This document shows, in pieces, positions 1 to 45,457 of a DNA stretch of 45,457 nt. Origin of the DNA: an uncultured Verrucomicrobiales bacterium (GTDB lineage Bacteria > Verrucomicrobiota > Verrucomicrobiia > Verrucomicrobiales > Akkermansiaceae); assembly GCA_913060685.1 (NCBI GenBank), contig CAJXVQ010000003.1:1-45457 (forward strand), written 5' to 3'. Under the pieces are notes generated by a model. It made no database searches. It was not told the origin of the DNA and saw nothing but the letters and a program-made list of their open reading frames with translations. How positions within the stretch are numbered: position 1 is the stretch's first letter; each line of letters begins with the position of its first letter. A program made the translations under genes and the position numbers.

Positions 1-26
1 CAGCGTCAGATGTGTATAAGAGACAG
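1..26. other. Nextera transposon adapter (artefact)
   Basis: The first 26 bases match the end of the Illumina Nextera read-1 adapter, finishing with the transposase mosaic end AGATGTGTATAAGAGACAG. This is library sequence, not genome. Read through, it adds the well-known artefact peptide MYKRQ to the front of the first gene. Confidence 0.97.
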
Positions 27-251
27 GGATACGCCGCCGGCTACTACTCATACAAGTGGGCCGAGGTTCTCGATGCCGATGCCTTCACCCGCTTCCGTGA
101 AGAAGGTGTCCTCAATTCGGAAACAGGAATGAGCTTCCGCCACGAAATACTCGCCAAGGGAAACTCGCGGCCGGTTGATGAATCCTACCGTCAATTCATG
201 GGGCGCGATCCCGAACAGGCCGCACTCCTTGAGAGATCGGGACTTTCCTAG
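27..251 (+). CDS. M3-family metallopeptidase (oligopeptidase A / Dcp type), C-terminal fragment
   Basis: Only the last 74 residues are present. They begin with [20 protein letters not shown] and include a segment [13 protein letters not shown] and a final ALLERSGL. This is the conserved C-terminus of M3 zinc oligopeptidases (PrlC/OpdA, Dcp), which cleave short peptides in the cytoplasm. The HExxH zinc site lies upstream and is missing because the contig begins here. The apparent ATG at position 12 lies inside the adapter and is not a real start. The stop at 249-251 is genuine. The next gene is convergent, 89 bp away, with no clear terminator between them. The family call is firm; which M3 subfamily is less so. 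Confidence 0.88.
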
Positions 252-340
252 GGAGCGCGGATGACGGTCTGCGGGCAAGTTCAAGTGTGTTCCGACATGC
301 CTGCCTTGGTTCCTATTTCCGGACATGGAAAAGATACCCG

Positions 341-946
341 CTATCGTGTGTGACCCAGCAAAAGGTTCACATTGTGGCGGAGCGCCGTGGAGAGATCGGC
401 TGTTTGGTAACTTTTGCCAAAGACCCGACTGAAAACGTCCTTCTTTCCGTCCTGATCGTGTTTGGAGAGTTTGGCGAACTCGGTGTCGAGTGCCGTGAAG
501 AGTTCCATGACCATCTTGGTCGTAGGAGAATGCCACGGCTCAAGGTCGGGCGCGGGAGCCTCACCTTCCGCCGGTGGAGCATCGAGCGCGGGAAGAGACA
601 CCAAGCCGGTGTTGAGACGCATGGCTCCGGCCATGACCTTGATCTGAGCAGAAAGCAAGGAGCCGCTCGCGCTGTAGTTCAGCTCGATATATGAGGTCAT
701 CTTCTTACCAAAGCGGGCCTTATGTTCGACGCGGGTCGAGACGAAAATTCCACCTCCGGGATTCGGAGTGACCGTGGGCTTGTGGGTTAGATAGGTATGA
801 TTATCGATGCTGTAGGTAGCCGTGCGATTCTTACGCCATCCATTGAGGGCCGCCCCCAGGGAGTCGGTATCGACGGTCACTGCGTTTCCCGGAAGGAGCA
901 GTGAAAATCCGGCAAAAGCCGAAAGGAGAAACATTTTGGTGGTCAT
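341..946 (-). CDS. hypothetical secreted protein, last gene of the TonB/porin cluster
   Basis: This is a 201-residue protein of no family I recognise. The N-terminus has a basic start and a hydrophobic stretch (about residues 5-20, MFLLSAFAGFSLLLPG) followed by a plausible signal-peptidase site near GNA-VTV. The body is rich in Thr/Ser with alternating polar and hydrophobic stretches, followed by an Ala/Pro/Glu linker around residues 120-135 and a helical tail. It starts 14 bp after the porin gene ends, on the same strand, so it is probably co-transcribed and may act in the periplasm or outer membrane. A second ATG four codons in (at 934) is an alternative start. Confidence 0.7.
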   Translation of the reverse strand: MTTKMFLLSAFAGFSLLLPGNAVTVDTDSLGAALNGWRKNRTATYSIDNHTYLTHKPTVTPNPGGGIFVSTRVEHKARFGKKMTSYIELNYSASGSLLSAQIKVMAGAMRLNTGLVSLPALDAPPAEGEAPAPDLEPWHSPTTKMVMELFTALDTEFAKLSKHDQDGKKDVFSRVFGKSYQTADLSTALRHNVNLLLGHTR

Positions 947-960
947 GGTATTGGTAAATT

Positions 961-2199
961 TTAAAAGGCGTATCTGGCGAAGGTGTTCCAGCCCCAGGAT
1001 CCGAAGGAATCGTCATCCTCACCTACTCCGGAGAGCGAGCGGTATTCCACCCCGGTGCCGATGATGAAGTTGTCATCATCAAAGTGAATATTCAGGCCTC
1101 CGTAGATCGAACTGAGTTGCGAGGCCAGGGTGGTGGCTGGAAAATTGGTAGGGAAAAGAGCATCCGAGCCGGTATCAGGAATTCCCCAGTAGGAAGAGAT
1201 CCCGCCGGGATCACGCGACCAGCCATACTGATATCGGCTCACAAAACTCACGGCGTCCTGCAGGAGCCAATAACGAGCTGCCGCGGTCACTCCGAATGCG
1301 GTGTTTGCCGAACCACGAGCAGCGAGGAATTCGGTGTAAAAATCAAAGCGTCCGGAGCTATACTCCGTCCCTGCAGAGAGAAGGTGCCGATATCCCTGGG
1401 CGATGCTCTCACTATCGGAGCCATCCCTATTGTAGATGTAGTCAAGGTGCCATCGCTGGTAACTGGCCTCGGGAGCACCTTCAACACCTCCCCGGTTTTT
1501 CGCAGTGGCCACGCTGGCCAGAATGTAACCATCACCTTCGAGCGAGGGCATACTGCGATCACTATCCCGGCCAAACCAACCGAGTTTCCAGTCGAGGGAT
1601 TCTTGGCGGCCTTCAATCATCGCCCCAAGACTACTGGCCGGAGCGAACTGGGCAGCAAGAGGCGAGAGTGTCGGGAACCAACGGACCGCGGGGTCACGAC
1701 TATATTCGGTGGAGAACGGCGGAGGAAATTTACCTGCGGAGAGACGCATTTGATCACCGAGGGCAATACTGGCGCGCAAAGTCTCCCATCCTTCGTATTT
1801 TCCGGAACTCGAAAGAAGGGCATCGGCGAGAAATTCGATTCCGTAGTAAGTCTGAACCGCCACGCCAAGACGTGCCCGACTGAGTTTCGCACCCCTCGCT
1901 TCTGATCCGTCGTAAGCTTGATATTCGAAGAATCCGCGTGGTGCGACCGTGGTGCGGGCTCCCACTTCAAAGGGAAATTTGGGAATCAATTCATTTCGCC
2001 AGCGGGTTGGGAACTTGATATTCGGCTCCTCCAACACTTCCTTTTTGTCCTCAAGGGCCTTTCGGGAAGCCGGAAGGCGGGCGGCTTGTTCAAAGACATT
2101 TTGAGCCGAGTCAGACTCCTGTTCCAGAAGTTCAAGGGCTTTGTTGCCAAATCCCGGCATGACGAGAACGAGTGAAAAAATAATGGGATATCGCTTCAT
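961..2199 (-). CDS. OprO/OprP-like outer-membrane porin
   Basis: This 412-residue protein has a signal peptide (MKRYPIIFSLVLVMPGFG), a short helical Glu/Ala-rich stretch (about 20-60) and then alternating beta strands to the end. It finishes with an aromatic C-terminus (NTFARYAF), the usual signal for outer-membrane barrel assembly. The strand pattern, with segments such as FEYQAYDG, RLSAGKFPPPFS, DWKLGWFGRD and FIIGTGVEYR, resembles the phosphate-selective porin O/P family. Those are trimeric anion channels; the ligand here cannot be read from sequence. The start overlaps the stop of the TPR gene by 4 bp, so translation is probably coupled. Being behind the ExbB/ExbD/TonB genes fits a shared uptake role. 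Confidence 0.78.
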   Translation of the reverse strand: MKRYPIIFSLVLVMPGFGNKALELLEQESDSAQNVFEQAARLPASRKALEDKKEVLEEPNIKFPTRWRNELIPKFPFEVGARTTVAPRGFFEYQAYDGSEARGAKLSRARLGVAVQTYYGIEFLADALLSSSGKYEGWETLRASIALGDQMRLSAGKFPPPFSTEYSRDPAVRWFPTLSPLAAQFAPASSLGAMIEGRQESLDWKLGWFGRDSDRSMPSLEGDGYILASVATAKNRGGVEGAPEASYQRWHLDYIYNRDGSDSESIAQGYRHLLSAGTEYSSGRFDFYTEFLAARGSANTAFGVTAAARYWLLQDAVSFVSRYQYGWSRDPGGISSYWGIPDTGSDALFPTNFPATTLASQLSSIYGGLNIHFDDDNFIIGTGVEYRSLSGVGEDDDSFGSWGWNTFARYAF

Positions 2200-3788
2200 T
2201 CTCCTTCTTCTTTCCTGGGTTCAGTTTGGCCTCCCTCATCCCCTTTTGCTTTGGCTGCCTTCTTGGCCTCCTCATCAACTTTCTTGGCCTCCTCGTCTTT
2301 ATCCATCGCGTCACGGCGTTCGCGGCGTTCCTGATCGAGGCGCTCATCTCGTTCTTTTTGACGTTCGGCAGCGCGCTGCACCCGACGGAGGTATTGTTCG
2401 ATGGTCTGCTTGCTTCCAGTCTTAAGACGTACCGCTTCTTCAAGATAAGGGAGAGCTTTTAAATACTCCTGCCCTTTCACTAGAACCTGACCAAGACTCC
2501 GATTGGCATCGTAGCCCACTTTGGCGTCAGTGCTCCGTGCGGCCTGTCGAAACTGGGCCTGGGCCTTGATTTTGAAATCTGTCATCTTCGACTCGGTGTC
2601 CGCATTGGCAGAGAGGGACAGATAGATCGCGCCGAGCTTCACCTGGGCCGCTCCATTGGCCGGGCTAACTTCGAGAGCTTTCTTCAAAAGATCACCGGCC
2701 ATTTCGAGATTCTCATCGGCCAGGGCGATATCGCTCTCCACGAGGAAGGCGTCCACTTTTTGATCCTTGCTAAGAGTCTCGCCGACCTTCTCACGCATCG
2801 TTGCCATCAACTTGGCCGCTTCCTTGGTTGCTTCAAGCTGGAGGAGATATTTGGCAGACTTGAGCGAACGCTCGACCTTGATCTCCTTGCTCATTCGCAG
2901 GGCGGTGAGGTAGGCCCCAAGAGCCAAAAGCGGTTCCTCTTGGTTCGCATAAATATCGCCGAGAGTATTGAGAGACGCCTCATCAGCGAGACCCTTGAGG
3001 CGGAGAACTTCGTAGTTCTCCGCAGCACGCATGACGTCACCGGTCTGGAGATAGCAGTTGGCCTGCTGCATCCACATGACGGGATCATTCGGTGACTGAT
3101 CGATGAGCGATTGCATCATGCTGGCTGCCTGCAGCCAGTCCTCTTTCAACAAGAGGGCTTGCACGAGGCCGATTTTCCAATCCTTTTCATCTGGATTCAA
3201 AAGATAAGCCTGGCGGAATGCTGATTCGGCCGCGAGAGCCTGTTCTCCGGCGAGCATGGCATGCCCGAGAAGGCCAAAGCTGAGATGATCGGCATCACCG
3301 AGATCGATTGCTTTGATGAGGTGGGACTTCGCTTCCTTCATGCGCTCGGAGCGGGCGTAGAGAAGGGCGAGGTTCTTATGAGCACGACGATATTCAGGGA
3401 AGCGCTTGATCGCTATTTTGTAGGAGCTTTCAGCTTCGGCAAGTCGACCATTTTGATAGTAAAGATTACCCAGCGTGAAAATGAGAGCGGCGGAGACATC
3501 CCTGGCCTCACTCTCCGGATCGACAGGATTCCTACGCTCCTTAATGAAGGCAAGGAGGCGGTTTTCGGCCGCCTTGAAGCGCCCCGCTCCGAGGATCTCC
3601 GAAAGTTCGGCAATGATCCCGGCTTCTTCCTGATCAACCTTGGGTTCCACGGCGGGGAGAAAGCCATAGCTCCCGACAAATCTCTTCCGAAACTCCGGGG
3701 TTTGAAACCAACCGGGTGAGACCTTGATCGTCTCGGCAAAAAGAGCGGGGATCGTCAAAGAAAAAAGGCAAAGAGTGCGGAAGGTCAT
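2196..3788 (-). CDS. secreted tetratricopeptide-repeat protein
   Basis: This 530-residue protein has a signal peptide (MTFRTLCLFSLTIPALFA) followed by many TPR helices. Clear units include ALIFTLGNLYYQNGRLAEAE (about 105-125), RRAHKNLALLYARSERMKEA and VMWMQQANCYLQTGDVMRAA. The last 65 residues are an extremely charged Glu/Lys/Arg coiled coil. TPR arrays are protein-binding scaffolds, and a periplasmic TPR protein is a common final member of DUF3450-TolQ-ExbB-ExbD-TonB operons. It probably helps couple the inner-membrane motor to outer-membrane partners (inference). It starts 59 bp after tonB and overlaps the porin start by 4 bp. A GTGAC-N6-GTCAC dyad sits 48 bp upstream of the start, so it may have its own regulated promoter. 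Confidence 0.86.
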   Translation of the reverse strand: MTFRTLCLFSLTIPALFAETIKVSPGWFQTPEFRKRFVGSYGFLPAVEPKVDQEEAGIIAELSEILGAGRFKAAENRLLAFIKERRNPVDPESEARDVSAALIFTLGNLYYQNGRLAEAESSYKIAIKRFPEYRRAHKNLALLYARSERMKEAKSHLIKAIDLGDADHLSFGLLGHAMLAGEQALAAESAFRQAYLLNPDEKDWKIGLVQALLLKEDWLQAASMMQSLIDQSPNDPVMWMQQANCYLQTGDVMRAAENYEVLRLKGLADEASLNTLGDIYANQEEPLLALGAYLTALRMSKEIKVERSLKSAKYLLQLEATKEAAKLMATMREKVGETLSKDQKVDAFLVESDIALADENLEMAGDLLKKALEVSPANGAAQVKLGAIYLSLSANADTESKMTDFKIKAQAQFRQAARSTDAKVGYDANRSLGQVLVKGQEYLKALPYLEEAVRLKTGSKQTIEQYLRRVQRAAERQKERDERLDQERRERRDAMDKDEEAKKVDEEAKKAAKAKGDEGGQTEPRKEEGE

Positions 3789-3835
3789 TTAGAAAGAGAG
3801 TGCGAAATGGAATGGGCGTTTTGAGGGGAAATTTT

Positions 3836-3851
3836 GTGACAAAGGCGTCAC
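3836..3851 (-). promoter_or_regulatory. candidate operator GTGAC-N6-GTCAC
   Basis: A perfect 5-bp inverted repeat with a 6-bp spacer lies 47 bases before the TPR gene start and overlaps the tonB stop codon. An identical dyad is found before the DUF3450 gene (8222-8237). One-mismatch versions lie before the duplicated secreted protein and the receptor. A role as a transcription-factor site is inferred. Confidence 0.45.
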
Positions 3852-4513
3852 CGCACCCGAAAGTCGAAAGGAATCTTAATGCGAGCCTTCGCCTTGCGAC
3901 CGTTACGAATAGCAGGTTTGAATTTGTAGCGTTTGAAGGCATTCATGGCCGCTTGATCGAGCGCCATGATTCCAGAACTTTTGGCAATCGAGGTCTCGAC
4001 CACAACTCCGCGATCATCAACCATACCCGCTACGACTACTCTGACCGCCCCGCGTTTGGAAAGGATTTTACGGGCAGCGTCCGGAACTGATGGAGTCACT
4101 TTTGAACTCACGACGGGCTCGGAGTCGACCCCGCCGGTGTCGACCCTCCCGCCACTGGCGAGCGCAACCGAGGGAGTCACGTTCAGAAGGACTCTGCCAC
4201 CCGTATTAGCGCTCAGGGAAGGCAACTCCATCGGCTCAATGGCGATGTCATCGTTCGATTCAGCGAGTTCAGGCTCGGGCTCGGGTTCCTCCTTGGGTTG
4301 CTCAACCTCGGGCTCAACATAGTCTTCCGGCTGCTCCCTGGCAATGGGCGGGGCCAGATCCTGCTGTGACTGGGGGAGGCTCTGCTCCAGCTTCTGCATG
4401 AGCGGGATGAAGTAGAAAACCATAAACGTCAGCATGGCTCCCCCGCCGAAAATGATGGAAGTGCTGAGGAAGCGATTGCGACGAGGAGGACGGTAGACGT
4501 GTCGTTGATTCAT
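3848..4513 (-). CDS. tonB: TonB energy transducer
   Basis: This 221-residue TonB-type protein delivers proton-motive-force energy from the ExbB/ExbD motor to outer-membrane receptors. It has a basic cytoplasmic N-terminus (to about residue 15), one membrane segment (about 16-38, including FGGGAMLTFMVFYF), and a periplasmic Pro/Glu-rich spacer (about 50-85, EPEVEQPKEEPEPEPE). It ends in a TonB C-terminal domain (about 150-221) with the typical GxVxxxxIxKSSG...LDxAAMxAFKRYKFKPA pattern. The start overlaps the end of the upstream exbD by 4 bp. A receptor is encoded upstream in the same cluster, so that is its likely partner. Confidence 0.93.
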   Translation of the reverse strand: MNQRHVYRPPRRNRFLSTSIIFGGGAMLTFMVFYFIPLMQKLEQSLPQSQQDLAPPIAREQPEDYVEPEVEQPKEEPEPEPELAESNDDIAIEPMELPSLSANTGGRVLLNVTPSVALASGGRVDTGGVDSEPVVSSKVTPSVPDAARKILSKRGAVRVVVAGMVDDRGVVVETSIAKSSGIMALDQAAMNAFKRYKFKPAIRNGRKAKARIKIPFDFRVR

Positions 4514-4923
4514 GCGTCTGTGAGGGTGATTTTCCCAGGTTTGGCACCACCTTCGAGGCAGGCGTTCTGCACCTCAATCGTGACCCCATTCCGGGAACGG
4601 GGGTGACTTTGAATAATGATGGGACTGCGCTCCTCGCGCAGGAGTTGGCCCTGCACGATACCCGGCACGGCATCGAGAGAAATGACGCGACCATCGTGCA
4701 CGATCCGGCTGTCCTTACGGATCACGAGCACGAGCGTTTGGTTATCGTTTGCCTGGGCGGCACTGGAGTCCTCCGGGCGGTTCACGACGAGACCGTCTTC
4801 CTCCACGAAGGTTGCGGTTACGATGAAGAAGATGAGGAGGATGAAGACGCAGTCGATCATCGGAGAGAGATCCGGTTCCGGATCGCTGTCATCGATTTCA
4901 AAACGGTTGTTTCCCAGTGGCAT
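4510..4923 (-). CDS. exbD: ExbD/TolR-family protein, second copy
   Basis: This is a 137-residue inner-membrane protein with one N-terminal membrane helix (about 21-37) preceded by DLSPMID. Asp24 in SPMIDCVFILL is the proton-channel residue of the ExbD/TolR family. The rest (about 45-137) is the periplasmic domain. It lies one base after the other exbD and overlaps tonB by 4 bp. The two ExbDs share the membrane segment almost exactly but differ in the periplasmic part, so this looks like an old duplication with the two proteins possibly forming a heteromer (inference). Confidence 0.93.
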   Translation of the reverse strand: MPLGNNRFEIDDSDPEPDLSPMIDCVFILLIFFIVTATFVEEDGLVVNRPEDSSAAQANDNQTLVLVIRKDSRIVHDGRVISLDAVPGIVQGQLLREERSPIIIQSHPRSRNGVTIEVQNACLEGGAKPGKITLTDA

Positions 4924-4924
4924 C

Positions 4925-5341
4925 CTATCGGGTGGCTTCGGTGACTTTGTTGCGCATCACCCCGGCTTCGAGGCACTGCTTTTCGACGTCGGAAACGACG
5001 CCCCGGAAGGCATTGGTATCAGCCTGAATGATGACGGGCATTTCTTCGTCCTCGAGTAACATTGGACGGACGACATTCTGGACCCCGCCGACGCCAATCT
5101 CCTGACCTCCGTAGAAGACCTTGTTCTCAGCAGTGACGGCGAGGAGGATGGAGTTCTTCTCCAGCTTGACTCCCCTACTGGCGATGGGCCGGTCGACCTC
5201 GGCTCCGGGAGGTTTTTGGAAAACGGTGGTGACGATGAAGAAGATGAGCAGGATAAAGACGCAATCGATCATCGGAGAGAGATCGGGCTTTGGCTCGTCA
5301 TCCTGGGTGAAGGAGCCTCCACTTCGGCGAATCAGACTCAT
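4925..5341 (-). CDS. exbD: ExbD/TolR-family protein, first copy
   Basis: This 138-residue protein has the ExbD layout: a short cytoplasmic N-terminus, a membrane helix starting at LSPMIDCVFILLIFF with the conserved Asp26, and a periplasmic domain ending around residue 138. With ExbB it forms the proton-driven motor that energises TonB. It overlaps exbB by 4 bp at its start and ends one base before the second exbD. The periplasmic domain (PPGAEVDRPIASRG, then MPVIIQADTNAFRG) clearly differs from that of its neighbour, which argues against recent gene conversion outside the membrane helix. Confidence 0.93.
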   Translation of the reverse strand: MSLIRRSGGSFTQDDEPKPDLSPMIDCVFILLIFFIVTTVFQKPPGAEVDRPIASRGVKLEKNSILLAVTAENKVFYGGQEIGVGGVQNVVRPMLLEDEEMPVIIQADTNAFRGVVSDVEKQCLEAGVMRNKVTEATR

Positions 5342-5943
5342 ATGTTACGGAATTTGGTGGTGACGATGGTGCTTTGGAGCTGGGCCAAAGTGGAGTCGAT
5401 TTTATTACGCCGCTCGCGCACCATGAGGGACATGAACATACCGGGAAGAGCGATGACCAATCCGGTGAGAGTGGTAAAAAGGGCTTCCTTCATTCCGGAA
5501 GCAATCAGCCCCATGCTCTGCTTGCCCCCACCGGCCGCGAGACCATCAAACATGTCTAGCATGCCTCCGACGGTGCCGAGAAGCCCGGTCATAGGTGCGG
5601 CCGCGACGAGGGTGGTGATGATGATGAGGCGGCGATCAATCGAGGCGATCAAGACTTCGCGCATCTCGTCAAAACGACGCTGAACGCGCTTGATTGAGAG
5701 CTTTTTTCCGTGGAGAGCGTAGCGGATGATTTCGCCGACCCGGCCCTCTGCGGCCTCGGGGTCATTGATCCACTCTGCCCAATCGCTTTTTTGGCGGTTG
5801 TTGAGATTCCCGCGCAGAACAAAATAGAGGGAAGCCGAAGCGGTCGTGTAAAGAAGGAAAGCCACGATGGCGAGAGCCGCCATCACGGTGCCGCCATCCG
5901 TGAAGATATCGACGACTTCCTGGAGATTTCCGATGACGGGCAT
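5338..5943 (-). CDS. exbB: ExbB/TolQ/MotA-family proton channel, short form
   Basis: This 201-residue inner-membrane protein has three hydrophobic segments: about 17-37 (VMAALAIVAFLLYTTASASLY), about 107-130 (IITTLVAAAPMTGLLGTVGG) and about 150-175 (ALFTTLTGLVIALPGMFMSL). The GLLGTVGGM and TTLTGLVIALP stretches are the signature of the MotA/TolQ/ExbB channel family. It is the stator partner of the two ExbDs. Its ATG overlaps the stop of the preceding long TolQ-like gene by one base (TAATG), implying coupled translation. The length is usual for ExbB2-type proteins in TtpC-containing TonB systems. Confidence 0.93.
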   Translation of the reverse strand: MPVIGNLQEVVDIFTDGGTVMAALAIVAFLLYTTASASLYFVLRGNLNNRQKSDWAEWINDPEAAEGRVGEIIRYALHGKKLSIKRVQRRFDEMREVLIASIDRRLIIITTLVAAAPMTGLLGTVGGMLDMFDGLAAGGGKQSMGLIASGMKEALFTTLTGLVIALPGMFMSLMVRERRNKIDSTLAQLQSTIVTTKFRNI

Positions 5944-7373
5944 TAGGCGGGTGAGAGCTCTGTTTCATCAAGATCTTCCGGCTCATCATCAGACGAAACG
6001 GACTGCGGTGAGTCTTCCAACTCGGTAGTGCCATTGAGCATGGAAAGCGCGACGCCTTCGACCTGACCAAACTTGGACTTGGCCAGACTCTTGAGCATTC
6101 CATGTCCAATGATCACGGGAATGGCGACAATCAGACCCATTGCGGTCGTGATGAGGGCCTCACTGATACCAGCGGAGAAGGACTTGGAGTCCCCCGCCCC
6201 GCCGGCCGACATCATGGCGAAGGTTTTCATGATTCCGAGAACGGTCCCCAGCAGCCCCATCATGGGAGCGGCAGCTGCCACAAGAGCGAGGAAAGGCAGG
6301 AAGCGCTCGAGTCGAGGCTGGATCATGCCGAGCTTCTCAAGGAGGGCGTCTTCAAGAATGCGGCGCTTGTCGTAAAAGTAAGTGACGCCGGCTTCGACCA
6401 TCTGGCCCCCCAAGCCCTTATTCTGACTCGCCTTGGCAGACGCGGCCTCGGGATTGTGAGCGAGGAGATCGTCAATGATGAGATTGAGCTTCTTGCGGTT
6501 GGGAATCGGGAAGCGATTGATTTCGATCACCTTCCAGATTGCGATAAAGAGTGCCAGCAAACCAAGACCGAGGATGCCGTATCCCACGACACCGCCACCC
6601 TTGAGATACTGATCGAATGACTTCTTGGTGCGCGCCACTTGAATGGCCTTGCCCATGGAGGCATCGACGGGGACGAGGGCCGAGCCGGTCTTCACGAGGT
6701 CGGCGATGGTCTCGCCACCTTCCTTGACCGGAGCGGTATTGGGGTAGGCCACGCCATCAGGAGAAATCGCGGTGAAGGCAAAAACCTCGCCATCGTTCGA
6801 CGCGAAATATCCGAGAGGTCCGGCGATCGCAAACTTGCCTTCCTTGACCACATTTCCTTCGGTGACCGCACTGCCATCAAATCGCTGACCTCCCGAGACC
6901 TTCGTCAATCGATCAGCGGCCAAATGAAGGAGGCTCAGACGGTTTCGAACTTCCAGCACAAGATCGCTGGTTGAGTCCTCGGCCTTCTTACGTCGCGCAT
7001 CCAACTCTGCGCCAAACCCCTGCTTTTCGGCAGGATGAATGCGGTCCTTGATACTTCCGCCGTAGCTTCGAAGGGTCGAGAGGGTATACTCGAACTCTCC
7101 CTTACGGCGGGCCAGTTCATTGTTAAGCTGACGTTGCTCGCCGGCGACATTGTCCTCGGCCTTGAGGAGGCCGGTTAGAGTCTTGCCCTGCGTAATGACC
7201 GTGTCGTCGATCTTCTCGACTGCGTTGATCAGAACACTCTCTTCTTCGGTAATTTCGGTCTCGAGGGATCGAAGCTGCTCTTGGGCAAGACGGAGATCCA
7301 AATCTCCTTTTTCCTGAGCGGTCTGGGCAAATACGCTACTGGTGAAGGCAAGCGATAATAGAAAATTTTTCAT
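5943..7373 (-). CDS. long MotA/TolQ/ExbB-family protein, TtpC-like
   Basis: This 476-residue protein has a signal peptide (MKNFLLSLAFTSSVFA), a periplasmic coiled-coil region (about 20-170, Glu/Arg-rich) and a beta-rich segment (about 175-250). A C-terminal channel domain follows with membrane helices near 255-280, 355-385 and 405-430. The channel signature is visible in APMMGLLGTVLGIMKTF and ITTAMGLIVAIPVIIGHG. TtpC of Vibrio TonB2/TonB3 systems has the same architecture and operon place, and is thought to bridge the ExbB motor and the periplasm. It begins 10 bp after the DUF3450 gene and overlaps exbB by one base. The last 30 residues are acidic. Confidence 0.9.
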   Translation of the reverse strand: MKNFLLSLAFTSSVFAQTAQEKGDLDLRLAQEQLRSLETEITEEESVLINAVEKIDDTVITQGKTLTGLLKAEDNVAGEQRQLNNELARRKGEFEYTLSTLRSYGGSIKDRIHPAEKQGFGAELDARRKKAEDSTSDLVLEVRNRLSLLHLAADRLTKVSGGQRFDGSAVTEGNVVKEGKFAIAGPLGYFASNDGEVFAFTAISPDGVAYPNTAPVKEGGETIADLVKTGSALVPVDASMGKAIQVARTKKSFDQYLKGGGVVGYGILGLGLLALFIAIWKVIEINRFPIPNRKKLNLIIDDLLAHNPEAASAKASQNKGLGGQMVEAGVTYFYDKRRILEDALLEKLGMIQPRLERFLPFLALVAAAAPMMGLLGTVLGIMKTFAMMSAGGAGDSKSFSAGISEALITTAMGLIVAIPVIIGHGMLKSLAKSKFGQVEGVALSMLNGTTELEDSPQSVSSDDEPEDLDETELSPA

Positions 7374-7383
7374 GTAAATAGGT

Positions 7384-8169
7384 CTACTTGGAGATCTCCA
7401 GTGGAAGGTCTACGAGGCGCACTTCGCCGGCTCCTTTGCCAACATCGATCAGCTCGCGAACTTTGGTGATGGTCTCGGGATCGGAAATTTCAGTTTTAGT
7501 CCAGCCATCAGGACCAGGCTTCATTTGAATCGCGACCTTCCCGGATTGGTCAGCTGCGAATCCCATCGCAAGGCCAAAGTAGATGCCATCAAGCAGAAGC
7601 TTCTGGCCCCCGATCTCAGCGGTACTGCTATCGAAAGGAGTGACCACTTGATTGAATTTCTCAGCCTCGATGAGAATCGTGATCATCGCGGTGAGGCGGG
7701 CGTTCAGGGAGATCTTGTCCTTATCATTGCGAATTACGAAACCCTTGTGGTCTGCGATTGCCTTTTCGACCTTCCCCTCCTTCGTGAGAGTTTCAGGCAG
7801 CAGGGGAATGACCGCCGAGACCTTGGCATCGAGGTCATTCAAACCTTCGCGGAGAGCCTCCCTCGCGTCATCGTAGCTTTTTTTCTCCTCTTTTTTCTCA
7901 AGTGACTGGGTATCGAGCTTCTTTTCGCGGTCAAAAGCCGCGAGAATCTCGGTCTCCAATTGCTTGCTCTCAGATTGAAGCGAATCCTTGGAATCAAGGA
8001 GAATCTGCTTTTGTTCTTTCCAATCTTTCTGCTTTTTTTGGGTCTCCTTCATGACGGAGATCCACTTTTGCACCGTGGCGCGGAGCTTTTTATTGGCTTC
8101 AATGCCCCCTTCCTGGGCGGAGAGGGGCAAGATCGAGAGGATCAGGAATGGAATGAAAGAATATTTCAT
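7384..8169 (-). CDS. DUF3450 family periplasmic protein
   Basis: This 261-residue protein has a signal peptide (MKYSFIPFLILSILPLSA) and a long Lys/Glu/Gln-rich coiled coil (about 25-115). The C-terminal half ends with a GGQKLLLDGIYFGLAMGFAA segment and a final short beta region. Length, coiled coil and the LDGIYFG region match DUF3450 proteins, which usually open operons with TolQ-like, ExbB, ExbD, TonB and TPR genes. Its molecular role is not established. It is the first gene of this run: a strong terminator for the upstream gene ends at 8256 and a GTGAC-N6-GTCAC dyad sits 53 bp before its ATG, so a promoter here is likely. Confidence 0.85.
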   Translation of the reverse strand: MKYSFIPFLILSILPLSAQEGGIEANKKLRATVQKWISVMKETQKKQKDWKEQKQILLDSKDSLQSESKQLETEILAAFDREKKLDTQSLEKKEEKKSYDDAREALREGLNDLDAKVSAVIPLLPETLTKEGKVEKAIADHKGFVIRNDKDKISLNARLTAMITILIEAEKFNQVVTPFDSSTAEIGGQKLLLDGIYFGLAMGFAADQSGKVAIQMKPGPDGWTKTEISDPETITKVRELIDVGKGAGEVRLVDLPLEISK

Positions 8170-8221
8170 GTGGCAGGGAGAGTATCTACCCCCACATTCC
8201 GCCTATGGAGATTTTCGGCTG

Positions 8222-8237
8222 GTGACACGTTTGTCAC
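8222..8237 (-). promoter_or_regulatory. candidate operator GTGAC-N6-GTCAC
   Basis: This perfect dyad (arms effectively 6 bp: GTGACA-CGTT-TGTCAC) is placed between the upstream terminator and the DUF3450 start codon, 52 bases from the ATG. It resembles CRP/FNR-type half-sites (GTGA...TCAC), but with 8 rather than 6 central bases. It is identical in arms and spacing to the site at 3836-3851. Confidence 0.5.
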
Positions 8238-8255
8238 TTTCGAGGCGCTAATTAC

Positions 8256-8293
8256 AAAAAAGAGCCGCTTCACCTTGCGGCGAAACGGCTCTT
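8256..8293 (-). terminator. intrinsic terminator of the duplicated secreted-protein gene
   Basis: On the minus strand a 13-bp stem (GAGCCGUUUCGCC with GGUGAAGCGGCUC) closes a GCAA tetraloop and is followed by six U. Two positions that mismatch on the plus strand become G-U pairs on the minus strand, and the U tract is only on that side, so the direction is clear. It begins 25 bp after the stop at 8318. Confidence 0.92.
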
Positions 8294-8317
8294 CTCTTGG
8301 ATTACCTGGAAAAAGGT

Positions 8318-11300
8318 TTACTCCCCGACCTTCTCGATGCGGAAGAAGAGCGTTGGCGTATTTGAAGGAATGTCGAAGGTGATGCTCTCAGCGACGGCAG
8401 CATCATCGACAGTGGCATCAGCAACATCTGTAAACGCTCCCGTTAAGGTCGACGACTGGGTCACCTGGTAACTTGCACCGGGCTCGGCAACGAAGTTGAT
8501 GGTGAAAGTGGCGCCGTTGTAGGAACTTGAGGTCACTTCGACTTCATCTCCATCGATGACTTCACCAATGAAGGTCGCGTCCGGAGTGGTGACACAGAGG
8601 AAGCCAGGAGAAACGATTCCTTCCTTGGAAGCGTACGTCCAGGTCGCGGTCCAGAGATTTCTTCCGAAAGCTCCACGGAAGGGAACCTGGCTCGGAGCAC
8701 CGGCAAGAACCTCCCCACCCCAGGCATCGCTTGTCGCAACCCTTGGACGTGGATCAATCTTGGTCACTTCGCCGACCTCGTTGCGAACTTCAAGACTGAA
8801 GTCGATGGTGGCGTCCGTGATGTTTCCGGCTTGGGCGATCAAAGCCGCTTCCGCAACTGCGCTGTCATTTCCACTATTGCTGGTCTCTTCATCATCGGGT
8901 GTCCCGAAGAGGTTGTAGGTAAAGTTGAGATTCACTCCAACCTGGTCAATGGTGAACTGATCATCGATCCGGACAATGTCGTCACCACTGCTGGTGAAGA
9001 TGCCATTGTGGAACTGACCCGCAAAATTGTCCTTGAGACGGAAAGAATCCGACGAACCGAGGAGGGCTCCTGCTCCGGACTCATCAACGTCGCCCGTTGC
9101 ACCAATGTAGGTCGCATTGAAGATCCGGGTATTGCTGAGTGGCTCACCAATTTTCACTCCGGTTCCGCTGGACCCGGTGGTGTTTCCACCATCGGCCTCG
9201 GTGCCGTAGTCACTATTATTGGACTGCACTGCAAACCAGAACTGGTGCACTCCCTGATGGCCTTCGTCGATGTCAAAGGATTCGTCTTGGCAGTAGAGAG
9301 CGAAGAGGTAGCTCGTATTCACGGTACCTCCAAACCACTCAAAGCCATCATCGGTGTTGGCGACAACCTCGACGTGATCGATGGTCGTTCCGGAACCGAC
9401 ACCGGCCATGGTGAGACCGTTGATTTCCTCGTCCTGCGCGAATTCGAATCCACCAAAGCGGATGCTGACATAGCGAAAGATTCCCGAGTTGTCGGCAGGA
9501 ACGTCACCTCCGTAGAGGATGTCGTTACCGGCTTCGTTTTGGGCGAATCCCTCAACCGCATTCGAGTTCAGGTTATTGGTCGGAGTGTTGTAGTAGTTGA
9601 CGGGAGCATTCCCGAGAATGATCACCCCTCCCCAGGCACCACCATCGGAACCATCCGCATCGCCACCAATGGCATCGGGCTTGACGTCATTGATACCACC
9701 ACCGTCAATGTCGACGTTATAGAGATATTCAGCTTCCGCAGCACTGGTGAAAATGATCGGTGCCGTTGCCGTTCCTTCCGCGACGATTGCTCCGGTTTGA
9801 GCAATCACGAGTGATCCCACATCGAGGCCGCTGTTGCCGCTGGCAGATCCAGTTGCGGCAATGATGGTCCCAGGTGTGATCGTCAGGGTTGGACGGGTCG
9901 AGCCATCGACAAAGTCACCTACGAAAATGGCTTCTTCGAGGTAATAGATGGTGTCAACGCGGCCATCATCATCACTGTCGGAATCCCAAGTGGTATCCGA
10001 ATCAATCGTGTTTGGAGGCAGCACCACGGTGATGGCTTGAGGAGCCGGGCCGGAATCAGCAAAGAAGCTATTCTCGTCAGCGTAGGTCCAGCCAGCAGCC
10101 CAGTTTTCAAGGCCAAAGGCACCACGATAAGTTGTCGGAGCCGGTGCACCGGGGGTCAGAACGTTGGTCCAAGCAGGAGATCCCACCTGCGGGCGAGGGT
10201 CAATTTGAGTGACTTCACCCACGGTATTGCGGGTCACGGCACTGAACTGAACATCGACGTTCGTCTGGTTTCCGCTCTGAGCGATCAAAGCCGCTTCCGC
10301 GACCGCGCTGTCGTTTCCGCTGTTGCTGGTCTCTTCATCATCGGGTGTCCCGAAAAGATTATTATGGAAGATGAGGTTCCCTCCGACTTGATCGATGGTG
10401 AACTGATCGTCGATACGGACAATATCATCCCCACTGCTGGTGAAGATACCATTGTGGAACTGACCCGCGAAATTGTCCTTGAGGCGGAAGGAATCCGACG
10501 AACCGAGAAGGGCTCCGTCTCCGGACTCATCCACGTCACCGGTGGCTCCAATGTAAGTCGCATTGAAGATCTGGGTTTTGCTCAATGGCTCGCCAATCTT
10601 CACTCCGGTGCCGCTGGATCCGGTGGTATTTCCACCATCAGCCTCGGTGCCGTAGTCACTATTGTTGGACTGAACCGCAAACCAGAACTGGTGCACGCCC
10701 TGGTGACCTTCGTCGATGTCGAAGGACTCATCCTGACAGTAAAGCGCGAAGAGGTGGCTTGTATTGACGTTGCCACCAAACCACTCGAAACCATCATCGG
10801 TGTTGGCAACAACTTCGACGTGGTCGATGGTCGTTCCGGAGCCGACACCGGCCATGGTGAGACCATTGATCTCCTCGTCCTGCGCGAATTCGAATCCACC
10901 AAAACGGATACTGACGTAGCGGAAGATTCCCGAACTATCGGCAGGATTATTACCTCCGTAAAGAATGTCGTTCCCAGCTTCGTTCTGAGCGAATCCCTCA
11001 ACGGCATTCGAGTTCAGGTTATTAGTTGGAGTGTTGTAGTAGTTGATGGGAGCATTCCCGAGAATGATCACACCACCCCAGGCTCCACCGTCGGAACCAT
11101 CAGCGTCACCGCCGATGGCATCGGGCTTGACGGTATTGATGCCGCCGCCGTCAATATCGACGTTGTAGAGAAATTCAGCTTCCGCAGCACTGGTGAAAAT
11201 GATCGGAGCAGAGGGGGTTCCCTCTGCGATGATCGTACCGGTCTGGGCAATCACGAGTGAGCCCACATCGAGTCCACTATTACCGCTGGCAGAACCAGTA

Positions 11301-11560
11301 GAGGCGATGACCGTGCCCGGAGTGATGGTCAATGTCGGGCGAGTGTTCCCCCCGTCAAAGTCACCCACAAAAATGGCCTCATCGAGATAGTAGATCTGGT
11401 CGATCTCGCCATCATCGTCTGTGTCGGAGTCCCAGGTCGTATCGGTATCGATCGTATTGGGAGGTTGGATAATGGTCGGCATGGCCGACGATACACCCAC
11501 CATCGCAAGTCCAAGGAGGGCCGAAAGGGTGAAGGGGCGGTAATTAATTTCGTGTTTCAT
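8318..11560 (-). CDS. large secreted protein with two near-identical halves, partner of the TonB receptor
   Basis: This 1080-residue protein has a signal peptide (about 1-27, ending VSSAMP). Residues from about 32 to 990 consist of two copies of a 482-residue unit. Each begins QPPNTID or LPPNTID, followed by a calcium-site-like acidic DSDxDDDG segment. Each then has a Gly/Asn/Asp-rich beta-helix-like body with GGAWGGVIILGNAPxNYYN, EEINGLTMAGVGSGTTIDHV and NTDDGFEWFGG. The last 80 residues form a beta tail ending FFRIEKVGE. Similar single-unit proteins are often found beside TonB-dependent receptors in marine bacteria; they are probably surface-exposed, with unknown ligand. I chose ATG 11560, which starts directly with the signal peptide; an in-frame ATG lies at 11566 and the open frame reaches 11614. 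The gene follows the receptor by 119 bp. Confidence 0.85.
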   Translation of the reverse strand: MKHEINYRPFTLSALLGLAMVGVSSAMPTIIQPPNTIDTDTTWDSDTDDDGEIDQIYYLDEAIFVGDFDGGNTRPTLTITPGTVIASTGSASGNSGLDVGSLVIAQTGTIIAEGTPSAPIIFTSAAEAEFLYNVDIDGGGINTVKPDAIGGDADGSDGGAWGGVIILGNAPINYYNTPTNNLNSNAVEGFAQNEAGNDILYGGNNPADSSGIFRYVSIRFGGFEFAQDEEINGLTMAGVGSGTTIDHVEVVANTDDGFEWFGGNVNTSHLFALYCQDESFDIDEGHQGVHQFWFAVQSNNSDYGTEADGGNTTGSSGTGVKIGEPLSKTQIFNATYIGATGDVDESGDGALLGSSDSFRLKDNFAGQFHNGIFTSSGDDIVRIDDQFTIDQVGGNLIFHNNLFGTPDDEETSNSGNDSAVAEAALIAQSGNQTNVDVQFSAVTRNTVGEVTQIDPRPQVGSPAWTNVLTPGAPAPTTYRGAFGLENWAAGWTYADENSFFADSGPAPQAITVVLPPNTIDSDTTWDSDSDDDGRVDTIYYLEEAIFVGDFVDGSTRPTLTITPGTIIAATGSASGNSGLDVGSLVIAQTGAIVAEGTATAPIIFTSAAEAEYLYNVDIDGGGINDVKPDAIGGDADGSDGGAWGGVIILGNAPVNYYNTPTNNLNSNAVEGFAQNEAGNDILYGGDVPADNSGIFRYVSIRFGGFEFAQDEEINGLTMAGVGSGTTIDHVEVVANTDDGFEWFGGTVNTSYLFALYCQDESFDIDEGHQGVHQFWFAVQSNNSDYGTEADGGNTTGSSGTGVKIGEPLSNTRIFNATYIGATGDVDESGAGALLGSSDSFRLKDNFAGQFHNGIFTSSGDDIVRIDDQFTIDQVGVNLNFTYNLFGTPDDEETSNSGNDSAVAEAALIAQAGNITDATIDFSLEVRNEVGEVTKIDPRPRVATSDAWGGEVLAGAPSQVPFRGAFGRNLWTATWTYASKEGIVSPGFLCVTTPDATFIGEVIDGDEVEVTSSSYNGATFTINFVAEPGASYQVTQSSTLTGAFTDVADATVDDAAVAESITFDIPSNTPTLFFRIEKVGE
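8580..11471 (-). repeat. tandem duplication, two units of 1446 bp
   Basis: Matching landmarks are exactly 1446 bp apart: for example GGTGAACTGATC at 8951 and 10397, and ATCGT at 10005 and 11451. The units keep frame (482 codons) and are very similar over almost their whole length, with differences mostly at third positions. Outer limits are approximate. This points to a fairly recent in-frame duplication or continuing gene conversion. Confidence 0.93.
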
Positions 11561-11650
11561 AAACATACTGTTTTCGAATATAAACCAGACGCACAAGGCA
11601 TCTGTCATTTGCAAAATACATTGGAGTTCGAAACTGGAAACCGGAACTCA

Positions 11651-11666
11651 GTGACAAGATCGTTAC
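11651..11666 (-). promoter_or_regulatory. candidate operator, one-mismatch copy (GTGAC-N6-GTTAC)
   Basis: It lies in the gap between the receptor stop and the duplicated secreted-protein gene, 90 bases before the latter's start. Spacing equals that of the perfect dyads at 3836 and 8222. One arm base differs. Confidence 0.3.
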
Positions 11667-11679
11667 CTTGCCTCGCAAT

Positions 11680-14600
11680 CTAAAATTTGGCCTCGAATGA
11701 GATACCAAATTCACGACCCGGCGCAATGGCTTCGGCCGGAGCAATTGTCGAGGCAAGTCCCTCGTAGGATATTTCGACCTCGGAGTTCAAAATATTCCGG
11801 ACTTGAAACTTCAAGCTATAGTCAGCCCAATTGCCTTCCCACTTCTTGGTAAGATTCCAATCGAGCGAGTGAAACGGTTTGCGAATTTCATTCGGAAGAG
11901 CCGAATCCGGATCACCTACGAATCCCAGACTGGCAACAGTGAGATATTCACCGGTGTAATTGTAGATCAAATTTGAAGAGAGGCCCATCTCATCGTCATC
12001 CCATGAGAGGATGATATTTCCAAGGAGATTGGGCTGCCCTTCCAAACGATCAATCTGACCCAGAAAATCCTGACGATTAATGGTCACGACCCCCGCCTCG
12101 GCGGTCGTATCAATAAAGCTAAGGTTTCCAGTCACGGAAAACCCGGCTCCCAAGCCATAGCTTGCCTCAAGTTCAATTCCGGAGACCTCGGTCTCGCCGA
12201 GATTCACAAACGTCCGGTCCGCAATTCCCGAGGGATCATTCACCGTGAAGATTGGATCCGTGATGATTTTATGGAAAACATTGATCCCGGCGTAATTGGC
12301 TTCTTTCCGCCACGTTAAACTGAAGTCAAAGTTCTGCGCCTGCGTCTCCCGAAGATCGCGATTACCGACGATCACCCGTTGGTTGGTCAAATCAAGAATT
12401 CGAGCAGGAATGAATTCATAGAAGGTCGGACGCACCACGGTCTCAGAGTAGTTCAGACTCATCTTGAACTCTTTTTCACCGCCGAAATATTTTCCGAATT
12501 GAAGCGACGGATAGAGGTCATCAGAGATCGTCGTTTGTGTGATATCCCTGCGCCCGCCCGGAATCACAAAAGACCGGGTCTCCTCTTCAAAGCGGATTCC
12601 CCCGAGAAGGAACCAATCATCCCACCCGGCATCAAGCCCCACATAGATTGACTCGATATCATTCGATCCGCGATACTCAGGTGTCACCCCGAGACCGGAT
12701 GAGCCGGGGATGAACCCGGCCGCTGAATCGACCGAATTTGAAATTCCATTTTCCTGATCATTGAGAATACGGTCCGTCGCATCAATCCCGGCCTGGGGCG
12801 TGGTGAGGCCGGCACCACTCGCAATAATGGCAGCAGTGGTACTACTTTCCCGGGATCGACGGTATTGTCCAAATCCGGAGATCAGATTAAGTTTGCGATC
12901 ATCTGTCACTTCTAGAAGAGGAAGAACGCCATCAACCTTGTATTGACTCGATTCATCAAAAGTATCGAACTGAATGAGGCTTGAGGAATTTGGGTTGGCA
13001 GGGTTTGCCGGGTTTGGGATTGTAATCCCGCTAATAGGGTCGATCTCATTGTCCAATTCCCGAACAAAGTATCCGCGTAGCTCGTAGCTCCGGGGAGAGG
13101 ACTCACCGGTTTCACTGTGATAGGCATTCCAATTCAAGAACGCGCCATCACGCCAATCATCAAAGCGGTAGCTTCCTCCCAATTGGCCAAATTGTAATTC
13201 ACGATAGATCAAGTCATAGATCTGCCGGTAGCTGTTGGCCTCAAAATCGTTATCCAAATAGACCTGTCCCCGGGCCAGAGCGTCTGACTCGGCTTCAAGA
13301 TCAAAGTCCGCGAGACGGGTCACGCCATTATCAATGAGAGTGTATGTCGCATTACCGGAACGAAAGTTGAAGAACGTCCCGTTTAAATCCAGATTCTCAC
13401 CGATCTTCAAACTCCCCGAAAGCAGCATATTACGCTCTTCCGTTTCGGTGTAGGACTCCTGGGTGAAATTACCGACCAAGCCATCGAAGACGGTATTGCC
13501 TCCGAGCTGACGGAGGGTTGAAAGATCGGCAAAGCGCTGATTCAAATCACTCGCCGGGAAGCTCGCCCTGAGCCCGATGGCATTTTGAAATCGCGACTGT
13601 TCCATCTTACGATATCGCTGCTCCTGTGAGCGCCCGATTGTTCCCAAAAGACTAAAACTACTGTTCCCGCTGAGCTCCCAGCTCTTGGAAAATGACGCCG
13701 AAATATCCCGGTCAAATTCCGGATTACTCTGGCGGGGCTTAAAGCTGATGGCATCGAAAAAGGCCTGCCGTTGCTGCTGCGCCTCGGGGCCGGACGCGCG
13801 GGTGTTCAAGGTTGGAATCGGAACTGGATTGGAGGACTTGAGATCGGAACTCAGATCCAATCCACGGACCGTGAAGAACTTCCCATGTCGCTGCGTCATT
13901 TGATCAACGTTCGTCCCCACCTGCACACTCAAAAAATCTTCCTTCGATTCAGTGAGCGTCTGCAACTGGACAAGCCCGCCGACAAAGTCAGCCGGAAGCT
14001 CGGGAGATGCGGTCTTCTGAATGGCCACTCCCTGCAAAGCGTTGGATGGAAAAAGGTCGAGCTGCACCGCCTTCCGCGAAGTCTCCGGACTTGGGACAAT
14101 CCCACCATTGAGAGTCGTGTTGTTATAGCGGTCGCCAAGACCACGGACAACGACGAACTTGCCACCCACAACGTTGGCGCCGGAAATCTTCGACACCGCC
14201 CCACCTGCATCACTCGCTCCCGACTTAGAGAGAAATTCCTTCGACAAACCACCACCCGCCAAACCCGGTCCGGTTTCAGTCGTGATCCCGGGAGGAGGCG
14301 CGTCATCTTCGACCGGATCCAGAATAATCTCCGCTGCATCGAGAAGATACTCCCCTTCAGCCAATTCCACCGGCTTCAGCTCAAGGCGAATTGTCACCTT
14401 GGTCACGCCCTCTTCCCTGATCTGGAGAACGTCGACCTTGGACAGATAAGCCGGTTTGATAAATTGCGCCGTCACTCCCGCGACTGGAAGTCCGGTGATA
14501 CGAAAACTTCCATCGTCTCCTGTTCTCCTTTGAAAGCCTAGATCCGGCAACGTGATGATCACTCCGGGAACGCCTTTTCCCTGTTGATCATAAACCACGC

Positions 14601-14970
14601 CTTCCACCGAACCCGGACCATCGCCCGCTTTCGTCTTGGGCAACATCCCTGCTCCGCGCTCCTCGGCAACCCCATCAGCTGGCGCTACGACATCAGCCCC
14701 ATCCGCCAAGCCCTCTTTCTTGATATCCCCGGGTAGCAGTGGCCCGGCATTTTCATCGCCAACAACAGGCTCAGGCTTCCCCTCGCCCGGGAAAACAGCA
14801 TCCTTGTCCGGGGGAACGATTGGCTTCAAGAGATCCGCACGTCCCAGCCATGGGAGAATATTCTCCTCTTTTCGGACGAGATCCGAAGCAGGTGCTCTTC
14901 CATCCCCGGAGAGGGGCTGAATCAAAAGCAGACCCGCAACCGGGACCATTCGTCGAAAAAAATGGGTCAT
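11680..14970 (-). CDS. TonB-dependent outer-membrane receptor with carboxypeptidase-regulatory-like N-domain
   Basis: This 1096-residue receptor probably imports a large or scarce ligand across the outer membrane. In order it has: a signal peptide (about 1-22); a low-complexity Pro/Gly/Asp/Glu region (about 25-118); a carboxypeptidase-regulatory-like beta domain (about 119-200, [29 protein letters not shown]); a plug domain (about 220-370, including [19 protein letters not shown] and [13 protein letters not shown]); and a beta barrel to residue 1096 ending GISFEAKF. The [15 protein letters not shown] stretch is typical of the plug in receptors of this kind. It is divergent from the ferredoxin gene and first in the minus-strand cluster, with ExbB/ExbD/TonB encoded downstream. 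The ligand cannot be deduced. Confidence 0.92.
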
Positions 14971-15025
14971 AGATTTAGAAGAGGACAGCTAAGCCCGCCA
15001 GCCGACCCGGAAGAAGCTCCCCGAT

Positions 15026-15041
15026 GTCACGGAGTCGTCAC
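15026..15041 (-). promoter_or_regulatory. candidate operator, variant copy (GTCAC-N6-GTCAC)
   Basis: It sits 55 bases before the receptor start. Compared with the perfect dyads it differs by one base in one arm, which makes it an 11-bp-period direct repeat instead. Position and spacing match the other sites, but the evidence is weaker. An 11-bp direct repeat of GTCA is also reminiscent of Pho boxes. Confidence 0.28.
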
Positions 15042-15105
15042 ATTCCGCCAAGAAGAGAGTCACTTTTGCCTCGTCCATCCCGACATCCCGGATTTAGTTC
15101 TCCGC

Positions 15106-15456
15106 ATGCCCGACGCCCTGCAAACCACAGCCAAGGCCCTCAATCTCGATGGCTATCAAAAGCACATCTTCCTCTGCGCCACCCCCACCGAGGCCAAATG
15201 CTGCGCCTTTGATGAAGGGATGGCCTCCTGGCAGTTTCTTAAAAAACGCCTCACCGAACTCAAGCTCTGCGGCCCCCAGGCCCTCGTGCATCGAACCAAA
15301 GCCGACTGCCTCCGCATCTGCACCCGCGGCCCCATCGCCGTGATTTACCCCGATGCCACCTGGTATCATTCCTGCACTCCGGAGAATCTTGAACGGATCA
15401 TTCAGGAAGATCTTATCGGCGGAAATCCCGTGACCGACCTTCGTATCGAGCCCTAA
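15106..15456 (+). CDS. (2Fe-2S) ferredoxin-like, thioredoxin-fold protein
   Basis: This 116-residue protein has the pattern of thioredoxin-like [2Fe-2S] ferredoxins: [14 protein letters not shown] near the start and [18 protein letters not shown] in the second half. Probable cluster ligands are Cys24, Cys32 or Cys33, Cys68 and Cys72. The end ([22 protein letters not shown]) is also typical. It would carry electrons in the cytoplasm; the partner is unknown. The frame is open to an ATG at 14962, but that start would overlap the receptor start and include the candidate operator. The ATG at 15106 gives the normal family length, so I prefer it. holA follows 51 bp later. Confidence 0.85.
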
Positions 15457-15507
15457 GCTTTCCCCTTTTCTCTTTCATCTCTCTCTTCAAAGATCCACCC
15501 TGCGCTC

Positions 15508-16572
15508 ATGCCAATTTATGTCGTCACCGGAACTGATGAAGGCCGGGTTTCCGAGGAAGCCTCCGCCCTCTTCGAGAGCCTTAAGGCTCCCGGGAGCGAT
15601 GAATTTTCCAATGAAATTATAGAGGGAGTGGCCGATAATTCCGAAGCCGCTTTCCAAAAATGCTCCTCAGCGATCGAGGCGCTGCAAACCCTTGGACTCT
15701 TTGCTGCCAACAAAGTCGTCTGGCTCAAAGGGGCCAATTTCTTCGGCACCGACCGCACCAGCGAAGCCGAGCGCGCTGTCACCGGAGTTGAAAACCTCCT
15801 TGAAGTCCTCCAGGACGACCTCCCCGATGGCGTCAACTTCCTCCTGAGTGCCACCGGCATCAACGGCGTGCGTCGCTTTGGCAAATGGGCCAAGAAAAAC
15901 ACGGAATATCAATCCTACGACAAAATTGACGTCTCCAAGGAAGGTTGGGAGGAACAAGTCGCCCGCATCGTGACCCGCATCGCGCGCGAAAAAAACCTCA
16001 CCCTCCAGGGCGAGGCGCTCGAACTCTTCGTTCAGCGTGCCGGCGCGGAAACCCGCCAAATCACCAACGAAATCGAAAAGCTCGACCTCTACCTCGGCGA
16101 CACCCGCCGTGAGGTCACCGTCGAGGACATCACCCTCATGGTTTCAGTCAGCCACAAAGGCGTCATTTGGGAAATCTCCCGCGCGGTCGAAACACGAAAC
16201 GCCAAACGCGCCATCGACCTCATCGACTCCCTCATCGCCAAGAACGAGAACGCCGTCGGCCTCATCAAAGCCTCCATCATCCCCACCGTCCGAAATCTTT
16301 TCTTTGCCAAACTCGCGGGTTCCTACGGCGGTCCCAGCCGCGCGCCCGCCGGTATCCAGGCCGTCCTCCCCAAGAAAAAAGACGGCACCGTCAATACCTG
16401 GGGCCTCAAAATGGCCGCCGTCGGGGCCAAAAACTTCACTCTCCCGCAACTCCAACAAGGGATGAGCGATTGCCTCGATGCCGACAAAGCCCTCGTCACT
16501 TCAGGCCAAGACCCCCGCATGGTTCTTCACAAGCTCGTCATCCGTCTGTGCGATGGCAGAAAAGTGGCATGA
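15508..16572 (+). CDS. holA: DNA polymerase III subunit delta
   Basis: This 354-residue protein is the delta subunit of the clamp loader, which opens the beta clamp for loading on DNA. It begins MPIYVVTGTDEGRVSEEA. It has the HolA order: an N-terminal AAA-like domain without a functional P-loop (about 1-140, including VVWLKGANFF), a middle domain with LFVQRAGAETRQITNEIEKL (about 180-205) and a C-terminal helical domain (about 220-354, including SHKGVIWEISRAVETRNAKRAI). Its last 46 bp overlap the 3' end of the convergent reverse transcriptase gene, which is unusual for a housekeeping gene. Confidence 0.9.
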   Translation: MPIYVVTGTDEGRVSEEASALFESLKAPGSDEFSNEIIEGVADNSEAAFQKCSSAIEALQTLGLFAANKVVWLKGANFFGTDRTSEAERAVTGVENLLEVLQDDLPDGVNFLLSATGINGVRRFGKWAKKNTEYQSYDKIDVSKEGWEEQVARIVTRIAREKNLTLQGEALELFVQRAGAETRQITNEIEKLDLYLGDTRREVTVEDITLMVSVSHKGVIWEISRAVETRNAKRAIDLIDSLIAKNENAVGLIKASIIPTVRNLFFAKLAGSYGGPSRAPAGIQAVLPKKKDGTVNTWGLKMAAVGAKNFTLPQLQQGMSDCLDADKALVTSGQDPRMVLHKLVIRLCDGRKVA

Positions 16573-17672
16573 TCCGTCCGCTGAAACATCTCCAGCAACT
16601 TTGCCCCGCGCCGGGCATTGACCATTTGCACCGCCGCAATTTTCCCACGCAAAACCTCCCTCTCGCCCGCCGGTGGCCCCGCGTGCAGCACCGCCTTGAG
16701 ACGGTCAAATTCCGCTCGACTGACATTCGGGTGCACATTCACCACCACCCCGGCCAGCCGCTGTCGCTGCGATGCCTTCATCACCCGCGTCTTCCTTGGA
16801 TTGATCAGGAACCCCTCCTCCAAAATGATCACGTTGACAAGGTCGCAAAACCCCTTGCCCACCCTCTCCCCGCTGAACGCCAAGTCATCGGCATACCGCG
16901 TATAAATCATCCCCGCTTTTTCAGCCAAGCCCGCCAAGCGGCAATCCAGCCGATACGCCACCGCATTCGCCAAGGCCGGAGAAGTCGGAGCCCCCTGCGG
17001 CAAATGCCTCGCCATCTTCGCCACCTCACCCGGCGGTTCGTGTGTGCAAAGCCCCGCCAAAACCCGAGCCACCTTCCTCCGGTATCCACACCGCTCAAAC
17101 ACACCCGTCACCCGCGCCGCCGTGATCGATTGAAAAAAATCCCCCAAATCCATCCTTACCACCACCTGCTTTCCACAATGCGGCTCCGCATAGCTCCGGA
17201 TCGACCGGCCCTCCCGAAACCCATGCACCGCTTCATGCAACGGGATCTCATTGACGATTGTCTCCAGAATCCGCCGTTGCGTGATCTTGAGCGACTCCTT
17301 CGGTTCCATCAGCAACCTCCGCCCACCCTTCCGCTTCGGAATCCAACGATACCGGTAGTGCCCCAAAGCCCCCCCATTCGGATTTCTCCCCGTCAAATCC
17401 GCAAACCATTCCAACTCCTCAATCCCCAGTCTCAAGTGTCCCGCCAACTCACCCACTGTTGTCAACACGGGCCCCCAGCCCTTCTTCATCTCCGGGATCT
17501 CCCGCGTCCAAGCCTCCGCTTGCAGTAACTTTGTCCCATACTTGGACAACTCCCGCTCCAACCACTTCTCCGAATACCCCATCTTCGGCAATTTGCGCGA
17601 AAAAAGCACCTGCAAATCCCCATCGCCGACTTCAGCAACGCGTTCCTCAATCGCCTGACGCACTTTCTTCAT
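16527..17672 (-). CDS. retron-type reverse transcriptase
   Basis: This 381-residue RNA-directed DNA polymerase has an N-terminal extension (1-105) that includes a short helical module (LAGHLRLGIEELEWFADL, 76-93) typical of retron RTs. Next come RT motifs: RLLMEPKESLKITQRRIL (119-136), VHGFREGRSI (149-158), motif A RMDLGDFF with Asp175, LPQGAPTSPALAN (224-236), YTRYADDLAFSG with the YADD catalytic box (260-263), GFLINPRKTRV (287-297) and a thumb (305-365). The retron NAxxH box is YAEPH (161-165) and the VTG box is LAG (306-308). A longer frame can start at TTG 17708, but ATG 17672 sits 11 bases after the structured RNA and is preferred. No effector domain is fused. The 3' end overlaps holA by 46 bp. 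Confidence 0.92.
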   Translation of the reverse strand: MKKVRQAIEERVAEVGDGDLQVLFSRKLPKMGYSEKWLERELSKYGTKLLQAEAWTREIPEMKKGWGPVLTTVGELAGHLRLGIEELEWFADLTGRNPNGGALGHYRYRWIPKRKGGRRLLMEPKESLKITQRRILETIVNEIPLHEAVHGFREGRSIRSYAEPHCGKQVVVRMDLGDFFQSITAARVTGVFERCGYRRKVARVLAGLCTHEPPGEVAKMARHLPQGAPTSPALANAVAYRLDCRLAGLAEKAGMIYTRYADDLAFSGERVGKGFCDLVNVIILEEGFLINPRKTRVMKASQRQRLAGVVVNVHPNVSRAEFDRLKAVLHAGPPAGEREVLRGKIAAVQMVNARRGAKLLEMFQRTDHATFLPSHRRMTSL

Positions 17673-17683
17673 TTGAAAAATCA

Positions 17684-17693
17684 AAAGCGCGGC
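17684..17693 (-). repeat. a2 arm of retron-type inverted repeat
   Basis: Plus-strand AAAGCGCGGC, perfectly complementary to 17853-17862. It lies 11 bp from the RT start codon. Confidence 0.75.
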
Positions 17694-17852
17694 AGAACAA
17701 CCTCCCAACCTGTCTCGCTGGGCTCCGCCCTTCTGGCATGAAATGCCACGAGGGCGGAGCGCCGGTCATGCTTGGTCATTCGATCCCCCGGGGATGCCCC
17801 GGAGAGATGGGTTGGATTTTCACCCAAATTCCACCCGCTTGGCAGTCACCCC

Positions 17853-17862
17853 GCCGCGCTTT
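17853..17862 (-). repeat. a1 arm of retron-type inverted repeat
   Basis: Plus-strand GCCGCGCTTT, the exact reverse complement of the arm at 17684-17693, with 159 bp between the arms. It marks the 5' limit of the candidate msr-msd RNA. Confidence 0.75.
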
Positions 17863-17997
17863 CCCCAAAACTTGAACGATGGCTCCAAAAAACCAAGCCC
17901 TCAAAACCCCTCCCGGCTATCTAAAATCCCTTCCAAAAAAATCCCCCAACTTGACGAACCTCCTTCAAAAGATGAGAGTTCCCCCATTAAACCGCGT

Positions 17998-20298
17998 ATG
18001 AAAATGCCCATGACAATTCGCTCTCTTGCCCTCGGCCTCCTTGCCGCCACCTCCATCGCCTCCGCCGATGTCACCGGCTGGCTCAACTGGAGGGGTCCCA
18101 ATCAAAACGGCACCTCCGCCGAAGCCAACCTCCCGGACTCCTGGAAACCAGGCGCCGACTCCCAACTCTGGAAATACGACCTCAACGGCGCCGGTGCCCC
18201 CGTCATTGCTGATGGCAAACTCTACATCTTCGGCTATGGCCAATTCGGCGACGATCCTGCCGAAGACGTCCAGGAAACCCTCCTCTGCCTTGACGCCATC
18301 ACCGGCAAGAAAATCTGGGAAAAACGCTTCACCGACTACATCTCCGACGTTGTCTACAACCGCTACGGCGTCGGATCCCCCGTTATCGATCCAGAAACCG
18401 GCAACGTTTACCTCCAAACCTCGAACGGACGTTGCGTCGCCTTCACCGCTGATGGCGAGCCTGTCTGGGAAATCTCCCTCATCGAAAAGCTCGCTCGTCT
18501 CACCTTCCCGAATGGCCGCACCGGATCCCCCGCTGTTTTCGAGAACCTTGTCATCTTCCACTGCGTCACCGCCAACTGGGGCACCACCGGTCCCGCCCGG
18601 GACCGCTTCTACGCCTTTGACAAAATCTCAGGAGAACTCGTCTGGTATTCCAGCCCCGGCATCCGCCCTGTCGACTCATCCTTCAGTATGCCCGTCTTCG
18701 GCCAACTCGGCGATCAAGCCGTCTTTTACGCCGGAACCGGTTGCGGCAACGTCGTCTGCGTCAACGCCCGCACTGGAAAACCCGTCTGGCGCTTCCAACT
18801 CTCCCAAGGCGGAGTGAATTCCCAAGTCGTCCTTTATGGCGACGACAAACTCATCGCCCTCCACGGCAAGGAAAACATCGACGCCACCTCCAAAGGCCGC
18901 CTCGTCTGCCTCAAAATTCCCACCGAGTATCCCAAGGAACAAGTCGTCCTCGATCCCGGCGTGGAACTCTGGCGCAATGACGAACACATCGGCTTCACCA
19001 GTTCCCCCATCCTGGTCAAAGATCGCGTCTACACCACCAACTTCACGGGCGAACTTATCTCCGTCGATGCCACCTCCGGCAAAACTCTCTGGCACGAAAA
19101 ACTTGCTCCCGACCAGATCCACGCCTCCCCGGCTTATGGTGATGGCAAAATCTACGCCCCATGGTTCGAGGGCTCCTTCGTCGTTGTCAAACCGACCGAC
19201 GCAAAAGCGGAAGTCCTTTCCCACGCCGACATCAAGGCCGACGACGGCACCGGCGTGAAGTGCCTCGCGGCCCCCACCATCTGGGCCGGCAAAGTCTACC
19301 TCTCCACCCGCGACGGCCTCTACTGCTTTGGAAACAAAGAGGGCAAGTTCATCCCGGAAAATTCAGCCAAAGCCCCGGTCCCTGCCGATAAACAAGACAC
19401 CAAGATCACCCAACTGCAAATCGTCCCCGCTGAATTCGCGATCTCCCCGGGACAGAAGCAGGACTTTAAAGTCTGGGGACTTTCAAAATCCGGACAGCGC
19501 GTCGCCGTTGTGAGCAGTGGCCTCTCTTGGGAAAAATTCGTCCCTCCCACCGCCAGGGTCAAAGCCGCCGTCGATGCCGCCCTCGACGCGAAGACCGGAA
19601 CCGTCACCGCCGCCGCTGACGCCAAGATCTCCGCAGGTGCCCTTAAGGTCACTTTCAATGGCATGTCCGCCACCACCCGCGGCCGCGTCCACGCCGGCTC
19701 GGGATATGCCGAGGACTTCGAAGCCGTCGATCTGAAAATGGAGTATGAGGGCGAGAAGGTGAATTTTCCTCCTCTCGCCTGGCTCGGTGCCCGCATCAAG
19801 TGGCATGTTCTTGAAAAGGACGGCTCCAAGGTCATCGCCAACCGCCTCGATAACCTCCTCTTCCAGCGCACCATGAACTTCTTCGGCGACCCCGAGATGA
19901 GTAATTACGTCCTCGAAGCCGATGTCATGACCGATGGCAACCGCCGGATCAAGTCCACCGTCGGGCTCGTCAATCAGCGCTACCTCATCACCCTCGTCGG
20001 CAACCAAGATACTCTCGAGGTTTCCAGTAACCACGAGCGAGTCAAAAAATCCGTCAAATTCCCCATCAAAACCAACACCTGGTATCACCTCAAAACCCAC
20101 GTCAAAGCCAACGACGACGGCACCGGCGAAGTCCGAGCCAAAGCCTGGCCCAAAGGCGAGGACGAACCTGCCGACTGGACCATCAAGGTCCCCGTCAAGC
20201 GCGTCCACCCGAAAGGCTCCGCCGGCGTCTTCGCTTTCTCTCCTCAAGCCCAAAAGCGCGTCTACGTCGACAATATTAAACTCAGCAATGCCAAGTAG
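17998..20298 (+). CDS. secreted PQQ-like beta-propeller protein with C-terminal lectin-like domain
   Basis: From ATG 17998 this is a 766-residue protein with a signal peptide (MTIRSLALGLLAATSIASA). It starts with the WLNWRGPNQNGTS motif of WD40-like PQQ-enzyme repeat proteins. Repeats of the type G(K)LYIFG / GKIYAPWFEG / GKVYLSTRDGLYC run to about residue 450. A linker with an Ig-like stretch (about 470-560) follows, then a jelly-roll-like domain (about 565-766, including YVLEADVMTDGNRRIKSTVGLV and TNTWYHLKTHVKA). Most members lack enzymatic proof and may bind ligands or act as dehydrogenases. The frame is open upstream to 17743, but that part crosses the candidate retron RNA and lacks a signal peptide. 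It is 35 bp from the next propeller gene, so the two are probably one operon. Confidence 0.87.
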   Translation: MKMPMTIRSLALGLLAATSIASADVTGWLNWRGPNQNGTSAEANLPDSWKPGADSQLWKYDLNGAGAPVIADGKLYIFGYGQFGDDPAEDVQETLLCLDAITGKKIWEKRFTDYISDVVYNRYGVGSPVIDPETGNVYLQTSNGRCVAFTADGEPVWEISLIEKLARLTFPNGRTGSPAVFENLVIFHCVTANWGTTGPARDRFYAFDKISGELVWYSSPGIRPVDSSFSMPVFGQLGDQAVFYAGTGCGNVVCVNARTGKPVWRFQLSQGGVNSQVVLYGDDKLIALHGKENIDATSKGRLVCLKIPTEYPKEQVVLDPGVELWRNDEHIGFTSSPILVKDRVYTTNFTGELISVDATSGKTLWHEKLAPDQIHASPAYGDGKIYAPWFEGSFVVVKPTDAKAEVLSHADIKADDGTGVKCLAAPTIWAGKVYLSTRDGLYCFGNKEGKFIPENSAKAPVPADKQDTKITQLQIVPAEFAISPGQKQDFKVWGLSKSGQRVAVVSSGLSWEKFVPPTARVKAAVDAALDAKTGTVTAAADAKISAGALKVTFNGMSATTRGRVHAGSGYAEDFEAVDLKMEYEGEKVNFPPLAWLGARIKWHVLEKDGSKVIANRLDNLLFQRTMNFFGDPEMSNYVLEADVMTDGNRRIKSTVGLVNQRYLITLVGNQDTLEVSSNHERVKKSVKFPIKTNTWYHLKTHVKANDDGTGEVRAKAWPKGEDEPADWTIKVPVKRVHPKGSAGVFAFSPQAQKRVYVDNIKLSNAK

Positions 20299-20333
20299 CA
20301 GTTGCGCCTTCATTTCTTAACCACTCTGGAACC

Positions 20334-21854
20334 ATGAAAACCACCACCGCCCTCCTCCTTTCAGGACTCACCCTCACCGCCGCCGCCAAGGACTGGCCAA
20401 TGTGGGGAAACGACCCGACCCGAAATATGGTCGGAGAAGCAAAAGACCTCCCCATCGACATCAATCCCGGTGAACTTGATGACGAGACCGAAGCCGCCAT
20501 CCTCGACAGCGCCAAAAACATCAAGTGGGCCGCCAAGCTCGGCTCCCAGGCCTACGGCAATACCATTGTCGCAGGAGGAAAAGTCTACGTCGGCACCAAC
20601 AACGAGTCACCCCGCAACGATACCCAAAAAGGTGACCGTGGAGTCCTCATGGCCTTCGACGAAAAAGACGGTTCCTTCGCCTGGCAACTCATTATTCCCA
20701 AGCTCGGCGCCGGTAAGGTGAGCGACTGGGAATACGTCGGCCTCTGCTCATCTCCCGCGATCGAGGGAAATCGCATGTGGCTCGTCACCAACCGTGGCGA
20801 AGTCGTCTGCCTCGATACCGAAGGCATGGCCAATGGCAACGACGGCCCCTTCAAGGACGAAGCGAAATACATGGCCGTCGAAGACGAAGTTGTCAAAGTG
20901 ACCAAGCAACACGCCGACATCATCTGGATCTACGACATGCGTGAGGAACTCGGGGTCTTCCCGCATAACGTTTCCTCCTGCTCCCCTGTCATCGTCGGTG
21001 ACACCCTCTACACCGCCACTTCAAACGGGGTCGATTGGTCGCACACCAATATCGCCGCACCCAAGTCTCCCGCCCTCGTCGGCCTCGACAAGAAGACCGG
21101 CAAACTCCTCGTCGAGGAAGCCTCCGGGGTTTCCACCCGAGTCCTTCACGCAAGTTGGTCCTCACCCGCCTACGGAAAGATTGGTGATAAAGATGCCATT
21201 GTCTGGGGTGGTGGCGACGGATTCACCTACGCTTTCGACCCCAAGCCCACCAAGGACGAGGATGGCTTCGGCATCTTCAAGGAACTCTGGCGTCACGATT
21301 GCAACCCCGCCGAGTATCGCGAAAAAGATGGCAAGCCCATCAAATACGCCACCTACGCCGGACCCAGCGAAGTGATTGGCACCACCGTGATTGCGGACGG
21401 ACTCGTCTACGCCATCATCGGCCAGGATCCCGAGCATGGCGACGGAGTCGGACAAATCACCTGCATCGGACCGGATGGCAAAGCCAAGTGGACTTCGACG
21501 CTCGATCAAAAAGCAAAGGGATTCGTTGGTCGTTCCATCTCCACCCTCAGTGTCGCCGACGGCCTCCTTTACGCCGCCGAGTATGATGGTGACATCCACT
21601 GCTTCGATGCCAAGACCGGCAAGTATCATTGGACTCACGAAACCCAATCCCGCATCTGGGGTTCCACGCTCGTCGCTGATGGCAAAGTCTGGCTCGGCAC
21701 CGAGGATGGTGAACTTCACATCCTCAAAGCTGGTAAAAAACTCGAATCACTTGCCACCATCGAGTTTCCCGCTCCGATTTACAGTAGCGCCGTTGTTGCC
21801 AATGGCTCCGTCTACATCGTCACCCAGACCCACATCTACGCCATCGGCAAGTAA
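20334..21854 (+). CDS. secreted PQQ-like beta-propeller protein
   Basis: This 506-residue protein has a signal peptide (MKTTTALLLSGLTLTAAA) followed by DWPMWGNDPTRNMVGE, the usual opening of PQQ-like propellers. Repeats with the W-docking pattern follow through the whole length (GKVYVGTNNES, NRMWLVTNRGEVVCLD, DTLYTATSNGVDW, GLLYAAEYDGDIHCFD, GKVWLGTEDGELHI, GSVYIVTQTHIYAI). These count as about eight blades. It is probably periplasmic. It pairs with the gene before it and is closed by a clear terminator at 21882-21917. The substrate is unknown. Confidence 0.9.
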   Translation: MKTTTALLLSGLTLTAAAKDWPMWGNDPTRNMVGEAKDLPIDINPGELDDETEAAILDSAKNIKWAAKLGSQAYGNTIVAGGKVYVGTNNESPRNDTQKGDRGVLMAFDEKDGSFAWQLIIPKLGAGKVSDWEYVGLCSSPAIEGNRMWLVTNRGEVVCLDTEGMANGNDGPFKDEAKYMAVEDEVVKVTKQHADIIWIYDMREELGVFPHNVSSCSPVIVGDTLYTATSNGVDWSHTNIAAPKSPALVGLDKKTGKLLVEEASGVSTRVLHASWSSPAYGKIGDKDAIVWGGGDGFTYAFDPKPTKDEDGFGIFKELWRHDCNPAEYREKDGKPIKYATYAGPSEVIGTTVIADGLVYAIIGQDPEHGDGVGQITCIGPDGKAKWTSTLDQKAKGFVGRSISTLSVADGLLYAAEYDGDIHCFDAKTGKYHWTHETQSRIWGSTLVADGKVWLGTEDGELHILKAGKKLESLATIEFPAPIYSSAVVANGSVYIVTQTHIYAIGK

Positions 21855-21881
21855 GGTTGGGCCTTCCCGTATTTATCTCTC

Positions 21882-21917
21882 AAAACGGGCCTCGTGAAAA
21901 CGCGGCCCGTTTTTTTT
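21882..21917 (+). terminator. intrinsic terminator after the propeller gene pair
   Basis: A perfect 10-bp stem (AAAACGGGCC / GGCCCGTTTT) with a 12-base loop is followed by eight T in total. It starts 27 bp after the stop at 21854 and separates the propeller operon from the sulfatase. Confidence 0.9.
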
Positions 21918-22050
21918 CGCCCGTTCATTCCCGGATCATCCCTCCCCCTTTAAAACCACTTCATGATTCTCATACTCTGCACCGGCATCTCCTGAAAAAT
22001 GAAGACCGCCTCTCCCGTTGAGACCAAACTCTATTTCTTAATCCGTCTTT

Positions 22051-23622
22051 ATGAAGCCACTCCTTTTCCTCCTCATTCTCCAAAGTGCCTTTTCGCTCTT
22101 GGCACAAAGCAACCCGGAAAAAACCAACATCCTTCTCATCCTTGCCGATGATCTTGGTTACTCGGACCTTGGTTGCTACGGCTCTGAAATCAAGACACCC
22201 CATCTCGATTCCCTCGCCACGAACGGTCTGCGCTTTACCAACTTCTATAACACCGCCAGATGCTGGCCCACTCGGGCCGCCCTGATGACCGGCTACTACC
22301 CTCAGCAAGTTCGGAGAGACAGCATCAAGGGAAAACCAGGCAAGGGCGGAGGCAGAGGCAAGCGCCCCTCATGGGCTCCACTCCTCCCCTCTCTCCTCAA
22401 ACCCGCCGGTTACCGTTCCTACCATATCGGCAAATGGCACCTCGACGGCATGCCCGTCGCAGCCGGTTTTGACCGCTCATACTACCTCAAGGACCAAGGC
22501 CGGTTTTTCAACCCCCGCACCCACTACCTCGATGACAAACCACTCCCGACCATTAAAGAAGGAACTCACTTTTACGGCACAACCGAGCTTGCAAACCGGG
22601 CTCTTGAATTCCTAAAAGAGCACGATTCCAACCACAAGAACTCCCCCTTCTTCACCTATTTGGCTTTCGCCGCTCCCCACTTCCCGCTCCACGCCCTGCC
22701 CGCAGATATCGCAAATTACGAAAAAACTTATACTTCAGGCTGGGGAACTATTCGCAAACAACGGCACCGTCGCATGAGTGAGCTCGGTTTCCCCCACATC
22801 GCCCTATCCCCAGTCATGCCGGACCTTGGCCCACCCTACCACTTCCCCGGACATCTCAAAATCCTCGGTGAAAACGAAGTCAACCGCCCCTTGCCCTGGA
22901 CAAGCCTCACCGCACCTCAAAAGAATTTCCAGGCCCGCAAGATGGCCATTCACGCGGCCATGATCGATCGCATGGACCAAGAAATCGGACGGATCATTGA
23001 TCACCTCAAAAAGACCGGTCAATTTGACAACACCCTCATTCTCTTCCTCTCCGACAATGGTGCCAGCGCCGAAATCATGGTGCGCGATGATGGTCACGAT
23101 TCCAAAGCTCCCATGGGTTCCGCAGCCACCTACCTTTGCCTGGGACCCGGCTGGTCCACCACCGCCAACACCCCTTTCCGGAAGCATAAAACCTGGACCC
23201 ACGAAGGAGGAATTTCCACTCCCCTCATCGCTCACTGGCCCAAGAGAATCGATTCCAAACAAGAATTTCGGCACACCCCTGCTCATGCCATTGATATCGT
23301 CCCCACCATCTTGGAACTCACCGGCGCCAAGCCCGCCGACAAAGGCCCTCCCATCCCGGGAAAAACACTCACGCCCCTCTTTCGCGCCGACACCGCAAAT
23401 CACCATGAAGCACTCTGGTGGTCCCACGACGGGCACCACGCCATTCTGCAAAATGGCTGGAAGGCTGTCTCCTCAAGCAAGCAACCTTGGGAACTTTACC
23501 ATCTCACCAACGATCGTAGTGAAAACCAAGACCTCGCCGCGAGACACCCTGATAGGCTCAAAAAGCTCATTACCCTTTGGAATGAACGCGCCGACCAATA
23601 TCTCGCGGACGCTAAAAAATAA
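22051..23622 (+). CDS. secreted sulfatase with canonical formylglycine motif
   Basis: This 523-residue S1-family sulfatase removes sulfate esters, probably from a polysaccharide. It has a signal peptide (about 1-19), metal-binding ADD at 32-34 (LILADDLGYSDLGCYG) and the maturation motif C71-W-P-T-R75 (converted to formylglycine) followed by AALMTGYYP. It also has GKWHLDG (about 130) and the later metal motif LSDNGAS. The start follows a 196-bp gap with no other gene. The next gene (DUF1080) begins 44 bp on, consistent with an operon. The S1 subfamily cannot be fixed by eye. Confidence 0.93.
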   Translation: MKPLLFLLILQSAFSLLAQSNPEKTNILLILADDLGYSDLGCYGSEIKTPHLDSLATNGLRFTNFYNTARCWPTRAALMTGYYPQQVRRDSIKGKPGKGGGRGKRPSWAPLLPSLLKPAGYRSYHIGKWHLDGMPVAAGFDRSYYLKDQGRFFNPRTHYLDDKPLPTIKEGTHFYGTTELANRALEFLKEHDSNHKNSPFFTYLAFAAPHFPLHALPADIANYEKTYTSGWGTIRKQRHRRMSELGFPHIALSPVMPDLGPPYHFPGHLKILGENEVNRPLPWTSLTAPQKNFQARKMAIHAAMIDRMDQEIGRIIDHLKKTGQFDNTLILFLSDNGASAEIMVRDDGHDSKAPMGSAATYLCLGPGWSTTANTPFRKHKTWTHEGGISTPLIAHWPKRIDSKQEFRHTPAHAIDIVPTILELTGAKPADKGPPIPGKTLTPLFRADTANHHEALWWSHDGHHAILQNGWKAVSSSKQPWELYHLTNDRSENQDLAARHPDRLKKLITLWNERADQYLADAKK

Positions 23623-23666
23623 GAACAGCTCTTTCCAAGAGATACTCCCGAACGATAGCCTCATGA

Positions 23667-24407
23667 ATGTCATTTCTAAAAGGACTCCCTATCGCGATCG
23701 GCCTCTCCATCTCATCTTTGACGGCTCAGGAAAAAACTGTCGCTCCTCCAACCACGGAATTCGGCTTCGTCAATCTCTTCAACGGCAAGGACCTGACCAA
23801 TTGGATCGACGTTAACACCTCGCCTAAAACCTGGTCGGTCAAAGACGGCCTGCTTATTTGCTCCGGCCAACCCATCGGAGTCATGCGCTCCGAAAAACAA
23901 TACGAGAACTTCATCCTTGTCGTGGAATGGCGACACATGGAAGCTGGAGGCAACTCAGGCGTCTTTCTCTGGAGCGATGCCAAACCCAGCGGCAACCGCC
24001 TTCCAAAAGGAATGGAGGTTCAAATGCTCGAACTCGAGTGGCCTTATATCCACAAGAAGCGCGACGGTTCCCCCAATCATCCCGGCTACGTCAGCGGCGA
24101 ACTCTTCGGCGCGGGCGGAATGAAGGCGACCCCGGAAAACCCCCGGGGGAGCCGCAGCATGTCCTTTGAAATGCGCTGCAAAGGTAAAGGCGAGTGGAAC
24201 CAATACGTCATCGTCGCAGTCGATGGCACGGTCAAGCTCTCCATCAACGGGAAGTTCGTCAACGGCATCCGCGAAGCCGATCTCCGCAAAGGATACCTGT
24301 GCATGGAGTCCGAAGGGGCCGAGATTCACTTTCGGAAAATTCAAATCATGGAGCTCCCGGGCGGACGGGCTGCCGATCTCGGCATGACTTTAGACTCGAA
24401 GTCATGA
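23667..24407 (+). CDS. secreted DUF1080 (3-keto-disaccharide hydrolase-type) protein
   Basis: This 246-residue protein has a signal peptide (about 1-20) and one DUF1080 domain (about 33-232). Motifs are [58 protein letters not shown] and [10 protein letters not shown]. The family has a concanavalin-like fold, and some members hydrolyse 3-keto-glycosides. Being between two sulfatases supports a role in glycan breakdown (inference). An overlapping ATG at 23663 is in another frame; 23667 gives the signal peptide. Confidence 0.92.
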
Positions 24408-24523
24408 GCGAACGCAATCAGTGCGGATCGACCTTGTAGGCACTTCGGGATTCGACTCCATCGGCAGGACTCATTTCTCTTTTTTGGTCGGAAGCCATCT
24501 CGATATTCTGTAGGTTCCCGGAA

Positions 24524-25963
24524 ATGAAAACCGTTTTTCTTCTTTTCGTCGCCCTTGTCTTTGCGCCGGCCTTGCTCGCCAAGAAGCCAAATTTCCTCTT
24601 CATCCTCGTTGATGACCAATCCCCCTTTGATCTTAAGATCTACAATCCCAAGTCCCCTCTCGAGACCCCGAACATCGACAGCCTCGCTAAGGAGGGCCTC
24701 GTCTTCGATGGCTCTTACCACATGGGTTCCTGGAGTGGTGCGGTTTGCACCTGCTCGAGAACGATGATCATGACGGGGCAAAGCGTTTGGCACATTCCAA
24801 AGAACTCCAAAAAGAATCCTAAAAAACAAGTCCCCCGGGGCGCTCAGCCCGAAATCCAGACCCTCCCACGGGTCTTCAATCGAGCCGGCTATGAAACGAT
24901 GCGCACTTGCAAACGGGGCAATAGCTACAGCTTGGCGAACAAACAATTTCAAATCGTCAAAGATGCCACCAAACGCGGTGGCACGGACGAAACAGGCTCG
25001 CACTGGCACGGCCAGCAAGTCATGGACTATCTGACCGACCGTGAGGCCAAGAAGACCGAAGACCCCTTTCTCATCTACTTCGGCTTCTCCCACCCGCACG
25101 ATGAGCGCAACGGCAAACCGGAGCTCCTTGCCAAATACGGAGCCAAAAACCATCGGGACAAAAACTCAATCCCCGCTCTCCATCCCAAGCAGCCCCCACT
25201 CCCGATCAACTATCTGGAAAAGCACCCTTTCCCACACGGACATCCCGGACTTCGTGATGAAGTCAAAGTTCCGGGAGTCTGGGAGAACCGCGACGAGGCG
25301 ACCATTCGCAATGAGCTCGGAAGAGAGTTCGCTTGCTCTGAAAACATCGATATTCAGATCGGCCGCGTGTTGAAACAACTCGAAGCGATGGGCGAACTTG
25401 AGAACACCTACATCATCTATACCTCCGATCACGGCATGGCCATTGGGCGGCACGGCCTGCAGGGAAAGCAAAACCTCTACGAGCACACTTGGCGCGTTCC
25501 CTTTATTATTAAAGGCCCTGGAGTCAAAAAAGGTCGGGTTCAGGGAAACATCTACCTCATGGATTCTCTTGCCACCCTCTGTGACCTCGCCGGTATCAAA
25601 ACTCCGGAAACAAACGAAGGCATCAGCTTCAAGCCTGTCCTGACTGGTGAGAAAACGATCATTCGCGACACCCTTTTCGGTGTCTATGCAGGCGGCACCA
25701 AACCCGGCATGCGCTCCGTCCGCAAGGGCGATTGGAAGCTCGTGAAGTTCGACGTCCTCGATGGAGCCGTGCGGGAAACCCAGCTCTTCAACCTCAAAGA
25801 GAATCCCAACGAGTATCTCCAGCAACACGGGAAACAGAACCCCAAACTTGTCGACCTCGCCGAGGACCCCGCTCATGCGGCCAAACTCGCGGAAATGGAG
25901 GCTCTCCTCAAAGACGAGATGGTGCGACTTCACGACCCCTACCCCCTTTGGAATCAAAAATAG
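24524..25963 (+). CDS. secreted sulfatase with C-x-C-x-R instead of C-x-P-x-R
   Basis: This 479-residue S1-family sulfatase has a signal peptide (MKTVFLLFVALVFAPALLA). The metal motif VDDQ is at 29-32. The maturation region reads GAVC75-T-C-S-R79-TMIMTG, so the proline or alanine expected two residues after Cys75 is a cysteine. Other conserved parts look intact: HPHDERNG, YTSDHGMAIGRHGLQGKQN, ENIDIQIGRVLKQLEAMGE and RKGDWKLVKFD near the end. So it is likely folded and possibly active through a relaxed FGE/anSME recognition (inference). It follows the DUF1080 gene by 116 bp and is convergent with the next gene 10 bp away. Confidence 0.92.
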   Translation: MKTVFLLFVALVFAPALLAKKPNFLFILVDDQSPFDLKIYNPKSPLETPNIDSLAKEGLVFDGSYHMGSWSGAVCTCSRTMIMTGQSVWHIPKNSKKNPKKQVPRGAQPEIQTLPRVFNRAGYETMRTCKRGNSYSLANKQFQIVKDATKRGGTDETGSHWHGQQVMDYLTDREAKKTEDPFLIYFGFSHPHDERNGKPELLAKYGAKNHRDKNSIPALHPKQPPLPINYLEKHPFPHGHPGLRDEVKVPGVWENRDEATIRNELGREFACSENIDIQIGRVLKQLEAMGELENTYIIYTSDHGMAIGRHGLQGKQNLYEHTWRVPFIIKGPGVKKGRVQGNIYLMDSLATLCDLAGIKTPETNEGISFKPVLTGEKTIIRDTLFGVYAGGTKPGMRSVRKGDWKLVKFDVLDGAVRETQLFNLKENPNEYLQQHGKQNPKLVDLAEDPAHAAKLAEMEALLKDEMVRLHDPYPLWNQK

Positions 25964-25973
25964 AATCGACGAT

Positions 25974-26861
25974 CTAACTGGTTGGAACTGCTTTCACTCG
26001 AAAGAATTTTCGGTTCTCCAACGCACCGACGATTTTAAAAACCAGCTCGTCAGGCTCATCGACCACGATTTCAAATCCCGTGGTCATGGTCGTGAATCCC
26101 GAAAGATCTTCGCTTCCCTGTAGCAACCACTCAACCTGACGCCCGGGCACTCTCGGAACGAAAATCTCGAGTCTCGAATTGAGTTCCACATGAAACGGAG
26201 GGTCCTTTGTTCGCGGGTCGGAATCGAGGGCATACTCCAGGAAGTTGGAGCGACCATCGCCGTCAAAATCCGCCTCAGGCAGACTCGGCTCTCCAGAGTC
26301 AAACTCCTGCTCCACCCAAGCCTCGTAGGTGAGATCGAATTCCGCCAAAGCGGTCTCCATGTAAAATTTTCCGTCCCCGGTCTCATTCACGGCTCCCAAA
26401 ACAACATCTTCGGGCTCAGTGGCCATGGCCACCAGCCATCGGACTGGAAAGGGTGGAGGCCCACCGGGATTGGCGTTGGGCCACTTCCAGGCCGGCTTCC
26501 CGATGAGAATCCATTCGCTTCCCGAATCGGTGCCGTTCCTGCCCCAAATGTAGGCACGGGCCGTGGTTTCAAACGGTGCGGCGTTGTTCGCGAGACTTTG
26601 GGAATTCGAAAAGCCCCCCCATTCCGGAGAGTAATCGGCGGTCCCGAATGGTCGAAAAGTTGCTTCCCAGTCTCCCAGATTCTCGGAGCCGGGAGTGAGT
26701 CCAACGAAGGTCCCGAGAACGAACTCAAACCCCTCATCGAGAGGTGTCACCCCATCGCTTTGGAGGTCACCGGCATTGAGATCACTACTCCACTCAATCG
26801 AAATTGCCGCCGCAAGCCTTGCGACCATGAGCACCAGAAGAATGACATGGAATCTTTTCAT
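25974..26861 (-). CDS. secreted hypothetical protein with calcium-binding-type repeat
   Basis: This 295-residue protein has a signal peptide (about 1-19). It starts ISIEWSSDLNAGDLQSDG, and the middle (about 60-185) is rich in Trp/Gly/Pro. At about 195-215 it has EADFDGDGRSNFLEYALDSDP, a thrombospondin-type-3 or dockerin-like Ca-binding loop often found near the C-terminus of secreted Verrucomicrobiota proteins. A short beta domain ends FFRVKAVPTS. It stands alone on the minus strand inside the sulfatase cluster. I do not recognise a family for the N-terminal domain. Confidence 0.75.
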   Translation of the reverse strand: MKRFHVILLVLMVARLAAAISIEWSSDLNAGDLQSDGVTPLDEGFEFVLGTFVGLTPGSENLGDWEATFRPFGTADYSPEWGGFSNSQSLANNAAPFETTARAYIWGRNGTDSGSEWILIGKPAWKWPNANPGGPPPFPVRWLVAMATEPEDVVLGAVNETGDGKFYMETALAEFDLTYEAWVEQEFDSGEPSLPEADFDGDGRSNFLEYALDSDPRTKDPPFHVELNSRLEIFVPRVPGRQVEWLLQGSEDLSGFTTMTTGFEIVVDEPDELVFKIVGALENRKFFRVKAVPTS

Positions 26862-27068
26862 TGGAAGGAAGCAAAACTAACACTCCTCCCTCGTCATCCA
26901 AGTTGAAAGGACTCCCAAGGAGACCAATCAATCAGTTCTTTCGACGAAGAAATCCCAGTGTTGAAACGCCGGGGAACTTTCCTGAGAGAGCGCGCACCTA
27001 TCCTGCCCGGATCTCAGAAAAATCGCATTGGGTGAAAACTCCCGGACTGGGAGCCGGTAGGCCTAAAC

Positions 27069-28253
27069 ATGATGAAGCACTCGATTTTCAACCCCTGCGT
27101 TCTTCTTTTCCTGCTCAACTCTTGCCTCGCCTCGACCGGCAGCGCGCGGGAAGCCCCCCTCTTTGACGGTAAAACCCTCAACGGTTGGACCGCTCTTCCC
27201 GGTGGCACTTGGACTGTCGAAAATGGAGCGATCGTTGGCAAGAGTCCCAAGAGCGAGAAACGGCACGGAATGCTCCTTTCCGACAAACAATACTCCGACT
27301 TCGTCGTCACCGCAAAATTCCGTGTGCTCTCGGGTGATAGCGGGTTCTACTTCCGCTCCGAGCGCGTTAAAAGCAATGTCAGCGTCAACGGCTTTCAGGT
27401 TGAGGTCGATAGCTCGCAAGAAACCGGGGGCCTCTATGAGACCGGCGGTCGGGCCTGGGTCCACAAACCCGGTGAGGAGGTCATTGGCAAGCGAAACTAC
27501 AAGCCCGGCGAATGGACGACCCTGGAACTCCGCGCTGTCGGACGCGATCTCGAAGTCAAAATCAATGACATCGTCACCTCAAAACTCACCAACGACAAAG
27601 GCCGTTTGAAAGGACACTTCGGGCTGCAGCTTCACGGCGGACAAGACATGCACGTAGAGTTCAAAGACATTGGTATTCGCGAGATCACGACCGGGACCGG
27701 GTTTGTCGAATTGTTCAACGGTAAGGACCTGACAGGCTGGAAAACCAGCGGGAATTGGGTCGTCGAAAAAGAGAACGTTATCACCCTAAAGCCACGCCCC
27801 GGTGAAAGCGGCTGGCAACGCTACGATGACTACCTGGCCACCGAACGGAAATACGGCGACTTTGTTCTCGATCTGGAATTCAAATTCGAGCCCACCGGAA
27901 ACTCAGGCGTCTTCATGCGGATCGGCGATCTTAAAAACCACGTCACCAGCGGATTCGAAGTCCAGATCCTCGATACCCACAATAAGAAAAAATTTGGGGC
28001 ACACGACTGCGGAGGCGTCATCGGAACTTCTCCTCCCAAAAAGATGGTGGTGAAACCTGCCGGCGAATGGAATCGCTATACCATTACCCTCAAGGGTTCA
28101 CTCCTCAAGGTCGTTCAAAACGATGTCCTCATTCAGGATCTTGATCTCTCCAAGACCGGCCTGAAAGACCGGCCTGCGAAAGGACACATCAGCTTTCAAG
28201 ATGAAGCCAAGAGAGTGTGGTATCGAAACGTCCGTATCAAAGAACTGAAATAA
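27069..28253 (+). CDS. secreted protein with two DUF1080 domains
   Basis: This 394-residue protein has a signal peptide (about 1-26) and two DUF1080 domains in tandem. The first covers about 28-205 (APLFDGKTLNGWTALPGGTW, GDSGFYFRSERV, VNGFQVEVDSS, HVEFKDIGIREI). The second covers about 212-394 ([54 protein letters not shown]). The domains are diverged, so this is an old fusion. It probably works on the same glycan as the neighbouring sulfatases (inference). It stands downstream of a 207-bp gap with nothing else recognisable and is followed by the repeat-rich gap. Confidence 0.9.
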   Translation: MMKHSIFNPCVLLFLLNSCLASTGSAREAPLFDGKTLNGWTALPGGTWTVENGAIVGKSPKSEKRHGMLLSDKQYSDFVVTAKFRVLSGDSGFYFRSERVKSNVSVNGFQVEVDSSQETGGLYETGGRAWVHKPGEEVIGKRNYKPGEWTTLELRAVGRDLEVKINDIVTSKLTNDKGRLKGHFGLQLHGGQDMHVEFKDIGIREITTGTGFVELFNGKDLTGWKTSGNWVVEKENVITLKPRPGESGWQRYDDYLATERKYGDFVLDLEFKFEPTGNSGVFMRIGDLKNHVTSGFEVQILDTHNKKKFGAHDCGGVIGTSPPKKMVVKPAGEWNRYTITLKGSLLKVVQNDVLIQDLDLSKTGLKDRPAKGHISFQDEAKRVWYRNVRIKELK

Positions 28254-28344
28254 GGGGCTATAAGTTTCAGGGAAGAGCAGCCGTTCCCACAATCATTCCA
28301 CCTTCCTTTGAGCCAAACCCTATGAGAGCAGTCGTGCAGACCGA

Positions 28345-28538
28345 TCCTCCAAGGCAGGGCTAGGGAGAAAAGCGGAGCAAACTGGTAGAACCACCATGGC
28401 GCTTAGCCCTTAGCGATTGGCTCTTAGCTTTCTCGCACCGGATTCAGGTCGACCGGGCTAAGAGCCAAATGCTAATAGCCGACGTCGTAAACCTTGTAGC
28501 TCCTTAGTTTCCCTGGCTGATCGCCCTGTCCTCCAAGG
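28345..28538. repeat. non-coding repeat element with inverted and direct repeats
   Basis: The gap 28254-28610 has no convincing gene. It contains a perfect 12-bp inverted repeat (TTGGCTCTTAGC at 28417-28428, GCTAAGAGCCAA at 28457-28468) with more TTAGC/GCTAA copies nearby. On the outside is a 10-bp direct repeat TCCTCCAAGG (28345-28354, 28529-28538), next to CAGGGC on one side and GCCCTG on the other. This looks like one or more dispersed intergenic repeats of the kind seen in Verrucomicrobiota and Planctomycetota. Similar TTAGC-rich repeats are, from memory, seen near four-helix-bundle (S23) genes, and one such gene lies at 40536. Confidence 0.6.
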
Positions 28539-28610
28539 GTGATTTGTGTCATTGCAAATGAAAGCCCAAGACCCAAGCTCCCGTTTTATTGAGTTCAAAC
28601 CGCTACACAC

Positions 28611-30458
28611 ATGCTCCGATTTCTTCTCCTATTTTGCTTCCTTCCTCTTGCAGCTTTCGCCGCAGACAAACCCAACATCCTCTGGATCACCACCGAAGAT
28701 AACGCCTCCCACTGGCTGGGCTGCTACGGCAATACCGATGCCCAAACCCCTCATCTCGACAAATTAGCCTCCCGCAGCACTCGTTTCACCGCGGCCTACT
28801 CAAACGCCCCGGTCTGCGCTGTCGCTCGCGCCACCATTCTCATGGGCCGATACTCGCCATCGATGGGGACGCAGCATATGCGCAGCCGCCATCGCATCCC
28901 GTCCGATCTTAAAACATACGTCCATCATCTCCGTGGAGCGGGTTACTATTGTTCCAACGCCTCCAAAACCGACTACAATTTCGATGGCAACGATAAGAAG
29001 CACTGGGATGATTGCTCCGGAAAGGCCCACTACAAGAATCGACCCGCTGATTCGCCCTTCTTTGCCATTTTTAACCTGACCTCATGCCACGAGAGCTCAC
29101 TCTTTCCTCCAAAATTCGAGAGAGCCCGGAAACAAGGCATGGTCCCCCCCAAAACCAGGTTGAACCCGGACACCCTCAACCTCCCGGGTCACCTTCCCGA
29201 CCTCCCCGAAGTTCGGCGTGATATCGCCCGCTATCACGACATCATGACTGCCACCGACAAGCAGATCGGCAAAATTCTCGCCCAACTCGAAAAAGACGGC
29301 CTCGCTGAAAACACCATCATTTTTTACTACGGCGACCACGGCGGGCCCACTCCCCGGGGAAAACGATACCTCCACGACAGCGGAGTCCGCATTCCCATGA
29401 TCGTTCACGTTCCCGAGAAATGGAAAGGCCTCTCCCCCTTCCAGTCCGGAAAATCCAGCGATGAAGTTGTCGCCTTCGTTGATCTCGCGCCCACCGTTAT
29501 TTCGCTCGCCGGACTGGATGATGACCCCAGGATGCAAGGCCGTCCCTTCCTTGGAAAAAACCGCGTGGAACCTGCCAAGAACCACTACGCCTTCCTCTTT
29601 GCCGACCGTTTCGATGAAATCTACGGCCTCCGTCGCGGCGTCACCGATGGACGCTACAAATACGTCCGCCACTTCACCCCCCACGTCTGGGCCGCACCCT
29701 ATTCCTTTTACCAATTTCAAATGCCCTCCTGGGTCGCTTGGCAGAAGGCCTGGAAAGACGGAAAACTCACCGGAGTGCATGCCTCACTTTGGGAAAATGA
29801 CCAACCCGTTGAAGAATTCTACGACACCAAAAGCGACCCTTGGGAAATCAAGAACCTCGCCAATGACCCGGCTTACACCAAACCCATCGAAGTCATGCGG
29901 GCCGCCCTCAAAGCCAAAATGATTGATATTCGTGACACCGCGGTCGTCCCTGAACCACTTTTCGCTTCGATTGCCGGAGAGCAAGCCATCGCCACCGCTG
30001 TTTCAGCCAAAGCCTTCCCCTTCAACGAATTGCTCGACCTCGCTTTCATCGCCTCGGCGCGCGATGAAAAATACCTGACCGCATTGCAGGAAGCCGCCCG
30101 GTCCACGAACCCCGTAAAACGCTACTGGGGCCTCAGCGGGCTTGTCACCTTGGGCGAAAAATCAGCACCCGCAAAAGGACTTCTCCTCAAGGCCTTAACT
30201 GATGCAAAAACCATCAACCGGGCTCAAGCAGCCCACGCACTCTATCGTATCGGCGAAAAGGATATCGCTCTCAAGGCCCTTTCCACCGAGCTCGCAAACG
30301 AGGCGCTTTCAGGGACAAACCAAGCTCTGATCATCAACACCTACATGCAAATTCGCGAGGTCAAGGCCATTCCCGACTCATGGATCCAAAGAGCCAAGAA
30401 AAGCAAGGGAGGACAGCCCAAGCTCAGCACTCTCGCTGAAAGCCTGAAAATTCTTTAG
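28611..30458 (+). CDS. secreted sulfatase with C-x-V-x-R motif and C-terminal helical-repeat domain
   Basis: This 615-residue protein has a signal peptide (about 1-18). The sulfatase domain (about 20-450) has TTEDNASHWLGCYGN and APVC69-A-V-A-R73-ATILMG, where the usual proline after Cys69 is valine. It also has GTQHMRSRHRIP, YYGDHGGPTPRGKRYLHDSG and FADRFDEIYGLRRGVTDGRYKYVRH. The last 150 residues (about 465-615) are paired helices (YWGLSGLVTLGEKSAPAKGLL, RAQAAHALYRIGEKDIALKAL) like HEAT repeats, an extension common in this sulfatase group. If the Cys cannot be matured, the enzyme may have another activity (phosphodiesterase-like) or no activity (inference). Confidence 0.9.
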   Translation: MLRFLLLFCFLPLAAFAADKPNILWITTEDNASHWLGCYGNTDAQTPHLDKLASRSTRFTAAYSNAPVCAVARATILMGRYSPSMGTQHMRSRHRIPSDLKTYVHHLRGAGYYCSNASKTDYNFDGNDKKHWDDCSGKAHYKNRPADSPFFAIFNLTSCHESSLFPPKFERARKQGMVPPKTRLNPDTLNLPGHLPDLPEVRRDIARYHDIMTATDKQIGKILAQLEKDGLAENTIIFYYGDHGGPTPRGKRYLHDSGVRIPMIVHVPEKWKGLSPFQSGKSSDEVVAFVDLAPTVISLAGLDDDPRMQGRPFLGKNRVEPAKNHYAFLFADRFDEIYGLRRGVTDGRYKYVRHFTPHVWAAPYSFYQFQMPSWVAWQKAWKDGKLTGVHASLWENDQPVEEFYDTKSDPWEIKNLANDPAYTKPIEVMRAALKAKMIDIRDTAVVPEPLFASIAGEQAIATAVSAKAFPFNELLDLAFIASARDEKYLTALQEAARSTNPVKRYWGLSGLVTLGEKSAPAKGLLLKALTDAKTINRAQAAHALYRIGEKDIALKALSTELANEALSGTNQALIINTYMQIREVKAIPDSWIQRAKKSKGGQPKLSTLAESLKIL

Positions 30459-30700
30459 GCCGTTTCCCAAAAATCCGTTCACAAGCCGAGGTCCTTATTT
30501 GCCGCTCAAGGCGCAATGAATGGAGTGAAATACCTCCTCGATTGAAAGGAATCACCGCATAGCCTCAAAAAAGCAGTGATCTGCCCAATCACCGCCTGTC
30601 AATCGATTCCTCTCTGATTTCCAATGAATTGATCGCATTTCATCAATGAATCGCTTAACTTGCTCCTTCCCATTCTTCTAATTGGGTTTATGGTAATTGC

Positions 30701-32656
30701 ATGATTGTACATGAATCATCCTCATATTTAAGAAGAGCGCAAGTCATACCCTCTTTCGCTTTCGCCCTTCTTTTACCCCTTTCACAAGCCCAAGGAGTCG
30801 ATCTCATCGATGACTTTGATGGCGTCGAACTCAATAATGCCGTCTGGGAAAGCACCGGCCCCAAAAGCCGGGCCGTCGCATCAGGCTCCCTCACCTTTTC
30901 CGGCGATGGCGGGAACTGGGCAAGTGGTGACATCTCCACAAATCAAAGATTCCTCATCCCTCCGGCCGGTGAAACAACCACCATCGCCTGGACTCTCGGA
31001 CCGGGTTCAATCATCGCCTCAACTGCCGACAATCGCGTGATCCGCTATCAAGTCGGCATCCACAGCGCCAATGAATCTTCCGAGCGTAAGGAACATTGGC
31101 TCAATACCACCGGCGGACTCTGGATTGACCTCGATGTCTTTGACTCAACCGTAACTGGCACGGCATCGGGGAATGCCTTCTACGCCGCTGATGACAAGGT
31201 CTCCCAAAGCCAGGCCACAACGCTCGGCGAGGTCAGCCTCGCCTGGAATTGGGAAACCGAAAACCACATCCTGAAACTCACTCTCACCGACACCGAATAC
31301 AGTTGGTTTGACGGGGACACCCTCCTCTATACCGATTCCTACGAAAACGCCGGCATTGATACTGAGTTCAATAATGGCTTCCGCGTCCTCGCTCTTGGTA
31401 TGAACTTCGATTCCGGGCGCGGCACCACCTCATTCGATAAAATCGAGATCCTCAATGCCTCCGAACCCGCCGGGGCCATCACGAGCTTTGCCTCGGACAA
31501 GGGACGCGCCTTCAGCGGACAGCAAATTACCCTGAGCTGGCTTTCGGACGAAGCCGCCACTCTCTCCATCGACCAAGAGATCGGCAATGTCGACGCCCTC
31601 ACCACCAACGGCGCCGGTCAGGTCAGCTTTGCCGCTCCCGAAGTCACCGAATCCACCAACATCAATTACACCCTCACCGCCGTGGTTGGAGGTGAAACAG
31701 TGGAACAGGTCACCTCCATTGAAATCCTCCCCACTCTTCCGATTAGCACCGAGAGCTTCACCGAAGAATTTGACGAAAGTTTCCTAGACGACGCCCTTTG
31801 GGGTCAGTCCGGCAACCAATCCCTCAGCTTTGAAAACGGCAAACTCAATTGCGCCGCCGATGGAACAGCCTGGAGCCACGGAGAAATCGAATCCCGGAAC
31901 ATCTTCCCTATTCCCGAAGGCACCAACACGACCACCATCACCTGGATTTACGGCCCCAGCACCGTCACTTTTGACAACGGCGATGGCACCGCCATCCGCG
32001 CCTTGATGGGAGTCTTCAGTGGCTATGAAGATGAAACCTACTCGAAACAACACTGGCAAAACGATGAAGGGGGCATTTGGCTCGACCTCAACACCATCGG
32101 CGAAACCCGCACCGATGGCGTCTCGGGCAGCATCCACGCAGCCAACGACACCAAAACCTACGAAAGTAATGCCGAAGTCGTAAGCAACGTCGATGTTCCC
32201 GACTGGAACTGGCAAACCGAAAATCATGAATTTTCCCTCGTCCTGAGTGCCACCGGTTTTACCTGGTTCAGCGGCACCACGGAACTCGGAGGCGGAAATT
32301 ACGCCGACTACAACATCGACACCGAGTTCGAGGCTGGCTTTGGCGTCATGGCGATGTGCGGAAACTCCAACGAAGGCCGTGGTGAAATGTCCATCGAATC
32401 CATCTCCCTCGATAACGGAGCCGTCCCCTTCAACCCGGAAATCATTGTCACCGACATTGGCTATGATCCCACCGCTCAAAGCCTGAGCCTAACCTGGACC
32501 TCCCGGGCCGACTCTTCATACACCGTCGAGCGCCTCGACGAGAACGGAATTTGGCAACTCGAGGCCGATGAACTGGAGGCCACCGGCCCAACCCGCTCGG
32601 CAGTCATCCCAAGCGTCCGCGGCGCAATCGGCATTTTCCGGGTGATTGAGGAATAG
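30701..32656 (+). CDS. large secreted protein with two diverged lectin-like domains
   Basis: This 651-residue protein has a signal peptide (about 15-32, FAFALLLPLSQAQG). Two homologous domains of about 210 residues follow: about 35-250 (IDDFDGVELNNAVWESTG ... HILKLTLTDTEYSWFDGDT ... GRGTTSFDKIEIL) and about 355-575 (EEFDESFLDDALWGQSGN ... HEFSLVLSATGFTWFSGTT ... GRGEMSIESISL). An Ig-like linker (about 260-350) separates them, and a C-terminal beta tail ends GIFRVIEE. The domains look like concanavalin-type jelly rolls, so glycan binding is plausible but not shown. The 242-bp gap before it has no visible gene. A terminator follows. Confidence 0.75.
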   Translation: MIVHESSSYLRRAQVIPSFAFALLLPLSQAQGVDLIDDFDGVELNNAVWESTGPKSRAVASGSLTFSGDGGNWASGDISTNQRFLIPPAGETTTIAWTLGPGSIIASTADNRVIRYQVGIHSANESSERKEHWLNTTGGLWIDLDVFDSTVTGTASGNAFYAADDKVSQSQATTLGEVSLAWNWETENHILKLTLTDTEYSWFDGDTLLYTDSYENAGIDTEFNNGFRVLALGMNFDSGRGTTSFDKIEILNASEPAGAITSFASDKGRAFSGQQITLSWLSDEAATLSIDQEIGNVDALTTNGAGQVSFAAPEVTESTNINYTLTAVVGGETVEQVTSIEILPTLPISTESFTEEFDESFLDDALWGQSGNQSLSFENGKLNCAADGTAWSHGEIESRNIFPIPEGTNTTTITWIYGPSTVTFDNGDGTAIRALMGVFSGYEDETYSKQHWQNDEGGIWLDLNTIGETRTDGVSGSIHAANDTKTYESNAEVVSNVDVPDWNWQTENHEFSLVLSATGFTWFSGTTELGGGNYADYNIDTEFEAGFGVMAMCGNSNEGRGEMSIESISLDNGAVPFNPEIIVTDIGYDPTAQSLSLTWTSRADSSYTVERLDENGIWQLEADELEATGPTRSAVIPSVRGAIGIFRVIEE

Positions 32657-32683
32657 CATCCCATTCGAACCCAACCTTTCCAG

Positions 32684-32720
32684 GGCGCTCCTTTCTCCAG
32701 GAAAGAAAGCGCCTTTTCTT
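32684..32720 (+). terminator. probable intrinsic terminator
   Basis: Stem GGCGCT (32684-32689) / AGCGCC (32708-32713), continued after a small internal loop by CTTTC/GAAAG, followed by TTTTCTT. It begins 28 bp after the stop of the 651-residue protein gene. Confidence 0.75.
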
Positions 32721-32734
32721 TGCCCGGATGAGAT

Positions 32735-32878
32735 TTAAGCCCCATGGAATCCAAGGGAACGCTGGGATCCCGGAACGAAAACCAGTAACGCCAATCCAAT
32801 CACCAAAGAACAGGTCAATCCATGAACCAGCCCTGTCATCCTTTGCGTGGATTCAATTTTCGGAAGCTCAGGAATCAT
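32735..32878 (-). CDS. possible 47-residue small membrane protein
   Basis: A short frame starts ATG at 32878 and stops at 32735. Its product begins MIPELPKIESTQRMTG and contains a strongly hydrophobic run (LTCSLVIGLALLVFVPG, about 21-37) that could be one membrane helix, then a short polar tail. It lies in the 314-bp gap between the terminator and the Ldh-family gene and would be divergent from the latter. I do not recognise a family, and there is no clear ribosome binding site. The rest of the gap (32657-32970) shows nothing else. Confidence 0.35.
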   Translation of the reverse strand: MIPELPKIESTQRMTGLVHGLTCSLVIGLALLVFVPGSQRSLGFHGA

Positions 32879-32970
32879 AACTCCCCGGAGTGATTCGCTG
32901 GAGAAGTCTTCCCGCTTGCCATCTTCACGAAAGAAGCCAGTCTCCCCCTCACTTAAAACCCGTCATACAA

Positions 32971-34050
32971 ATGAGCGAATTTCACGTAGTCCCAGCCGAT
33001 AAACATGATGAACTGGTCACCGCAGCCTATCAGGCCCGTGGCTACCATGCCGACGAATCCGCAATCGCCGCCCAGGTCTGTCAGGACGCCACGCGCCACG
33101 GAATCCGCACTCATAACGCCCTCAAAGCCCTCCACCTCGACCACCTCTTTGGCTCCGCCACCGGCGGCTGCGTTCCCGGTGCCGAGATTGAAATCGTCAA
33201 TGAACGCTTCAAGGCATCCGAAGTCTGGAACGCCCACAAAAAACTCGGACAAGCCGTCGCCGTCGCCGCCATCGACCGCTGCATCGAAATGGCCGACGAA
33301 TACGGCGTCGGCCAAGTCGCCATCGACAACGCCTTCCACTACCTCTGGGGCGGTGGTTACGTCATGAAAGCCGCCGAAAAAGGCTACATTGCCTACACCA
33401 ACTGCACCTCCACCCTCGCCGAAGTCGTTCCCTTCTTCGGAAAGCACCCCACTCTCGGCACCAATCCCCACTCCTGGGGCTTCCCGACCCAAGAGGCCAA
33501 CGGCTTCCCCATCGTCATCGACTGGGCCACCTCCACCGTCGCCATGGGCCGCGTCCAACAGCTCAAGCGCGAAGGCAAACCGCTCCCTCCCGGCGCCGCT
33601 GTCGATAAGGACGGAAACGAAACCCTCGACCCCAATGAAGTCGCGGCCCTCCTCCCCTTCGGAGCCCACAAAGGCTACGGCATGTGCCTCATCAACGAAC
33701 TCGTCGGCGGCTTCATCGGCGGGAACATCCCCACCGAGCGCGGTCGCGAGGGTGCCAAAACCACCTCCTGCTTCTACTTCCAGGTCATCCACCCCGATGC
33801 CTGGAGTAGCGGATCCTTCGTCCACGGCTCGCAATCCGCCAACATGAAGGCCGTTCTTGATGATGTCCTCGGTCATGGGAACGATAAGTGCCTCCTCCCC
33901 GGCCAAATCGAAGCCGGCTTCCGCAAACGGACCGATGCCGCCGGTGGCCTCCTCTTTTCCGCCGCCGAACTCGCCGAGTTCAAGGAACTCGCCGATGAAG
34001 TCGGGATTTCCGGCTGGGAACTCGAAAACTTTCCTGCCGAAGAAGCTTAA
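32971..34050 (+). CDS. Ldh-family NAD(P)-dependent 2-hydroxyacid dehydrogenase
   Basis: This 359-residue protein belongs to the malate/L-lactate (type 2)/ureidoglycolate dehydrogenase family, which oxidises 2-hydroxyacids without a Rossmann fold. Visible features are ATRHGIRTHNALKAL near residue 45 (the family's conserved HGxxxH region), VAIDNAFHYLWGGGYVMKAAEKG, GTNPHSWGFPTQEANGFPIVIDWATSTVAMG, GAHKGYGMCLINELVGG and the C-terminal ADEVGIS. ATG 32971 gives the standard family length; the frame is open to 32890 but the extra part looks non-coding. The zinc-ribbon gene follows 11 bp later. The substrate is not determined; a role in sugar-acid catabolism would fit the sulfatase cluster. Confidence 0.88.
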   Translation: MSEFHVVPADKHDELVTAAYQARGYHADESAIAAQVCQDATRHGIRTHNALKALHLDHLFGSATGGCVPGAEIEIVNERFKASEVWNAHKKLGQAVAVAAIDRCIEMADEYGVGQVAIDNAFHYLWGGGYVMKAAEKGYIAYTNCTSTLAEVVPFFGKHPTLGTNPHSWGFPTQEANGFPIVIDWATSTVAMGRVQQLKREGKPLPPGAAVDKDGNETLDPNEVAALLPFGAHKGYGMCLINELVGGFIGGNIPTERGREGAKTTSCFYFQVIHPDAWSSGSFVHGSQSANMKAVLDDVLGHGNDKCLLPGQIEAGFRKRTDAAGGLLFSAAELAEFKELADEVGISGWELENFPAEEA

Positions 34051-34061
34051 ATTTTACTCCC

Positions 34062-34340
34062 ATGCCAAACTACGACTACAAATGCGAAAAGTGTGACCAA
34101 GTCTTTGAGATCTTTCAGAGCATGAATGACCCCAAACTCACCGACTGCCCAAAGGAAGACTGTGACGGCCAGGTCAAACGCCTCCTCGGCACCGGAGCCG
34201 GGATCATCTTCAAGGGCTCCGGCTTCTACCAGACCGACTACCGCTCCGATTCCTACAAAGCCGGCGAAAAGAAAGACTCCGAAGCCAGCGCTCCCAAAAA
34301 GGAAAAATCAGAAAAAAAAGAATCCAAATCCTCCGACTAA
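34062..34340 (+). CDS. FmdB-family zinc-ribbon protein
   Basis: This 92-residue protein starts MPNYDYKCEKCDQVFEIFQS, the hallmark of FmdB-type regulatory zinc ribbons. Cys8, Cys11, Cys29 and Cys34 are the probable zinc ligands. It continues with GQVKRLLGTGAGIIFKGSGFYQTDYRS, also typical of the family, and ends in a Lys/Glu/Ser-rich disordered tail (about 65-92). Its role is unknown in general. It lies 11 bp after the Ldh-family gene, so it is probably in the same transcript. Confidence 0.92.
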   Translation: MPNYDYKCEKCDQVFEIFQSMNDPKLTDCPKEDCDGQVKRLLGTGAGIIFKGSGFYQTDYRSDSYKAGEKKDSEASAPKKEKSEKKESKSSD

Positions 34341-34351
34341 CGCCCCCCCAA

Positions 34352-34379
34352 GGAAGGACCTTCTCGAGAGCGTCCTTCC
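34352..34379. other. stem-loop without T tract
   Basis: An 8-bp perfect inverted repeat (GGAAGGAC / GTCCTTCC) with a 12-base loop lies 11 bp after the zinc-ribbon stop. It could end or stabilise that transcript, but there is no T run. Confidence 0.35.
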
Positions 34380-34453
34380 CTCCGAGCCCCGAAATCTTTC
34401 ATCCCCGGGCTTGCGAGCTTGTCACCCTTGAAATCATCCCCAAAGCTAAACTC

Positions 34454-35098
34454 ATGAAACGATTTTTCATCCTCTTCACCCTCGCCTTCGTCGGCGCCCT
34501 GGGCTTCGGAATCTACCAGAGTTTCCAAAGCCAGAATCTCGACGATATTGCCGGTCGCAAGGAGGAGGATCGCCAGCGCAATCCCTCCAGCGTCCCCAAG
34601 CTCATCGAACTTGCCGCCAAAACCCGGAACGGCGTCACCATCACCGAGCGCCAGATCAACACCTGGCTCGCCAACACCCTCAAAGCCCGTCAGGAAGGCC
34701 TCCTCGCTGATCATGTCGAAATGAAAGGCGTCTGGGTCCGCTTTGATGAAGAAGATGGCGGCCGTGCCGAAATCATCATCGAGCGCGAAATCAAAGGATA
34801 TCCGCAAACCGTCTCCATGTTCGTCCGCATCGAGCGGAAGAAGAAAGAAGACGGCACCTTCACCACCTACGTCCACAAAGACGGAGGCCGCCTCTGGGGC
34901 CTTCTCGCCGTCGGCGGGAGATTCGGACAAGCCCGCGTTCCGCAGGGCTTCCTTTTCTTCACTCAGGATGCCTTCGCCGCCCTTGGCGAACTCTTCGAAC
35001 AAGAACTCGCCTGGATGCAAGACGAGATCACGAGCCGTGGCGGAGGCCGCATCCTCTTCGAAGACGGCCAGATGCGCATCGATTTTCAAAAGGACTGA
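34454..35098 (+). CDS. hypothetical membrane-anchored protein
   Basis: This 214-residue protein has an N-terminal hydrophobic segment (about 4-20, FFILFTLAFVGALGFGIY) that acts as a membrane anchor or signal. The rest is soluble, with a helix starting TRNGVTITERQINTWLANTL (about 57-76) and a beta-rich domain (about 85-170, RAEIIIEREIKGYPQTVSMFVRIER). The ITERQINTWLA pattern resembles lipid-binding-type periplasmic proteins with a short helix followed by a beta sheet, but I cannot name a family. It overlaps the convergent small zinc-ribbon gene by 13 bp. Confidence 0.72.
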   Translation: MKRFFILFTLAFVGALGFGIYQSFQSQNLDDIAGRKEEDRQRNPSSVPKLIELAAKTRNGVTITERQINTWLANTLKARQEGLLADHVEMKGVWVRFDEEDGGRAEIIIEREIKGYPQTVSMFVRIERKKKEDGTFTTYVHKDGGRLWGLLAVGGRFGQARVPQGFLFFTQDAFAALGELFEQELAWMQDEITSRGGGRILFEDGQMRIDFQKD

Positions 35099-35256
35099 TT
35101 TTCGGGGTTTCGGAAGTTCCCAGTCTCCCCTGCGTGAGCGACATCCACCTCCAGCATTCCCTGCATCGTCTCACGCGGAGCCGGACCGTCACACTTCGGG
35201 CAATCACTCACCCCATACCGATCAATCGGAAAACCACACCCCGGACACTCACGCAT
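35086..35256 (-). CDS. small 56-residue zinc-ribbon protein
   Basis: A short frame from ATG 35256 to TGA 35086 encodes a protein beginning MRECPGCGFPIDRYGVSDCP. Cys4/Cys7 and Cys19/Cys22 form two CxxC knuckles of a zinc ribbon or rubredoxin-like site, with the spacing usual for tiny zinc ribbons. The rest (23-56) is polar, without a clear domain. It lies 41 bp downstream of the HGSNAT-like acyltransferase gene on the same strand, probably in one transcript, and overlaps the convergent gene's end by 13 bp. Two well-placed Cys pairs in 56 codons are unlikely by chance. Confidence 0.72.
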   Translation of the reverse strand: MRECPGCGFPIDRYGVSDCPKCDGPAPRETMQGMLEVDVAHAGETGNFRNPENQSF

Positions 35257-35297
35257 CCGGCTGTCTTATCTCACTTCCACCCGAAAGAAAAGTATCC

Positions 35298-36458
35298 CTA
35301 GATCCGGAAAAACACCTCTTTCTTATAAAGATACCGGCACAGCATCAGCAGCAAAAACATCCCCCCAAGCGCGATCAAAAGTTCCCCAAGCCCCGGCACC
35401 AAATGATTCACCCAATCTGCCATCGGTCCACCCAGCACCCGACCCGCGATCACATTGAAATCCACCACACTCGTCAGCAAATAAATCGCGATCGGATTCA
35501 TCCCAATCCAGACAAAGGGCATCGCCAACTTCTTCAAACCAGCCAGATCCACCAAAAGATAAAACACCCCCAACAGGAGCAAACTCCAGCCTCCCGCCAA
35601 AACGACGAAGCTCGACGTCCAGAGATTCTTGATCACCGGAGACGACTGACCCCAGAAATCCCCCGCAAAAACCAAGACCGCTCCCGCCGCCAAAAGAATC
35701 GCTCCCTTGTTCACCCCCGATGTCCTCTCACCCTTCAAAAGCAAACCCGCAAACACCCCAAGCAAACACGTCGCAATCGCAGGAAGAGTCGAAAGAATCC
35801 CCTCCGGGTCATGCGTCACTTTCCACTTAAAAAACGGCAGATACTTCGAATCAAACCAATTGGTAATATTCCGCCCTTCCTCGAAACTCACCACCGCCTG
35901 CCCGGGCACCGCCACGAAGGTCAGCAACGCCCAATACCCCGCCAGCAGCGCCACGAAAACCACCAGCAACCCGCGCATCGGCACGTAAATAAACAGCAAC
36001 CCCGTCACCAGGTAACAAATTCCGATCCGCTGCAATACTCCCAGCAGCCTCACCCCCTCGTTCGCCCCCGCATCATACCACCCCTTCGAAATCCCTCCGT
36101 AATAAACGATCCCGATCACCCAAAGCAGGAGTCCCCTCCGGATCACCCGCCGGGTCGCATCCCTCCGATCACCCGGAGCAATCAACTTGCTCAGCGAAAA
36201 CACCAGCGATGTTCCCACAATAAAAACAAAGGACGGAAAAATGAGATCATAAAACCGAAACCCCTCCCACTCCACGTGCGTCAACTGCGTCGCCACCGTA
36301 TTCACCACCTCGGAATTCACCCCCGTCATGCCCGCCAGCGCCTTCGCAATCGCCTCTCCCCCTACAATCCAAAACATCACAAACCCCCGAAACGCGTCGA
36401 GCGAAGTCAGTCTTCCCACAGGCACCGGACTCGAATAAGGCGAACTTTCTTCTGACAT
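35298..36458 (-). CDS. HGSNAT-like (DUF5009) membrane acyltransferase
   Basis: This 386-residue inner-membrane protein with about ten helices resembles the bacterial relatives of heparan-alpha-glucosaminide N-acetyltransferase. The signature at the start is RLTSLDAFRGFVMFWIVGGEA (about 16-36). It is followed by THVEWEGFRFYDLIFPSFVFIVG, whose His is equivalent to the catalytic His of HGSNAT, then GVLQRIGICYLVTGLLF, LPAIATCLLGVFAGLLLKG and WIGMNPIAIYLLTSVVDF. It would transfer an acetyl group across the membrane to a glycan, fitting the sulfated-glycan theme. It is divergent from alaS; the 153-bp gap is C-rich with nothing recognisable. Confidence 0.87.
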   Translation of the reverse strand: MSEESSPYSSPVPVGRLTSLDAFRGFVMFWIVGGEAIAKALAGMTGVNSEVVNTVATQLTHVEWEGFRFYDLIFPSFVFIVGTSLVFSLSKLIAPGDRRDATRRVIRRGLLLWVIGIVYYGGISKGWYDAGANEGVRLLGVLQRIGICYLVTGLLFIYVPMRGLLVVFVALLAGYWALLTFVAVPGQAVVSFEEGRNITNWFDSKYLPFFKWKVTHDPEGILSTLPAIATCLLGVFAGLLLKGERTSGVNKGAILLAAGAVLVFAGDFWGQSSPVIKNLWTSSFVVLAGGWSLLLLGVFYLLVDLAGLKKLAMPFVWIGMNPIAIYLLTSVVDFNVIAGRVLGGPMADWVNHLVPGLGELLIALGGMFLLLMLCRYLYKKEVFFRI

Positions 36459-36611
36459 TTGAAAACCCTAGTCACCCGCCCCGAAAATCCTACTCCCAAA
36501 ATTCAAAAACTCGAAAACCCACTCATCCCACCAGCTTCACCTTCAAATCCCCCAACCTGATAAACTTCAAACTTCCCCCTTCCCCTCAAATATGATCCTA
36601 AAGCCCCCGTC

Positions 36612-39428
36612 ATGACCTCCGCAGAGATCCGCACCAGCTTCCTCAACTTCTTTAAAGAAAAGCAGCACACCATCGTGCCCTCTGCTTCCATCCTCCCCCA
36701 GTCCCCCGGCCTCCTCTTCACCAATGCCGGGATGAACCAATTCGTGCCCTATTTCCTTGGCACCGAAAAGACTCCCTACGATCCCCCGCGCGCCACCGAT
36801 ACCCAGAAGTGCATTCGCGCCGGCGGCAAACACAACGACCTCGAGGATGTCGGTTACGACACCTACCACCACACTCTTTTTGAGATGCTTGGGAACTGGT
36901 CCTTTGGCGACTACTTCAAACCAGAAGCCATCGCCTGGGCCTGGGAACTCATCGTCGAGCGCTGGGGCCTCCCCGCCAACCGCCTCTACGCCACCGTCTA
37001 CGCTCCCGAAGAAGGCGACCCTTCCCAATTCGACCAGGAAGCCTACGACCTCTGGGCCGTCCTCTTCGAAAAAGCCGGACTCGATCCCAAGATCCACATC
37101 GTCAACGGCAACGCCAAAGACAACTTCTGGATGATGGGCGAAACCGGCCCCTGCGGTCCCTGCTCCGAACTCCACGTCGACATGACTCCCAAGGGCGACA
37201 CCGGTGGCAAGCTCGTCAACATGGACAGCGATCTCTGCATCGAGATCTGGAACCTCGTCTTCATTCAATACAATGCCGAAGCCGATGGCACCTTCCGCGA
37301 CCTCCCCGCCAAACACGTCGATACCGGCTTGGGCTTCGAACGCGTCTGCTCCCTCATCCAAAACACCAAGGGCTTCACCGACTTCTCGGAAAAGCCCACC
37401 AACTACGCCACCGACGTCTTCCAGCCCATCTTCCGCAAGCTCGAAGAACTCAGCGGCAAGAAGTATCACGACATCTACCCCGGAGACCCTGAAAGTAGCA
37501 CGGGCGTCCCGCCTGTTTCAGTCGACGAGGCCATCGCCTTCCGCGTCATCGCCGACCACATCCGCACCCTCAGCTTCTCCATCGCCGACGCCATCATTCC
37601 CGGCAACACCGGACGCAACTACGTCCTCCGCCGCATCCTGCGCCGCGCCGTCAAATACGGCCGCACCCTCGGCTTCAGCGGCGACAAGCCCTTCCTCCCC
37701 GAGCTCGTCGATACCCTCGTCGCAGAATTCGGCAAGGTCTTCCCCGAGATCGGCACCCGCGCCGAAGTCGTCAAAGAAACCCTCGCCACCGAAGAAGACT
37801 CTTTCAACAAAACCCTCGATCGTGGATTGCTACTATTTGAAGCCACTGCTTTAGCATCCAACACGGGTTCTGGTAGCGGAGCTAAACCCTTCCCACCCGA
37901 AGAAGCCTTCAAGCTTTACGACACTTTCGGCTTCCCCGTCGACCTCACTGCCCTCCTCTGCCGCGAGCGTGGCATCACCCTCGATGAAGCCGCCGTCGAG
38001 GCCCGCATGGAAAAAGCCCGTGAACTCTCTCGAGCTTCCCAGAAGACCACTGTTGTCCGCGCCACCGATATCTCCACCGACGCCGTCACCGAATTCGTCG
38101 GCTTTGACCAAGACTCCTGTGAAGCCACCATCCTCGAAATTCACGGCGACCTCGTCATCACCGACCAGACCGTCTTCTTTACCGAAATGGGCGGTCAGGA
38201 AGGCGACACCGGCACCCTCAATGGCCACCCGGTTCTCAGCACTCAAAAAATCGGCGGAGCCGTCGCCCATCAATTGAACGTTGAAAGTTCAACCTTGAAC
38301 GTTGGAAGTTCCGTGTCTCTCAAACTCGACAGAGCGAGACGCGCCCCCATCGAGGCCCACCACACCGCCACCCACCTTCTCCACTGGGCTCTCCACGAAA
38401 TCGTCTCGCCCGATGCCGCCCAGCAAGGATCCTCCGTCTCGCCCGACCGCCTCACCTTTGATTTCAACTCCAAGGCCCTCACTCCCGGGCAACTCACCGC
38501 CATCGAGGAAATGGTCAACGCCTCCATCCAAGCCGACGACACCGTCTCTTGGACCGAAGTTTCCCATACCAACGTCAAAGACCGCACCGACATCATGCAG
38601 TTCTTCGGCGACAAATACGGTGACCTCGTCCGCGTCGTCCAAATCGGCGGCGGCGACAAGACTCTGGACGGCTATTCCATGGAACTCTGCGGAGGCACCC
38701 ACGTACGAAAAACCTCCGACATCGGCCTTTTCAAAATCAAATCCGAAGGATCCACCGGCTCCGGTGTCCGACGCATCGAGGCCACTTGCGGCGATTCCGC
38801 CTGGAACTGGCTTCGCGAAATGAGCGAAAAAAATGCGGTCGAGGAAAAGTCCTTCCGCACCAAATTGGACCAGGCTAACCTCAAACTTGTGGAAGGCGGG
38901 GAAAGCCCGGTGAAGCACGTCGAATTCCCCCGCATCATGGGTGCCCTCCTCGTCGAAGGGGGTGACTTCCAGCAAATCAACTCCACGATTAAAAGCTACC
39001 GGGAATACCTCGCCACCCTTCGTGAAGCCGGAATCGACGCTGAGAAGAAAGTCAAAAAAGTCCAGGCAGCCGGTGCTGCCCGCATGGCCGACGCCCTCAT
39101 CGCCGATCAAAACATCACCGGAAACATCGTCATCGCCACCGAAGGGCCCGCCGCCCTTCTCCAGGAATTGATGAACGGCCTTAAGAAAATCCACTTCACC
39201 CGGGCAGCCTTCCTCATTGTCGATGATGGCGATAAACTCCACCTCGGTTCCCTCTGCGGCGAGGACGGAAACAACTCGGGCCACGGCGCCGGAAACCTTA
39301 TCAAAAGCCTCGGCCCCATCGCCGGAGGGAAAGGCGGAGGCAAACCCGACATGGCCCGCGGCGCCGCCCCCGATCGCGACAAACTCAGCGACCTCCTCGC
39401 CGCCGCCCGTAGCGAACTTGGACTTTAG
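36612..39428 (+). CDS. alaS: alanine-tRNA ligase
   Basis: This 938-residue enzyme charges tRNA-Ala. The aminoacylation domain is at about 1-260 (TNAGMNQFVPYFLG, RATDTQKCIRAGGKHNDLEDVG, TLFEMLGNWSFGDYFK, MMGETGPCGPCSELH). The tRNA-recognition region follows to about 460. The editing domain (about 570-740) has HHTATHLLH and CGGTHVRKTSDIG, both zinc/editing motifs intact. The C-terminal DHHA1-like domain reaches 938. It is longer than usual (about 870-880), and three odd insertions explain part of this: residues 294-304, 406-427 and 554-568. The gene is complete and looks functional. Confidence 0.97.
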   Translation: MTSAEIRTSFLNFFKEKQHTIVPSASILPQSPGLLFTNAGMNQFVPYFLGTEKTPYDPPRATDTQKCIRAGGKHNDLEDVGYDTYHHTLFEMLGNWSFGDYFKPEAIAWAWELIVERWGLPANRLYATVYAPEEGDPSQFDQEAYDLWAVLFEKAGLDPKIHIVNGNAKDNFWMMGETGPCGPCSELHVDMTPKGDTGGKLVNMDSDLCIEIWNLVFIQYNAEADGTFRDLPAKHVDTGLGFERVCSLIQNTKGFTDFSEKPTNYATDVFQPIFRKLEELSGKKYHDIYPGDPESSTGVPPVSVDEAIAFRVIADHIRTLSFSIADAIIPGNTGRNYVLRRILRRAVKYGRTLGFSGDKPFLPELVDTLVAEFGKVFPEIGTRAEVVKETLATEEDSFNKTLDRGLLLFEATALASNTGSGSGAKPFPPEEAFKLYDTFGFPVDLTALLCRERGITLDEAAVEARMEKARELSRASQKTTVVRATDISTDAVTEFVGFDQDSCEATILEIHGDLVITDQTVFFTEMGGQEGDTGTLNGHPVLSTQKIGGAVAHQLNVESSTLNVGSSVSLKLDRARRAPIEAHHTATHLLHWALHEIVSPDAAQQGSSVSPDRLTFDFNSKALTPGQLTAIEEMVNASIQADDTVSWTEVSHTNVKDRTDIMQFFGDKYGDLVRVVQIGGGDKTLDGYSMELCGGTHVRKTSDIGLFKIKSEGSTGSGVRRIEATCGDSAWNWLREMSEKNAVEEKSFRTKLDQANLKLVEGGESPVKHVEFPRIMGALLVEGGDFQQINSTIKSYREYLATLREAGIDAEKKVKKVQAAGAARMADALIADQNITGNIVIATEGPAALLQELMNGLKKIHFTRAAFLIVDDGDKLHLGSLCGEDGNNSGHGAGNLIKSLGPIAGGKGGGKPDMARGAAPDRDKLSDLLAAARSELGL
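37491..37523. repeat. in-frame repeat-like insertion in alaS (STGVPPV type)
   Basis: The DNA reads GAAAGTAGCACGGGCGTCCC and then GCCTGTTTCAGTC, encoding ESSTGVPPVSV (residues 294-304). The core GTAGCACGGGCGTCCCGCC is, from memory, a dispersed repeat in Verrucomicrobiota and Planctomycetota genomes, translated as STGV(P/S)PV. It sits in a loop before the conserved FRVIADHIRT region. Confidence 0.55.
38274..38311. repeat. in-frame 17-bp direct repeat in alaS (LNVESS/LNVGSS type)
   Basis: TTGAACGTTGAAAGTTC (38274-38290) is followed, with a 21-bp period, by TTGAACGTTGGAAGTTC (38295-38311), 16 of 17 identical. It encodes LNVESST-LNVGSSV, the recognisable LNVERST-type repeat peptide. It lies in the linker before the editing domain. 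Confidence 0.65.
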
Positions 39429-39527
39429 TCTGAGCTCCCGGAGACAATGCGCTCTCAGGAAAGACGTCGGGAATCCCTCTCACCTCAACGAACGCATCGT
39501 CCGCAAAACAGACGAACTTCCGGACTT

Positions 39528-40448
39528 TCAAGACCCCGTAGTCTGCCCGGTCATTGCCTGGGATTTCAAAAGGCGCTGCCCCAGTGCCACGCACCCCAGC
39601 AATCCTGCATCATCCCCAAGCTGAGGCGGAACGACAAACGGCTCAAGATCACCCAGATCAAAATAGCCGCGACCTAACTCAGCCAGCTTCTTTTGAACCA
39701 GCGCAAAAAGCTGTGTCTGATGCATCACGCCACCTCCCAGGATCACCCTCCGGGGAGGAGCCACCGCGAGCACATTCAGACACGCTTGCGCCAAATAATA
39801 GGCCTCAATCTCCCACGCCGGATGATCCTTTGGTATATCTTCCGCCGCCAAGTTCCAACGCTTTTCAAGCGCAGGTCCACTTGCGAGCCCCTCAAGGCAA
39901 TCCCGATGGTAAGAACAAACACCCTCAAAAGAATCATCCGGATGCCGTGTCACCCTCATATGCCCCATTTCAGGGTGCCCCGCACCGTGCACCAGATCAC
40001 CATTCACCATCAGTCCGCCTCCAATCCCCGTTCCGATCGTAAAATAAACGGCATCACGCAATCCTCGCGCCGCCCCCCACTGCACTTCCCCCAGCAAGGC
40101 CGCGTTCACATCGGTCTCGAAGACCGCCGGAACGCCTCCCATCGCCTTCCGGAGAGGACCTAGCAAATCAGTTAGCGACCACCCCGGCTTGGGCGTTGAG
40201 GTAATCATGCCGTAGTTTGCCGACTTCGGATCAAGATCCGCAGGCCCAAAGGTTCCCACTGCCAGCACTGCCGGCGCACCATAGTCTACCGCCGCCTTTG
40301 AGAAAAAACCCACCAGCTTGGCGATCGTCTCATCCGGACTGGTCGTCTCGATTCGTTCACGAATCAAAATGTCCGATGGTCCCGATGCCAGGGCCGCCAC
40401 CATCTTCGTTCCACCCGCTTCCAAGGCTGCCACCAATTGATCGCTCAT
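39528..40448 (-). CDS. ROK-family sugar kinase (fructokinase-like)
   Basis: This 306-residue kinase phosphorylates a hexose with ATP in the cytoplasm. It has the ATP-binding EAGGTK (10-15), catalytic Asp113 in FETDVNAAL, the glycine motif FTIGTGIGGG (137-145) and the ROK zinc-site region E160-M-G-H163 with Cys178, His181 and Cys184. The CSYHRDCLEGLASGPAL string is characteristic of ROK fructokinases rather than the glucokinase CxCGxxGCxE type. The sugar could be fructose or another hexose. It is divergent from the S23-type gene and is 99 bp from the convergent alaS end. Confidence 0.9.
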   Translation of the reverse strand: MSDQLVAALEAGGTKMVAALASGPSDILIRERIETTSPDETIAKLVGFFSKAAVDYGAPAVLAVGTFGPADLDPKSANYGMITSTPKPGWSLTDLLGPLRKAMGGVPAVFETDVNAALLGEVQWGAARGLRDAVYFTIGTGIGGGLMVNGDLVHGAGHPEMGHMRVTRHPDDSFEGVCSYHRDCLEGLASGPALEKRWNLAAEDIPKDHPAWEIEAYYLAQACLNVLAVAPPRRVILGGGVMHQTQLFALVQKKLAELGRGYFDLGDLEPFVVPPQLGDDAGLLGCVALGQRLLKSQAMTGQTTGS

Positions 40449-40535
40449 CTAGGTGAAGGATTACCAGTTCTGCAACCTGCCGTAAATGTCAGAAGGCACT
40501 TGTCAACAGCTCGGATTCCCGTTAGTTCCCCCTCC

Positions 40536-40922
40536 GTGGCTGACTTTCGATTTGAAAACCTAGAGGTCTGGAAAATGGCAACCGAGATTGGGCATCGTAT
40601 TGCCGACCTTTCGGATGGCATCGAATCCCAGGGAAAAACCGCCTTTGCCAACCGTTTCCGTGAGACCAGCTATCTCGTCTCCGGAATTCTTGCCGAAGGC
40701 AGCAGCTGCCCCACCAAGCCCGAATTCGCTGAATTCGTAGGCCGCGCCCGCGGTGCCACTCTCGAAATTGCCAACCTTGTCATCTTCTTCTCCGAGCGGG
40801 AATTGATCTCCGAGGAAGACGAGACAAACCTCGTCAACATGCTCAAGCGCGAGTCCAAGATGCTCGACAACTTCCGTCAGAGCCTCGAACGCGCAGGCCA
40901 GCCGGACCCGGCCATCGCTTAG
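40536..40922 (+). CDS. four-helix-bundle protein (S23 / 23S rRNA intervening-sequence family)
   Basis: This 128-residue protein begins with a GTG codon, giving (M)ADFRFENLEVWKMATEIGH, the classic start of S23-family four-helix-bundle proteins. The four helices follow: VWKMATEIGHRIADLSDGI, FANRFRETSYLVSGILAEG, EFVGRARGATLEIANLVIFF and DETNLVNMLKRESKMLDNFRQSL. Members were first found in 23S rRNA intervening sequences and related bundles serve as accessory proteins of diversity-generating retroelements (Avd), but no DGR parts are present here. The frame is open to 40437 but lacks homology before GTG 40536. It overlaps the convergent ABC permease end by 4 bp. Confidence 0.88.
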   Translation: MADFRFENLEVWKMATEIGHRIADLSDGIESQGKTAFANRFRETSYLVSGILAEGSSCPTKPEFAEFVGRARGATLEIANLVIFFSERELISEEDETNLVNMLKRESKMLDNFRQSLERAGQPDPAIA

Positions 40923-42589
40923 AGCTCCTTCGAGCGTTCCGAGATCGCCTTGCGGGCCTCCCGAAGTTTGGTCAAAAGCCAAATCACGGTCAGGACTGCT
41001 ACGCCCTGCCAGAACCAGTAGGCATTGGGAAGCGCCCGTGCCACATCTCGCGGCATTCCCTCTTGCCAGAGAAAAACACCGGATCCGTAAACCGGCCAGG
41101 TCAGCGGACAGATCCCGCCCAACCAAACGGCAGGCGTAATGAGTTCACGACTGCTCACAGCAAAGATCACGCCCAACATCAGCGGGAGCACTCCCACAAA
41201 AATAGCAATCAGGCCGGTAACCTTGCGACCCACCGATTCCAATAAAGCGGAGAGTCCAAGCCCCCCGCTGGCCAGAACCAAAAACATTGCCACCGGAGTC
41301 ACCACGAGCAGAGAAAGCTCGGGATACCAATGCGATTCCATCAGAGCATTCGCGAAGATAAACCAACCCACCGCGCCCATGACAGCCATCGTCAGGGTCC
41401 ACGGGACCGAAGTCGCTGCATCGGAAAGAACAGGCAACTTTGAATTTCCAAATTTGCGAGCGCGACGCCACCCCCTGACCTGACCCTGATCTTCAGCGGA
41501 GATGACAAAAGTCAGCCACCAAAGACATGCCAGGGTCACCACTCCGTAAAGGCCCACCATCACGCTAGCCTCCCAAGACTCTGGAGCCCACGATTCCTTC
41601 TGAGGAAGGAAGCGCCCAAATTTTTGCCTTAATCCACGCGAGGGAAACAAATCTCCCGAAACAATCAGCGGCAAGGCATTCCCCAAAAGCATCACCTGCA
41701 GCCAGCCAAAAAGCCCTGTCGCTCCGACCTTCCCGAGGAGATGACAGTCGGCCTTTCGCCACCGACGCCAAAGCATCGTAATCATCGCAAAACTGAGGAC
41801 CCCTTGTGAAATCAGGGTGAAAATATATTGCGGGAGATTCAACCCGAAGAAACGCGCCGGCGGAATGATCTCTTGATAAAGCGAGGCCGCCTCACCGAAA
41901 GGCCGCGCAATCAGGTAGGGATAGACCTCATTGAAAACCGGGGTGATCGTGACGTACTTGAGATAAACGAGCCCAAACTTCGACGCTTGCGGGATGATGG
42001 TATAAAGCAGCAGCACCATTCCGGTTGACGTCAGAAAAGCCCACCGACGATTCTTCATCACCGATCCCGCCAGCAGTCCGGTCAGATGATAAAGGATCGC
42101 CGCCATGACAAAGACCGTGTAAAGCTGCAAGATTCCAGTCACAGGAACCCCGCCCTTCCAGACCGAATAGATCGTAAAAGGGAGAGTCGCGAAAAACAGC
42201 AACCACTCGCGAATGGGCAGGCCGATCAGAAAGCCCAAAACCTTCGCCAGCGGAGTCATGGGAGCCAGCCGTTGATAGTCGATCACACCCTCATCAGCTT
42301 CTGTCGTAATCCCCGCCGCCGCCTGCCCCGTCCCGAGTCCAAAGAGAATAATTCCCTGAATCACCAGTAAAGGGATCAAGGGCATCCGGGCAACATCCGA
42401 GACCGAAAGGCCTGGACGGGAACTGGCTTCGCGCACCACGAAGAAAAAGAACCCGGACACCAGGATCGTGAGCAAAAGCATCACCCCGAAACCCGCCGGG
42501 CGCAGCCTGCTTCGGCAGTAACGCCGCACAATCGGATTCGCCCAAATCATCCAGGCCGGGATCGGCCCTTTTCGTTTCACCTCATTCAT
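40919..42589 (-). CDS. ABC transporter permease
   Basis: This 556-residue inner-membrane protein has about twelve hydrophobic segments, e.g. about 33-51 (GVMLLLTILVSGFFFFVV), 70-90 (IPLLVIQGIILFGLGTG), and further groups near 160-210, 260-300, 340-370, 400-420, 430-470 and 480-500. It lacks ATPase motifs and pairs with the ATP-binding gene, whose end its start overlaps by 4 bp. The layout (large permease with cytoplasmic loop) resembles ABC-2-type exporters. The substrate is unknown. It ends convergent with the S23-type gene. Confidence 0.85.
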   Translation of the reverse strand: MNEVKRKGPIPAWMIWANPIVRRYCRSRLRPAGFGVMLLLTILVSGFFFFVVREASSRPGLSVSDVARMPLIPLLVIQGIILFGLGTGQAAAGITTEADEGVIDYQRLAPMTPLAKVLGFLIGLPIREWLLFFATLPFTIYSVWKGGVPVTGILQLYTVFVMAAILYHLTGLLAGSVMKNRRWAFLTSTGMVLLLYTIIPQASKFGLVYLKYVTITPVFNEVYPYLIARPFGEAASLYQEIIPPARFFGLNLPQYIFTLISQGVLSFAMITMLWRRWRKADCHLLGKVGATGLFGWLQVMLLGNALPLIVSGDLFPSRGLRQKFGRFLPQKESWAPESWEASVMVGLYGVVTLACLWWLTFVISAEDQGQVRGWRRARKFGNSKLPVLSDAATSVPWTLTMAVMGAVGWFIFANALMESHWYPELSLLVVTPVAMFLVLASGGLGLSALLESVGRKVTGLIAIFVGVLPLMLGVIFAVSSRELITPAVWLGGICPLTWPVYGSGVFLWQEGMPRDVARALPNAYWFWQGVAVLTVIWLLTKLREARKAISERSKEL

Positions 42590-43533
42590 ACTTCTCGATT
42601 TCCCTCGGCCACTCTCACCAAAATATCCTCGAACGACGAACTCTCTTCCTCGAACGAGCGCACCTTCAATCCCGCATTGACCAAACCAAGCAGCAATCCC
42701 TCCTGATCCACATCCTCCCCCGTAAACTGAAATCCCACTCTTAATCCATCCACTTTCAAATCCGTAACTCCGGGCCTCTCCCGCAGCCAGGACACCAGGG
42801 CTTCCGGATCGCCAAAAGTCACCACACTTAATTGTCGCTCGGCCCGACCCAATTCCCGGCGCACTTCATCCGCCGTCCCGCTCGCCAACAAGCGTCCCTG
42901 GTTCATAACACAAAGTGACGAACACATTTCCGCCAACTCACTCAAAATATGCGAGCTCACCAAGACCGTGGCCCCCTCCTTCGCCAAAGCTTGCAAGGCA
43001 ATCCGCATCTCCCTCCGCGAAAGCGGATCCAGTCCGCTTGCCGGTTCATCCAAAACAAGGACCTTGGGCCGGTGGAGCAAGGTCTTCGCCAAGACCAGTC
43101 GCTGCGTCTGTCCACGCGAAAGCTCCTTGCACCACGCCTCGCGCTTCTCAAAAAGGTTCACGATTCTCAAGCATTCATCGACCCGTTCCCGGCGTACCCT
43201 GCGCCCTCCCAGCCGATGGGTATCGGCATAAAAATCAAGAAATTCCCAGAGCTTCAAATCCGCCGGCACCGGTGCCAGATCCGGCATGTAAGCCATGATC
43301 CGACGAGCCTCCTCAGCCGACTCAAAAATATCAAATCCCGCCACGCTCACCTCACCGTAGGTCGGCTCCATCAAGGTCGTCAAAACCTTAAAAGTGCTCG
43401 TCTTTCCCGCACCATTTGGGCCCACCAGTCCAAAGACCTCTCCATAGGGAATGCTCAGGCTGATGTCCTGCACCGCCACAAAGTTCCCGTAGTCCACCCG
43501 GAGATCCTTAATCTCAATCGCCGCTTCGCTCAT
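42586..43533 (-). CDS. ABC transporter ATP-binding protein
   Basis: This 315-residue ATPase has Walker A GPNGAGKTS (38-46), signature LSRGQ (138-142), Walker B VLVLDEP (158-164) followed by ASGLDP, and a switch histidine in LVSSHILSELAEM. Residues about 220-315 are a C-terminal extension (VVTFGDPEALVSWLRERPGV) typical of ABC-2/exporter ATPases. The gene sits directly between the coiled-coil gene (no gap) and the permease (4-bp overlap), so all three form one operon. Confidence 0.95.
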   Translation of the reverse strand: MSEAAIEIKDLRVDYGNFVAVQDISLSIPYGEVFGLVGPNGAGKTSTFKVLTTLMEPTYGEVSVAGFDIFESAEEARRIMAYMPDLAPVPADLKLWEFLDFYADTHRLGGRRVRRERVDECLRIVNLFEKREAWCKELSRGQTQRLVLAKTLLHRPKVLVLDEPASGLDPLSRREMRIALQALAKEGATVLVSSHILSELAEMCSSLCVMNQGRLLASGTADEVRRELGRAERQLSVVTFGDPEALVSWLRERPGVTDLKVDGLRVGFQFTGEDVDQEGLLLGLVNAGLKVRSFEEESSSFEDILVRVAEGNREV

Positions 43534-44469
43534 CTAAAAAATATCCCCTTCCAACAAGTCAAAGTCTTTGGGCGGAGCCAGTTGATATTTCCTCCACTGT
43601 TCTTCAATCTCCCGCGCCTGCTCTTCACGGTATTCATCAAACACCGCACGTTGCTCAGGCCGGAGAACCGCTTCAATCGCCCTGTCACGCGCCGCCCGAT
43701 CCAGCGGGCTTGCATCGCCCGTGTATTCCTCCGGATTCACCCCGGGTCGATAATCATCCGAACCCCGGACCATCACGCGAAACAATTCCTCCTGCTGCCC
43801 GTCATCAAGCCCCACCACTTCATCAAGCCGACCCAGCTTTCGGTCGGCCTCTTCTTGCACCGCATCGACCCGCTTGTCCAAGCGCTCATTTTGAAAAACC
43901 TCCAGCTCTTCGCCCTCCAAAAAGCTCTCCATCAAATCCGAGGCTCCCTCAAAATCACGCCAGTCATTATTCGTGGCCTGCACAAAGTCTACGAAGCCGC
44001 TTTCGTCACTCTCGATCACCTCCGTGATCTTCTCGGCATTCGTTTCACTCTGCCCACGAAAGTAGGACTTGAGCTCCTCCTTCTCGGCATCGCTCAAATC
44101 ATAATTACGCGTCCATTCAGAAACCCGTGAATCAGCCCAATTGGCTTCATTCACCTTTCGAACCCGCTCCATCACCGGAGAAATCTGCCTCATCCAGGGC
44201 TTCGCTGTTCCCAAAACATCATCAAAGCTCACCTCCTTGCCGTCTTTGAGATCCCGCGCCAACCTCCGTAATCCGCCACGCTCCGAACGCTCGGCATATT
44301 TCCGCAAGGCGCCCAACTGCCGCTCCGAACGCGCCGCCCGCTGCTCCGCAAGCTCCAGCCGATCCTCCAATGAATCGGGCTTGGGCCGCTGGCTCTTCAT
44401 AAAGAGAATCCCGCCGGAAAGGCCGACAATGATCCCAATAATTAACCCGAGAACTTGTTTCACTTTCAC
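43534..44469 (-). CDS. membrane-anchored coiled-coil protein, first gene of the ABC operon
   Basis: This 311-residue protein has one N-terminal membrane helix (about 6-24, VLGLIIGIIVGLSGGILFM), then a long charged helical body. The first part (about 35-75) is a coiled coil. Later helices include LDDGQQEELFRVMVRGSD (about 220-237) and VLRPEQRAVFDEYREEQAREIEEQ (about 272-295), which resemble the LTxxQ motifs of Spy/CpxP-type periplasmic proteins. It directly abuts the ATPase gene, so it probably serves the transporter, perhaps as a periplasmic adaptor or sensor (inference). Confidence 0.75.
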   Translation of the reverse strand: MKVKQVLGLIIGIIVGLSGGILFMKSQRPKPDSLEDRLELAEQRAARSERQLGALRKYAERSERGGLRRLARDLKDGKEVSFDDVLGTAKPWMRQISPVMERVRKVNEANWADSRVSEWTRNYDLSDAEKEELKSYFRGQSETNAEKITEVIESDESGFVDFVQATNNDWRDFEGASDLMESFLEGEELEVFQNERLDKRVDAVQEEADRKLGRLDEVVGLDDGQQEELFRVMVRGSDDYRPGVNPEEYTGDASPLDRAARDRAIEAVLRPEQRAVFDEYREEQAREIEEQWRKYQLAPPKDFDLLEGDIF

Positions 44470-44652
44470 TGAATACCAGTAGCAGATTGCCGGCGAGATG
44501 CCCTAAGAAATTTCGTTCAGGCAGGACGATCCAGATGACATGTCCTCTCACCCCGTTCTCAGAAAATTCGACACAAGGCACTTGGAGGCCCTCAACAGGG
44601 AGTTCACCCGTTCGGAAAACACCGACAAGGAAAGTGCCCCGGCGGAGTGAGT
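44470..44652. other. 183-bp gap with a weak 36-codon frame
   Basis: This gap lies between two minus-strand genes. The only coding hint is a plus-strand frame at 44540-44650, starting MSSHPVLRKFDTRHLEALNR. It has no family likeness and no clear ribosome binding site. The gap probably holds the promoter of the ABC operon. Confidence 0.3.
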
Positions 44653-45390
44653 CTAAACTCCCTTCAAATAAAGAGTCGCCACGTAGACCAAATCATCCTC
44701 GTCTCCGTCTCCCAAATTATTGATCTCCTTTTCAATCTGCCAGCCCGTTTTTTTGAGCAGGTTTTTCAAAGCAACATCGGTAAAAAATCTCAACCGCTGC
44801 TCCGTCTCCTCCCGCCGAATGATCTTCCCGGTAACATCCTTACTCGTGTAGCGATGCTTCCGTATCAGACTTCCGGTTTGCTCCTTGATTCGGTGCCGCG
44901 TTTCCAACTCCCCGATCTCTCCCGAGGGTAAGGTGATCTTGCGATCAAAATACCAGGCGTTCCGGGGGAGGTCCCCCGAGAGCTCCGCCCACGGAAAGAA
45001 CAAGGTGAGATAGAGATGATCCGTCATCTCGCGTAAACGCTGCAGCTGCCTCTGTGGATCCTCAAAGAGCTGAAAGGTAAACGCCGGGATCAGCACCGAG
45101 CCATATCGCCCCTCGTCATGTTCCTGCAATGATCCCTCGATCACTTCGGCATCCGGATACTTTTCCCGCGAGAGCGCCACCATTTCAGATGAAATCTCCA
45201 GGCCCGCGACCTCATGCCCGGATTGAACGAGCGGTCCCAGGAGCCTGCCAGAACCAGATCCGACATAGAGAGACTTCCCCTCTCGCGCTTCGAGAAACTT
45301 CTCAAGTAAAGGAACCTCACTCGGCGCCTCTTCAGCCTCCCAAAAAAGATCGTGCCACTTCGCCTCGAAGCCTTGATATCCGGATTTCAC
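44653..45390 (-). CDS. class I SAM-dependent methyltransferase
   Basis: This 245-residue enzyme binds S-adenosylmethionine by a Rossmann-like fold. The glycine loop is SLYVGSGSGRLLGPL (about 40-54), followed by VAGLEISSEMVALSREKYP with the acidic residue for the SAM ribose, and VIEGSLQEHDEGRYGSVLIPAFTFQLF (about 83-108). A beta-rich C-terminal part (about 140-245) probably holds the substrate. The acceptor is unknown; the general shape resembles small-molecule methyltransferases. It begins 19 bp before the adapter at the contig end; its start codon is present. Confidence 0.87.
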   Translation of the reverse strand: MKSGYQGFEAKWHDLFWEAEEAPSEVPLLEKFLEAREGKSLYVGSGSGRLLGPLVQSGHEVAGLEISSEMVALSREKYPDAEVIEGSLQEHDEGRYGSVLIPAFTFQLFEDPQRQLQRLREMTDHLYLTLFFPWAELSGDLPRNAWYFDRKITLPSGEIGELETRHRIKEQTGSLIRKHRYTSKDVTGKIIRREETEQRLRFFTDVALKNLLKKTGWQIEKEINNLGDGDEDDLVYVATLYLKGV

Positions 45391-45409
45391 TGACTGGATC
45401 TCTCAAATC

Positions 45410-45457
45410 CTGTCTCTTATACACATCTGACGCTGCCGACGATCTACTCTGTGTAGA
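45410..45457. other. Nextera adapter with i5 index (artefact)
   Basis: The last 48 bases begin with the mosaic end CTGTCTCTTATACACATCT and the reverse complement of the read-1 adapter (to 45442). The next eight bases, TCTACTCT, are the reverse complement of index AGAGTAGA (Nextera S504/N504), and GTGTAGA starts the P5 sequence. None of this is genome. Confidence 0.98.

Follow-up and report, generated by a model that had tools for sequence, protein, structure and literature searches.

The stretch of DNA analysed here (the window) comprises 45,457 nucleotides of contig CAJXVQ010000003.1 from an uncultured Verrucomicrobiales bacterium of the family Akkermansiaceae. Two genes on its plus strand, holA, coding for DNA polymerase III delta (15508–16572), and a gene coding for a PQQ/BamB-like beta-propeller protein (17998–20298), are host genes that flank the element described in this study and lie outside it. 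Between them, the element consists of an RNA and a reverse transcriptase (RT) gene and nothing else. The RT gene is located on the minus strand at positions 16527–17672 and codes for a protein of 381 amino acids with an intact YADD motif and a shortened N-terminal domain. Its 3′ end overlaps holA by 46 bp. Upstream of the RT gene, the minus strand of 17684–17862 is bounded by the repeats a1 (17853–17862) and a2 (17684–17693), which are exact 10-bp complements, as an earlier note on this DNA had stated. The same note had placed the RT start codon 11 bp beyond a2, and the ATG is indeed found at 17672 with 11 bases in between. No sigma-70-like promoter was detected in a scan of 17600–18050. It should be noted that the 28 ORFs of the window scanned with PADLOC gave three single matches.

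The minus strand of 17684–17862 folds with a free energy of −96.9 kcal/mol, compared with −72.6 kcal/mol (sd 4.5) for 200 shuffled sequences (z −5.4), none of which folded equally well. The structured RNA proposed in the earlier note is thus present in the fold together with its three hairpins, whose edges are slightly shifted (approximately 17805–17836, 17786–17804, and 17720–17763). The closing stem had been described as a perfect 10-bp inverted repeat; the repeat is exact, but the full stem is about twice that length, with about 20 pairs. The minimum-energy fold of the window gives it 21 pairs, some of them G–U, and one bulge; the family model gives it 20, with CCAA (17839–17842) paired to TTGG (17705–17708) at the inner end. 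The 5′ strand of the stem extends from a1 to CCAA (17839–17862, minus strand) and its 3′ strand from TTGG to a2 (17684–17708, minus strand). The stem encloses three minus-strand hairpins that we assign as msr stem-loop 1 (17805–17836), seen in the fold and showing double changes in all eight of its pairs, msr stem-loop 2 (17786–17804), seen in the fold and better conserved than any other element of the family, and the msd hairpin (17720–17763), indicated by both the fold and covariation. In msr stem-loop 2, 96% of the alignment cells are paired and two G–C pairs are invariant in 94 of 94 RNAs. The predicted cDNA also folds as a DNA hairpin (z −3.9).

Twenty sequences lying upstream of RTs in the window's taxonomic family were aligned and share this layout, with double changes in 25 of the 34 predicted consensus pairs. 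The covariance model R1 was built from 15 of these 20 sequences, the window's own among them; in these 15, double changes were seen in 28 of the 51 named pairs, compared with 11.9 in shuffles. The other five (L004, L005, L034, L041, and L044), some of which were badly aligned or divergent, were kept out of R1 and used as a test. The model found the RNA at all five of these loci, at L034 only in part. In the window, R1 matches 17683–17862 with 141.6 bits, a score that includes the contribution of the window sequence as one of the model's 15. On fold, R1 match, and covariation, we assign the whole stretch from a1 to a2 (17684–17862, minus strand) as the msr–msd RNA.

R1 was then applied to loci from GTDB, where the scan gave at least 561 relatives and the best 80 were kept. 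Four of these 80 (L060, L065, L072, and L104) were omitted from the count, since they duplicated family loci or, in the case of L072, lay at a contig edge. The RNA was found at 74 of the remaining 76 loci (E ≤ 1e-4), a count that concerns the nearest loci by RT similarity because of the way the sample was taken. The two failures were L082, with a weak match (E 0.015), and L138, with no match. Altogether, 94 of 96 clade loci carry the RNA, 15 of them being in the model. The earlier note had held that an upstream structure shared by homologous RTs, recoverable with a covariance model and with covarying stems, would support a retron, and the data bear this out. Among the 94 aligned RNAs, double changes occur in 49 of 51 pairs, compared with 37.7 in shuffles, and the covariation score is 0.531, compared with 0.160 for shuffled and 0.059–0.075 for slid alignments; these values come from an alignment that is biased toward the model, since it was fitted to R1. 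All 20 pairs of the closing helix show double changes among the 94 sequences, and the window retains each of the five RNA helices intact. The window RNA had no Rfam match at the gathering score. The weak Rfam matches at E ≤ 1, one microRNA and one lncRNA family, were far below the thresholds.

The window RT matched Pfam RVT_1 at 7.5e-22. The best matches among sequences of solved structures were retron RTs, with the Ec86 retron RT at the top (1.9e-36). In a Foldseek search of the PDB with the AlphaFold2 model of the window RT (pLDDT 87.9), retron RTs occupied the first 18 of the 50 listed matches, ahead of group II, DGR, and DRT enzymes. Retron-Eco1 (Ec86), a type II-A retron, was the closest solved fold (E 2.1e-25) as well as the closest solved sequence. 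According to its title, the Ec86 structure 7v9x includes an effector, whereas none was found for the window retron. Residues 1–60 of the window RT were modelled with a pLDDT of only 50–68. The N-terminal helical domain is trimmed in the window species relative to the clade, and the nearest relative (77% identical) shares the short N-terminus. In the Planctomycete relative L078, this domain is predicted with confidence (pLDDT 93.9 for the overall model). A fold search with the N-terminal domain of L078 gave no usable match; it produced 1,366 matches, and the 50 that were listed are to RTs. The dN/dS of the window RT against its nearest relative is 0.22 overall and 0.18 in the core, and the RT was under purifying selection in all five clade pairs tested.

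Two motifs are altered in the window RT. In place of NAxxH and VTG, both frequent though not universal signatures of retron RTs, it has YAEPH in region X and LAG at the VTG position. Both changes are widespread in the clade: in 55 aligned clade rows, F or Y replaces the N of region X in 45 and N is kept in 3, and the VTG position is occupied by LAG or AAG in 35, with VTG kept in 2. According to the available part of PMC6868368, NAxxH is present in 14 of 16 validated retron RTs, and the N is absent from the other 2, which include Mx65. Since validated retrons also occur without NAxxH, its alteration was not counted as disqualifying.

The PADLOC models ranked the window RT as RT_other (407 bits) and RT_outgroup (382 bits), followed by RT_XIII (322 bits). 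The former two also outscored RT_XIII in the six clade RTs that were scanned. They match nearly the full length of the relatives L078 (residues 3–440), L083, L079, L035, and L034; in the window RT, the best matches to them begin at residues 51–60. We conclude that RT_other (PDLC02949) and RT_outgroup (PDLC03740) of PADLOC-DB describe the same RT family as the window RT. This comparison concerns protein models alone; the RNA family, the priming site, and the neighbourhoods come from the present analysis. The earlier note had recognised no described retron in this sequence. This stands for the RNA, for which Rfam had no match; it does not stand for the RT, whose family is already catalogued in PADLOC, so that the RT is not an unknown enzyme. 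No paper on the clade was found by title or abstract in a literature set that was without the main retron classification and census papers. In summary, the RNA family has no Rfam counterpart, and the RT family and the kind of element are already known.

In the first RT tree, the window RT belongs to a clade of 55 rows with a support of 100/99. Of these rows, 20 are the loci of the family and 35 were taken from the 80 GTDB loci; L138, the locus with no RNA match, is among the latter. In the second tree, Mx65 and one Myxococcus member were added, and the long-branch sequences L016 and L017 were left out. The clade was again single (56 rows, support 100/98); the Myxococcus member fell inside it and Mx65 outside. 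Its sister group consists of 17 other RTs, including Mx65 and an Mx162-like RT (support 94/86). Judged by record titles, many of which belong to metagenome bins, the clade is spread over Verrucomicrobiota, Planctomycetota, Acidobacteriota, Pseudomonadota, Myxococcota, and Actinomycetota. The presumed type-strain genome of Myxococcus xanthus holds a clade member with its RNA, the RNA lying at 214433–214614 and the RT at 214636–215952 of one contig (G664:C5). Four loci were found on viral contigs, all of them distant (29–30% identity), and none of the phage (45) and plasmid (477) records reached 60% identity.

The RNA accompanies this RT clade, with some exceptions, and was not found at the loci of other RTs that were searched. 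In the Pyxidicoccus family, R1 located the RNA at 17 of 17 clade loci picked by RT score (L182–L198) as well as at L200, which is more divergent; it found none at 13 other-RT loci of that family or at 22 other-RT loci in the window's phylum. The RNA ends no more than 35 nt from the script-assigned RT start at 55 of the 77 GTDB loci that gave a hit. At the other 22 the assigned start is farther away (461 nt at L063); these starts are uncurated, and the distance is partly due to the script favouring ATG. At one locus, L052, the RNA lies next to a broken RT, and so the RNA and an intact RT are not always paired.

Mx65 (Retron-Mxa2) of M. xanthus was considered as the founding member of the clade because it also lacks the N of NAxxH and, according to the available part of PMC6868368, primes from GAGC. 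Its coordinates were taken from the available part of PMC8934634, and its RT was located in a genome fitting the published contig. Like the window RT, it is a retron RT with an N-terminal extension and a replaced N. Unlike the clade, it has RT_XIII as its best PADLOC model and GAAPH as region X, where the clade mostly has F or Y at the N position, and its locus gave no R1 match at E ≤ 10. Together with its position in the tree, these differences led us to reject Mx65 as the founder. Mx162 (Retron-Mxa1) and PADLOC type XIII represent a neighbouring branch of retron RTs that also have an N-terminal extension. They were compared through the Pyxidicoccus RT L172, which we take to be Mx162-like, in part from its RT_XIII score. 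L172 scores best on RT_XIII (515 bits), lies outside the clade, and, unlike the window RT, keeps both NAxxH and VTG; R1 finds nothing in its locus. The clade is therefore neither the Mx65 nor the Mx162 retron, the latter as judged through this one relative.

The position immediately past the closing stem is the predicted priming (branching) site. It is occupied by G in 92 of the 94 aligned RNAs, and the sequence straight after the stem is mostly (A/G)AG(C/T). In known retrons, as given in the available part of PMC6868368, the priming guanosine lies at the inner end of the stem, usually in TAGC and sometimes in CAGC or GAGC. The position of the predicted priming guanosine of the window, G17838 (minus strand) in AAGC, agrees with this rule. 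The first predicted template base is 17709, and the reverse-transcription template predicted from the stem end covers 17709–17773 (minus strand), its far end being uncertain (approximately 60–70 nt).

These features suggest the following course of events. The transcript would fold on the a1/a2 stem, and the RT would bind the msr hairpins. The 2′-OH of G17838 would then prime the cDNA opposite 17709, and copying would pass through the msd hairpin and end after approximately 60–70 nt. The product would be a small hairpin msDNA attached to the msr RNA and retained by the RT, with the RT–msDNA particle as the end product. Judging from the sequence, the window retron very likely produces msDNA; we infer the start, length, and branch of the predicted cDNA from the same features.

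Within the window's genus, the R1 RNA was found in 4 of 27 genomes, which are the same four that have a stop-free RT frame. As these four are included in R1, the informative part of this result is the absence of the RNA from the other 23. In the 25 holA loci that were read, the PQQ gene was present in 10; the others ended or had a different content, and L165, with a holA end of 43 residues, was left out of the gap comparison. In the window, 1,429 bp separate holA from the PQQ gene, compared with 81–386 bp in seven genomes of the genus in which the two genes are adjacent and there is no retron-RT match. Genome G580 has a gap of 901 bp with a broken RT containing stops and no RNA match. In G587, the gap of 294 bp contains an RNA scar and no RT match; the scar scores 83, compared with 35 for the best of 300 shuffles. 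When four of these seven short gaps were compared with the RNA, none showed a similarity like that of the G587 scar. An intact RT adjoins holA in G589. These observations fit an old presence of the element at the holA–PQQ site followed by repeated loss, and they also allow gain in some lineages.

Current descriptions present retrons as phage-defence systems composed of an RT, an RNA, and an effector (PMC12548924, available part). An effector beside the RT, as in the tripartite retrons of types I–XIII, was found neither in the window nor in the clade neighbourhoods. When 518 ORFs of at least 70 aa from 73 loci were clustered, no gene family was common to more than 4 of the 73; the other 7 of the 80 loci had been dropped because the ORF filter missed their RT. 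PADLOC was applied to 106 of the 142 direct neighbours, and no PADLOC family occurred more than once among them. The 36 neighbours omitted by hand were mostly short or RNA-overlapping ORFs, with a few longer ones (L104, L111, L115, and L124). The 24 close same-strand downstream ORFs, read by eye, had no common theme. As no effector was found, the usual tripartite defence mechanism is unsupported, which argues against the standard toxin/antitoxin form.

Several other explanations of the locus were weighed. The candidate RNA might consist of ordinary intergenic hairpins, such as terminators, that lie by chance near an unrelated RT. Of 12,646 overlapping 350-base windows taken along the contig, 91 contain a 10-bp repeat placed in this way, which makes it only moderately rare by chance alone, and the repeat is not convincing by itself. 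What secures it is conservation, seen as double changes in the family alignments; given the covariation in both the 15- and the 94-sequence alignments and the association with a single RT clade, we rejected a chance repeat, and this explanation has a next to negligible probability. The third place of RT_XIII in the PADLOC ranking (322 bits) would suggest that the element belongs to type XIII or closely copies Mx65 or Mx162. This is highly improbable in view of the higher RT_other and RT_outgroup scores of the window RT and six clade RTs, the position of Mx65 and the Mx162-like RT outside the clade with RT_XIII as their best model, and the lack of an R1 match to the Mx65 RNA at E ≤ 10. The RT might also use the upstream RNA in another way, as a regulatory leader or a DRT-like template, with no 2′–5′ primed msDNA. 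Such a use would be in line with the altered NAxxH and VTG motifs and with the lack of a nearby effector among the genes searched. Retron RTs are nevertheless the closest folds, ahead of DRT and group II RTs, and the closing stem, the priming G, and the msd hairpin are conserved, so we consider this use very unlikely.

A retron by descent could also be decaying or inactive in the window species, as the genus seems to lose the element. The remnant RT of G580, the RNA scar of G587, and the short gaps without the element point in this direction, as do the trimmed N-terminus and the RT C-terminus running 46 bp into holA. Against decay stand the intact YADD motif and five RNA helices, the dN/dS of 0.22 against the 77%-identical relative, and the equally short N-terminus of that relative; we regard decay as improbable. 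All lines of evidence point the same way, namely the phylogeny and fold of the RT, the architecture and covariation of the RNA, its conserved priming G, and the association of RNA and RT. We conclude with high confidence that the msr–msd RNA (17684–17862, minus strand) and the RT (16527–17672) form a complete two-part retron.

Our best guess as to the role of this retron, drawn from analogy, is that the RT–msDNA particle defends against phages or surveys the genome, and that any effector is encoded elsewhere or supplied by the helical N-terminal domain of the RT, which may be a fused effector. For this last step the chances are roughly even, on slender grounds. More tentatively, and at somewhat less than even chances, the whole clade may be a two-part element without a dedicated effector, in which either the N-terminal domain serves as the output or host proteins are the target of the msDNA. 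If this were true, the toxin/antitoxin model would not cover a widespread lineage of retrons. The RT and its RNA have been kept across several phyla with no adjacent effector found, and such a clade raises the question of how a retron functions without a toxin. The relative in the M. xanthus type-strain-like genome makes this question testable in a laboratory organism that is harmless, and the small predicted msd would offer a compact scaffold for the RT-DNA toolbox.

The RT gene that belongs to the retron of the window ends tail to tail with holA, and the two coding regions share 46 bp (16527-16572). The last residues of the window RT come from this overlap and are absent in the 14 relatives aligned with it. 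At the other end of the retron, the alignment of the upstream regions of clade loci (those whose RTs group with the window RT) from the same taxonomic family has the consensus TTTTGACG approximately 30-35 bases upstream of a1, the outer arm of the stem that closes the retron RNA. This consensus looks like a -35 element and, as such, would put the transcript start near a1. The promoter scan of the window sequence itself gave no good match.

Elsewhere in the window, the region 20334-28253 holds a second PQQ-type beta-propeller gene followed by four enzyme genes, two for sulfatases and two for 3-keto-disaccharide hydrolases. These four lie within approximately 6 kb and perhaps have a role in polysaccharide breakdown.

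The taxonomic family of the window also contains a second type of retron RT, which has a long N-terminal extension (L046-L049 and L053-L055). The one representative scanned, L055, scored best with the PADLOC retron RT model RT_XIII (592 bits). Both RT kinds were matched in some genomes (G307, G442, G447, and G477).

Clade RTs were counted at E <= 1e-100 in 18 of the 96 genomes from the family of Pyxidicoccus. One clade member, with both RNA and RT, lies at G664:C5:214433-215952 (L178, L196, L212) in a genome that matches M. xanthus DSM 16526 and that also has Retron-Mxa2 (Mx65), which lies outside the clade. Another clade member (L067) was seen in a metagenome bin titled Bordetella parapertussis, a title that may be a mislabel.

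Degraded copies were also seen. In G580 (L143/L051), a broken RT with internal stops occupies the same holA site as the window retron, and no RNA match was found beside it. The clade RT of G558 (L052) is broken into two pieces, and the RNA next to it is still recognisable (45 bits). In G587 (L145), the stretch that separates holA from the PQQ gene contains the retron RNA in degenerate form and no RT match; this remnant is a scar left by a lost retron.
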